From the NCBI GenBank assembly GCA_947561395.2, contig OX387189.1:22754329-22818328 (forward strand): DNA of 64,000 nt, given 5' to 3'. Positions 1-64,000 of this stretch are shown piece by piece. The stretch comes from Buxus sempervirens. Lineage: Eukaryota; Streptophyta; Magnoliopsida; Buxales; Buxaceae. The notes below the pieces were generated by a model, which was not told the DNA's origin, ran no database searches, and worked only from the letters and a program-made list of their open reading frames with translations. Positions within the stretch are counted from its first letter, which is position 1; each line of letters starts with the position of its first letter. The position numbers were made by a program, and so were the translations under genes.

Positions 1-610
1 AAATTTAATTCCGGTTATTCTAAGATTTTTCCTGATTTGCCCCTGAGATATTATCTTGATTTTTGGATTATTTACAGATTCAATCCCTGAGTATTTACAG
101 ATTCGTCCCTGCGATTTTTTAACACTTTGGATATTTACAGATTCAATCCCTGAGATATTTTTAGAACTTTTGATATTTACGGATTCACCCCTGAGATATT
201 TTTTTGCTCTTTCGCCACGTGTGCAGTTTCCGGCATTGCTGCCCGGAAACTTCAACTTCTCGTATCTTCTTCATCTGGACTCCGATTCTGGCAAACTTAG
301 TTGCGTTAGAACCATATCGGAGTCTTCTATCCATTGGGATAGGGTTAAGCAGCTGATTTGGGGTTTAGCAGAAAGTCAATTTCTTCTCCCCCTCAACTTT
401 GACCAGCCTGTAAATCCTTCATTCGGATTCTGATTCTAGCATACTCAGTTGCGTTGGAACCATGTTGGGATTCTCTATCCACTGAGATAAAGCAAGGTGG
501 TCAATTGTCACTTGATCAAAAAGTCAACTTTTGGTCCCCTCAGGGTTTGACTTTCCAGCTAGGGTTTGCATTTCCGGCACTTCCGGGAGTGCAAAAATGA
601 GGTGCTGACA
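1..610 (-). mobile_element. Partial family-A LTR (A0), 5' end of a minus-strand LTR
   Basis: The right edge reads GGTGCTGACA, the reverse complement of the LTR start TGTCAGCACC. The body carries the family-A words: repeated 'gatatttacagattc..ccctgagatatttt', a G-box CACGTG at 216-221, and two copies of the 148-bp unit (landmarks near 294 and 442). The rest of the LTR lies left of the window. It could be a solo LTR or the 3' LTR of the A1 element, since both share the rarer GACA terminus. However, their U3 sequences belong to different subgroups and no polypurine tract adjoins position 611. Confidence 0.75.
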
Positions 611-737
611 TGGACTTATGGTGCTTCTAGTGGACTCAATGGATCAAGGCCCACATCTCACGGAACTCGATGCATGGATCTGGGGTGGTTCCCCTGATCA
701 AAGTCAGGTCAGCCTCCTAAATTAGGGCTAAGGCAGC
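611..737 (-). mobile_element. Short internal or host segment between A0 and B1
   Basis: This 127-bp piece is the left flank of solo LTR B1. Its last five bases GCAGC match ACAGC at 3397-3401 apart from one base, so it was once contiguous with 3397-4277, the leader of the A1 element. No coding potential is seen. Confidence 0.5.
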
Positions 738-3396
738 TGTAACGCCCCATATCCGAGTTACAAAATAACACCGTAACTCATCTCCGGAGGTTAATAAATC
801 ACACAGGATCGCAATATCAGAGTGAGAGAAAACATGAATACCACAATATCTAAATAATCAGAGTGCGCTAAACCAATCCCAAACTGAAATAAACTCACAT
901 GACCGAGCAACTACCTGCAGTATCGTCCTCTCCAAGAGCAGCTGAAAACAAAACAAAACAATACGGAATGAGATACGAATATCCCAGTGAGCAGCACATG
1001 CATGCACAAATACATTTAGTTCAGTTCTAAAATATGCCACGGTAAAAGCATACCCGGTGATGATAACATGCATAGTCCGAATAATCCAACTAAACTTCAA
1101 CAACCCAATTTATATCAATGCAAAATTCCATCATGTAAATCAAACAATAACATCCGTCTCAAATCATGAAGATAGCGATAAAATAATGAGTAACTAACGA
1201 CATCATAGCGATTAATCATAATTTCACATCTCTAGATATACTTCAAAATATACCAATGTCACATAAAACAAAGTCATCTCATAACTAGGTCCACACCTCC
1301 AAATGTATATCCGGCCTACTCAGGGTTTCGGATATTGAAATGACAACGTCATCCAATGCCGGCCTACTCATCGGGTTTCGGCATTAACAACACCGAACCA
1401 CTCAGGGTCACGATGCTGCTCTACATCGGCGGAAGATACAAATAACCAAAAACTGGTGAACAATATTCAAGGAACCATAACTACCAACAAACCATCGAAT
1501 AAAACATATCACGTCAAACAAAACCAAATACCAACATTGGTCAATGTCATGTAGTTGCTTACATTTGTTAATTAACATGCTAAGGTGACATCCACACCTC
1601 CATGTATACAATTCCGGCCTATTCAGGGTTTCGGACACTCTGAAATGACGGCCTACTCAGGGTTTCGGACGCTCTGAAATGACGGCCTACTCAGGGTTTC
1701 GTCATCCAATGCCAACCTACTCATCGGGTTTCGGCATTGACAACCAGGCCTACTCAGGGTTTCTGGCTGCTCTACACCGGCAGTGGAAACACTCAAAGCC
1801 ATGCAATTACACCAACGAAGCAATAACATCATATTACTAAGCTTAGACTCTGGATCCAGGTAAAGCTAAACCAAAACAATAAAACAATTCCATGAACTCA
1901 AAACTGACAACACATGTAAAATAACTATTTCAGCATCATGTATAATCCCAATACAATTCATTACAGGTCACTCCGGACCAGAACAATACTCATGACTTCT
2001 AAGTAAAAATTCCAACCCAAATACACTGATAGTAAAAACCATTTTACTCACACCAAGATAGTTTTACAATTACGATTCAGCACTTTAAAATCAAGCAAAC
2101 CCAGGTTAAACAATTTCACAATCAGAAAACAAATGTAAACAATAAAGGAAACTAATTTATTAACTCCTAGTGTCAGGAACAGCAAAATAACCTACCAACA
2201 GTCCTTCAATTACCACTTCAGAAACTCACAAGATTACCAATAGTTTGACTTAATGATCTCTGGATGTTTTTGAGTAGATAAGATACTTCTATTATCCTAG
2301 TCTAGTCTTTGGTTAAGAGATTGAAGCCTCAAAGTATCAAATTTGGGCTTGGATTGGTCAGACGCACCTTTCTGAAGATTTTAGTGGGTGTGCTAACCTC
2401 TAGCGCTTGGCGCAAGGTCGGAACCAACTCGGCGGTAACCCAAAAATCACATGCGCTGACTTCAACTCATTGGCGCTAGGTCGGCGCCAACTCGAGGAAC
2501 CGAACCTTTTACCCGTGCTGAGCTGCCGCTGAGAGCAAGAGGTTGGCGGCAGCTCGGTGGATCCAACCTACGATTTTTGACTCTCTGTTAACTCCATGAC
2601 TAACCAAATTTTAGACCTCTGTAACAATTTTCCTATGCTTCTACCATCCCCAAAAGACATTTAAATAGGATTCGACATTAATCTAAACAACTTCATATCA
2701 CGACTCTAAACCTCATAAAAAAAAACTCGTTCGGAACTGACATCTTTCCCCAAACATGCAGTTTGACAAAACTAAGAAAACACGAATCCAAAACATAAAC
2801 TAAACCGATGCTACTCACCTGTTATACACTCAAATCCCAGCAACTGCAACTCTGAGAATTGAAAGTGCAAATAACGATCTCCGCCCAAATCCTTCTATGA
2901 TCGTAAGATGGTTCCTGAACTGAACACTCGCTGATCAACAGGAAACCCGCGTCTGTTTTCTCTACAAAACCCTAGAACTCCAGCCGCAATTCTTCAAACT
3001 CAAGGTATGCGAAAAACCCTACGCACCGAAATACATTGAGTATTTATACTTCCCCTACCCAACTCATGATTCGATGCATGCTCGCCCACACGTCTCCCTA
3101 CATGAGCATCTTCCCAGCCGTTGATCTACTGACTTGACTCTCCACCTCAATTCACCTCGTTTAGTAGAATCTTCAAAATACCCTTTCTTGCTACAATACC
3201 AAACCACCAAACCCCCTAACGAAGCTAAATTAACGGATTTGCCCTTTTATTAATTTCTCCTATATTATTTTCTTTTAAGTACTTTTTTTTTCTAAATAAT
3301 TCCCTTTTTCTCTATTTCTAAGATTTTCCCTTAATTAAACTAATTAACAACAAAATCTAATAATTTTTAATGTTACTAAAAATTCAAGATTTTACA
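738..3396 (-). mobile_element. Solo LTR B1 (family B, Ty3/gypsy-like)
   Basis: The left end is TGTAACGCCCC and the right end is GATTTTACA, so the LTR lies on the minus strand (TGTAAAATC to GGGGCGTTACA). The flanking 5-mers GCAGC (733-737) and ACAGC (3397-3401) match 4 of 5, as an aged target-site duplication would. Orientation follows from element C, whose plus-strand LTR ends in GGCGTTATA just before an iMet primer site. No internal region is present, so this is a solo LTR. Short ORFs inside it are not genes. The region around 2400-2560 holds the GC-rich 'ggcgctaggtcggcgcc' motif shared with other LTRs. Confidence 0.88.
1306..1780. repeat. Minisatellite in B1: 'ggcctactcagggtttcgg' array
   Basis: Short units around GGCCTACTCAGGGTTTCGG recur with variants such as 'gcctactcatcgggtttcgg', separated by 'aaatgac' or 'tcatccaatg' spacers. 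The same array, with fewer units, occurs at the equivalent place in B5 (29696-29820). Confidence 0.85.
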
Positions 3397-4277
3397 ACAG
3401 CCCGTGATCTAGGGTTTACTCAGTTGGATGCAAAAAGCGGGGGTTGCTGCCCCTGATGGACTCTTGGGTTTTAGATTGCTGTTACTCCTCTTGTATTCAT
3501 CATTCACATCACATCACAATCACAAAACGTGTTTTATTCAGAAGCGTTAGGTGGGAAAAGGATACCCAGCCCGAGACATCCGCCTACAAAGGTCTGAGCC
3601 AAGTACTAGACCTTCGCGTACCACGGCAAGAAACTAGTGGCACTAAGGAATCCAAAAACCTGGGAAGATGGGTTTACCCCCGCGTACCCCGGCATGCCAT
3701 GGGAGCGTAGGGCTAATACCATCCCAAAAATAAATTCATAGGAATAGAAGGGTGGTTGCTAGAGAGGTCTAAGTCTTGAATGAGAAGAGCATTATCTGAT
3801 CATTCATTCATTTATTTACACAAGGTCGGATCATTCACGCAGTCTCTCTCGTGCGTGTCACCCCACGTAGTTATTATCAATACTGAAAAAAAATCCATCC
3901 ACGGTGTGGTGGGTGCCTGTGTGTGCAGTTAGGCTAAGTGCTGTGTCTAAACGAGTGAGCTTGGTCTGGATATTCGATCAGTAAGGGGTTCCTTGCTGCC
4001 TAGTTATAGTAAAACGCAGAATTGGCACGTAATACGGTGTTCTGGGAGAGTCCCCAGGTAAGTGGAAGGGACACAAGGATCCCACTTAAAATCCACTTAC
4101 CTTTCGGCAATTATCTAGTCCTTTGTGTCAGGACTCCCCAGAATGTGCAATTGCGTGCATTTCGTGCTTTACTAAGGTATGGCAGTAAGGTTTCCTAAAC
4201 CGGTCTATATCCCCTATGTTGACTCTTGCTAACCAAGGTCTTACTTGGCTGAGAAGTCCCCAGCAAAGTCGCCAGGC
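3397..4277 (-). mobile_element. Untranslated leader of the A1 retroelement
   Basis: This segment follows the A1 LTR in its minus-strand sense and begins with the primer-binding site. It is non-coding in appearance. Segment 4039-4143 contains inverted pieces (AGGTAAGTGG with CCACTTACCT, and TTCTGGG with CCCCAGAA) that could fold in the RNA. The left edge is cut by B1. No gag, protease or polymerase remnant is visible, so the element was either non-autonomous or has lost its body. Confidence 0.6.
4256..4274 (-). promoter_or_regulatory. Primer-binding site, tRNA-Arg(ACG) type
   Basis: On the minus strand the site reads TGGCGACTTTGCTGGGGAC, three bases after the LTR end. The 3' end of plant tRNA-Arg(ACG), known as ..CCCCAGYGGAGTCGCCA, pairs with it apart from about two positions. 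It fixes A1 as a 5' LTR on the minus strand and suggests the Ogre/Tat-like group, where Arg primer sites are known. Confidence 0.8.
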
Positions 4278-5340
4278 TGTGCGCGCGTCGAAAATGCCGC
4301 ATGGTGAGGAGAACGGATTTGCGTGCCTCCGGATGGGTAAAACGGGAAGGTTGGAGTTGCCACCGCCTGATGGAGTGTAGGCGGATACCTGGGTGCCTAA
4401 GTTTGTCTAGTAGGCTGGTCTACGGCTGAAGATTCTAAGGTCTCGGTTACAGCTCGGGGAAGTCCGTAGACACCCCGGTCCGCCCTGTCGGTTGACGGGT
4501 CCCATGGGTTTTCTTGGTTTGAGTCAACTCAGTTTTCACTCACCCGATTCCTAATCCAGCATGCACAACTTTGGTTAAGTCTGGTGGGACCACCTGAATG
4601 GTGTGGGTCCCTTTATTTGATTTTATCTTGTTTAATTAAGTGATCTTGGTCTGATTGTGTGGGCCCCATTGGAAGGCCCACGGATTCCTTGGTGGGCTTG
4701 GTTAAGCCCACATGTCCCCTAGTAGGCCTCAGTCTAGCCTAAGAGACCCTTTGGGTTTAGGTTTAGTGAATGGATTTTATTTAAGGTTCAAGTTTGAAGA
4801 TTAGGTTTAGTTTCCTGCAAAGTGAGTCTGGATTGTTTGTGGGCCCCTTAGGTGGGCCACACAGAGTTTGCCAAGTGATTAACTTTATCTTTGATTTAGT
4901 TCTCCAATTCGGGCTAAGAATGGGCTTGGGGCCCATGTCTTAGGTTTGGGCTTTTGAAAGCCCAAGGCTTTTAAGGTTGGGGTAGTGGATCCCCTCCTTA
5001 TTTGGTTAATGGGCTTGACGGGTCCAATAGGCCCTGGCCCATGGTCTCGGCCAAACCAAACTTAAACTACTCCAGCATGCTGTGAATTGAGCTTTTGGTG
5101 GGCCTCACTGGGTTTAGCCCACTTGCTTAACTTAGTTTGCTTACTTAAATCTGATTATACTTGCTGGGCTGGGTGGGCCCCGTTGGAAGGCCCACAAGTG
5201 TGTCTGGTTGGACCGGGTTGGTCCAAGTCCCATCTTGGGTTTCCGGGTGGCCCGGAAACCCTATTGGCTTGCCTGTTTAATTAAACGGACATGAAGAATG
5301 GTGTAGAATCATAAAAGACACAAAACAGAGTCTATGATAG

Positions 5341-5424
5341 TGTAGCCGACCTGAGTTGTCGGCTACGCTCAGGTCGGCTACAAACAAAAGGTTGTTGATC
5401 CAACCTGAGTTGTCGGATCAGCTT
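5341..5424. repeat. Hairpin cluster in A1
   Basis: The stems are GTAGCCGAC/GTCGGCTAC with loop CTGAGTT, then a second overlapping arm GTCGGCTAC, then GATCCAAC/GTCGGATC. The cluster lies about 1.06 kb from the LTR 3' end, the same distance as the clusters in A5 (30903-31000) and A6 (39696-39840). Confidence 0.75.
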
Positions 5425-6653
5425 AAAAATGCTCTTTTTTGGGATTTTTTGGGTGGGCTAAGTTCTTGGGCTTCCTAGGGAGGTACTAAGCTTGTGTGGG
5501 CCCAGTGTGATCCCACACTAGTTTAGAGAATGGGGAACTCCCCATCCGGGTCTCTTTTTGGGACTTTGTAACAAGGAAAAAGGGGAGAGGGCATGGGTGG
5601 TTGCCCTCTCCCTTTTGAGCCATGAATGATAGTAAAACAAGGACCAAGTTGTCCCTGTTTTGGTCTCTATGGATCCACAAACAGCAAGTCAACAATCAAT
5701 GAGAAATCCAACCTATCAAGGGCTTAAAACAAGCTTTAATCTAAAAACATGAACACACATATTCACATTCATCATGCCTCTAAACTAGAAACATACCAGC
5801 TCATATCCATGCAATAGAGACGTGATAAAATAAGTGTGAGGGGACCTAACATGCACCTAGTGATGGTAAGTGTAGGCTTTCATTCAAGGTAAGCAATCAA
5901 ATGAGATTATCATGCAAGCATACATGAAAGGAACATGCTGCTGGTATGGGGAACAGCAACCAATGTGGAGGGATTTAACCATGCTAAAGGGTTGAAAATG
6001 ATGGGAAAAGTGGGGTAAGGGATCATATGGGAAAGGTCTTGCGGGGTACATGACAATGGGTGAGCATAACTGTGCATGAGTGAACACCTATGATGTATAT
6101 GCAAGGCGTTACATGAGCTATACACTATACCTTAAAGGGAGTGTGGGAATATGCCAGTCAACCCAAAACAGTGGTGCAAAAGGAAAAGGAGGACACACTC
6201 ACACATGTACATTTCACAATCAGTAAAACATGCCAAAAGGAGAACCGAACATCATAAAACACACATATAAGAAAGAGAAGAAAGGAAATGAGAACCGTAT
6301 AAAAAAAAAGAGTAGGGGAAAGGATAGTGGGGCTTATGTACGGGGTACATTAGATGAACTAAAAGTGGGGAACATGCTCCCTCATTAAGATAAAGAAAGA
6401 AAGAAAAACATACAAAACAATAACTTAAAAGACCCAAAAAAAAAAGGGATGTGGGAAGGTCACTCATCTCCCCTTTTAGAACCATACGCACAACCTCTTA
6501 CCTTTGGAGACTTTCACATCACGAAAATGAGGGAAAAATATGTGAAAACTAAACATGAAAACAGATTTGAACAAGAAGAGATGAAGCCCTCTTTAAACCC
6601 CTTGGAACACCTCCATTCTTATATGTGTGAAATAAAAGAGGCTAGGGAACATT

Positions 6654-6660
6654 ACCTTGG
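6654..6660 (-). promoter_or_regulatory. Conserved splice donor in the A1 leader
   Basis: The minus strand reads CCAAG|GTAATGTTCCC. Closely similar donors follow the TATA box in A2, A3, A5, A6, A7, A8 and D, so the LTR probably encodes a 5' exon of the element transcript. Confidence 0.6.
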
Positions 6661-7047
6661 GGTTTTGGAACCCTAGTATGGAGTGTTGATACCTCTTGGA
6701 GCAAGAACAAGCGCTAGAAGCACTCCTCCAAGCAACACCAACAGCAGCTCTTGATCTTCTCTCTTGGGTGAAGATGAAGAAGAAAGAAGGGAGAGAAGGG
6801 TAGAATGGCCTAAAGGAATGCTTGTGGGTGTAGAAAGCCGAGAGAGGTTGAGGGGAAGGGGTTTCTTGAGAGGAGATGAAGGGGAGAAATGGTAGAGATG
6901 GGAGAGGGAGATGAGATGGGAGAGAGGTTAGAGAAGGAGAATGGGGAGCAAAAATGAGCCAACCCCCATTCGTATGGGGTGTGGGGTGCTTTTTATCATG
7001 GGGATGGTGCATGATGGATGCCTATGGGGGATTCATGCATGGGGGGG

Positions 7048-7101
7048 AGAGAGAGAGAGGGTGAGAAAGATGCATGTATGATGAGATGCTCATGGGGGGG
7101 G

Positions 7102-7148
<47 letters not shown>

Positions 7149-7200
7149 AATGCATGATGTGTGCATGATGCATGCGGGGATGCACATGGGGACACTAATC

Positions 7201-7241
<41 letters not shown>
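7048..7241. repeat. GA microsatellites in the A1 U3
   Basis: Long (GA)n runs occur at about 7103-7146 and 7203-7241, with a shorter one near 7048. The ORFs of alternating R/E or S/L residues across them are artefacts. The same position in A6 also has GA runs, whereas A3, A4, A5, A7 and D have hairpin arrays there. Confidence 0.95.
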
Positions 7242-7242
<1 letters not shown>

Positions 7243-7884
7243 AAATCTTGATATTTGCATATTGGCCCCTGAGCTATTTTCTTATCAATTTGATATTCAC
7301 AGATTCATCCCCAAATAATTACAGATATGCCATCAGATATTTTTGTATCTTTTGATATTTGCAAATTAATCCCCGAGATATTTTTAGCATTTTGGATATT
7401 TACAGATTCATCCTTAAGCAATTACAGATATGCCCTAAGATATTTTTGAATGTTCTGATATTTATGGATTTGCCCCCAGACACCTTTTTCTGCTGTTTTT
7501 GCCACGTGGGCAGTTTTTAGGGTTTCTTGTTTTGCTCAAAACTTATTATCCGGGACTTCGATTCGAGCAAACTCAGTTACGTCGGAATCGTGTCAGGATG
7601 ACTTGTCCACTAGGACAAGTTTGGGCAGCTGTTCTGGGGTTTTGGCAGAAATTCAATTTATGCTCCCCTCAAGTTTGACCAGCTCATAACTTCTTCGTCT
7701 GGGCTCCGATTCTAGTAAACTCAATTGCTTTAGAACCGTATCGAAGCCCTCTATTCATTGGTATAAAGCATGGTAGCCAATTTGCACCTGATCAAAAGTC
7801 AACTTTTTGACCCTTCAGGGTTTGACTTTCCAAGCTAGAGTTTTCATTTTCGGCACTTTCGATGCGCAAAATGAGGTGCTGACA

Positions 7885-8850
7885 AGAGGCAGGTGAAGTT
7901 CTTGTATGTATTCAAAAAAGTAACGAAAAACTTGGTTAAAAGGTCGACGCTCAGGTGTCATCGAAATCCAATTGCATTCGGCGTATCGAAGTTTAGGAAG
8001 AAGGCTGTCCCTAGCCTCACAAAAGAAGTTGGGGAAGTATTCATAGAACTAGAACTACAAGAACTAGAGTGGACCGTTGACAGCTCCCAGTCTGCCGTCA
8101 GACAGATTGTACAAACCATGGTAAACTTGACTAAGGAAGAATGGTACCAAAGCAAGACGGCGACCCTGAGCAAGAGCCACCGCAATGCCAGCAAACTCTT
8201 TAACCATCTGGGCCGAAGGACCACAACACATGAAACAACAAAAGAACATCAATAAAAAAGAGCAATGCTCCTGAAAAGTGGGAGGAGTTTCAGAATCCAC
8301 TATGCCTTCAGCACAAAGGAAGGTGCCGAAAGCACAAATAGCATGTGAAGTGTCGAGAACAGCAGGAGGAAATGAAGACAAATTATGGTCTATTTCTTCA
8401 CCAAGAACCGGAAGACTGGTAATACAGCAGACGTCAAGGATAGTTGGAGTCATGGGACCATGGTAAAAGGAGAATGTATTGGAACAGCGACACCAAAAAA
8501 GCGTGGTAACCTCGAGCAAGACGGGATTGAAAGGAGGGTAAAAGGTGGAATAGAGAATCAACTCAGCTATGCCAAGTCTGATCCATTCACTAATCAAATG
8601 AGGCCATAATCTGTCAACCCATCTGTTCCAGACCCTGGCACGCCTAGGCCATGAACAAAGGAGAGTAGCCAGGTTATTCCAATTCACAGCCCCATTATCT
8701 GTAATCAAATGATAAGGAGGAGCTAACACATTTGAAACATCCAAATTTTCTGCATTAGAAAACGAACCAAGAACAAAACCCTCTGCACCCTTGAAAAACA
8801 GGTTTAGATCGTCAAGGTTTTCGTCCACCGCGACTGAGGAAAGATAGAAG
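7885..8850 (-). pseudogene. PMD protein pseudogene b, truncated
   Basis: The minus strand encodes the N-terminal part of a plant mobile domain (PMD, aminotransferase-like) protein. Visible marks are WNRWVDRLWP, a motif reading GPMTPTILDVCCITSLPVLG, and a GPLWFLQ-type block near 8065, where Trp/Gln codons have become stops. The frame continues as PERRPFNQVFRYFFEY and is cut at 7884 by LTR A1, so the C-terminal half is missing. It lies head-to-tail with pseudogene a, about 310 bp downstream of that gene's stop. PMD proteins occur both as host genes and as cargo or extra ORFs of plant transposons, and which applies here is unknown. The start is not certain: Met codons occur near 8933 and in the 8840 area. 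Confidence 0.75.
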
Positions 8851-9160
8851 GAAGGAAGCAGTTGCAAGAAGAATTGAGAACACAGGAAGAAGAAAGGACA
8901 GATATAGAAGGAAAAAAGATTTAAAATGATCACCGTATCGGGAAAGATTTAACTTGATTAATACGGCAATTATCTGCCTGAGGAAATCAAGATGACGGTT
9001 CGAAATTGCATCAGTCAAGAACGAAGAACGTACGGATAAGAAAAGAAGCCGATTTGTAAATATAACTTTCGCCGAAAAAGAAGGCCGACTTCACTGGCCA
9101 TGACAGTTATTTCGATGGACGTCAGAAGATATGCAATTTAAACAAATGCTTTAATCAAAT
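8851..9160. other. Spacer between the two PMD pseudogenes
   Basis: This AT-rich spacer holds the presumed 3' UTR of gene a and the promoter region of gene b. I see no further motif in it. Confidence 0.4.
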
Positions 9161-11984
9161 TCAAAATGAAACATTTTTAAAATTGAAATACAATTGATTA
9201 AAAGATTCTTCTAAGGATCGGATCGAATCCATTAACTCGGATTGAAGCAGCAACCAACCATGGTAAGAACATGCTTCAGCTTCTAAATCCCAGACCGCCT
9301 CCTCATATTGGCGGGTTTTGTTTGCTACCAGTTCTTCATTCACCGGATTGGCTTTAAATATCTCCTCACGCAGACGAAGCAGGTTTGACCTTTTGTTTTG
9401 AAGTAATTCAATTTGACGGTCAATATCTGCCACACTGTCGTTGATCTCCCTCACACGATGAACCATCTCAAAGTCTTGCTGTTCACAACTATCCCGGTCA
9501 GTCTTCAATTCTGTAACGGCCTGATACCGAGAAGCTAAAAATTTACATTTTTGAGCCAACTCCTCAATATCTGCTGAGCAACGGTTGAAAGACACTTTTA
9601 AGAAAGACTTTGAAAGCACTGTTTTCGCTGAAGAAGAAACTACAAAAGTATTTTGAATTGCCGTTGTCAGTTCCATAACATGACGAAGAGAAGTAGTTGA
9701 AACTCCAGAGATTCCAGGACTTAACAGCTCAAGAATTTCAAACCACAGGGAATCAAGTGAGTGGGAGGAAGTCGAGGCTCCAGAAGAAAAAGTTGAAAAT
9801 TCAGACCTAATCACGGTCAGCAAGTTACCGAGATAGGTGAAAGGGTTACCATCAGGAGGCGGTAGACCGATTGGTACAAACATCAGAGGATCAAGCGAAC
9901 TAGACTCATCCCCTTCACCTACTTCAAAAACAACCGAAGCGATTGGTTCAACAATTGGAGAAGCAGTTTGAGAATTTTCCCTCTCAAACTCAGCATCGAC
10001 GGTTTCAAACCCAGGATGAAGAGTTAAGGAAGAAGATCAGACAGGAGAATCGCCGGAAGACAAAATGACAAGAAGATCATCAGAGATTGGTGCAAAAACA
10101 GTACCAGTAGAATTGCCAGGAAGGCTATCGACAGGATCAGACGATTCTGGATCCGCAATGGGGTCCGTTTGAATCGAGGAAGGAACAGAAGCGGCAGGAG
10201 CAATGTTGAGAGGGAAAATATCCAAAATGGCCAGAGCAAAATGCACTGTGAAAGGTTCTGCAGCATCGGCAGAAGGAGCAACTGAGCGTGAAGAACTTTC
10301 TTCCTGAAGAAAGGTGGGAAGTTAGAAAATAAACGAGGGGGAGGAGAAAAAAGAAAAAGTTCACCTCTAATCGTGGGCGCTTGGGCAATGGAGGAGGTGG
10401 GCTGCCATCGGAAGGGCATGCAACAGCAGGCTCTATTTCCACCAGCGAAGGAACCTTTGCTTTACATGTTGGAAAGAAAACATCTTCAATCCATGACACT
10501 CGGAATTAAGGAAAATAACAGTGGAAAACACACCTTTCTTGGTAGGTGCAGGGAAGGGTCGTGAAAGATCTAGCCACCAGAGATATTCTTGTTCTGAACG
10601 ACAGCAAATTTCCTTCCAAGCAGAACTCCACCATTCTGAAAAGTCCAGGCGAGAACCAGAAATGACGGGGAGATGAGGTAAACGAAATTTTGCGGCCGCA
10701 TCCAAATACCGAGCAGCAATATTAGCGGCTTCATCTTGGGAAGTCAAGCGTCAAACAATGGACTCAGTGTTGATTGAAAACAACTGGTTGGAATCAAGTT
10801 TAGGGATCCCTTAAGCACAGCAGAATTGCTTGCTAACACAATGTGCGTGCGACGGAAACGCCGCACGGGAAAATTTGGAGTCGCCACCGCCTGATGGGGT
10901 GCAGGCGGACACATGGGTGCCTAATCTTGTCTATTAAGGCTTTGGTCTGCGGCTTGAGATTCTAAGTAGGGTCTCGGTTGTGGTCCGGGGAAGTCCGTAG
11001 ACACCCCAGTCCACTCTGTCGGGTGACGAGTCCCTTAGGTTTATCCTGGTTTGAGTCAGCTCATTTTTGTCTCACCCAATTCGTAATCCGATATGCAGCT
11101 TGGTTAAGTCTGGCGGGACCACCTGAGTGGTGTAAGTCCCTTTAATTGCTTTTATCTTGATTAATTAGGTAATTTGAGTCTGGTTGGGTGGGCCCCGTTG
11201 GAAGGCCCACGGTGTCCTTGGTGGGCTTAGTTCAGCCCATTTACCCTTGTGGGCCTCAGTCTAGCCTGAGAGGCCCTTTGGGCTTTGGTTAGTTCAATTG
11301 ATTTTACTTTTGGTTTCAAATTGGATTTAAGTGATTTTCATGTAAAGGTGAGCCGGGTTGGTTTGTGGGCCCCTTAGGTGGGCCCACATGGTAGCCAAGT
11401 AATTTATTGGATTTATCTTTTTAAGTTTCCAGAAAATGGGTTGGACACTGGACTTGGGGCCCATAGTCCTAATTAGGGCTTGAAAGCCCAAGTTACGGGA
11501 AGTTAGGGTTTTGAACCCTTACTTGGTTGGTTCGTGGGCTTTGGCGGGCCTGATAGGCCCTTACCTTTAGTCTCGGCCAAACCACGCATTTCATACATCA
11601 ATTCACCAAGTTTGGTTCGGGTAGGCCACTTTTTGGGGTTTGGCCCACCCGGGTTGGTCAGTTAATTTACTTATCTTGATTAAATCACATGTATGTATTC
11701 CGTTGTGGTCATTGGGCTTTGTGGGCCCCGTTGGAAGGCCTACTGGAAATCAAGTTGGACCGGGGGTCCAAGTCCCATGTTGGGTTTCCGGGTGACCTGG
11801 AAACCCTATTGGTTCATTTGGTTCGGTTCGGAAATGCCACCCACATCTAGCAAAATGATAGGAAATATCACAGAGAACATATAAAAAAATGACATTCATC
11901 AAAGGAGATCGGCTCACCATACTGGGTCCAAGGGCATTTTCGGGTTTCCAAAAAAATATAGCAATTCGGCATTTTTTAGGGGGT

Positions 11985-12212
11985 GCGCTGACCTCAAGCG
12001 CTAGGCGCGAGGTCAGCGCGAGCTGGGCGAACCGAAAAGGCCCTTGCACACACGCACTGAGCGCGAGCGAGGCACGAGCGAAAGGCCCTTGCGCACGCGC
12101 GCTTTGCGCGAGCTAGGCGTGAGCGAAAGGCCCTTGCGCGCCCGCGCTTCGCGCGAGCCTCACGCGAGCAAAAAGCGCCTCGCGCGAGCGAAAGCACCAG
12201 CTCGGCGGACAC
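11985..12212. repeat. GC-rich tandem array in A2
   Basis: Units of about 50 bp contain GCGAAAGGCCCTTGCGC and GCGCGAGC and recur about four times. ORFs rich in Ala, Arg and Ser across it are compositional. The same kind of motif is found in LTRs of family B/C. Confidence 0.8.
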
Positions 12213-13252
12213 CCTGATTCTTTGTTTTCTTCTTTTTTCTCAGAGACTGGCTGGGTTTTGGAGCTCTGTAACACCTCCCTGGTGTTCCTCAGACTCCCAG
12301 AAGGCCTTTAAACTCATACTGAAATTAATCTAACCTTCCCACAAAAGACTACTCCAGCTCTCCTTTTAAACAAAACCAAGCCCGATGATATATATAAAAA
12401 ATAGCTATAGACTACACAGGGGGTAATGGGGGTGATGGGAGCATGCTTGCAGGCACACAGGCAAGGAATAGCAGGTGGCAGGGGGTTGGGGAGCATGTTG
12501 GCAAGTCTAGCAAACAATAAAACAACAAACCCAAAAAAACAATAACAAACAGAGATCGCCTACGTAAGATGGAAACCTGACTTGCCCCTACGCTTAGACG
12601 GGACTTACGTATTCACGTCAATGAACCGGCAGGGAAAGGAAAGAGAGGGGGGGGTTTACAGGGGTACACAGGACATGCTCGAAGCGAGGGAACAGACTCC
12701 CTTTATTGAATGATACACAAAAAAGAACTCTCCGAACAGTGGCCTTGGTGGTCTAAGGTGGGATGACCAAGCTTCCTACCTCCTCCTGGGGTCTCCCTTA
12801 CCCTCGGAGACCCCCGTGTTACCAAAAATATAAGAACATGCATGTTACAGTAAGGAGAAAGAACAAGTCCGATAACATGCTTAGATAACTCCCATCTTGA
12901 TACATGTGAAATAAAAGTAGGCAGGGAACAATACCTGAGGTTCCGTAAGCTCACGTGCAGGGTGGAGGCTTCTCCTTGAGATGAAAGTGCTGGAGCTCCC
13001 TTCCTTTGAACCTCCAACAGCAACCCTCCTTTTCTTCGGACCTTGGTGCGATGGGGGAGAAGAAGAAGAGGAAAATGGAATGAGGGCATCGGGTGGGGTG
13101 TTCGGGGGCTAGGGAGTCAAGGCCATAGCAACACAGGGTAGGTTCCGGGAACTGAAAGCGAGCCAAAGAAAAGCTTTTCACCGAAAAAATTTCAAAACCT
13201 GAAATGAGCCAACAAAAATTTTCCCAACCCTTTTGCACGAAGTCTCGCGCGG

Positions 13253-13260
13253 CTTTTATA
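13253..13260 (-). promoter_or_regulatory. TATA box of A2
   Basis: The minus strand reads TATAAAAG, about 320 bp upstream of the conserved splice donor, the same spacing as in A6. Confidence 0.55.
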
Positions 13261-13559
13261 GACAAGGGGAATAGGGTCCATCGGGTTGGCGCTGGCACAT
13301 GATTGCCCCGTTTGCGCGAGTGGCAAAATGATGAAAAAATAATAAATGCGGCCGCTAATAGGTCGGAAAATCTGATTTTTTGGATTTAGTCCATGGATAT
13401 TTTCAATTTAATCCGATATTCTTGGATTTTTACAAATTTAGTCCCTAGGATATTTTGTACGTTTGGATATTCACGGATTTAATCCCCGAGATATTTTCCT
13501 GCGCAACTCGCCACGTGTGCAGTATGCCGGTTTTATTGCTCGGAAACTTCGTCAGCTCA

Positions 13560-13990
13560 TATTTTCTCCATCCGGACTCCAATCTGGGCAAACTCAGTTG
13601 TGTTAGAATTGTATCGGAGCCCTCTATCCAATGACCTGGGGGTAGGCATCAGGATCGGATTTTAGCAGAAAGTCAACTTTCGGCTCCCCTTAAGTTTGAC
13701 CGCCTGCAGAACCTTCATCCGGACTCTGATTCCTGCAAACTCAGTTGCGTTGGAACCGTGTTGAGATTCTCTATCCAATGACATAGGGGTAAGCATCTGG
13801 ATCGGGTTTTAGCAGAAAGTCAACTTTCAGCTCCCCTCAAGTTTGACTAGCCACAGAACCTTCATCCAGACTCCGATTCCTGCAAACTTAGTTGCATTGG
13901 ACTCGTGTCAGGATTCTCTATCCAATGACATAAAAGCAAGGTGGCCAACTTTCACTCGATCAAAAAATCAACTTTTGACCCCTCGGGGTT
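13560..13990. repeat. 147-bp tandem units in the A2 U3
   Basis: Three diverged copies carry the landmark AACTCAGTTG, then 'ctctatcc' and 'gtcaacttt'. The landmarks are 147 bp apart. Confidence 0.85.
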
Positions 13991-15981
13991 TGACTTTTTG
14001 TCCAAGGTTTGCATTTCCGGCTCTTCTGGGTGCGCAAAAATGAGGTGCTTACACACAGTTCGGCAGGTAGACTTCAAAACCGATCTTTTTATTTTGAGCA
14101 GTTATTGAGTGATTTAGATTCCGGGCCAACAAGAAGTTAGCCCAGATGGAATGCTGCTCATCAGTTATTGGGTTAGCCATAGAAAGAAAGCCAGGTGCCC
14201 TTGTGGAAACCTTGAAAAGGGTCCATGGATAATGTTTGAGCTCAAAAAAGAAGTAAAAACATTCCGAAACAAAGTGGTCAACAAGATCACCATCCAGGCA
14301 TGAGTGACCAAAGAATTCGGAGTATAAATGACATTCAACACGAGTGAGGAACTAGGTTGGGAAATATTGATATAACCAAAACTGGAGAAACCATAGAGGA
14401 CCCTCAGAACTTTTGTAATTACTAGCGACAAGCTCCTGCAAGGCACGATACAAGGCAGACAGGAAGAAGGGGCGAAGGCAATTTGGGAGTCTGCCATGAT
14501 CAGCCGGACCAACGGGATATACACTATAGTAACCCCTTCAGCTTTGGAACAAAAGACGAAGTTACAAAAGAAATAGAGAAGAAAAAAGGAATGTTCCTTC
14601 TCTGCAGCCAAAATAGCTTCATCAGGATCATCAAAGTCATCAGAACGAAATGGGTTACAATCCTCAAGATAGGATCGGTAAGAAGGGCGAAGTGTTATTT
14701 ATGAAGAATCCTTATTCTTCTTAATGGCAATGTTCCCCGGTAGGTAAGAGAAAACACCAAGATCTGACATGCAATATCTAACCTCGTGACCTATTGGGAG
14801 AAGGCTAGTGATAAAACAAACATCCATGATAGTGGGGGTCATCAGCCCACATGGAAAATTGAAGGTATTGGTCTGGGCATTCCAAAATAAGCAAGCTGTG
14901 TATAGCAAATTTGTATGAATCGGAATCTTACGACGTAAGAACTAGATCATATCGTAAATACCTGTCTTCCGCCAAGTTTCTGAAAAACGTGGCTCTAGCC
15001 GCTCTACCCAGGACACCTAGTTGGTATGAACGACTGGCCAGCCTCTATTAGGGAAGGTTCGGCCAAGAGGTCTTGTACTGTTAAGAGGAAGAGGTCCCTT
15101 TATCTCCCTAAACGGGACATCTAGAGGGGCATCACTGGCATTGAAAAGGGGCCGACAACTATCAATTGATCAAAGATTTCGAACGGGAAGTCGTAAGCTA
15201 TGATGTTGCCCGCCATGGAAAGAGAAGAAAAAGGACAAGAAAGAAATAGTCGAAAGGAAACAAGGAAGGTGAAAGTAGAAAAACGTGTAACGCCAAGGAT
15301 TCGAGTTACTTAGTCAAACCGTAACTCATATCCAAAGGGTTAATTTTTCATACAAGATCGATATATCAAAGTGAAGGAGAAAATGAAATAAGTAATAGTC
15401 TACTAAATCAGAGTCAACTACAATCCCAAACTCAATATAGAATACCATATATCAAGTCTAACTCACATGATACAAGCATCTACCCTCTGGTATCGTCCTC
15501 TCCAAGATCTTAAAACAAAACAAAATGGAATGAGATATGAATATCTCAGCAAGTAACACATGCATGCTAAAATACATTTTATTAGTTCTAAAACATGAAT
15601 CAGTTATAAAATATATGTAAGCACCTCATTTTTGCACTTCTGGAAGTGCCGGAAATAAAAACCCTAGCTGAAAGGTCAAACCCTGAGGGGGCAAAGGTTG
15701 ACTTTTTGATCAAGTGATAATTGACCACCTTTCTCTATCTCAGTGGATAGAAAATCCCAACATGGTTCTAACGCGATTAAGTTTGCAGGAATCGGAGCCT
15801 AGATGGAGAAGATATGAGCAAAACAATCCCAAGGGCAAATCAGCCAAAGTTTAATATCTTAATTAAACTAATTAAGATAAATGGGAAATAATAATAATTG
15901 GGGAAGTCTAATTCACCCGAGTGGATGGCTTAGTCACCTCAGCTGTCAACTCAACCAAAAAAAAAGGAGAGAGAAAAAGGC

Positions 15982-16232
15982 AACCGCATATGGTGTGCGG
16001 TTGATTTTTTTCGACCACCGTTCGCGCAAGCCAATTAGCGCAAGCGATGGACGAAAAGCAACCGCACTGTAAGTGCGGTTTGCTTTTCATCAGACTGTGC
16101 CTACGCAAGTTTGTCCCCTAATCATTGTTAAAAAAACGTGGCCGAACCGCACATAGCATGCGGTTTAGACCAAACCGCACAGTATGTGCGGTTGTGACCA
16201 AACTGCACACAACCGCACTGAGTATGAGGTTT
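15982..16232. repeat. AACCGCAC/GTGCGGTT hairpin array in A4
   Basis: Five to six inverted pairs with AACCGCA(C/T) and (G/A)TGCGGTT arms and short loops lie immediately upstream of the TATA box. A similar array stands at 25229-25468 in A7. Confidence 0.85.
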
Positions 16233-16245
16233 TGTCCCTGTGTTC

Positions 16246-16253
16246 TATAAATA
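16246..16253 (+). promoter_or_regulatory. TATA box of A4
   Basis: TATAAATA is followed by a C/T-rich leader and 'ccttgctgatctcc'. The same context (TTCTATAAATAGAAAATCCG) is present in A7. Confidence 0.65.
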
Positions 16254-18745
16254 GAAAATCCGAACAGTAGACAAGGGTTGGCCATTCCTTGCTGATCTCC
16301 ATTTCTTCTCCCCCAATACCTCTTATCCGAAAGCCTTCCTTTTGCCCCACCTTGCTTCCCCAAACTCAAAACACTCTTCTTTTGACCATCCTACCCCTCT
16401 CCCTCTCTGCTTCCCCACTCAAGAACTTGGAGAAGAAGAGGAAAAGCTGCTGTTGGTGCTAAAAGGAGGAGTTCCAGCCACTTTGTTAGCCCCCAAGGGG
16501 GTTGAAATACACTTCTCCAGGGTTTCTAAACCCTAAGTAATGTTCTCCATTACACTTTGTTTAACATAAGTTGAAATGAGCTGGTTTAGTGTCCATTAGC
16601 TTGTTTAGTGTTCATAGCATGCATCTATCCTTTTTGGCTCTCTCTCTTCCCTTGTTTGTGATCCCACTAATATAAGAGAGTCCCCCATGGTGAGAGGGGG
16701 ACCATACATTTGGTACCAAGGGAGGTGTGCGCGCATCGGAAACGCGACACAAGAAAAATTCGGAGTCCCCACCACCTGATGGGGTGCAGGCGGACACCTG
16801 GATGCCTAAGTTAGTCTATTTTGGGCTTTGGCCTACGGCTTGAGATTCTAAGTAGGGTCTCGATTGTGGTCTGGGGAAGTGCGTAGACACCCCAATCCAC
16901 CCCGTCAGATGACGGGTCCCGTGGGTTCCCTGGTTTGAGTCAGCTTGCTTTGGTTTCTCACCCGATTCCTAATCCGATATGCAAATTGGTTAAGTCTGTC
17001 GGGACCACTTGAGTGGTGTGGGTCCCTTTAATTGATTTTATCTTGCTTAATTTAGGTGATCTGAGTCGGATTGGGTGAGCCTCGTTGGAAGGCCCACGGT
17101 GTCCTTGGTGGGCTTGACTAAGCCCACATGCCTCTGGTGGGCCTCTGTCTAATCCTAGGAGGCCCTTTAGGCTTAGGCTTAATGAATTGCTTTTACTTAG
17201 TTCATTCAAGTTGGAGACTTAGTGATTTTCAGGCCATAAGTGGGTCGGCATTAGTTTGCAGGCCCTTGGGTGGGCCCCCATATTGGTTGCCGAAAAATGT
17301 TTTGATTTACCTTTGTTTATCTTTGCAAAAATGCACTGAGTATTGAGCTTGGGGCCCGTGGTCCAGTTTTGGGCTTGAAAGTCCGGTTCTTTGAAGTCTA
17401 GGGTTTGCACCCTAACTTGGTTGATTAGTAGGCTTTGGCGGGCCTGATAGGCCCTAGCCCTTGGTCTCGGCCAAACCACACAATTCAAATACTCATTCCG
17501 CACAACAAGGTTCGGGTGGGCCGCATTGGGTTTGGCCCGCCCGGTTCAATTAGTTCACTTTATTTAACTTACTTGCATGCTTTTGGGATTTATCGGGCTT
17601 GGTGGGCCCCATTGGAAGGCCCACAGGTGTACCAAGTTGGACCGGCGGTCCAGGTCCCAAGTTGCTGCTGCTTCCAACAGCAGCTAAGGTGGACCAAGAC
17701 CGTGGCTACGGGGTGGGAGCATGCTTGTTAGGCCACAAAATAGCGAGTTAAAAGGGGCAAGGGGAGGGGGGCATGTTAGGATTACAAAACAGTGAATGTG
17801 CCGAGGCCAAGAGGGATGCATCAGTGCACACACGGCGGCAGCAAGTTGGCCGAGTAAACACAAAACACAGCAACAATAGTGCGGTTAAAATCGTGACAGA
17901 TCATGTGAGAATGATAGTAAAAATCCCATGCATGCATTCCCAAAATAAATCCCCATCAATGCGTCAAACATGGGGCCTAACATATATGCATGCAAAGGGA
18001 TGATTTAGCATGCATAAACAACCAAGTGCAACTAAAGGAGTCTTGCACTTATTAACAAAAGAATCCACATGACAACTCTATGTAACCTCTTCCCCTAACC
18101 TTAAAAATGCTTAGAGAAAGGTGATGAAAGGGGATTATATGGGGGTACATGAGAAGAGCTATTAGTGGGGGACATGTTTCCTCCTTTAATGGAATAAACC
18201 ACTACCAAGAACATGAAAAATAACATGCTGGACCTGCAATTGGAGGCACTTTAAAAGACTTGTGACAACCTCATTCATACTCCCCTAGAACCACACGACC
18301 ACCTCAGCTCTCCCTTGGAGATTTTCTTATGACAAGATGAGGAACAACGCATGGAGATCCCATAAAAGTAACTTAAAACATGGTAGAGACTACATGGACA
18401 AAAAATCATGCAAGTGAGCTTATTTTCATATATGTCATGTAGAATCTAATGGAGAACATTACCTGGGGGTTCTTGAACCCTTGAGCAAGGTGGAGATGTT
18501 CCCTTGAGGTGGTACAGCAGCTGGAGACCTTCCTCCTTGACAGCAACAGCAGTGGATCCTTCTTATGTTGGGGTGCAAGTGATGAGAAGGAAGGTGGGAG
18601 GAGGGTGAAGTGCCTTGGGGTGGTGTTGTGGGGCTATGGAGGGCAAAGAGAGTTGAAGAAGGGAGGATTTGGGTGGGAAAGAGTGGTGGATGAAAGCTGA
18701 GAAACAGCCAAAGAAGCCAACCCCCGGAAATGGGCTATTGTTGGC

Positions 18746-18753
18746 CTTTTATA
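18746..18753 (-). promoter_or_regulatory. TATA box of A3, within an inverted repeat
   Basis: TATAAAAG on the minus strand sits between arms GTTGGCC (18740-18746) and GGCCAAC (18754-18760). Other copies lack these arms. Confidence 0.5.
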
Positions 18754-18765
18754 GGCCAACTTAAT

Positions 18766-19012
18766 GTATCCTGCAACTCAGGCCGGATACACTAACCCTT
18801 GTTCATAGCCGGCCACTATGGCCGGCTACACATGTGTCCCTTTGTATCCGGCATTAAATGTCGGATACAAAACACAATTATTCGAAAATTAAATGCCGTC
18901 GCGAATTTGTCGAGCGATCGGCACGAATCTCGCCGATCAATCTTCTTGTATCCGATGAATAGTGTCGGATATACACAAGGGTATGTGTATCCGACATATT
19001 TGGTCGGATACA
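18766..19012. repeat. GTATCC/GGATAC hairpin array in A3
   Basis: The pairs include GTATCCTGC/GCCGGATAC with loop AACTCAG, CAGCCGGCC/GGCCGGCTA, GTATCCGGC/GTCGGATAC, and further pairs to 19012. The array lies just upstream of the TATA box in the transcription direction. Confidence 0.85.
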
Positions 19013-21588
19013 AATCGAAAAATTATGGATTTGCCCTTCGACTTGACCGATTCGACCGATTTGACACTTTCGGATATCTACGGATTGCCCCCTGCGAATT
19101 TTGGTTTAGTCCCTGAGATTTTTAGCAACTTTTGGATATTTAAGATTTAGTCCCTGAGATATTTTGCTGCGTTGGTTTCCACGTGTGCAGTTCTTGTGCC
19201 ACATGTGCAGTTTCCGGTTTTGCTGCTCGGAAACTTCGACAGCTCATATCTCCTTCATCCGGATTCCGATTTGAGCAAACTCAGTTGCGTTGGACTCATG
19301 TCGGAGCCCTCTATCCAATGATGTAGAGCTAAGCACCTGGCACGGGGTTCGAAAAAAGTCAACTTTCGGCTCCCCCTTTAGTTTGACCGGCCCACAGAAC
19401 CTTCATCCGGACTCCGATTCTAGCAAACTCAGTTGCGTTGGACTCGTGTCGGGATTCTCTATCTATTGAGATAAAGCAAAGTAGCCAATTATCACTTGAT
19501 CAACAGGTCAAATTTCGACCCCTCAGGTTTTGACTTTTTAGTCGGGTTTTACATTTTTGGCTTTTCTGGGAGCGCAAAAATGAGGTGCTTACAGGAGGGT
19601 GAGAGACTTTCTCGAATACTTGTAGACCATTTAAGCTACTATTTTGATGTGTTTTGATTACTTTTGGGGGGAGCATGTTCCCTCTTGCATGGCCAATCCG
19701 TTGTACCCCTATGTAACCCCCCTTCTCTTCCTTTCTTAGCAATTTAGTTTTGCACCCAATGAGGTACTGGTTTTGGCATGTTTAGGGATGGTAAAATATG
19801 CATGTTTGTATGTGTGAGCATGATCCCCTCCTCCCTTTAGTATGCTGTTGTTTTGAATCCTTAACATGCCCCCCTTGGCCCCTTTTAACTTATTGTATTT
19901 GTATGCTAGCATGCTCCCAACCTAGCTACTGTTATGCGCCCATTTGCTTGTTGTTATGTGGCAGGAAAGTAACAAAGGCAGGGACACTCGAGTCCTCACT
20001 TCCCTGCTGGTCGTGGTGTAAAAAGGGGAGAGGCAAGCCCAGGGCCTTCTCCCCTCCCCCTTTGCGCGAATCTTAGAGCTCAAGAGAGACCAAAGGAGGG
20101 GTGTTCCCCTCTCTGAACCACTGTGGGCCCCCACAGAGGCCTACACGACTGTGGGACACCCAGGAAAGAAGCCGAGCTAGATCCCGAGGCCACTTCGGCC
20201 TTTCCTGGATTTTCAGGCCCAAACCACATACTCAGAGCGGTTCGGGCGAAACCGCACTTGATTTGCAGTTGTGCCTTGACTGCATAGAATGTGCGGTCAG
20301 TTCCCAGAAACCCTTAAAAATCCATTTTGGGACCCGGTTGGACTCAATCCCATCCGAATGCACATGACCCGACTTATGGGGTTTTTTAGGGTCAACCCAA
20401 ATCCATTTTGAGACTGTGGGCCCGGATGGGCCCACCCTGGCTTTGTGGGCCCTCCAATGGGGCCCACCCAATCAGACTCATTTCATTCTAAGCTAAAAAT
20501 ATAAAAATCAAGTAAAGGGACCCACATCGCTCAAGTGATCCCGCCAGACTTAACCAAATTGAATGTTGGATTAGGAATCGGGTGAGTGAGAGACTAAAGT
20601 TGACTCCAACCAGGAAAACCTATGGGACCTGTCATTTGACAAGGTGAACCGAGGTGTCCATGGACTTCCCTGAACGGTAACTGAGAACTTGCTGAGAATA
20701 TCTAGCCGCATACCAATCCTTAATAGACAAACATAGACACCCAAGTGTTTGCCTGCACCCTATCAGGCAATGGCACGCACCTTTTCCGTGCGCCTCGCCG
20801 ATGCGGCGTTTCGACGTGCGCACAATGTATATATTAGTGACGGTAACAAGAATAATCCGAATCCATCATGTAAACCAAACAATAATAGATATGTATGTGA
20901 AAACAATAATATCGATCAAAGTTAATAAGTCACAGTAGAACTCATAAGATAAGACTGCCTTTAACTAGAGTAAAGTCAATGTCCACAATGCCACCTCCCG
21001 GCTTAGGTGCGAAGCTGAGTACACGATCATCATCTTATTGTGGGAGAACCCAACCAGTACAGTGAAGGGTTGGCACGTACTAACCAGTCACAGTCCGAGT
21101 ACACGATAAAATGAGGGAAAGCCGCAGCCCACCAGTACAGAGAAGGCCTCATCAAGTACACGATGGAACGCGTGCACGAACAAAGAGTTACATCTAGCAA
21201 AGAACAATCCTTCCCACTATCTACCTCCTAAATGGATCCATATCGAGCTATGGCAACTAGACTCGAAAACACAAAACCAAATACGATATTTAGTAAGCAC
21301 AAACTCGACTCAACATAATCATCTCATCCGGAGTACACGGGGCATCCCTGAGTACTCAGAGGAATTAAAAATCCAAAACCAAATCTCAATCTCAAGTTTA
21401 ATTATAAATTCCAAATTCATTGTTACATCTCGTGATAGTTTAAGACATTGTAAGTACTACCATAAAATTACTTTATTTTGAAATTAGTAACCAAATATCT
21501 TTAATAAACTTATTCTTATAACATGTGTAAAAATTCTTTATTAAAATAGTTTTTAGATTAATTCCAGAGGAAAAACTTTTGAGTTAGT

Positions 21589-24269
21589 TGTAACGCCTCG
21601 AATCCGGGTTACGTGAACTAAACCGTAACTCGTCACCGAAAGGTTACTTTTTCCACACAGGATCGCTATATCAAAGTAAAGGAAACATGAACAAACAATT
21701 AAATATATAATCAAGGTCAACTAAAACACAACTCAAACTAAAATATCAAGCCTAATCTAAACTCACTTGATTCCATCATTTACCCGGCGATATCGACCTT
21801 TCCAAGATCTGAAAACAAAACAAAACAAAACCGTATAAGATACGAATATCTCAGTAAGTAGCACATGCATGCTCATAAACATTTTTTTAACAATTCTAAA
21901 ATATGATTCAGATTAAAGAAAATATGCATCAGTGACAATAACACAGAATAACATGGATAAAACGAATAATCCCACGATAATACATCAATAGATACAAGAT
22001 AACTAGAATAATTCTGCATGTCAATCAAATCCGAGTGTCAAATCATAAATCAAAAAGTCATAGCAGGACTCATGGAGTAAGATTGCCTTTAACTAGGATA
22101 ATATCATTGTCCACTATGCCACCTCCCGGTTTAGGCGCGAAGCCGAGTACATGATCATCGTCTTATTACGGGAGAACCCCACCAGTACAGAGAGGGGTTG
22201 GCATGTACTATCCAATCATAGTTTGAGTACACGATAAAATGAGGGACAGCCGCAGCCTCCCAGTGCAGGGCAAGCCTCATCGAGTACACGATGGAACACG
22301 CGTGCGTGGACAAAGAATTACAACTAGCAAAGAATAATCCTTTCCAATACCTAGCTCCTAAATGGATCCATATAGTGCTATGCCCACTAGCCTCTAAAAT
22401 CAAAACCAAACATGAAAATCTAGCAAACACTACTCATCTCAATCTCAAACATATCATCCCGAGTACACAGGGCATCTCTGAGTACACAAAGGCAACAACA
22501 TCCCAAGTACATGGGGCATCTCCGAGTACACGGAGGTAAGATATCCATAGTACATGGGGCATCTGAATCCATCTCTCCAAGTACATGGAGGAAAAACAAA
22601 TCAAATTCAAAATCCAAATCCTTTTCATATTCAGCTTAAAATCTCATTCATAAAATCTGCAGGAAAACCCAATTCAATGTAATTCTTTCCAAAATCATGT
22701 CATAAAATTCTCAAAACACCTCTTGGATGAGTGGAATAGTCTTAGGATCCCCAATAGGTGCCATGGCCCATCTTGCTCTTAGAAGGCCTCACCAGAATCA
22801 CTTGGTGGACGCTTGCTAGACAAGGATACTAGTCTTGCAAAAGCTACTCCGATACACTATCTAGTTTAAATATATTTCCTTAATCACAACTAAGCCCACT
22901 AACATAAAAATACAACTTCTAACTCAAATTGACGAAATCTATTCAATATCCAGTATACACTGATAATTATCTCAATCTCTAAAGTGAAAAATCATATTCA
23001 CGCCCAATCATTATATTTGGCCAAACCACCCTTTTATGTCACAAGTAACTTTCCATCTTACTTCCCAAATAGGTAATAATCACATCCATGCAAGATTTTT
23101 AATAAGAAATTCTAGAAATCAAAATGACAAATTTTCAAACTTTAACAAAAACTAAGGCTAGATGATTCCCCTGCAGGATTAAACTGCCAATTCAATTTTA
23201 GAGGACTAAATTTTCAGAGTTGAAACTTGGTGTAGTTATCAATTCTTTTTCTCAACTCTTACCTAAAATTTTTATTATTCTTAAAAATATGAACTAGCTT
23301 TTCATTAGTGTGTGTTTCACACCAAAAATTTAATATGTTGAACATATGACTAATTTTTCAATACAGTATAAGTTTTATACTAAAACTTAATTACTTTCTA
23401 AAAATAAAACTAAAATTTTATTACTATATGATGTTTTGCATCAAAATTTAATTATATTTGAAAAACTCATCATCTCCAACGAACAGCGAACTAGTGCGGT
23501 AAATCCTATACTATGATGATTTTTCATGTTCAACACAAATTACCAAATGACTTGAAATCAATTGCAATCATCTAATATCACATTAAACTAATTTTTAAGC
23601 ATACTAATGTAAATTAAACATGAGAAATTCAACATTTAAGAAATCTCTACAAATTCCACAAACGTGACAACAAGAATAGAGAAACGAAAACACTACTTAC
23701 CATCAGCCCTCTTCTTTTCCTCTTCCCTCCTCCTTCCCTTCTTCTTTCTTCTCCCTTCTCCTTCCTCTGTTTTCTCCTTCACCTTGTGCTTGCGCCCCTT
23801 TTCTTCTAACCCTTGATGAGCCCCCCCACTAACCAACTAAACAAATGAAAATGAGAACCCTCGGGTTCTCTCTTCAATTTGTATAATATTTTTAAATAAA
23901 TCACTTAAATTGGTTTAAATGAACCACGAACTGAACCCCCACTAAACCGAACCCCAGCAAATTAATTGATTAACCCATTAAACCTCTAAATCAAACCCAA
24001 CTAAATAAAATGATTCTTTTCCTCCAATAAGGTAATTCAATTTAAACCCATTACACCTAAACCAACTAAATCGAATTCTAACACCTAAACCGATTCACTT
24101 GAATGAACCAATCCAACAAAACCTAACCAAATCAATTTAACTTGTTTACTTAAAGCAAAACCCACCCAATTAAGCCTTTTCTTTAAAATTGGATTTAGGT
24201 AACCTCATTAAATCCTTTAATCCCCTATTTACCCTTAATTAAAATTTCTTAAAAATGCAGGGTTTTACA
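21589..24269 (-). mobile_element. LTR B4 (family B) within B3
   Basis: The ends are TGTAACGCCTCG and AGGGTTTTACA. It is closely similar to B3 (shared 'gcgaagccgagtacatgatcatcgtcttatt'). The flanks TTAGT and CTATT do not give a convincing target duplication, so it may be an old solo LTR or a product of recombination. No internal region is present. Confidence 0.75.
22440..22600. repeat. Short direct repeats in B4
   Basis: Units around 'gagtacacggggcatctc' recur at least four times ('agtacacagggcatc', 'agtacatggggcatc'), at the LTR position where B1 and B5 hold the 'cctactcagggtttcgg' array. Confidence 0.7.
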
Positions 24270-25228
24270 CTATTCCAATTAAAAATACTACCATAAATAA
24301 AAAACACGAATTTTATAACAATTAAATTCTATTATTCAGTGGTCGCTTGGCTCGGCGCTTAGGCGCCTGTGCTAAGCGACCATAATATTTTGTAATGCTT
24401 AGGTCACCTGGCACAATGCCCAGGCAATGTGCTAGGCGCCCTTGATAATTTTCAACCACTTGATCACTTGGCCTAGGCTCCCAGGTTGAGCAATCCCTGT
24501 AAAACATGAACTCTTAAAAATCTCCTTTTTGTAACTTTAATATCATGACCTCTGACCTAAATTCAATTCTCCAAATCACTTCCTCTATCATCTATAGCAA
24601 TTTAATAACACATTTACACATTCATAGGTTTAATTAAAACAAAACTTCATCAATTCCTAATTCATCTCCGAATAAACTTCCGAAATAGAGGTTTCCTTTC
24701 AAAATCATGATCAAGCATCAATTGCATGAAAATTAAGATTGTAATTCAGAGTTTGAAGGGTGATACTTACCTCTGTAAGTCCAATTCGAACTCAAATCAC
24801 TCCAGGAATCAAATCTAGCCTTCCACCACAATAATTCCACTTATTTGCTGAAATTTATAGAAATTTTCATCAAAACTCCAGATCTAATTGTAAGCACCCA
24901 AATTTTGATCAAACCAAAATATGCTAAAATGATAGCCCCAGCGGGAAGGTCAAATCCTAAGGAGCAAAAAGTGACTTTTTGCCTAAGCCCAAATTGATTG
25001 CTATACTCTATCTCAATGGGTAGAGAATCCCAACATGGTTCCAACGCAATTAAGTTTGCATGAATCGGAGCCCAGATGGAAAAGATATGAGCAAAGCAAT
25101 CCTAAGGGCAAATCAGTCAAAGTTTAAAATGTCTTAATCAAACTAGTTAAGATAAATGTGAAATAATAAAAAATTGGAGGAGCATGATTCAACTCAAGCC
25201 AAAAGGGGGAGAGAAAAAGATTTACCGC

Positions 25229-25468
25229 AACCGCACACAATATGCGGTTGATTTTTTCAGCCACCGTTTGTGCAAGCCAATCACAACACGCGGTGGACGA
25301 AAAGCAACCGCACTTACAGTGCGGTTCACTTTTCGTCATCCTGCACCTGTGGCAGTTTGTCCCCTAATGATTGCTGAAAAGATGTGGTCGAACTGCACAT
25401 ACCCTGCGGTTTTGACCAAACCACATGTACTGTGCAGTTTCGGCCAAACCGCACTGTATGTGTGGTTT
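25229..25468. repeat. AACCGCAC/GTGCGGTT hairpin array in A7
   Basis: Inverted pairs such as AACCGCACAC/ATGCGGTT and AACCGCAC/GTGCGGTT end about 14 bp before the TATA box. Confidence 0.85.
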
Positions 25469-25481
25469 TGTCTCTGTGTTC

Positions 25482-25489
25482 TATAAATA
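25482..25489 (+). promoter_or_regulatory. TATA box of A7
   Basis: TATAAATA lies in the same context as in A4. The transcript would splice at the donor about 268 bp downstream. Confidence 0.65.
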
Positions 25490-26942
25490 GAAAATCCGAA
25501 CAGTAGACAGGGGTTGGTCAGTTTTTACAGCTTCCCTCCCTTCCCCTCTACATCATACACTGTCAAACCAACCACCTCCTTCTCAAATCCCCTTTACCCC
25601 CTCCCTAAACTTGATCTTTCATCTCCTTCTCACTTTCTTATCAACAAGAGGACAAGGAGGAGAGTTTTTGTGGAGGCTAGGAGGGCTCTTGGCTGCTGTC
25701 CACGTCCACCAGAGGATCATCACTTACCCAAGTAGAAAAACAACTCTAAGGTGAGTTCATTTTGGTGTTTTATTTCACATATATGAAAAGGAAAGCATGG
25801 TGAGCACATTCCCATTTTTACCACCTTGAGGATGCTATTTTCTACTGTCTTCCCTTTTTTTTCTCTTCTTCACATATGGTTGGGACTCCCATGGTAAGAG
25901 GAATTCAATATTTCTAATGTGAGGAGAGTGATGTCACTTTGGTGGTCCAAAGGATGTAGACGAGCCATTCGTATGATCATTTTGGGGGAGCATGTTCCCC
26001 TGTTCTTGTATCTCCATTGTACCCTTAATCCCCCCAAATCCCTTCTTTTTAACTACTCATTTTAGGATTCCCGCATACAAGCTAATTGGGTCAACTCGCC
26101 TAAATTCCGACTCATGGGAACCTGCTATCTAGCGGGGTAACTCAAGGTTTCTACGGACTTCCTTGGGTTACAATCGAACCACTTATCCAAAGTCTCTGGG
26201 TAAACCATGCACATAAGTGTAAATCAAGAATTGGGTGACTATTCACACCCTTAACAATGAACAGTGGAGACTCCCCAAAACCAACGGAAAAACCCACGGA
26301 AAGCCCGAGCACCGGCATCGTGCGCCCCTACATGCGCACACTAATCTATTGTGTTTCATTGCTCATAATATATATACTGAGTTTTGACAACAAATTCATG
26401 AACTAAACATAACTTACCTGATCTGTAATAGATCTGAACGAATTCCTCCAATTTTCCTCAATGATCCATAGCCAATATGAATCAGATCCTCAACAGATTA
26501 CAATATTGCTTCTATTCGGCTACACAACTCTTCTTCAGTTGTCTCTAATCCCTTGGCTTTTGCTCCAAACTTCTAGAATTCTCCAAATCCAACGACTAAA
26601 CCTTCTAACAAAATTTTGGAAGCTATATATAGTTGCCTCCCAACTCAAGTGTTTAAAAGACCTCCTGATCTGCTGTATGCTCCTCCACAAAGCATCCTAC
26701 ATACATGCCCAATGATTAAAATCACGTGATACAATGCATTGCCACTCTATCTAATTATATCTATTCCACCAATAATATACAATTAACCAACTTAACATAG
26801 TTAACAAATTTTCCACATCAGATAATCCTGAAATCTCCAATTCATACCCTTTATTCTCCTTTTTCCTGCAAAATTTATCATTTAAATTTATTTTACTTAC
26901 TAAAATCAGAATTTTAATTATATTAAAATTCAGGATTTTACA

Positions 26943-27130
26943 AAACGTGCTCATAAAGGGAGGAAAATATAGAGAGAGAAATGAGATAAATAAAAGCACT
27001 TTTAGAAGAGAATACATGTTGCAGAAAATTTTGAACAACAACCAACAAACTGAGATCGAGCGCAAATCAACCGTTGGATCGAACTCAAATTTGGAGGTTT
27101 TGTTCTTGACTAATAGTTCTTCAATCTGAA
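26943..27130. other. Displaced 5' flank of PMD pseudogene a
   Basis: This directly follows the right TSD of B3, so before that insertion it adjoined 15285. It is purine-rich ('gagagagaaatgagataaataaaag'). The junction with element C is not resolved. Confidence 0.4.
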
Positions 27131-29089
27131 CGGTGGAGATTTGATATGGAGATCCCTAGAGTGGTGCAATAATAGCAGAAACGTATCATTGCTGCACTTT
27201 GAATTTTATTGGAAAAGAAAGATTTCACATTCTTGAGGCAAGTAGTAACCTTTCTAAAAATATTTTATGTTTTCCGGATTAATCACCAAATCATATTTTG
27301 AGTGGATTGATTGGATGAATTTGGACATGCTTGATTGTTTAATATTTGTTAGATTAGAAGTTATGAAAATTGTTAATCATGTTTTAAAAAGTATGAATTT
27401 TTGTTAGGTTTTGATTAAGAATACTTGTGAATCTATGTTTTAATGTTTTTGGAATGATCTAGCACGTTTTAAGGATGATATTACATGATTTAGAAGTGAT
27501 TTGGTAAGTTGGTTTGGTGTGATTTGGATTTAGAACGAAAATTCGCAAAATATAGGAAAAACCTAGAATTTTCCAGATTTATACGGACACCTGGCATAGC
27601 TCTCGAGCGCTAGGCCATGCGCCATATTAGCAAAACAAACTTTCTTCGCTGCTCGAGTGCCATCAAAGGCTCCCCGCCTATGTTTTTTGAATATTAGAAC
27701 CCGAAACTCATAAATTTTTATTAGACCGAGCGCCCGGGATATGGCTCGAGCGCCATCCCGAGCAGCCAATCCTGGAATTGAAGTTTCAATGAGCGCCTGA
27801 CATAGTGCTTGTCGGTGCTCAAGCGCCCATGATAGATTTTTGAGAAATTTTGGGATTTTACCTAGTTTTTGACTCTAAACTTGTTCTTGGGAAATTCCAA
27901 CTCATGTACCAATTAGATTAGGGTATTTTGAGAGTGTTTGCATTGGCCTAAACATTATTTGGATTTAATAAAGAATTAGGGTACATTTTGGTGATAAAGG
28001 AGATTTTGGTTCTTTGGTGGATTTAGAAGCTTGAATGGGTATCACCTTTGTTTTAGACATACTAGTTAGTTGTATCTTAGTTTGGTTTTGGCCTCTGTAT
28101 ATCTGTTATGTATGTATTTCTTTGTTTGACCTATTTTAGCATTGATTTAGTGTATTTTTCATATCTATTATGTGGATTGGTGCTCACATGAACATTGATT
28201 GATTTCCTTAGGTTTTCTATACATGTATTGGAGGTTTGGGCATGTTTGATTGCTGAGTTGATATTTGAGTTAATATTGGCATGAAAATTGAGCTTGGAAT
28301 TAGATATGCAAGTATTTATGAACTATATGGTGGATATGATTCGATGTGGATTATTGTATCTTGTGGAAGGTTCTTTTATTCTTGCAAGCATTCTTAGCCA
28401 ATTATTGGCCTACACGTGAGTCGTTATCGGCCGTGTACTTAGTTAATAAATGGCATACACGTGAACCATTATCGACTATGTTCATCCTTCATGCCGCAAC
28501 AGCCTTTATAGTCTTGTATTTGAGCTATGTATCTTGGCACGCATCTAGCCAAGTATTAGCAGTGCTTATCATCTTGCTGCAATAGCCTTTATGGCCTTGT
28601 ATCTTGGCACGCATCTAGCCAAGTATTGGCATTGCTCATCATCTTGCCTCAACAGCTACGTTTGGCCTTATATTTGAGCCATGTATCTTGGCACACACCT
28701 AGCTAAGTATTTGGCAATGCACATCATCTTGCCGCAACAGCCACGTTTGGCCTTGTATTTGAACCATGTATCCTGGCACGCACCTAACCAAGTATTGGCA
28801 GTGCTCATCACCTTGCAGCCATTTAATGGCCTTAAAGTAACGGTAAAAGTAAAGTTAAGCCATATAATGGCACAGGTAAACTATTTAGGTGAATATTGAT
28901 ATGCATGATATTTTAATGTTGCTTTAATGCTTTATATGATAAATCCTCATGTGATTGATGATATTATGAATGAATCTCTTGTGTTTGATGCTACCCTAAT
29001 TGATTGGTTGGTTCTACCAAAGGGTTTTCCATAATCTCATATATATGATTCAAAGGAATTTATCATTGAATTTTCTTAGCATGCTCTTA
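27131..29089 (+). mobile_element. LTR of element C, left part
   Basis: This is plus-strand LTR sequence continuing after B5 at 35511. The exact start is not found, since no TGTAAAA end is visible. It contains GC-rich 'gctcgagcgcc' words (27596-27830) and a minisatellite (28486-28830). The assignment rests on continuity across B5 and on the primer site and gag that follow at 35924. Confidence 0.55.
28486..28830. repeat. About 80-bp tandem repeats in the C LTR
   Basis: About four units contain 'gtatcttggcacgcatctagccaagtatt' variants plus 'catcttgc(c/t)gcaa.agcc'. ORFs across them are repeat artefacts. Confidence 0.85.
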
Positions 29090-29695
29090 TGTAACGCCAC
29101 GGATCCGTGTTGTTCAATAAAGATATAACATGTCTCACGGAGTGTTAGGTAAGGATCTTAATCATTTGTGATCGCTGGATAATCACATAAACTAAATCAT
29201 ATCAGAGAGCACAATCATACTTTATCTAAGAATTCAATATTCAAACTTAACTAAGATTCAAGTGGTTCAACCACAATCTACTTTATTACACCTCAAAAAT
29301 TTAATTAATTCAAAGTTCAATTCAAAAATAACCTACAGGTCTAAGGAATGTAATAGTAGTCTTCCTCCCTATATGTCTCAGTCGGATCTACTCCAGTAGT
29401 CGCCTCACCTCGAGTATCTGAAAAACAAAACAAAACAAAAGAGTGAGATACGAATATCTCAGCGAGTAGCATATGCATGCAGGAAATAGTTAACAGAGTT
29501 CAAGTCATGCATCAATAAATAACCAGTACGATTAAGCAACCAAATACAATCTCCAAGTTAAACCAAAACCATTAATTAATTCCAAACACATTTCAATTCA
29601 ATACTGACAACACATCGATTGGTCAATGTCATGACTATTGTTAAGTTGATAAATTAAACATGCCAAGTAGACACTCCACACCTCCATGTACACAG

Positions 29696-29820
29696 TTCCG
29701 GCCTACTCAGGGTTTCGGAAACTCTGAAATGACGGCCTACTCAAGGTTTCGTCATCCAATGCCGGCCTACTCCCCGGGTTTCAGCATTGACAACCAGGCC
29801 TAATCAGGGTTTCTGGCTGC
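29696..29820. repeat. 'cctactcagggtttcgg' minisatellite in B5
   Basis: A shorter version of the array in B1, ending just before the A5 insertion point. Confidence 0.8.
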
Positions 29821-30902
29821 TCTACACTGGTCGTGGCAACACACAAGGCCATGCAATATCAACAACCAACAATAACATTACTGTGCGCGCGTGGGAAACG
29901 CAGCACGGGGTAATTCGGAGTCGCCACCGCCTGATGGGGTGCAGGCGGACACCCGGGTGCCTATTCTTGTCTATTTAGGGCTTTTGGTCTGCGGCTTGAG
30001 ATTCTAAGCTTGGTTCTCGGTTGCGGTCCGAGGAAGTCCGTAGACACCCCGGTCCACCCCGTCAGATGACAGGTCCCGTGGGTTCCCTAGTTTGAGTCAG
30101 CTTTCTAGTTGGTTTTCACCCGATTCCTAATCCGATATGCAATTTGTTTAAGTCTGTCGGGGCCTCCTGAGTGGTGTGGGTCCCTTTAATGGATTTTATC
30201 TTATTTGCTTTAGGTTATCTGAGTCTGGCTAGGTGGCCCCATTGGAAGGCCCACGGTGTCCTTGGCGGGCTTGGGTGAGCCCATGTGCCCCTGGTGGGCC
30301 TCTGTCTAACCTAGGAGGCCCTGTAGGCTTAGGTTAAGTGGATTGATTTTACATTAAGGTTCAGGTTGGATACTTAAGTGATTTCCATGCAAGAAGCGGG
30401 CCGGCATTGATTCGTGGGCCCCCATGTTGGTTGCCAAAATGCCTTTAATTTATCTTATTTAAATTCACCCAGGTAGGTTGGATGTTGGGCTTGGGGCCCG
30501 TAGTCCAAATTTGGGCTTAAAAAACCCAGTTCCTTGAGGCTTAGGGTTTGCACCCTTCCTTGGTTAGGTTAATGGGCTTTGGCGGGCCCGATAGGCCCTA
30601 GCACTAGGTCTCGGCCAAACCATGCAAATTCAAACATATCATTCCACACATCAAGTTCGGGGTGGGCCACATTAGGCCTGGCCCACTTGGTTAAGTTAAT
30701 TACTTTAAGTTGCTTAATTGCATGCATAAGAAGTTTATTGGGCTCGGTGGGCCCCGTTGGAAGACCCACTAATTGTTCCAAATTGGACATTGGTCCAAGT
30801 CCCAATTTGGGTTTCCGGGCCCTCTTGGTTTAATAGTTTTGGTGTAAGATACTAAAGGAAAACATCACAAACAAGAAAAAGCCCATAGTGGCATTTTTGG
30901 GA

Positions 30903-31000
30903 TGTAGCCGGCTACACATTAGCCTTAATGTAGCCGGCCATATGGGCCGGCTATGAACAAGAAATGGGTGATCCGGCCTGAGTGGCCGGATCACCTCAAA
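30903..31000. repeat. Second hairpin cluster in A5
   Basis: The stems are GTAGCCGG/CCGGCTA and GATCCGGCC/GGCCGGATC with loop TGAGT, about 1.02 kb from the LTR 3' end as in A1 and A6. Confidence 0.8.
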
Positions 31001-32877
31001 TGGGCCTCTTTTGGGGACCTGGGCCTTGGGATGGCTCTTTTAGGCCTCCTAGGGCCTCCTACAAGTCATGTGGGCCCCTGGGAAGGCCCATATTGGTTCA
31101 GATTTGAGGAGAAGTCTTGAGCGGCTTCCTTTGGGGGTGTTCCAGCAAAAATCAAAGGGGAAGAGGAGATGCCTAGGGCTGCTGCTCCTCCTCACTTCCT
31201 TTTCTATAATTCTGGTAATGTGTAGGGGTCTTAGTACCCCTACTTTGGTGGTCACACTTCACTATTCAATGGGCCACGAAAGCCCACCACCGAGGCCTTG
31301 CATGCTATGCGGGTTAATCACAAAACCATGCATGCTCCTAAGGTGTGGGTGGGTGAGAGTGGGCACGAGCATGAACAAACCACCGGCGCATACCAACATT
31401 AATGAAGGAGGCGTATTGCAATAATGGGGAGGCGGCGGCTGTACATGGGAAAGGAAGCACACTTACCATGCATGGAGATGACATGAAGGGGTATGGAGGT
31501 GCTGCTGTTGTCTCTCAACAGCAGCTCGTATGAGCCACAACAGCGGGCTACCGGGGTAGGAGGTCATGCTTACTAGCCATAGAACAGCAAATTTCAAGGG
31601 GGGAAGGAAGCATGTCGATACACATACGAAATCATAGCATTTACATGGTCAAAACTGCAACATGAAAAGGGGTTAACCATGCTAGGGGTGAGTGGGGTCA
31701 TGCCTATGATGAGTTGAGGGACTGGGCCTAGTCTTGGGCTCTTAATCTTGCTGGGACAGCAGCAACTAATGAGAGTTGGCTGCCGTCCCCAGCAGCAACT
31801 CACCTATGTCATTGCAGGGGGGGGGGGGGGGGCATGACAATGGTTCTTCTCATGATATCAAAGAAGAAAAATCAGGCTTAGGCATGTAAAACAGCAGGTA
31901 AAAAAGGAGGAAGCAGGGACATGCATGCATGCACATTAAACCAAGCAAACGGGAGAAGGGATGGGGGAGCATGCATCAATATGCTAGGACAGCAACATGA
32001 AGACCATATGGCATAGAAAACATGCCTTGGTACATGGAGAACACAGCAAGCTCTAAAAAAGCATATATTCATTCCTCATAACAATGGCAAACAAGTAGGC
32101 AAGCAACGGGCTTCATGCAAAAGGGAACATGCATGCATGATAGCTAGGGGGGTTGGGGGGTGAAGGGAGCATGCTCATCGCATCATCTCAACAGCAAACA
32201 ACACAGGGTACGACTAGCAGCAGAATATCCAAAAAAATCACAAGAAAAAGCGAAAAAAAAAAGAGAAAATGAAGAAGGGAAGTGGGGGGTATTATAAGGG
32301 TACATGAGATTAGAATGGGAGGAACATCCTCCTCCTCAAAATACTCAAAACAGTAGGCTAACATGGCAGTTTATAAACACCCACAAAAGTATAAAATAGA
32401 TGAGCTCTCCTACTCCCAAAGGACCCTACGTGGCCCTCTTATTGGTGGTGACTTCATGCCAAGAAAAGGAAATCAAATGCATGCATAAAGTGCCATAGAA
32501 ATCAACCTCATGACAAGAAGGAAAACAAAAGTAGGAAAATCATTAGAAAAATCTGATTTTAATATATGAGTAACAAAACATGATTAGGGATCTTACCTGG
32601 AGATTCTAGGTTCTTTAGAGGAGGTGGAGACACTCCCTTGAAGATGGACAGCAGCTGGTAAGTCCTCCCACAGTAGCAACAGCAAGCAACCTCTCCTTCT
32701 TGACACTTGGTGGGTGAGAGGTGAGGAGGAAGGAGGAGGAGAAAGGGTGGAGCTGCCTTCGGGTGGTGGTGGGGGTCAATGGGTGCTGGAGAGGGAGGGT
32801 TCAGATGAGCAAAGGTCGGGCAAGGAGGCCTAAGCACAGTGGAATCCACCAACCATTGGAAAGGGGGCTGCTGCCCC

Positions 32878-32885
32878 CTTTTATA
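32878..32885 (-). promoter_or_regulatory. TATA box of A5
   Basis: The minus strand reads TATAAAAG. The hairpin array begins 12 bp upstream and the donor lies about 288 bp downstream. Confidence 0.6.
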
Positions 32886-32896
32886 ACAATTTTAAT

Positions 32897-33141
32897 GTAT
32901 TCGAACTTGGAGTCCGGATACATTATATACCATGTGTATCCGGCCTCCAAGGCTGGATACACTAAGCCGCCTTTGTATCCGGCCTTGAAGACCGGATACA
33001 AAACATAATAATTGGCAAAAATTAATTCCGCCGCGAATTTGTCGGGGAATCGGCGCGAATCTCGCCGAGCAAATCTTCGTATCCGGCCTTGGAGTCCGGA
33101 TATACACAAGGGTATGTGTATCCGGTATATTTGACCGGATA
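32897..33141. repeat. GTATCC/GGATAC hairpin array in A5 U3
   Basis: Pairs such as GTATCCGGC/GACCGGATAC recur through the array. A 'gaccgatt(t/c)' triplet repeat follows at about 33175-33205. Confidence 0.85.
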
Positions 33142-33375
33142 CAAATCAAAAAATTACGGATTTGCCCTTCGACTTGACCGATTCGACCGATTTGACCGAT
33201 TTGACACTTTTGGATATCTACGGATTGTCCCGCACGAATTTTTGTTTAGTCCTTGAGATTTTGGATATTTAAGATTTATTCCCCGAGATATTTTGCTGCG
33301 TTGGCTTCCACGTGTGCAGTTCCTGTGCCACGTGTGCATTTTCCGGTTTTTTGCTGCCCGGAAACTTCGACAGCT

Positions 33376-33800
33376 CATATCTCTTTTATCTGGACTCCGA
33401 TTTGAGCAAACTCAGTTGCGTTGAACTCGTATCGGAGCCCTCTATTCAACGACATAGGGTTAAGCACTTGGCACGGGGTTCGAGGAAAGTCAACTTTCGG
33501 CTCATCCTCAAGTTTGACTGCCCTTAGAACCTTCATTCGGACTCTGATTCCTGCAAACCCAGTTGCGTTGGAACCGTGTCGAGATTCTCTATCCAATGGT
33601 ATAGAGCAAGGTACTTGGCACGGAATTCGAGGAAAAGTCAACTCTCGGCTCTTCCTCAAGTTTGACCGCCCGCAGAACCTTCATCTGGTCTCCAATTCCA
33701 GCAAACTCAGTTGCGTTGGAACCGTGTCGAGATTCTCTATCCATTGAGATACAGCAAGATAGCCAGATTTCATTTGATCGAAAGGTCAACTTTCGACCCC
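33376..33800. repeat. 147-148-bp tandem units in A5 U3
   Basis: Three copies have landmarks AACTCAGTTG/AACCCAGTTG at 33409, 33556 and 33704. Confidence 0.85.
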
Positions 33801-34564
33801 CTTGGGTTTGACTTTTTAGCAGGATTTTGTATTTTTGGCTTTTTGGGAGCGCAAAAATGAAGTGCTTACAATTACATTACTAAGCTTAAGCATGGATCCA
33901 GGACAAGCTAAACCAAAACAGCAAACCATCATAAAATCACAACTCTGACATCACAATAAAACAAGACGTTCAACATCATGTATAACTCAACCAGTTCACC
34001 ACATGTCCCTCTGGACCAGAACAGTACCTCATGTACCTTCAGCATTTACTCCAAATTCACAACACATGTCCATTGGTAATAAAACCATTTACTCACACCA
34101 AGAGAAATCTTTACGATACATTTCAAAAACTTGAAATCAAGTAAAACTAGATTAAATAAATTCTTATTCAAGTACAGTATATAAACAAAAGGAAGCTAAA
34201 TCAGGAACTCCTAGTGTTGGGTACAATGAGTTCACCTATCATTAGCCCTTTAAATTAACCTTGGATGCTCCTAAGAATTTCCAGAATTTCACTTAATATT
34301 CTCATAACAGGTAACAGTAGTTCTAACATTCTAAACAAATCAATAGCTAAGTGCTTGAACCCTCAAAGTATTAAAATCTAGCTTGATTGGTCAAATTCAC
34401 ATTTCGACAAAGATTTGGGGCTTGCGCTGACCCCTAGCGGTCTAAGGCGCGAAGTCGGCGGTAAGTCGTTTGTTAAAATACAAGTCGCACTTACTTAAAA
34501 TAGGGTAGGCGCGAGCTAGGCGCGAAATAGGCGCACGATACGCACGAGATTGGCTGTAAGAAAA

Positions 34565-34720
34565 CCGATCGGCGCGAGCTAGGCGTGCGTTGAGCGTGAG
34601 CTCGGCGGTAAGGAAACCGGTCGGCGCGAGCTAGGTGCACGTTGAGCGCGAGCTCGGCGGTAAGGAAACCGATCGGCGCGAGCTAGGCGCACGTTGAGCG
34701 CGAGCTCGGCGGTAAGGAGG
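34565..34720. repeat. 52-bp tandem repeat in B5
   Basis: Three near-identical units carry GGCGCGAGCTAGG, GTTGAGCG and GAGCTCGGCGGTAAGG. Upstream diverged pieces reach 34430. Confidence 0.9.
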
Positions 34721-35510
34721 AAACGGCCTTTCGCTGACTACAGGTAGTTGGCGCTACGTAGGCGCCAACTCGGTGGATGCTACCCTGGTTTTTCAAGTCT
34801 CTGTTATTTCCAGATCTACACAGCTGACCGAAATTTTTCTGTCTGTAACCATTTCCCTAGCCTCCTACTATCCCCAAGAGATGTTTAAACCACTTTTGAA
34901 ATTATGTTAAACACCTTTTTATTTATCTCTAACAGTTCAAAAAAAAACTCACGATCGAACTATCTTCTTCCAGAAAACATATGCATCAATATCAAAACTC
35001 AGGAATCAATCTAAAACCCAGTTTTAAAACGATGCTACTCACCTCTTGCACGCTTATATCCCAGCAACAACAAATACTCGAACCACGGCCGATCACCAAC
35101 AGTCGTTCGTCTGATCAAAATCGACACCCGGATCTTCTATTCGCAAGAGTCTGCCTTGCCTTTCAATCTGCCTTTCTGCTAAAACCCTTGATTGCGAACA
35201 CACCACTCGGCAGGAACTTTCACAGTTCTTCTTCTCTCCCCAACGAAAACCTAGATCAAAATCGCTGCAGCCACAATTGCCAATCGCCTTCAGTACGAGT
35301 ATACGAGTATTCTAAAAACCTAAAACCTAATTTTCCTTTAAATATTTATACCTTCCATAAGTAAATTGCCGCTCGACGAACTTTTGAAAACCTTTGATCT
35401 AGTGTGTGCTCACCCACCGAAACTCCTACATATACACACAGCTCCTTAAATTTATTCTTCCACATAAATAATAATTAAAAATAAGTCTTAGAAAATATCG
35501 GGGTTTTACA

Positions 35511-35919
35511 TGTTATTACTTGCTGAGATTTTATATCTTATCCTTATTTTAAAATGTTTTGTTTTAGGTATCATTGGAGAGGACACCACAGAATATAAGG
35601 CTAGAGGGTTTGAAAGCTTAGAGATTCAAAGGTTATTAGAGGAATTATTAATATAGGAGTTTATTTCTTTTCTAAGAGTAGAAGTAAGAGGTCTAATTGA
35701 GTGTTTTGAGAGATAGTGAGTTATAGTTGCCTTTTCTATGTTTGGAGAACTTGATGTAATCTCATTTTGAGGATTTTAATGAAATAAAGAGAAGTTTCTT
35801 AGCGCACTCTAAATTATCTTATTTCCTTTATGCTAATGTAATTAATTACTTTGTTATCATTCAAGTAATGCCCTAGTCCGTTTAAAAAAAAACAAAACTA
35901 TCTAATCCGAGGCGTTATA
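35511..35919 (+). mobile_element. LTR of element C, 3' end
   Basis: After B5 the sequence resumes with 'ttacttgctgagattttatatcttatcc' and 'gttttgttttaggtatc', the reverse complement of words near the left ends of the B LTRs. It ends GAGGCGTTATA, a C-to-T change from the expected GGCGTTACA. This shows C and B belong to one superfamily of LTRs. Confidence 0.75.
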
Positions 35920-35923
35920 GAGG

Positions 35924-35935
35924 TGGTATCAGAGC
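35924..35935 (+). promoter_or_regulatory. Primer-binding site, initiator tRNA-Met type
   Basis: TGGTATCAGAGC, four bases after the C LTR end, is the standard plant iMet primer site. Confidence 0.9.
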
Positions 35936-36067
35936 ATTTGGTTCATGAGCCCTAGGTTTTAGAAAACCTTTGGCAGGTCTTGGGGTGTGATACGCTAGAT
36001 AGCACCAATGATTAGGATTATTTAGGTTGAGATTATGCTAATACAATCTTCTTTATTGCATTTGAGA

Positions 36068-36410
36068 ATGGAAAGATCAAGGAGTACCACCCATGCCCAA
36101 GAAGCTCAGGCTTCAGTTACAGTTGAGCAGATGGGAGAAGTCTGGAGAGCCCTAGGTGCTGTTACCAATCTTTTGAATAGGGAAATTGAGGAAAGGCAAC
36201 AACAGAATCAGAATAGAGAACCTCATGGGGATAATGGACAAGGACAATCATCTACACATGACCTTGAGCAATTTAGGAAGATGTCTCCACCCCCTTTACA
36301 TGGATTACCCGATCCTATGGAAGCTGAAAGATGGATTATGAGGATAGAAAATATCTTCAAGGCTATGAGGTGCCTTGAGGATAAAAAGGTGGAGCTTGCC
36401 ACCCTTGTGT
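36068..36410 (+). pseudogene. gag: Truncated Ty3/gypsy gag of element C
   Basis: The frame starts at ATG 36068, about 130 bp after the primer site. The N-terminal 60 residues are polar and Gln/Glu-rich. The block FRKMSPPPLHGLPDPMEAER, followed by WIMRIENIFKAMRC and DKKVELATLVL, is the beginning of a retrotransposon gag domain. The expected next part (usually GDARHWW-like) is missing. After about 36410 unrelated sequence follows and the frame ends at 36520. Protease, reverse transcriptase and integrase are absent. The truncation point is probably the insertion or deletion boundary with the copia-like element to the right. Confidence 0.85.
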
Positions 36411-37396
36411 TGGTGATCACTTGTGCCTCAAATATCATACCAGGGTGTTTACCCAAAGAGGTATTCACCTATGTTTTATATATATCTACGAAGGCCAAAA
36501 TCATGCTTATATACCCTTAATTCATGTGCCTAAGCACGTTGGAATGGCCCCACAAGGCCAAACAGCGTCTGGGCGTATCTAGACATGTTTGGGCTGTCCT
36601 TGGGTGCACCTAGGTGCATCTAGGCTGCACCTGGGTGCGCCAAGATGCACCTGGGTCACACTTGGGCGTGCCTGGGCCTTTACCCAGGTGTGCTGGGCCG
36701 AAGCCCAGCTTAACGTGTGTGTGGGCATCAAGCCTGGGCGCGTCTGGGCTGCGCACGTATGCGCCGGCCCGGACTCACCTGACCTATGCCCTATGGTTCT
36801 TGGGTTCTGGGCCGCATGCGAGCGTGTGTGGGGCCTGGCCGTCTAGGCCCCATGCGGGCTCCATGCCTGGGCCGTAGGGCATGCACGCTCGGTCCTCCCT
36901 TTCGTGCAAGTGCAGCCCACGCAAGGTACCCACTCAGGCCTCTGCCCAATGTGCCTGGCCCGCCTGTGTTTGCCCTGTGCTTAGGCTTGTGGGCAGCGTG
37001 CAAAAATGCACCCTGGGCCTTTCTAGTTGCCTGGGCTGTGCGCCTTGTAGCACGCCCAGTCACCTTTGGTGCCTGAAGCCAAACTTGGGCCCTGGGTAAC
37101 AGGCCTTTCTCGTGCCCAGGTGCCTGTGTGGCCTTCTTTCCGTGCTCAACACGTCCCTATGATCTTCTAGGACGTTTTTGGTGTGCCCAGGGGACCCCCA
37201 ATGCTTTGGGTGATGATTCTAGGCAACCATAACGTTCTAGCATCTTCTAGGGTTCTTGGTAGCAGCTTTTCCTCCATATTTTCATGAAAATATGAACGCC
37301 CATCTTCCTCAAACTTGAAGGGGAACTCTTTCCATATCCCATGAAGATGGAATCTAAAACTTGATGAGATGTAATCAACAATGGCTTCGATACCAA
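36411..37396 (-). mobile_element. Internal segment of a minus-strand copia-like element
   Basis: This runs from the truncated gag to a primer site. It contains a GC-rich, internally repetitive stretch (36540-37130) of words such as 'ctgggtgcgcc' and 'ctgggcc', which produces long spurious ORFs in several frames. Nearer the LTR is AT-richer leader sequence. No gag or pol is recognised, so the element is either non-autonomous or deleted. The left boundary is approximate. Confidence 0.5.
37382..37395 (-). promoter_or_regulatory. Degenerate iMet primer-binding site
   Basis: The minus strand reads TGGTATCGAAGCCA directly after the LTR terminus. The usual form is TGGTATCAGAGCCA, so two bases are altered or swapped. 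Confidence 0.65.
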
Positions 37397-37863
37397 TGTA
37401 GGGTTTTAGATACATACCTGTTATAGATACAAACACGAAATACGTAGCGGAATCAACGGATCATGAACCGGATTACACCCACGTCTCTAGAGAACCTGAT
37501 TAACAGGATCCTCTTTTCTTTCCACAATGTAAATCCTTCCCTAAGATGGACGGGATTCCTAGATCTTCTAGGATAAAACCACTGCTCTCTGTAGGAGAGG
37601 ATCTTTCTATCCAGGCTGGAACACTTCTTTTCCAGGATTTGGCTCCTTCTCACGTATGACTACGATCACCCAAATAGGGAGCCCTGGGGTGCTATTTATA
37701 GAGAGAGCAAGAGATATGGTCCCACATATTTGGGATTCTTATTTACACTCCATCTCTATCTCTAACTACTCGGTCCACTCATACTGGGCATTAAATAGTG
37801 GGTCGGGTCAACCACACATAGGACCTGCACCACCCACGGGTGGGACCCACATAAAATATAACA
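37397..37863 (-). mobile_element. Copia-like LTR (467 bp)
   Basis: On the minus strand it runs from TGTTATATTTTATGTGGG (37863) to AAAACCCTACA (37397). A minus TATA box (CTATAAATAG) lies at about 37693-37702. The length and the adjoining primer site fit a 5' LTR of Ty1/copia type. The partner LTR is not seen in the window. Confidence 0.75.
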
Positions 37864-38680
37864 ATATCTGAAGAATAAAGGAAACTTATTAATAAAACAA
37901 CACTGGTTATTGATTGGAACTACAAGAAAGAGGTTTGTTTGTAATTCAAAAGTTATAACTTCGATGTTCAACCCACTTTGGATTTGTGATGATTGGGGGT
38001 TGTTTATATTTATCCATTCTGTTTGAGTTGTCTTTCCCCTCTCCCTATCTCTCTGGAATTTTGTTTATGATCTTCTCCTCTTGTTCTTTTGTTTTTTCTT
38101 TTTGAAGAAGTGATCATGTAAGTTGCTCTATCTGTCTCTCCCTCTCCCTCTCTTTGATCCACTATCATTATGTACGTAAAGTTGTTACAAAAAATTGAAC
38201 CCTGAAAGGTGATTATCTCTTCTCCTCATATTTAGTTTATTTCATTTTTTTCAAAGGAATTTGACCTTTTGACGTATTAGAAAATTTTTCTTTAAGTAAC
38301 AAATAAAATTTACTAACTGAGAAATATTAATTGAAGTGATTGAGATCCATTTTGAACTAATAGAGGTCATCATACATACTGCTAGATGTTTCTGGTTCTC
38401 TAATTACAAACAGTTTGACCCTTTTTTGTTTTGTAATATGTGCCATAGCTGGATAGAAAAAGCATGCTTCTTACTAACTTATATGAAATTTCATATTTCA
38501 TTTTTTAATGTTTTTCATGTGACTAAAAGACCAAGAAAGTATTTATTAGAGATCCCTCCTATTTTTTTTGCAAACACTAGATATCTGCTTAGCAACTTGT
38601 TCACTAATTGGCAATTAGTGCTTCTATTTCCTTGAATATTTCCTTGAATGCTTATCTGAGATTCATCAAGAAAAAATGGG
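37864..38680. other. Unassigned AT-rich sequence, left of A6
   Basis: Pyrimidine-rich stretches ('tccctctccctctctt') and a 99-codon AT-rich ORF at 38336-38635 occur, without any recognisable domain. The sequence resumes at 42227 after A6. Confidence 0.3.
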
Positions 38681-39695
38681 TGTGCGCATGGTCGCACGAG
38701 TAGGCGTGCCTCCTAAAGGGTAATTCGGGAAGGTTGGAGTTGCCACTGCCTGATGGGGCACAGGCAGATGCCTCGATGCCTAGGTTTTTCTATTAGGCAG
38801 TCTGCGGCTTGAGATTCTAAGTAGGGTCTCGGTTACAGTCCGGGAAGTCCGTAGACACCCCGGTCCGCCCCGTCAAATGACGGGTCCCACGGGTTTCCTG
38901 GTTTTGAGTCAACTCGGTCTTGGTCTATTCACCCGATTCCTAAGTCAAAGCATGCACATTTGGTTAAGTCCGGTGGGACCACCTGAGTGGTGTGGGTCCC
39001 TTTACTTGATTTTATCTTGTTTGGTTAAGTGGTCTAAGTCTGATTGGGTGGGCCCCGTTGGAAGGCCCACATACCCCTTGGTGGGCCTTGATCTAAGCCT
39101 AGGAGGCCCTTTGGGCTTTGGTTCAATGAGTTGATTTTATTTAAAGTTCAAGTTGGGAATTAAATTTAATTTCATGCAAAAGTGAGCCTGAAGGGTTTGT
39201 GGGCCCCTTAGATGAGCCCCACAATGGTGGCCAAGTGATTTGACTTATCTTGTTTTAGTTGTGCCAAAGTGGGCTAAGCATGGGCTTGGGGCCCGTTGCC
39301 TAGGTGTGAGCTTTGAAAGCCCAAGGCATTAGGGTTGGGGTAGTGGATCCCTTCCTTATTTGGTTAATGGGCTTGGCGGACCCGATAGACCCTGGCCCAC
39401 AGTCTCGGCCAAACCACACCTAGGCTATCCAACATGCTACAAATTAGGCTTTGGTGGGCCTCCAATGGTGTGGCCCACTCGATTGATTTAATTTGTGTAC
39501 TTAAAGAAAGTGAGTTTATTGGGCTTGGTGGGCCCCGTTGGAAGGCCCACAAGTGAATCCAATTGGACCAAAGTGGTCCAGGTCCTATTTTGGGTTTCCA
39601 GGTGACCCGAAAACCCTACTGGTTCATTCGATTCGATTAAAAGATCACAAAAATAACATAAAACAAAGAAAATACAAAAAATGACATTTCCACAG

Positions 39696-39840
39696 TGTAG
39701 CCGACCTGAGTTGCCAACTACACACAAAAGCCTATGTAGCCGACCTGGGGTGTCGGCTACACACAGAAATACATGTAGCTGACCACCCAGGCTGGCTACA
39801 AACAAAAGTCTACTGATCCGACCTGAGGTGTTGGATCAGT
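39696..39840. repeat. Hairpin cluster in A6
   Basis: Stems GTAGCCGACC with GTCGGCTAC, GTAGCTGACC/GGCTGGCTAC and GATCCGACC/GTTGGATC have loops with TGAG or TGGGG. It lies 1.01 kb from the LTR 3' end. Confidence 0.8.
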
Positions 39841-41127
39841 CTGAAAGTGGTCTTTTTTTTAGGGATTTTTTGGATGGGCTTGCCTTTTGGGCTTCCCAGT
39901 GGGCTTCAGTGATTGTGTGGGCCCCTGTGTGGGCCCACAGTTGTTCTGTGGAGGGGGAATCCCCCACTTCTTGGTCTCTTTAGGTTTATGGAATCAAGGG
40001 GGAGGGGGAGAAGGCTCGGATCATGCCTTCTCCCATTTGGACCATTTCCATGGATGAAATAGGGACCTAGGTGTCCCTATTTAGGTCATATGCATGCTGT
40101 CATCCTTTCTCGTTGAAGAGAGAGGGGGAGGGAGGTCCGGCAGGCCAACCTTAGTTCCTTTTCAACCTAAACCATACATGCTCATTCCAAAAAAATAGCA
40201 AACTAATCATGCTGGACAGGATACATTAAGCATGATAATAAGCAAAAAACAGCAAGTGAGATCACCATACGTATGAAGTGTGTTCTAGTGTGCATGCTTC
40301 CTAAGATGTTGGCATCAAAGTGAGAAGACCAACGAACTTCTTACCCTAGTACATGGGGGCTGGTCATGAGGTATTAGGAGGTGCGGGAGCATATTATATC
40401 GGGCTTATACAACCAATGCCATCATACAAGCCTATTTCATGGTAGGAAAGAAACTAAGCTAACAACATGAAAAGTACTTAAAAGAAAGGATTTGGGGGGG
40501 ATCTAAGGGTACATTAGATTGAGGGAGAAGGACATATCCTATAAGAAATACATAAAAGTAAAAAAAAGGAACATGGAGGGAATCTCCATGACATGCTTTA
40601 AGAGATGTGGACACAACCTCTCTCCCTCCCTTGAACTCCGGTGCTTCCCCTCACCATGGGAAGTTCAATGGAATAAAAAAATGAAGAAAAAGAGGGTGGA
40701 GGAATAGGATGAAGCACATGCTCAAGGTGAAGAAAACACACCAAAAAGAAGCATGCTCAAAATGCCTTTACTTTTATATATATTGAACTACATGTACCAA
40801 AGAGGCATACCTTGGTGTTAAAACCTTGCTTGGGGTGTGTGAGAGGCTCCTTGAGTGTTGGACAGCAGATGTACACCCCCTTGCTCCTTGCACCACCAAG
40901 ATTCTCCTTAGCTCCAAGTGAAGAAGAAGAGAAGAGGAGGGGATCAAGAGAGGTTTGGTTGAGCTTGGATGCAGTTTTGGGAAGCTTGGAGGGTGTTGGA
41001 GAGGTGGTGTGAGCTTGGGAGATGGGATGATCTTGTGTGAGAGAGGTTAGAGCTTTGGGGAGAGGTTGGAGAAGAAATATGGGGAGAGCAAAAGTGTCTC
41101 CTCCCCATACGTATGGGGCTTGGGAAG

Positions 41128-41135
41128 CTTTTATA
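41128..41135 (-). promoter_or_regulatory. TATA box of A6
   Basis: The minus strand reads TATAAAAG, 324 bp upstream of the donor GTATGCC. Confidence 0.55.
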
Positions 41136-41169
41136 ATGGGGTGTATGTGATATGCATGCATGCATGGGG

Positions 41170-41318
41170 GAGGGAGAGAGAGAGAGATAGAGATAGAGAT
41201 GCATGATGATGAGATGTTCATGGGGGATGCATGCATAGGGGACATTAATCATGAGAGAGAGAGAGGGGGGATGTATGCATGAGGCATAGGGGGGATGCAT
41301 GCATAGAGGACATTAACC

Positions 41319-41369
<51 letters not shown>

Positions 41370-41440
41370 GCATGATGCATGCATGGATGCTCATGAGGGA
41401 GAGAGAGAGAGGTGTTTGTATGCATGATGCACGGGGGATG
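41170..41440. repeat. GA microsatellites in A6 U3
   Basis: Several (GA)n tracts occur, the longest at about 41322-41363, alternating with 'ggggatgcatgcat' words. Confidence 0.95.
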
Positions 41441-42226
41441 CACATGGGGAACATGAATTTATGAAGGAGAAAGAGAGAGGGAAAAGATGTGGTGGGGAAT
41501 TAAGCATGTGGGGGATGAGTTATGGAGGAGAGAGAGGGAGAGAAAGATGTGGTGGGGAATTAAGCATGTGGGGGTGATTTTCTTGGTAATTGCAGATTAG
41601 TCCCTGAGCTATTTTCACATCAACTTGCTATTCACAAATTCGTACCCAGATAATTACAGATATGCCATCAGATATTTTTGAAAGTCCTGATATTTACGGA
41701 TTTGCTCCCAGACACCTGTTTCTGCTTTTTTGCCACGTGGGCAGTTTTTAGGATTTCTTGTTTTGCTCATAACTTATTATCCGGGACTCCGATTCGAGCA
41801 AACTCAGTTGCATTGGAACCGTGTCAGGATGTCCTATCCACTGGGACAAGTTTGAGCACCTGATATGGGGTTTAGCATAAAGTCAATTTCTGCTCCTCCT
41901 CAAGTTTGACCTGCTCATAACTTCTTCGTCCGGGCTAAAATTCTATCAAACTCAGTCGCGTTAGAATCGTATTGAAGCCCTCTATTCATTGGTATAAAGC
42001 ATGGTGGCCAATTTGCACTTGATCAAAAGTCAACTTTTTGACCCTTCAGGGTTTGACTTTCCAGGCTAGGGTTTGCATTTCCGGCACTTCCTCGGGTGCA
42101 AAAATGAGATGCTTACAATTTGACTTTGATCAAAAAGCCAATTTTGTTCCTTAGGGTTTTGAACTGTTTTGCTGTCTTTTAGCACATTTTTTTTGGTTTT
42201 ATCAAAATTTGGGTGCTTACAATGGG

Positions 42227-42793
42227 GATACACTTTATTTACTTCACTGTTTTGAAAACTCACTGCTCTCTAATAATTCTCATTGATTTCTATTTCTAAT
42301 ATCCATATGTAGTTCTATTGCTCTCCTTGGAAACTCAATCTTTGCTATTTAAACGGCCACCCGGATTGAATTTTGGGGTGGCAAGGCAATGGTTGTGGGG
42401 GCAAAGTTCCCCATGGTATGATGAGAGTATTTTGCTTTCACAGTTTCATAGAAATTTGTAAAAATCAACATGATGTAAGTTACTGGACAGTTGGTTTTTG
42501 AACCAATGGAAAATTCTTTTTGTTCCATGAGTTGTTAGTCAAAAGATAACTTGTAAGACTCATGACATTTTGGCATTTTATATGGGAAATCAGTGTCAAA
42601 GTGGTGCTAACATTACTTCACGTATTGGAGGGAGAAACTCAAGATACCTCCCTCTAAAGCACTACTTCATGTCGCTCATTCTTTTTTCTCCTAAGCATCA
42701 CAAATTAGAAGAAATTGGTAACTTATTTTGCTATGTACAATTGAATCAATCCACAATATCTATCTAGGATAGATTTGGCAAGTTTGATCATGT
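42227..42793. other. Unassigned sequence between A6 and A8
   Basis: This is the continuation of 37864-38680 across the A6 insertion. The 65-codon ORF at 42570 has no recognisable domain. Confidence 0.3.
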
Positions 42794-44330
42794 TGTAAGC
42801 ACCTTATTTTTGCACCCCTAGAATTGCTGAAAATGAAAACCCTGGCGAAAAAGTCAAACCCTGAGGGGACGAAAATTGACTTTTTGATCAAGTGGAAATT
42901 GGCTACCTTGCTTTATCTCAATGGATAGAGAATCCCAGCACAGCTCCAACACAACTGAGTTTGCTGGAATCGGAGTCCGGATGAAGAATCTATGAGCCGG
43001 TCAAACTTGAGGGGGAGTCGAAAGTTGACTTTCTACTAAACCCCAATCCAGGTGCTTACCCCCATGCCATTGGATAGAGGGCTCCGATACGATTCTAACG
43101 CAATTGAGTTTGCCCAGATCGAAGCCCATATGAAGAAGATATGAGCTGACAAAATTCCCAAGCAGCAAAACCGGCAAACTGCACACGTGGCAAAAAGCTG
43201 TACATATGGCAAGTTGCATAGGAAAATATCTCGGGGATCAAATCCGTAAATATCCAAACATCCCAAATATCTCAGGGACTAAATCTGTAGAAATCCAAGA
43301 GTATCGGATTAAATCGAAAATACCCAAGGACTAGATCTGTAAATTTCAGATTTTCCGGACAAATCAGCGGCCGAATTTATTGTTTTAATCATTGTGTCGC
43401 TCGCGCCAAGTGACAGCTAATCAGCGCAAGCTCGGCGGCAAACCTGGTAGATACCCCATTTTCCCTCTATAAATACAGCAGCCTCATTCTTGTTCGGGGT
43501 TTGGCTTTCTTTTTGGTTGTTGGCTTTCTTTTTTCTTGTTCGGCCTCTTTGGGTTCGGGCTTTTCTGGGTTGTTAGCTCCCTTTGCTCGAGCCTTCTTCC
43601 CCACTCCTCCTTATTCGAAACCCTCTCTGTATACCTCTCCTTTCCTCCACAAACAAATCACCCGATGTCACCTTAAGCCCCTGGAACCCCGCTTGCCCGC
43701 TTCCTTTTCTTCCCCATTAAATCCAACGGAGGAGGACTCACTGTTGGCGGCGAAGACGGAAGTTCCGGCCACTCTCGTGCTAGAAAAAGGAGCCCACCCA
43801 CTTCGGAAAGGTGTTAAAACACCAAGGTAATGTTCCCTGTTCAATATACATAAGAATAAGCTCATTTCAAGCATGTTAGGGCGTTTTTAGGCTTTATCAC
43901 GTTATTTGCTGTTCTTGCCAGTCTGATTCGAAGGTGGGATCTTGTTCCCCCATTTTGTTGCTTGTTCCCCCTTTTTCCCTTCGTCGTTAGTCGCGTTCCT
44001 TCTTCAGTTTTTGGATTTGGGTGTTTGCGACGAGATCTTGAGTTGTGATATAGAGTAGCTTAAATTAATTTCAAGTTATGTTTGAGGGTTTTCTGGGAGT
44101 TTGAGGAACGCCAGGAAGGTGTTACAGAGACTAGAAATCAAGCCAGTCTCTGAGTTTTCGGAAAAAACAAAGATTCGAGTTTCGTAAAAAGCATGCGCTG
44201 AGCTCGCGCCGAGCTCGCGCGGGGTGTTTTTGCGTCTGCCGAGCTCGCGCCGGGCATCTTTTGTGTTGTTTTTGGTCACGCTGAGTTCGCGTTGACCTCG
44301 AGCCCAGTAACATAAAAAAAATTTTGTGTT
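42794..44330 (+). mobile_element. Family-A LTR A8, plus strand, right end not resolved
   Basis: It begins TGTAAGCACCTTATTTTTG (left flank CATGT). It carries two 148-bp-type units, a G-box (43184-43189), a TATA box (43468-43475), and a leader exon ending CCAAG|GTAATGTTCCC at 43826. GC-rich 'gagctcgcgcc' words follow (44190-44310). The expected GCGCGCACA end is not found. The LTR is probably broken by the Harbinger copy and later insertions. Confidence 0.75.
43468..43475 (+). promoter_or_regulatory. TATA box of A8
   Basis: TATAAATA, 358 bp before the conserved donor. Confidence 0.6.
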
Positions 44331-44567
44331 GAAAGATCTTTTCTTGAAGCAAATGCGTTTGGTAAACTTTTGCTTTGCTTCTAAGAAGCAAAAAAGCATG
44401 TTTGGTAATTACAGTAACATAAAAATTGCTTTTTGCTTTCATAAAAGTATTGTACACAATTTATGTATTGTACTTAGAAATATACTCAAAAATATAAGTT
44501 CAATATTATAAAAGATTCATAAAATAGTCAATTAATTACATTCAAATAACTAAATAAGTATCTAATA

Positions 44568-45460
44568 TCACCATTGTGCTAATCCATATGCACTAGCTAG
44601 TTTACGTGCAATTGAGTCTCTTAATTCTGACATCTCTCGTCGAGATCTAGCCGTCACATCAATCTCTATGGGTTGTTCTGAACTTGAACCTGCTAGCTCA
44701 TCTTTTACCACCATTTCCTCATCTTCAAATTCTGTGAATAAATTATCATCATGTGCTTGCATTCTGATAAAATTATGTAATGCACAACAAGCAATAACTA
44801 GAGCTAGAAACGGTTCGAGTTGGGTCATAATCGGGTTGGGGTTAATCGGGTCATAATCGGGTTGGACTAAATTAAGGCGGGTTGGAAAACCCCCAACTCG
44901 CCAATAAACGGGTTCAACCCGCCAACCTGTTTATTATTATTATTTTTTTTTTTCAAAAAATATTATTAAAATAAGGTTGGGGGTTAGTTGGATCCGGTTG
45001 TACCGGGTTCGGGTTGGGTTTTTGGGGTTAATAGGGTCGAAACATTATACTTTTGCCATCTTTTTTTTTAATCAGGTTACCTATCAGGTTGGCGGGTCAT
45101 AATCGGGTTGACCCGATTATCAACCTGATTACTGTTATTTTTCAAAAAATATTATTAAAATAGGGTTGGGGGGTTAATTGGATCCGGTTGTACCGGGTTC
45201 GGGTCGGGTTTTGGGGTTAATCGGGTCGGAACATGATACTTTTCCCATCTTTTTTTTTAAATCGGGTTGACCTAATTACTGGCCCAACCCGCACCCAACC
45301 CAATTAATAAACGGGTCAACTCAACCCGTTTATAATCGAGTTGACCCGTCGGGTCAGGTGGCATTTTGCCGGCTCTAGCAATAACAATACGTTGTTGCTT
45401 CTTAAGTGAGTATGGAGGCATCATCTTTAATATAGGAATAAAGCAATAGGGTATCGAGGG
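44568..45460 (-). pseudogene. Harbinger transposase C-terminal remnant, split by a MITE
   Basis: Upstream of the MITE the minus strand reads LKMMPPYSLKKQQRIVIA. After it the frame continues as CCALHNFIRMQ, an acidic linker, MSELRDSIARKLASAY and a stop at 44568. MPPYS...IVIAC..LHNFIR is the C-terminal signature of DDE nucleases of the PIF/Harbinger group. The catalytic core upstream is missing, so no activity is expected. Confidence 0.85.
44799..45377. mobile_element. hAT-type MITE (579 bp) in the Harbinger remnant
   Basis: It is flanked by a perfect 8-bp duplication GCAATAAC (44791-44798, 45378-45385). The ends are TAGAGCTAG and CGGCTCTA. The interior repeats 'aatcgggttg' and 'aacccg' words in both orientations. 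Confidence 0.9.
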
Positions 45461-45659
45461 GTTTTGAAAGCAATAAAGCAATTTTGTAAAAAAATTGAGA
45501 AGCAACGTTTTGTTGCTTCTGGTGAAAAGCAATAAAATTGCTTCTTTGCTTTTAGTAAATTGCTTCTCGTGTGCGTTACCAAACGGTACTTTTACTTTTA
45601 AAAGCAATTTTTTGCTTTCAAAAGCAAAAAAGTACTTCCGAAAAGCGTTACCAAACGCA

Positions 45660-46002
45660 GCCGTAGAGTATTAGCATTTTTCTGCATTAGGCTTGCACCT
45701 GTTTTCCAGATAAACCAATTTTTTTTTTACATAGTTCTAGTTCATTTCAAGTCCAGAGTCCTTCATGAGATTTTTAGTATTTTTATTTTAGTTTCATGCC
45801 TAATTTTGCTTGAGACCCCACACTATGTGTAGGTATTTTATTTTTAATTTTTCTTTGGCTGGTTTAGATTTTCACAGGGAAATGTCTGATAGTAAATTTT
45901 GCAGCTTCATATCTCATATATGAAAGTGAATTTTAAAAAACTGTTATAGGTTTTTTTTAGTGTTAAAAGTTTTATGAGTTCAGTTTATTGTTCATTTGTG
46001 AC
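45660..46002. other. Unassigned AT-rich sequence
   Basis: No coding signal or repeat signature is recognised. It may be the continuation of the disrupted A8 LTR. Confidence 0.3.
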
Positions 46003-46716
46003 TAGAGGTGGCAATTGTGACCCGTGACCCGCTAACCCGCCCGAACCCGCCGGGTCTTAAGCGGGTTAGGGTTGACTGTTTCAATAAATGGGTTGGGTTA
46101 GGGTCATGAATTCTCAACCCGATCATAAACGGGTTTGGTTAGGGTTTGACCCCTCAACCCGAAATGACCCGATTACAACCCGTTTATTTTTTTGTATAAT
46201 AGAAGTTTGGAAAATTATAATAACAATACTTGTGGTTATTTAATCTTTCTTCTTTTAATATAAATAATCACAAAGGATGAAGTGAAGAAAGACTTTTTAC
46301 ATATAAATATTTCAAATTTCTTAGCCTCTACTAATATAAATTGACGCATTGATGACAAGTAAAGTCTTTTAAAACTTTATTAGTATGTTTTAATTCTTTT
46401 ATTCATGTTATTTTAGTTATATTTTAATGATTGTTGTGTTATTATGCTGGTTAGGTGTCCTTTAATATTAAAATGAATTAAAAAATAGAATTTGTATAGA
46501 CTTTGATATTAGAATGAATTAAAATTTTAATTTTTAGTAGTAATTTAAATTATTTAAACGGGTTGGCGGATTGAAGCGGGTTAGAGCGGGTTGGGTTAGG
46601 GTTGGGATATTGCAACCCGTTTATTAAACGGGCGGGTTCGGGTTGAGCCTTGGCTCGTTAACCCCATACATTTACCCGACCCGAACCCGCCCGAACCCAA
46701 CCCATTGCCACCTCTA
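46003..46716. mobile_element. hAT-type MITE (714 bp)
   Basis: It has a perfect 13-bp terminal inverted repeat TAGAGGTGGCAAT/ATTGCCACCTCTA. The 8-bp flanks TTTGTGAC and TTTGTGAT match 7 of 8. Both ends are rich in 'aacccg/cgggtt' words around an AT-rich core, like the MITE at 44799. Confidence 0.92.
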
Positions 46717-47109
46717 TTTGTGATTGAACTTTTATTTAAATATAGATGAGTTATGTTAGATAATCCATATATAGGATTAAAAATGATGAATGGGAATGGA
46801 TGGATTGTGTTTCAATTGGATGGTTATGGTTAGATGGATATGGAATGGATTGTGTGATTGCTAGATTTTTGTAGGTTATATAGGTTTTGGACCATTTGGG
46901 GTTTGATCAACCCTCCATTTTTAGGGGAGATGCTGTCGAAATTTCGGCTCATCCTAGGATGTGATTTTTATTAAATTTGCTATCACTTTTTTTGTCTTTT
47001 TCCTGTCTGTAGACACCCCAAATTGCACAGTAAAAATAATCAATAATCAGTAAAAATCACTATCTCCTTGGAAACCAACACAAAATTTGAAAAAATGAGT
47101 TTTTTCCTT

Positions 47110-47251
47110 GTATCCGACAACTCAGGTCGGATACAAGCGTATTTCTTTGTATCTGATGGAAAATGCCGGATACAAGTAGCCCTTAATCTATCCGGCAACA
47201 TATGTCGGATACACATAGGCGCTAGTGTATCCGACCTGACATGTCGGATAC
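47110..47251. repeat. GTATCC/GGATAC hairpin array in D
   Basis: Four consecutive pairs occur: GTATCCGAC/GTCGGATAC with loop AACTCAG, GTATCTG/CCGGATAC, TATCCGGCA/TGTCGGATA, and GTATCCGAC/GTCGGATAC. Confidence 0.9.
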
Positions 47252-47417
47252 ATTAGTTTTGCTCAAAATTAGGGTTTTCCGAGAGCTTTCACCTTTTACC
47301 ATCATATCCTTCATTAAATGAGTGGAAATCTCGGAAATAGCCTTAGGGTTAAGGTTGGTGGGCTATAGACCTTATGTTGTGTCTACCATCTCACCAACCC
47401 TAACCCTAGCCTTTGCC

Positions 47418-47425
47418 TATAAATA
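47418..47425 (+). promoter_or_regulatory. TATA box of D
   Basis: TATAAATA, 114 bp before the donor. The spacing is shorter than in the A copies. Confidence 0.6.
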
Positions 47426-49493
47426 GGAGGCTCCTCCTTAAGCAAATGGCCAACAACTCTTGTCAAGAACTTTTGCCAAGAAGAGCTCCGAGTGAAGAGG
47501 GAAACCGCTGTGGAACTGCTTCCAGAACCCAGGTAAGCCTCAAACCTATCTTTAATTTTCTGTTTTTACATTCTAGATATAGATCTCTTCTTCTACCTTT
47601 CTGTAGAATAAAGCCTTTGATGTGTGTATGAAAACCCTTCCCCGGCTCAAAGTATCTCAAGACTCCCCCTAGCCGTAAAATGTGAAGGCGAGATCTAGGA
47701 GAAACGAGACTGGTGATTGATCATAGTGCTAGACCCTTCATTTGAATAAGCTTTTTGAATCTATGTAAACCGTTCCATATTCAAAGTACCCCAAGATTAT
47801 TTTGAAGAACCGTGTTTAACGGGGAAAGAGAACTAAGGGAAACGATAATGGAACGGAACCCTAGGTTGTTCTAGAACCTCTTTTTTTATTGATCTAAATG
47901 CATGCTATAAGCCTTGTGATTCTATGAAAACCGTTTCATATTCAAAGTACCCCAAGATTATCTTGAAGAACCGTGTTTAACGGGGAGAGAGAACTAAGGG
48001 AAACGATAATGGAACGGAACCTTAGTTTGTTTTAGAACCCTATTTTGATTGATACGAATGCATGCTATCTTTGCTATGTTGTTGGAATGATTTTTACACT
48101 TACACATACATGGCACATGATTTTGGCGGGACAGGCTCATATTTCGGATTTATTGCATTTATTGTGATAAATCTGAAATAAATAGCCCCAAGCAATTCTG
48201 GAATGTCTTTAAATGATTTTCAAGTGATTTTGATCTATCTTGCACGGATCACACACCTCTTGTCACCGTTTTGAGTTATTTTTATCCAAAAATGGCTTAA
48301 CTTGACAGCAACTGTACCCCAACTTCAGACACTCATAACTTCATCGTCCGGATGAATTTTGGAGTGATTCTAGAACCATGGGAAAGGTGAGGCTGTCTAG
48401 TTTATGCCTACCAAATTTCATTAATTTCTATCAAGCGGATTTTTGACACCTCTTTGTCGAAGTTGATAGGTCAGTTCTGATCTAAATACAAAACTTGTCA
48501 CTTCGACTGAGTACCATGTGTTCGTTTTAAGTCCGATTCAAGTGATTCTTGTTTCTGAGTTTTCCTATGGAAGTCTAGTTTCAAATCCAGTTGGTTTCAT
48601 AATTTTTTGACTCCATTTGTGTTGTTGGTAACAGATTTACTCAGAACTGCTCAACAGCACTTTTCTGGGTAAATCTGTGATCTTCGGGGCCTGTTCAGGA
48701 GACCACCCAAGGCACATCCGAATGAATTTTTGTATGAGGTTAGTTTCATTTGAAATATGGCCATACAGACTTCAATCACGCCAAATTTCATGAATTTATA
48801 TGAAGTCGATTTTGCTAGGTGATTTTCCAAAGTTGCCCACTTATCACTTTTAATTATCTCCAACAGCAGATTTCAAAGGAGAATAACTCCTAGGATTTTA
48901 ATTGGAATGGATTGAAAATTTGCATGAGTCTTCTATCTATCATAATCTTTCAAATGAATTTGGTTTGATTCAATTTAAATTGGATTTGAATGATTTCAAG
49001 ACAAATGGATCTTGCTTTTACTGAATTTTCCGGATTTGACTCAACTTGGTTTTGTGCAACTTTTGCTTTGATTTCCATCTTTTGGTGATATTCCAGAAAT
49101 GATATTGACATAAAAGAAGATCTGGAATTCATTTGGATTTTCATGTGAAGATATCATACATTTGTCCTTTTTCAAGGTTTTTAATGATTTTAGCAAGCTT
49201 TCTTCTTTTTTAGCATGAACAACACTTGGTAACCACCTTGTGTGAGTGAATGGGAGTGCCTAACACCTTCCCCCGTTCATAATCTAATCCCCTTACCCAT
49301 CTCTGGATTTGATTTTCAAGTAGAGTTATTTTTACTCTAGAATATGCCTTTTAGCTCTTTTTGCTTATTTTGAATCTTTCGGTGTCCATTCACAACTCCA
49401 AAAATCTGAATGGTGGCGACTCTCCCATTTTTACGTTGAACCCGTGTGCTGACGGAGGGGAAATCATCCCGGTGATTTTTCCCATGTCTCACA

Positions 49494-51103
49494 CTGTCAT
49501 GTTTATTTTCTTGGTTTTTTGGTTTAAGAGGTGCTATGCCAGATTTGAATGGAAAATTTACTTGTAAATTGGACTAACACAATACAATGTTAAGGATCTT
49601 AAGCTAACTACGGATGACTTATACTTTTGCATCATTTTCATACAGGAATTGTCGGTGCGAGCAGAGACCTTCATCTATACGCATCTACGGAAGGACAGTT
49701 CCCCGGTTAGCGAGGATGATGAAGATAAGATTGTAAATTGAATTAAAATTAACAGTTAATTAGATGCAATAATTTCATAAAAAGCATATTCTTAAAGTTA
49801 TTCACATATTTTTTGCAAGAGCAAATGAGAAATCTCATGGCTGCTGGCACGCCAGATGGTACCTCTCGTGACGACATCTACACACAGATCATGGGACCTA
49901 ACACCCATGGTCGGGTAAGATGTTGTGGGATGGGCGTCACTCCCACTAAAATGTGGGGCTCTTCCTCAAGCCGTCAAGGAGTTGATTCTAAAGAACTAAA
50001 TAGACTGAGGGAACAATTGGAAGAGGAGATGCGACTAAAAGAGGAACAAGGGGAGTGGCCTAACAAAGAGATGGAGCGGATTAACAGAGAGATAGCAGAG
50101 CTTCGACGTTTATTCTATTCATTTGCAGGGCAGGTAGTATGTATACAATAATTAAGATAGTTTCACTTTTTTTACCTTATCTTAATATGTGCATTTAATG
50201 ATGAATCTTTTTTACTTATACTATAAGCTGGACAATCATCTTAAGCTGAAAATACTCCACACCAAATGCCAGACAACCCTCCTGATCATTGCTAGAAGTT
50301 GTAATTTAAGGTTTGTAACTAGTAAATTGAATATTTATCTTTTAATCTTTTTATTCATTTAGTGTTTTTAAGGTGTGTAAATTCAATGTATGATTAAATA
50401 CTAATGAATTTTTTATTTCATGCAGGAATGCCAGATGATGTGCCCAATTGAACATGTTGATTGTGTTAATTAAATTTGGATGATATTTATATTTTGTGTT
50501 TCTTATTTTTAGATTTGTATATCGTTGGATTACTTTTCGTTATTTAGTTTTTGTTTTCTACAGTTTTATATATTGTGGGGAAATTTGTTTATTGTTCACA
50601 GGTTAATACAGGTGCATTTGTAATGAATGGAATGGATAAGAACTAAATAATGTTTATTTTTATGTAGGTGTTACTTTTAGTGGATAGCTATTACCGCCGC
50701 TAAAAACGTGAATAAACAACTGGCGCAACCGGCGCAAATAGACCTTTTACCGGTGGTAAGCCACTACCGTCAGTAAAAAGCTTAAGTTTCAAAGCCCAAA
50801 ACATACATCCGGTAATAATTATTACTGGCGGTAACTATTACTGCCAGAATTATAAAAAATTAAAGCGCCGGTAAAAACCAAAAGAATAAGCGGTGGTAGA
50901 TATTGACCATTGTTAAAATTCGTCATTTTGCGGTAGAAAATAGGGGTCGTTGTCCTTTCGCAATCAATACCGGCACTAATAAATTACAGCCGCTAATTCG
51001 AACACCGACGGCATTGCCAGCGACTCTGTGGGTTCCCGTTGGTCATTCTTTTACCGCCGGTCATTCTTTTTCCAAACTTTTTCAGGTCCTCTTTTTTGTA
51101 GTG
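49494..51103 (+). mobile_element. CACTA (En/Spm) element, 3' part
   Basis: The right terminus CTTTTTTGTAGTG is the inverse of CACTACAAAAAAG. Subterminal 'taccgccgg', 'accggtggtaa' and 'gcggtaa' repeats fill 50690-51060. Coding exons of a plant En/Spm-type protein lie upstream. No left CACTA terminus is found, and LTR D lies at its left edge, so only the 3' part is present. The left limit is approximate. Confidence 0.8.
49646..50146 (+). pseudogene. En/Spm-type transposon protein, C-terminal exons
   Basis: The first exon (about 49648-49738) reads ELSVRAETFIYTHLRKDSSP and then an acidic tail. The second (about 49818-50134) has DDIYTQIMGPNTHGRVRCCG, then a Lys/Glu-rich helix (RLREQLEEEMRLKEEQGEW) and a probable donor CAG|GTAGTA. 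The MGP..HGRVR.G motif followed by a coiled coil is the C-terminal signature of plant CACTA-associated proteins of the Ptta/En/Spm family. The upstream exons are missing. Confidence 0.8.
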
Positions 51104-52468
51104 TATCTGAACTCATTTCTCACAATGGTCGTTCTCAAGCTCGGTCTATTGATATCTGTGAAGCTTTGGAGCGATTTAAGAATATTCCCCATTCTGATGT
51201 GGACTTGTAGGACTCAATTAGATGGCTACAGTCTCCTTCAGGTATCTTTTCTATTCATGATACTTACGAAGCTCTATCCGCCAAGAAACCTGAAAAAGTT
51301 TGGAAACATTTAGCATGGTTTTTTGGGAATATTCCTCCTTTTGATGGCTCCGCACAGAGGCCTGAAAACTAAGGATATATATATATTACAAGGTGTGAAG
51401 ATTAATGTTCGAAGTACATGCCTGTTTTGCCAAAGAGAAGAGGGAACCTTTGATCATCTTTACATCCAATGTGATTTTTTCTTTAGAAGTTTGGAAAAAG
51501 ATGTTGAGGAAATGTGGGTTATCCCAGCTAGTCCTACCTTGGGATCAAGAAGCTCAGTGGGCTCATAAGATGTTTACTGGTAATTCTTTCATCTCCAAGC
51601 TTCGGAACGCGGCCTTTGCAGTCTCAGTTTACCACTTATGGATTGAACGCAATTAGAGGGTGTGTAAGAATGAATACCTCCCAACTCCAACCATTGTTTA
51701 ATGCATTACCTCGGATATTTGGAGTCGACTTACACGTGTAAATAGTCTTAGGTGTGCAACTTGGGTCGATTCAGTTCGGATTGAGGTCAACCCAAGACCA
51801 AATCGAAAATATACATAGTAAAATCAAACCGAAACTAATAAACTGAAAACCGAACCGAAAATATATAAAAAAACCAAAAGCCAAACCGAATTGAACCGAA
51901 CTACATGAAAACTATTCAGTTCGGTTTTCAGTTCGGGTTAGACCAATACAATCTTATGCTAAAACCAGGGTGTTTTGTAATATCCTCAAAGTTTAAAGGT
52001 AAACTTTGAAAGTTTAACATATATTATATTATATATATAATATAGATTATATAATATATAAATTCGGTTTGGTTTAGTTTAACCAAGCATGCAACCTAAA
52101 ATCAAACCGACTTAGTTTGGTTTAGAGATTTTTGGACCAAAACAGAACCGAACTGAAGTCGGTTTTGGTCGATTAAGTTCCGGTTTTAACTGGACCGAAT
52201 TGCACCCCTAGTAGATATTATCATTGAAGACACGATTGATTCAAGATCTTTGTAGAACATCTGGGCTTATACCCAACAGAAGACCAAGGCATGTCATCAG
52301 TTTAAGCTTTGCTACTTAGGCCGGATTGTTAATGATCGGTCTTTATGTTAACCTCATTTATATGGGGTTTGTTGTGCTTGCAGGCACTTGATTCTCACTC
52401 TTGAGCAACTTTTGTACATAAGCACCTTATACTTTATTAATGAACTACCATTTACACTCCATAAAAAA
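51104..52468 (+). pseudogene. LINE (L1-type) 3' end with zf-RVT remnant
   Basis: Frameshifted plus-strand reading gives FSIHDTYEALSAKKPEKVWK, then CLFCQREEGTFDHLYIQCDF, then a VSVYHLWIERN end. The C..C...E...H....C spacing is that of the zf-RVT domain at the C terminus of plant LINE reverse transcriptases. It continues beyond the MITE at 51751 to a 3' tail 'tactttattaatgaactacc...ataaaaaagg'. Reverse transcriptase proper is missing upstream, where the CACTA terminus abuts, so the CACTA element probably inserted into it. Confidence 0.8.
51751..52208. mobile_element. MITE with TA duplication, inside the LINE tail
   Basis: The inverted termini GGTGTGCAACT and GAATTGCACCCC are flanked by TA (51749-51750, 52209-52210). 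Subterminal 'ttcggtt/aaccgaa' words surround an AT palindrome (52015-52060). Confidence 0.8.
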
Positions 52469-53208
52469 GGTTTGTGGGGACGCGGGCGCCTAGGTCGCCT
52501 CGCGACGTGTGCCGGTCATGCCCAGCACTAGGTTTAAGAAGCGGGTGTTAGCTCTAACCATGAATTGAGTATAACTTTAACATATGAACTAATAATATTA
52601 TTAAAAAGTGTCAGGATAATGTGATCGAGTAATGACTCTGGGAAATAAAATTGTTTAATTGATACCAACCGTTTAGGTTGCAGCCATTCCATAGAAAAAC
52701 AGTACCAAGCATATCAGTTATACCAACCATAATCTTCAACCTATGACTATGGTCAACGAGTGGTCAAAGCGTTACAAACCATCATGTTTGGAAAAATAAA
52801 ATAAAAAATTGAGAAATCGACTTTCAAACGCACCAAAGATGGGATTTGGCAGCTCATCATGATTCTTAAATTTAATAGCATCTTGGAGTGATAGTCTCAT
52901 ACAGGTAGCTGATGTTGCTGGAGTGAGACGGCCAATGTTTTTAGCAAGGATTAGAGTTTCGGTTTCGAGAAGCATGCCGCCCTTTGGAAAAACCGGCACG
53001 CCGGAGAAAAATCGACGAAACGAAGGAAAAATGGTTTGAATGCCGTTTGGCTAAAAAAAGGGTTTTTTTTTTTAAATTTCGAGGAAATCAAATTTTTTAT
53101 GATATTTGCTAAAAATCAATTTTTTTAGTACAACTTGGTTAAGGCGTGAGCCGCGTGTCATCTGGCTTTCATTACTTTCCCACAAGCTGCCAAAGAAATA
53201 GAGCGATG
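52469..53208. other. Mixed sequence with a possible exon fragment
   Basis: It begins with a GC-rich patch (52470-52545). On the minus strand, 52976-52826 reads from ATG as MLLETETLILAKNIGRL followed by about 30 more residues, ending at a GTGCGT donor-like site. The composition looks protein-like but I do not recognise the family and find no following exon. Confidence 0.3.
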
Positions 53209-53270
53209 GTCTTCAAGGACTCATCATTACCAAATAAAATAAAATAAAAAAGTCTTCAAGGACTCATCAT
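53209..53270. mobile_element. Very short poly(A) insert with 19-bp duplication
   Basis: The 19-mer GTCTTCAAGGACTCATCAT occurs at 53209-53227 and again at 53252-53270. Between them are 24 bases, TACCAAATAAAATAAAATAA followed by AAAA, which looks like the bare tail of a retroposed sequence. Confidence 0.65.
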
Positions 53271-54155
53271 AACTGGTTTATGACATTTATGTTACCAAAA
53301 AAAAAGATCACGTTGTCTGGTTTATGTTTCTTTCTCACTCCCATTCTCTTCCTACCGTTGATTGGGGTACGACGATCGAGTCCAAACAAACTCCGGTCGC
53401 TGTCATCGTCTCCGGAAAGAAATCGTCGTCTTGGGTTTCAACTTTCAACGCGGGTAAAATGAAGAAACGGATGCCGCCAGCAATTCACGCTAAGAGCAGA
53501 GTCAACAGACCCAAGACCCTCCTACGACTGTGATCGAATGTTCTTCCCAATGAGATCGAGGTGAGAGAGCAACGCCTTCATAGAGGGGTCCTGATCGATG
53601 AAGGCAGTGATGTATAAGGTTCCGTTCTCGACAATAGTTCAAAAGGAGAAGATGACGAAAGAGAGGAGGAGAAATGCGTAGAGGCTAGAACTAAAAGATG
53701 CAGAGGTCTGCTTGAGAACTTGTGCTGTCGTGCGTAGGTCAAGACGAGGATGGGTCATGTTTCGGTAAAAAAAAATCGTTTGAAACCCAGCGAAATTTCA
53801 CTGGGTTTTGTCGGCTTTTCGAAACAAATCGCTAGGGAAACACCCTAGCGATTTCCTCCGGCGAAACGCATCACTGGGGTTCCAAAAACTGAAACTGTAA
53901 ACCTTGGTTTTTAGTATGATTTTAACGCTGAGACCGTGAGATGAAAGCAACTCACTATAACAACATATGATTTCATATCTAAAGTCACAATGGACACCGG
54001 TTAGTAGGGTTACTGTTAGTTTATGTAGAGGAAATCTCACCAGATGAGCAACCCAAACATGTTGCCTCCCAAGGTATCCACGTTTCAGAGCCTTCCTTTT
54101 TCTTTAGGGTTTTCTTCTTTTCAGAGTTCTAATGGTAAACCCCCTTTTAAAATTG
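53271..54155. other. Intergenic-looking sequence
   Basis: Short ORFs at 53280-53533 show no domain. A second TTACCAAAAAAAAA tract (53292-53305) lies between 10-bp repeats CTGGTTTATG (53273-53282, 53317-53326). A potential short first exon, MSNPNMLPPK, starts near 54044 with a GTATCC donor-like site. I cannot assign it. Confidence 0.3.
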
Positions 54156-54180
54156 ATATATATATATATATATATATATA
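54156..54180. repeat. (TA)n microsatellite
   Basis: About twelve TA dinucleotides. Confidence 0.95.
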
Positions 54181-54542
54181 GCCTCCTTAAAAACCCTAGG
54201 CAATGATATGACGTGGGAACTTTAGGGATCTCAATTCTCGGCCGTAGGATCAAACTGAAAAACTATTTTTCATTCTTTCCCTTATATTCTTTTATTCAGA
54301 ATTTTAGGGCTTCTACAAATTGCAATCATGCCCATTAACATATTGCAATTGACCCTCGAGAATAGAAGATTAATTTTGTGAAATCCCTTTTGCTTACAAT
54401 TATTTGCTTATTCATCCTTCCACCATACTATATTCCACATGAGCCAATAGGATTGGAATAATATCACTGATAAAATCCCTAGCTCATATAATTCTTAATA
54501 TGTAATTCAGTTGGACTCCAAAACCTTTCTAAAGCATTTTCA

Positions 54543-54560
54543 CAAATAAATAAATAAATA

Positions 54561-54617
<57 letters not shown>
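54543..54617. repeat. (AAAT)n/(AT)n compound microsatellite
   Basis: Several AAAT units are followed by roughly 25 AT dinucleotides. Confidence 0.95.
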
Positions 54618-54618
<1 letters not shown>

Positions 54619-55326
54619 TTTTATATATTTTGAAAAACAAATCTTTCATATATAAAACCCACCGGCCAGTTTTTCTTTTCTTTCAAGTCCAACTATATAC
54701 AAATATCTTGAATATACTATCTCACTTAGAGATTGGTGGATTCCTTATTGAACATATATACAACTTTATTAATCATGCACAAGACCCAACATTATCTGAA
54801 TATTTGATCTTCAAAGACCATCATCAATTGACTCAGTCAAAGCAAATGTGCATAATAAATAAATTGCATAAATTTCTCAAGTCTAAAGATGTCTAAGCTA
54901 ATTGTGCTGAATAACCAAATCAGTGATCACTTCCAAAAGGTATTCATATATGATCCAATTCAGTGCATGTACTTTTACAGTGCACCCACTCGTTTGCTTA
55001 AGGTCACTACCTCAGTGATGAAGTTCATCACCCTATCTTATAGCAACACAACAAGTGTAGACATTTTTCACATATTAAATATGTACCTTAGTCTAGAACA
55101 ATGAGCAATACAAAGAACCGAAAAATCATAACTCCCTGCCTTTGATTCCTTAATCATTGGCATGATTTTTCTACAATGTTACTCAAATTTATTCTTTTCT
55201 TTATAACATCACATATTATAATCAAATACCCATGTAAATAAATATATGCTAAATATGGAGAAACAATAAATAATGCAATAATTATCAAATAATTATTCAC
55301 AAATGGTTTTTGAGGGCATGTTTGTC
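54618..55326. other. AT-rich sequence without an identified gene
   Basis: Two small ORFs (54630-54896, 54889-55104) have AT-driven composition and no domain. Nothing else is supported. Confidence 0.35.
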
Positions 55327-55952
55327 TAACAGTTACTTATCGGGTCGGGCCAGCACAGCATGGCCTAGTACTCTTAAAGCATAACCGTGTTCGGCACAGC
55401 CTGTGACAAACTGGGCACGGCATGGCCCAACACCCATTAGCAGGCCATGCCGTGCCCAGGGTACTGGACGCTAGGCCCATCAAGGCATGGCTTGCTAGGC
55501 ACGATGGCCCGACGAGCCGTGGCCCACGAAGCATGTGGGCGGCACGACACGCTTTAAGTGTGCCCTTCGTGCCGGTCCAGGTGTTGGCCAACTATCTTGC
55601 ATTAAAAAGAATGGGGTTTTTTTTATGTTTTTTTTACAATTTTGGGAAAATTTGTATCCCAATATATGTAAAAAAAATATATGTGAATAATAAATATATA
55701 TTTTTAGAATTTTCTGTATTTTTATTTATTTATTTCTATTTTTCTGAATTTTTGAATGCATTTATTATGCGACCCGTGGGCAGCCCACTAGCCTGCATGC
55801 CACGGGCTGGACTGTGCTTGGGGTATTGGGTTACGGGTCAGGCACAACACGGCAAGTCTCCCAAGTGGGCCGTGCCGTGCCCGGCTCGTGGCCCGCCAGG
55901 CACGAGCTAAACATGCCTGTGCTGTGCCAGGTCAGCCCATTAAGCAACCCTA
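55327..55952. mobile_element. MITE-like element with GC-rich arms
   Basis: The imperfect inverted ends are GTTACTTATCGGGTCGGGCC on the left and the inverse of GTTGCTTAATGGGCTGACC on the right. 'ggcacg/cgtgcc' words in both arms flank an AT-rich core. ORFs in the arms come from this repetition. A target duplication is not clear. Confidence 0.6.
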
Positions 55953-55957
55953 TTGGT

Positions 55958-56934
55958 TGTTTACACTCGCCGTAGCTCGGCGGTAGAATTGAGTCTTACG
56001 TGGCTATAAGTCCCCCTAAATAGGGAAGTGGAGTTCATTAAGAAACCCCATTATGTAAGATTGGTTTGGAAAAAGTTTACAAGAGCTAAAAAGATGGAAA
56101 GTGGGGTCCCTCACTTCCTAGAAATGTAGGAGGTTTGTATAAAGTGGAGTTTAACTTCCTAAGAGTGGGTCGTTGGAAGACTTTGTGATCAAGCCAAATA
56201 GCTTATAAATAGGGACCGCAAATAAGGGAGAGAGATCTCTCAATCAACATACAACTACATTAGCTATTTCAGTCTTCTCAGACTCCCTATTCGGTCTTCT
56301 CATACCACCTCTCATGATATCCTCATAACATGAAATAGTCTATCCTCCAATTGCTTCCTGTCGCAACAACACATGGAGATCCCCCTTACTCCTAGACAAG
56401 GCTAAGAAGATACGCCCTTCTCCAATCACGGCTAGGTATGATCTCGCTTACTCCTTCAAACAAGGCTAAAGGCAATCACTATGTGCACCCCGAAACCAAT
56501 AATCTTTAAGGCGACCCCCGATCTCTTCTCTCTATACTTTGATCACGGCTATAGGGAAACAGGTGGAAGGTACCGAGATTTTGTTGGGTTTCTTTTTACC
56601 TTTTATTGATTATCATCGCCATCCATCCTTGAAACGGCCGTCACCCCACACGGCCCATCCATCCTTGAAACGGCCATCACCCCACACGGCCCATCTATCC
56701 TTGAAACGGCCGTCATCCCACACGGCCCTCAATTTCTGCAAATTCTACATCAAACGGCCACCACCAACGTGGCTGTTGTTTATATTGCCATAAAATTAGG
56801 GGAAGAACCTTAGAGGACAAACCCCAATCCTCTCAGCAATCGCTAGATCAAAAGTTTTTAAATCCACAGGCGGCCGGGTCGTATCTGATCCACAACCTGT
56901 TGGGTTCTGCGTGCGATCGGCGCCGGGGTCAACA
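55958..56934 (+). mobile_element. LTR-like block, unclassified
   Basis: The block could run from TGTTTACACTCGCC to GGGGTCAACA, about 1 kb. It has a TATA box (TATAAATA, 56204-56211) with a leader containing 'gagagagatctctc'. It also holds a three-copy 36-bp repeat. The flanks TTGGT and GTTTT do not match, so LTR status rests on architecture only. Confidence 0.4.
56622..56730. repeat. 36-bp tandem repeat, three copies
   Basis: The unit contains CCTTGAAACGGCC followed by CCCCACACGGCC. In frame it encodes repeated HPSLKRPSPHTA, but that ORF has no other support. Confidence 0.9.
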
Positions 56935-57714
56935 GTTTTCGACTTCTTGCATCGGCACAGATGCTAGCACGCCCGCGCACTCACACGTCTCTGAGTCGAG
57001 CCGAAAATGATGGCAAAACCAGTTAATTAGATTACTGAGATATTCAATTTTAATTTTTATATTTTAAATTCAAATCATCAACAATAATTCAATGGAATGA
57101 AATTTAATTTAATATGTTACTTCATTGCTTTACTGCTATGGGTACATCAGATGCTATCAAGCGGAGCATCTCACGGTCATTGTTTTTTCAAGTGACCCCA
57201 CGTTAAGTAATAACAATAATGAAGAAAATAGTGATTGTGAGATACTCCACGTGACAATATCTCACCCCCGCAGCAAAAGCAATACCATAAATATTACAGA
57301 AGATTTCAACCCAATTCAAGACTCTTTAACAGATTCTTTCTATATCATGGTTTACCGTATTGGCCATTACGTATCGGGAGTTGGAACCATCGTTCTTAAA
57401 GAATGAGTTGAACGTGGGCAGTCCCAAATTTGGACCGCCGAGTTGGAACGGACCGGACATTAGTATTCCAATTCGGGCAATCCAAACTCGGACCGCATGA
57501 GTTCTTGCCCAGTTGTTTGACCACTACGGCCTTCTCGCACTTTGATCAAGGAGCTGGGCCTTTTAAACTAAAAAAAGAAAAGAAAAAGCATTTACTACTA
57601 TTCAAATTATACTGAAAGAAAGAAGAATTTATTTTTATTCAAATAAAAAAAGAAGTATTTATTGTTATCTCTGCCTGACTGCATTTAATATTGGCTGCAT
57701 CTACTTTGAGAGTA
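56935..57714. other. Unassigned sequence
   Basis: This may be the internal region following the block at 55958-56934, but no primer site or coding domain is recognised. The 93-codon ORF at 57125-57406 has no known domain. Confidence 0.3.
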
Positions 57715-57773
57715 GTGACTGCATTTTTTTTTTTTGTTACCAAAAAAAAAAAAAAAAGTGACTGCATTTTTTT
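57715..57773. mobile_element. Very short poly(A) insert with 16-bp duplication
   Basis: GTGACTGCATTTTTTT occurs at 57715-57730 and 57758-57773. Between them are 27 bases of the form T-run, GTTACC, then A-run. The TTACCAAA core matches the insert at 53228. Confidence 0.6.
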
Positions 57774-57929
57774 CTGCCAAAAGTAGTATTTTATTATGTG
57801 GGCACAAAAGTATTATTAATCAAAGAATAAATAAATAGATAAATGAAAACCAGACAAAACCTTAGCACAACTTATGAGAATCGGACCGGACTAGACCGAC
57901 TTTGGGTCGACGGCTACCGATCTGTACTA

Positions 57930-58415
57930 AGGGTGTAATTCGGGCGATCTGGCTTGGTTTTCATGCCAAACCTAAATCAAACTGGATTATGTTAATCAAA
58001 ATTGAAAATTGAACCAAACTGAATAATTTTAATTAAAAATCATAAACCTAAAACCGAATCAAAATTAAATGATTAAACCGTAAACCGAACCGAAAAACTG
58101 AAATTACAATATCTTTGAAGTTTAAACCATATTGTGTACTAGAATACAAATGTAAACAATATTGTTTACTAGAAAATAGAAAATGGTATTTCTATAATCT
58201 TACATTAACAGAAAAAAAAAATAATATATTTTGATAACAAAGTGTAGTCAGAGGTTTTAAAATTTTTGTAGATATATTATATGTAATACAAAATTACACA
58301 TATATAATAATATAGTTCGAACCAAACCAAATCATAAACTAAACCAAACTAATTCGGTTTATACTTTTCCAAACTGAAACCAAACCATAAAAAATCCGTT
58401 TGGTTCAATCACATC
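57930..58415. mobile_element. MITE with TA duplication (same family as 51751)
   Basis: The left end is AGGGTGTAATTCGG after TA (57928-57929). The right end is CAATCACATC before TA (58416-58417). Internal 'aaccgaa/ttcggtt' words match the MITE in the LINE tail. The Helitron at 58418 starts directly after its right TA. Confidence 0.65.
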
Positions 58416-58621
58416 TATCTTATATATTAAGCGGTGCGGGGTGACACCTGAGGTGGCAGGGTCGTAGTGCTTCGCATTGACGTGGCTGCCTCGAGCAGCT
58501 TCGGCGTCCGAGCCTCTAACCCCTTCGTCTTTCCCACGTCACCCCACCGCCCCCTTAATCTGAGAAGGCTCCAGAACGCTGTTCTTCGATTTTTCCACGG
58601 AGAAAGCTCCAGAACTCTCCC

Positions 58622-58806
58622 GAACCCTCTACTTTCACCGCGTGCAAAACCTCTAACCCGTTTTCCTTCTCCATCTCCTCCTCTTTCTTCTCCGTCTCCA
58701 ATGTCGAAGTCAAAACGCTCTACTTTCACTGTGTCCAAACCCTCTAACCAACCCGTTTTCCTTCTCCATCTCCTCCTCTTTCTTCTCCGTCTCCAATGTC
58801 GGAGTC
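58622..58806. repeat. 95-bp tandem duplication in H1
   Basis: ACCCGTTTTCCTTCTCC begins at 58656 and again at 58751, in otherwise near-identical context through CCAATGTCG. Confidence 0.85.
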
Positions 58807-59159
58807 ATCGGCCGTGTCAAAACAACCTTGCTTTCCGGTGATCGAGATCTGCGGTGTTTCGGTTTCTCCGGCGGAACTTCGTTAATTAAGAACCCTGACC
58901 TTTTGTCTACAAGTTCTTCTCCAAAATTTCCCTATCTCTTCTGAGAGAGCTTTTGTCTGTCGAGAGATAGACCTTTTTTTTTCCCATTGCTTCTCTTCGG
59001 GCTACTCTCAGCGGCATCCCCAATTCTTAGAAGGTAAATCGAAACAATCAATTCAATGACGAGAAGGTCAAATTATGACTAGGTCTTCGTTTATTTTTTG
59101 GTTTCTTTATGATCCCATTTTACTAGCTTTTTAGGGTTTTGGATTTTGCTTTGTTCTAG

Positions 59160-59322
59160 GTACCGATTTCAAATGCGATAGGCCTGTAAAAATTGAGAGA
59201 GAAGAGGAGCCTCAGAAACACCTCCGCCACTTCTTCGATGAATGGCCTCCAAAGAATAGAGATTTTTGGCTCGATCTTGAGGAGGACTGATCAAGCAATG
59301 CTTTTTTTCTACAACCCAGAAA
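59160..59322 (+). pseudogene. Captured growth-regulating-factor (GRF) exon fragment
   Basis: After an acceptor TTCTAG the frame reads KCDRPVKIEREEEPQ, then KHLRHFFDEWPPKNRDFWLD, LEED and a stop, then SSNAFF and a donor-like AAG|GTAATTTT. The HFFDEWP block with a following acidic stretch is the FFD motif of plant GRF transcription factors, C-terminal to their QLQ and WRC domains. In GRFs an Arg-Ser pair usually follows LEED-type residues, so the TGA is best read as a mutated CGA. QLQ and WRC are not present nearby. The match rests on memory of the family motif and should be checked by search. Confidence 0.6.
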
Positions 59323-60240
59323 GGTAATTTTCGCCTTTCTTCTGATTCTTCATCCGGGGTTTGGTTACTTTCTGTGCATTAATTATTGATTATTGACTTT
59401 CTCTTCGATTTCATCTTCTTATGTAGATTGTTGAGTCCTTCATTCTGGGTTTGGTTTCTTAAGCAATGGCCCCAAGAGTACTGTCGAGCTAGACTCATTG
59501 CTCCCTCATTGTTCTTTCCTCTTCCTTCTTTTGTAGGTGTATTTGAATATGTGTGCACAGGAGGATTCAGTTGTTTTTGCGACTACTCTCTTACTTTTCT
59601 TTCCCCTGTTCTAATGGTGATGCATTTGGATGTGTGTGCTCAAGAAGATTCTTCTGTGTATTGGTTTTATATGCCTTCTTCCTCTATCAACGTATTTGAA
59701 TGACTCCCCTGAAACTCTTTGTGAAGAGGCAAATTTTTTTTCCTCCATTTACTGCCAAGATCTTGAAACCTTTTGGCATCTTCCATTGTAATGGAAATAC
59801 TGGGTCCCATTCCTAACCTTCGTAATGGTAATTTATCAATGAGAGGGTGGATGAAATTAGTATGGATATAACCTCATACATAAGTAGAGTAAACTCAGAA
59901 CCTTGATTCTTCTTATTTCTTTTTGATAATTATACCTACAAGACTGTACATTTGCCTTTTCTTTCTATATTTTGTGTAATTGTGTAAAGTAGTTGTTTTC
60001 TTACCTAATACCGGAACAGTTAACTGATGATACTTCTTACCTTTTGTTAAAGTTCCTGTGTTCATGTGCCTTCTGTTAAAGTTTGTCTTAGGTTGCAAGA
60101 TTTTGTGTTTCATAATTTATTTATTTTTTAGTGTCCCTTTTCCAATGAATGGCCTACTACTAACTCCTCTGGTGACACCTCTTTAAATTTTCTTTCCGTT
60201 TTTCTAAACTAAACTGATACGAATCGATACACAATATGCA

Positions 60241-60411
60241 GGGCAATTGTCTAGATTTGCAAATGAGGTTGCAAGAGAAGAGAAGGCCTGTGTATTCCCA
60301 ACCGGCTTTGACTCTTGCTGAAGCATTCAAGAGGTCTTTGAGGGGTTCAATCATTTCTACCAAAGGGGAAGATGTTTCATTCTCCACAATAACCAATGGT
60401 AACCACTAATA
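60241..60411 (+). pseudogene. Captured exon of unknown gene
   Basis: After an acceptor-like TATGCAG, the frame GNCLDLQMRLQEKRRPVYSQ, then PALTLAEAFKRSLRGS and a Ser/Thr-rich tail run about 55 codons to TAA. Protein-like composition and splice-site context suggest a captured exon. I do not recognise the family. It may come from a different donor gene than the GRF fragment. Confidence 0.4.
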
Positions 60412-63180
60412 CAAGCAGAGTTAGCGTTTCAAATTCCACCTCCAAAAACACCGGACCAGGTACTAAATCGGGGTTTTCAATTTATTTGCTCTATCTATTT
60501 CGCTGAAGTTATTTATTGCTGTTGTGACTACGACGGACAGCTAGAATTGACAACCTCCTGTGTATCTGTCTACTGGCATGTCAAAACAGATTATGGTAAG
60601 TTATTGTTTCTCTTTTTTGAGTTCGATACTCTAGAACCTTAGATTTCTCACAGAACACTCACTAGGGGATCCCATTTTTATTATCATCTAATCTGTCTAA
60701 ATGTGGTTGTTTTTCTTGTTTAATTCTTTGACGAATGGTTTTTGCTTTCTTGCTTTGTGTCGGCCTTTATTGTTCTTTGATGTTGTCTGGTGAATTTCTA
60801 TTCATATGGAGGGATGTTGTGGAATCTGATTTCTGAAAAGTTAAGGATGGATGTAAGGGTTCATTCAAGGAAGGAAGTTTCGGCAACTGTCATGCTTGGA
60901 GAAAGCTCTCTGTTGTCTCCATCTATCCAGACAGAGAGGTCCTATTTACTTTTCCACTTTCGTTTTTAATGCATTTTTCAAAATTGCCATTTATGAATCC
61001 TTTACTAGAGACTCCACCATTTATGAATCCTTTAGTAGAGACTCCAGGTTGGGTTTTACTGTTAACGATTAGAAGATAGTTTTTTTTTTAATTATGTGTA
61101 CAAGGAATTAAGGGCATGGGTTTACAAGTCTTTATTGTTTTTTTTCCCTCTAATTCTCAGAGTTAATGAAAAGATAACATAATGCGCAATTAGGCAGCTT
61201 TTAAAGCTAAACCACATGAACTTTGGTGGCCTATAAGGTACTTCCAAAAGTTACAACAAAAAGAATAGGAGAAGCCCATAACAAAAGGTTTAATGCATCT
61301 AGATTATGAAATTATTTTGTAACTCTATCGATTCCATACGATCATCATTTTTTTTAATTATTTTATTCTTATGATATTTATGATATTCTGATTTTGAATT
61401 TTTTTTTTAAATTATTACATGCATCTAGATTATGAAATTCTTTTGCAATTGAATAATATTGATTGTGATTGAATATGTTGAACGATATACTTGCAAATTC
61501 CTCTGAAAATTCTCTTAATTTTGAGATACTATACTTTTGAAAGTAATATATCTAAAAGACAATTTTATTAGATTAATTCACTTATTTGTTGGTTGCATTC
61601 TGCTTCTGAATGGTTCACTTAGCATTATTGGTGTAATCTGCCTTTTTTTTTTCATTACATGTGTCTTCACGTCGAGCTTTATTTATTTATTGAAAAGCAT
61701 TGTTTGAAGACCATGTGGGTGTAGACTTTGATGCTTTCTAACCAGCTATTGAACTATTTCGTAATATGTTAAATTTTTTTAATTTGCATAGATGGACATA
61801 TTTCAATATAAGTACTCTCATTAGGTGGACATCTTTCACTGCATAGATAGACATGTTGATTTGCATTGTCAAAAAATGGATAGACATATTGCAGGCTGGT
61901 ACAAACCCATTTCAAACTCAGAAAATTATGTAAGTTGGCATGGGCTCAGAAATTTTGGCTTCAATTTCGGCATGCTGAGTTCAAAACAACTAATTTTAGA
62001 CTTGATCAAACTTGAACTGATAAAAGTTGGCACAACTCACAATATTTACAGCTTGAGTTTTTGTTGTGATGGTAAACACGTTGAACTGTCATCGTGAAAC
62101 ATGGTTTTCAGTTTGAGTGGAGCCACCTTCTCCCCAAATGCCAAGATTAGTTTGTTGCCAATCAACCCCACGATACTATCCATTAGAATTAATTTGTAGT
62201 CCATTAGTCTAGGATTAGCTGTAACTCAATAAAGTATGCTAACATGGCTTTCACTTATAAGTCAGAAGCATAAGATGGAAATTAGGAAAAGTGCAAGTGT
62301 TTTCATATTGAAGGACTTAAATTGCATAGAGACCAAGAAAGAACTGAATATAGCGGATCAAATACGATTTGGATATACGTAGACTCAATGAAAAATTGGT
62401 TCTTGGTGGAATGAAATGTAAATATTGAATTCATGGTGCTAACCCCAACTATTTGGGACGAGGCACGTCACTGATGTTGACTTATTGTTTTTAATTTTGA
62501 GTTTGCCACTTCCTAACTAGCTATTCATCTATTTTTTAATATGTTATATATATATATTTTTTTTGGCAATGCACACAGCTAAAACTTTTTAACCCAAAAA
62601 AAAAATTAATAAAAGTAGTACTCTCATTAGCTGGACATCTTTCATTGCATAGAGTGCCATATTGATTTGCATTGTTAGATAGATCAAACTACTGCCACCC
62701 CTATGACTTGACATATTGCTTCCTGCCAAGAAGCACGAAATTCAATGTTCACAATATATGAAATTATGAGATCTCCTTAATGTTTGATAGTAGTCACGTA
62801 TCTTTTGGTTTAACATCATTCTTATTTCTTATTCTATTTCATTTTTGTTCCAGGACTTGCACAACTGTTTCATGGAGCTTGCAATGTATTTTAACATCAT
62901 TCTTATTCTATTTCATTTTTGTTCCAGAACTTACACAACTGTTTCATGGGACTTGCAATGTTTTTATAAGAAGGGAATGTTTAGATCTAGACTCACTCAC
63001 AGTTTTGAAGTTTATTGTACATATTACTAATGGACGTATTTATATACTTATTTTCACGTTTATGTAACTAGATGAGGTCTGTCATGCCATCTTTATTTTG
63101 TTCTTATGAGACCATGTTTGTCATTTAGATAATTTATTCCATTATATAACTTGAAATAAACGCAGGAAAACATAACAAGG
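60412..63180. other. Helitron H1 interior, mostly intron-like
   Basis: This AT-rich sequence has T-runs and scattered small ORFs. A possible further exon piece lies at about 60838-60950 (KLRMDVRVHSRKEVSATVML). A near-duplicate pair 'aacatcattcttatt..tatttcatttttgttccag' occurs at about 62810-62850 and 62893-62930. Nothing else is supported. Confidence 0.35.
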
Positions 63181-63246
63181 AATAAGGAGCTCCAACTTTT
63201 TAGTTTTAGAAATAATGCCCCCTACATCGCACGGGCAGCCTGCTAG

Positions 63247-63817
63247 TATATATTAAGCGAAGCGATGGTGGCTGCCGACGTGTCAGCCTCGAGAAGCTCG
63301 GGGTTGAGGTGGCAACCTCGGACAGATTCGGATTACGAATTTTTGACTTTCTTTCTTCGATTTTTTTGAAAATAATTTTTTTATTTTACTTTTCTTCTCC
63401 CTTTTTCCCTCTTCTATCTTATCCTTCACATTCGAGCGTGCCTAACCTCTCTCCGTACCCAAACTATTATGGTTTGGTTGTCTCTCTTCTTCGACAGATG
63501 CCACGTAGAGAAGCAAGTTTCTTCTTTCAGAAGTTTTTGCTTCACCGACTCTCATCTCTTTTCCCGCATATCTCTCTGGAACTCTCCAAAAATCTCCACG
63601 AATGTCTCTAGAAATCTCCACACCTCTCATACGTTTTTACCTTTCTTTTTTTTGGGTACCTATAACGTCTCTTGGAACCCGCTGGTGGTCTGCTATCCTT
63701 TTGCGCTGTCTCGATCTCTTCTTTGGAAAGCCCTCGATTCTCAGTTCGACCTTTAATGGCATCCTGAACCCTAAAACCTTACCCATATTCACGACTGGCG
63801 ACCGTAGGTAATTTTCC

Positions 63818-63849
<32 letters not shown>

Positions 63850-64000
63850 GGTTTTTTCCAAGTCTTTCTAGGGGTAATTCTCTTGATTTGTCCCTTATTC
63901 TTCTCCTCTTCCATGTCTCTGAGGCATACAAACTAGCTTTCCCGCACATGGCACGAAATCGTCAAGACGAAATGAAAAGCTCAAGTGGACTGCCAAAAAC
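63247..64000 (+). mobile_element. Helitron H2, 5' part, continues past the window
   Basis: TATATATTAAGCGAAGCG directly after the CTAG of H1 resembles the H1 5' end without its first bases. It continues with 'gtgtcagcctcgagaagctcgg', comparable to the H1 'ggctgcctcgagcagcttcgg'. The missing terminal TCTA may be the four bases at 58414-58417, on the other side of H1. ORFs at 63309-63811 are unrecognised. Confidence 0.6.

Follow-up and report, generated by a model that had tools for sequence, protein, structure and literature searches.

The LTRs of Sireviruses (Ty1/copia) carry repeated motif (RM) boxes, palindromic sequences with a CGG-CCG core that lie upstream of TATA (PMC2829016). In that paper the CGG-CCG signature is found in 12 of 13 cases, near-identical boxes recur in otherwise dissimilar elements, and RM is called Sirevirus-specific and absent from the classic retrotransposons compared there. 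Its authors suggest a role in regulation, report motif-database matches to sites of stress-related factors and ask for experimental proof. An earlier sequence-only reading of the DNA analysed here knew of no description of the hairpin cassettes in its LTRs; since palindromic CGG-CCG boxes upstream of TATA are in print for Sireviruses (PMC2829016), this kind of box was already known.

Other described systems resemble the cassettes in part. The VANC targets of VANDAL DNA transposons, which serve anti-silencing through loss of methylation, consist of a motif, YAGTATTAY, bound by a transposon-encoded protein (PMC5735166); their carrier differs from the LTRs considered here, that paper does not use the word palindrome, and no such protein was found here in the ORFs scanned. 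The TNPA-bound subterminal repeats of CACTA elements comprise direct and inverted short repeats, stem-loops and a GC-rich part, and are taken to be bound by the transposon's own protein (PMC2613891); they serve excision at the transposon ends, whereas the Buxus units lie in LTRs and are phased to the promoter. Hairpins altered by template switching (PMC8794818) also show compensatory changes, and their loops, some of them 7–8 nt long, can be inverted. There the process is inferred for rRNA genes, by way of DNA replication, whereas the Buxus hairpins are LTR promoter boxes, in which it could also take place at reverse transcription.

Like the Sirevirus boxes (PMC2829016), the Buxus units are palindromic CGG/CCG repeats, often four or five to an array, and are clustered upstream of TATA (A3, A4, A5 and A7 at 32–33 bp, D at 187 bp), although the second arrays of LTRs A1, A5 and A6 are not near a good TATA. 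The Citrus RM box AATCCGGCTWRCCGGATT (PMC2829016) shares its ATCCGG half with the units studied here. The Buxus arrays differ from those boxes in their Ty3-like carriers, in triplet order and spacing (CCG-N11-CGG) with a fixed 7-nt loop, in a 39-bp lattice with recurrent TATA distances, in a further array that some LTRs bear in their 3' part, and in both-arm class changes and loop inversions. Literature on LTR palindromes and promoters, covered as titles and the beginnings of abstracts and including few subscription papers, yielded no recognised account of such arrays in Ty3/gypsy LTRs.

The window analysed is a 64,000-nucleotide stretch of the Buxus sempervirens genome and is rich in long LTRs. 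All seven hairpin clusters that had been ascribed to its LTRs (A1, A3, A4, A5, A6, A7 and D) were found at the positions given for them, and the hairpins are present genome-wide. The window contains 62 hairpins of the searched kind, some of other kinds included, compared with 5–12 in 10 first-order Markov shuffles. Each unit has a 7-nt loop between arms of up to 12 bp and a nearly invariant core, A-N-CCG-N11-CGG-N-T. In the genome of 676.5 Mb, GTATCCGRC...GYCGGATAC with loops of 3–12 nt allowed occurs at 12,691 sites, and 12,623 of them have the 7-nt loop (GTATCCGRC-N7-GYCGGATAC). The broader pattern GTAKCCGRC-N7-GYCGGMTAC gave 14,602 sites against none for a reversed, uncomplemented control, and AACCGCA-N3..12-TGCGGTT gave 3,736 against 3 in the control, a count that pools loops of 3–12 nt but has loop 7 in all listed places except one. 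When loops of 0–19 nt were tried for the AACCGCA class (aaCCGCA-N7-TGCGGtt), 94 of 99 arm pairs had loop 7. Without any demand for outer pairing, the core CCGRC...GYCGG was found at 73 distinct loop-7 sites in 234,883 bases, with 0–1 site for each other length from 0 to 15; since 15 loci behind this figure (L009–L023) had been fetched with the loop-7 pattern, it is the genome-wide 12,623 of 12,691 that gives the unbiased loop-length count.

The four stem classes distinguished previously are all present, but they are not separate: they share one geometry and one register, GTAT-CCGRC, GTAG-CCGRC, TGAT-CCGRC and aa-CCGCA, each with the 7-nt loop. The 'GATCCGRCC' class is the common stem with its outer pairs altered, and AACCGCAC, the form seen in A4 and A7, consists of AACCGCA followed by the opening base of the loop, in the same frame as the others. 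Since this last class fits the common frame, the four classes are one unit, A-N-CCG-N11-CGG-N-T, in which the other pairs can change.

LTR A5 is a solo LTR of 3,989 bp (TGTAAGCAC...GCGCGCACA; positions 29882–33870, minus strand) flanked by a 5-bp target duplication, ATTAC; near 1800 the window has a related stretch without interruption. The upstream array of A5 (32897–33141, minus) comprises five units, whose CCG triplets precede the TATA box TATAAAAG, read from the sequence at 32878–32885 (minus), by 32, 71, 110, 214 and 253 bp. In A3 (array 18766–19012, minus; TATA box 18746–18753, minus) the corresponding distances are 33, 72, 111, 215 and 254 bp, so that the A5 distances are those of A3 minus one throughout; the distance script also gives a further position at 182. 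A3 itself (16726–19593), flanked by CCTCC on either side, is apparently a solo LTR too. The AACCGCA-class arrays are on the plus strand. That of A4 (15982–16232) has five units, whose CCG triplets precede the TATA box TATAAATA (16246–16253, plus) by 33, 71, 99, 184 and 262 bp. In A7 (array 25229–25468; TATA box 25482–25489, plus) the units start 35, 63, 91, 176 and 253 bp before TATA, the CCG being 2 bases nearer to TATA than the unit start, and the distance script gave four of the five units. The D array (47107–47256, plus) consists of four units on a 39-bp lattice, with CCG 187, 226, 265 and 304 bp upstream of its TATA box, also TATAAATA (47418–47425, plus); in the window copy the 265-bp unit has a degenerate sequence, and the distance listing omits it there. 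The whole D array (47109–47252) is also an imperfect inverted repeat with 64-nt arms, 72% complementary, and its first and last loops are near reverse complements of each other. A position just upstream of the TATA box, as first proposed for the hairpins, therefore describes A3, A4, A5 and A7, each with a unit at 32–33 bp, but not D, whose units lie at 187–304 bp.

The other proposed location, roughly 1 kb before the LTR ends on its 3' side, was borne out in A1, A5 and A6. The second array of A5 (30903–31000, minus; GTAG and TGAT classes) lies 1,021 bp from the LTR 3' end; that of A6 (39696–39840, minus) has GTAG units and one TGAT unit, and that of A1 (5341–5424, minus) GTAG units with shared arms and one TGAT unit. 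No full TATA box was found within about 500–600 bp on each side of these arrays, in both directions. Weak TATA-like words occur near the arrays of A5 (CTATAAT at 31204, plus strand, about 200 bp away) and A1 (TATAAT at 5159, minus strand); around the A6 array, over the same 500–600 bp per side, there was not even a weak one. The loop AACTCAG is indeed common to D and A1, but its supposed inversion in A1 is a strand effect only: LTR A1 has minus and D plus orientation, and in the sense of its own LTR each loop reads AACTCAG.

A step of 39 bp separates 233 pairs of neighbouring units, and one of 28 bp separates 30. Measured from CCG to TATA, most A4/A7-type LTRs have units at 33, 61/72, 89/100, 174/185 and 251/262 bp, and D-type LTRs mostly at 187 (29 units) or 188 (8), 226, 265 and 304 bp, with five loci at 175–177 bp instead. 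Some of the alternative distances are thus about 11 bp apart, and some copies depart by other steps (154, 182, 190). At the TATA end of 22 A4/A7-type arrays the step is 28–29 bp in 17 and 38–39 bp in 5, a difference of about one helical turn. Overall, 236 of 288 upstream unit-to-TATA distances fall on 21 values, each seen at least 4 times, the commonest being 187 (29), 304 (28), 226 (26), 265 (26) and 33 (17), whereas among 27 control distances downstream of a TATA-like word a single value recurs at least 4 times (5 times). Three of the 21 values, 18, 57 and 96 (15 distances), apparently trace back to a TATA-like word that D-type arrays contain on the other strand.

Since D copies are close relatives (94–97% identical), their repeated distances are not independent, and it is the agreement between families that counts. 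The proximal unit lies 33 bp upstream of TATA both in A3, of the GTAT class, and in A7, of the AACCGCA class, although A4 and A7 have the first 200 bp or so of the LTR in common with other A LTRs, so that A3 and A7 are not wholly independent. With the units masked, 34 of the 37 C1 loci best match A or D: 24 match the D LTR and no A LTR, 10 best match A-type LTRs (best 3 matches each, none of them D), and 3 match neither. As this comparison splits A from D, the lattice common to both is not simple LTR homology. A GGTGGCGACTC-like word is found near the 3' ends of the A1, A2, A3, A5 and A6 LTRs and, by eye, in D (49411); it is common to A- and D-type LTRs despite the lack of similarity in the masked comparison.

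Two kinds of element carrying the arrays were inspected for coding sequence. A full-length-looking A5-type element (L114), with array copies 12.4 kb apart, has an interior gag ORF (Retrotrans_gag, PF03732, E 2.9e-10) and no pol domain in 4 scanned ORFs of the 15 listed. Internal tandem repeats, including 92-bp units, occupy L114:782–2150 of this gag-bearing element. In a D-type element whose array copies lie about 21 kb from each other, one ORF contains RT_RNaseH and RT_RNaseH_2 and then a tail that by eye resembles an integrase but gave no Pfam hit. This points to Ty3-type carriers rather than Sireviruses (Ty1/copia). No gene for a DNA-binding protein tied to the boxes was found among the ORFs scanned in L114 (4 of 15), L115 (3 of 3) and L116 (1 of 1), and none of four ORFs scanned in the window, with one plant mobile domain (PMD) match, one weak Transposase_24 match and two without meaningful match, was tied to them. 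The PMD ORF is a long one on the minus strand between LTRs A1 and A2 (8064–8945; PF10536, E 2.9e-16); a further long minus-strand ORF between these LTRs (9161–10036) matches coiled-coil families, but in every case below threshold. A Transposase_24-like (Ptta/En/Spm) fragment (49753–50148; E 5e-5, below the curated cut-off) follows closely after the D LTR.

Covariation between the arms was scored on 466 units from 109 loci, from which L001, L011, L013, L020 and L024 had been left out for overlap and L114 and L115 as internal. Units were collected with the motif letters fixed on one arm and 2 of 3 CGG letters required on the other, and lattice neighbours were added at 5 of 6 CCG/CGG letters. The 39 lineages that each occur in at least 3 loci hold 380 units, and one real unit per lineage was scored. 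In these, 87.0% of 468 cells are paired, compared with 66.0% after shuffling, and 104 cells are changed on both sides, compared with 36.6. The covariation score is 0.511 against 0.159 for shuffled partners, and 0.054–0.115 when partners are slid by 1–3 columns; the earlier observation that the arms change together has thus withstood comparison with a null that lacks covariation. Whole-arm shuffles of the lineage units agree, with 392 pairs observed against 281 (sd 12) and a maximum of 327 in 20,000. Two sterner measures are weaker than the main score: 9 pairs had a both-side change against 7.9 expected (28 of 500 shuffles as high), and there were 32 further pair types against 26.8 (4 of 500 as high). 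For every one of the three CCG/CGG pairs, 37–38 of the 39 lineages are paired and unchanged; the remaining pairs change together.

The pairs do not contribute equally. Within the TAT class (21 lineages), the two loop-proximal pairs are clearly beyond shuffles (17 against 10.1 and 17 against 12.1), one outer pair is weakly so (12 against 7.3), and no other pair exceeds them. At the G/A pair, agreement between neighbouring units is 0.84 (84 distinct neighbour pairs) compared with 0.86 within a unit, which looks like a site class rather than helix repair; within-unit agreement is higher than that between neighbours at -3 (0.94 against 0.80), at -4 (0.64 against 0.50) and at the loop-closing pair (0.80 against 0.68). 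Genome-wide, the T/G position is T-A in 12,623 sites, G-C in 1,033 and mixed in 946 (by subtraction), where independence would give about 11,745, 155 and 2,700; as the copies are related, these counts are a description and not a test. Private changes, among 3,935 cells, are one-arm in 243, both-arm and paired in 19, and both-arm and unpaired in 4. Since they mostly break pairs, pairing is not kept copy by copy after insertion. Across lineages the stem is maintained by compensatory change, as in an RNA structural element; template switching and sites for a dimer would lead one to expect this as well. Joint change of both arms had been taken to imply either selection for pairing or conversion between arms. 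Because only a few TAT pairs covary and G/A agrees between neighbours as it does within units, selection for pairing as such is unsupported; conversion is a live possibility in view of the loop inversions.

These were seen most clearly at slot -174 of the A4/A7-type LTRs. In A7 this unit (25306–25326, plus) has the loop CTTACAG, and in A4 (16060–16080) the loop is CTGTAAG, its exact reverse complement. Among 41 copies (40 matches listed plus A4, with orientation set against A7), 23 have CTGTAAG or a near variant and 18 have CTTACAG or a near variant, between near-constant flanks (aaaagc...cacttt). As both loops begin with CT and end with AG, the difference amounts to three central bases. When the hairpin is excluded from the tree of the 41 copies, 9 changes of loop state are required, of which at least 4 are forced by well-supported branches, although most branches of this tree are poorly supported (9 of 38 starred). 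Shuffled loop labels need 13.6 changes on average, and 3 of 500 shuffles need as few as 9. The loop state is thus inherited yet has switched several times; recombination between copies could explain part of this switching. The -174 unit also sits inside a longer imperfect palindrome (25296–25336 and 16050–16090), with GACGAAAAGC on one side and a GCTTTTCGTC-like stretch on the other. At slot -251, the pair TATAGTG/CACTATA, which differs at five bases, hints at another inversion, in a table that includes some mis-oriented copies. A strict scan for loop inversions gave 3 inverted pairs among 5,918 flank-matched pairs. The wider scan gave 204 exact inverted pairs among 11,250, and 0 in two controls, but these are not used as evidence, since the flanks too are palindromes and a copy may be read in the wrong orientation.

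In PMC8794818, loop inversion is presented as a signature of template switching between the arms of a hairpin and is reported alongside clustered compensatory changes in rRNA genes; in the table given there, multiple compensatory changes and loop inversions alone are enriched and single compensatory changes are not. Inversion of a loop between unchanged flanks is what slot -174 displays (23 against 18 of 41 copies). Template switching can produce compensatory changes even where nothing is selected, so covariation by itself is no proof that pairing is under selection. The matched halves of the box may be kept alike partly by fold-back self-copying.

We think it somewhat probable that the units are dyad-symmetric sites in duplex DNA for a putative dimeric protein that activates the LTR promoter, their arms also copying themselves. 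The fixed loop with free letters, the near-invariant CCG, and a TATA phase held in dissimilar LTRs all argue for a dimer site, and the exact loop length, the phasing and alternatives about 11 bp apart argue for reading on the duplex. We infer that a dimeric protein would bind A-N-CCG half-sites with a fixed gap of 11 bp between the CCG triplets, and that rows of units upstream of TATA in Ty3-type LTRs would most likely activate the promoter or keep it open. Both half-sites would have to match for the dimer to bind, and the stem classes may correspond to variants of the protein or be altered sites. While single-stranded, possibly at reverse transcription or replication, the arms would fold together and copy one another by template switching, which could flip the loop and change both arms in one step. 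To our knowledge, none of the auxin-response, MYB, NAC, DREB or En/Spm TNPA motifs seems to fit an A-N-CCG half-site with such spacing; the maize TNPA motif begins CCGAC. Counting against the dimer-site reading are the second arrays of A1, A5 and A6 without a good TATA, the absence of a 33-bp unit from D, a 39-bp period that is not a whole number of helical turns, the strong RNA and DNA folds, the lean towards G-T mismatches and the other steps (154, 182, 190), and among the ORFs scanned no protein binding CCG-N11-CGG was found.

Several of these points would suit RNA stem-loops acting in the element RNA, for packaging, dimerisation or translation. The upstream array would be copied at the RNA 3' end and the second array lies in the transcribed part, downstream of the TATA box in A5; covariation is strong (0.511 against 0.159); and the A5 upstream array folds far beyond shuffles both as RNA (z -10.8) and as DNA (z -10.4), although such a strong single-strand fold would equally let the arms copy each other. 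Sense-strand mismatches comprise 97 G-T and 70 A-C (240 units, 55 arrays), an excess in the direction that an RNA stem would give but weak as evidence, since the copies share ancestry. A loop of exactly 7 nt with varied letters, TATA phasing with alternatives about 11 bp apart and a loop orientation that varies in slot -174 have no ready reason in RNA, and we judge this explanation distinctly unlikely. Of the possibilities first offered for the hairpins (paired binding sites, DNA cruciforms or RNA structures), paired binding sites, together with arm-to-arm conversion, are the best supported, and RNA stems are disfavoured.

The flipped loops at slot -174 and the private changes that mostly break pairs (243 one-arm, 19 and 4 both-arm) would also be expected if the palindromes were products of mutation without function, with template switching matching the arms and tandem duplication spreading them; according to PMC8794818, template switching explains clustered compensatory changes and flipped loops. 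That would leave unexplained the near-invariant CCG, the exact loop, the 39-bp lattice and the recurrent TATA distances in dissimilar LTR families, and such an origin alone seems very unlikely. One-arm private changes number 18 at C1, 41 at C2, 35 at G3 and 45 at p4 compared with 2, 2 and 6 at -1 to -3, counts partly shaped by the selection of sites, and a pile-up on CCG and the next position is expected for methylated cytosines. This would suit foldback triggers or CpG-rich targets of silencing, through small RNAs or methylation, and palindromes in maize Sirevirus LTRs are reportedly linked with small RNAs and silencing. An element should not, however, retain silencing targets at promoter-phased positions, and we hold this explanation to be highly improbable.

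The dimer-site reading has a bolder form, which we offer tentatively and consider doubtful, in which one trans-acting dimeric protein, from the host or from an element, would drive dissimilar Ty3 LTR families through a shared CCG-N11-CGG lattice. Class shifts would then let families change partner or escape, and the sites would correct themselves, each hairpin copying arm from arm during reverse transcription, so that a promoter code would be inherited by folding plus selection.

If the dimer-site reading is right, palindromic CGG-CCG promoter boxes are not confined to one Ty1/copia genus but occur in Ty3-type elements as well, and their strict geometry would allow the dimer spacing of the protein that binds them to be predicted. 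With thousands of copies in one genome, they would also provide a case where stem covariation is distinguishable from selection on RNA pairing. The loop inversions suggest that the arms copy each other, and compensatory changes alone would therefore not prove RNA structure.
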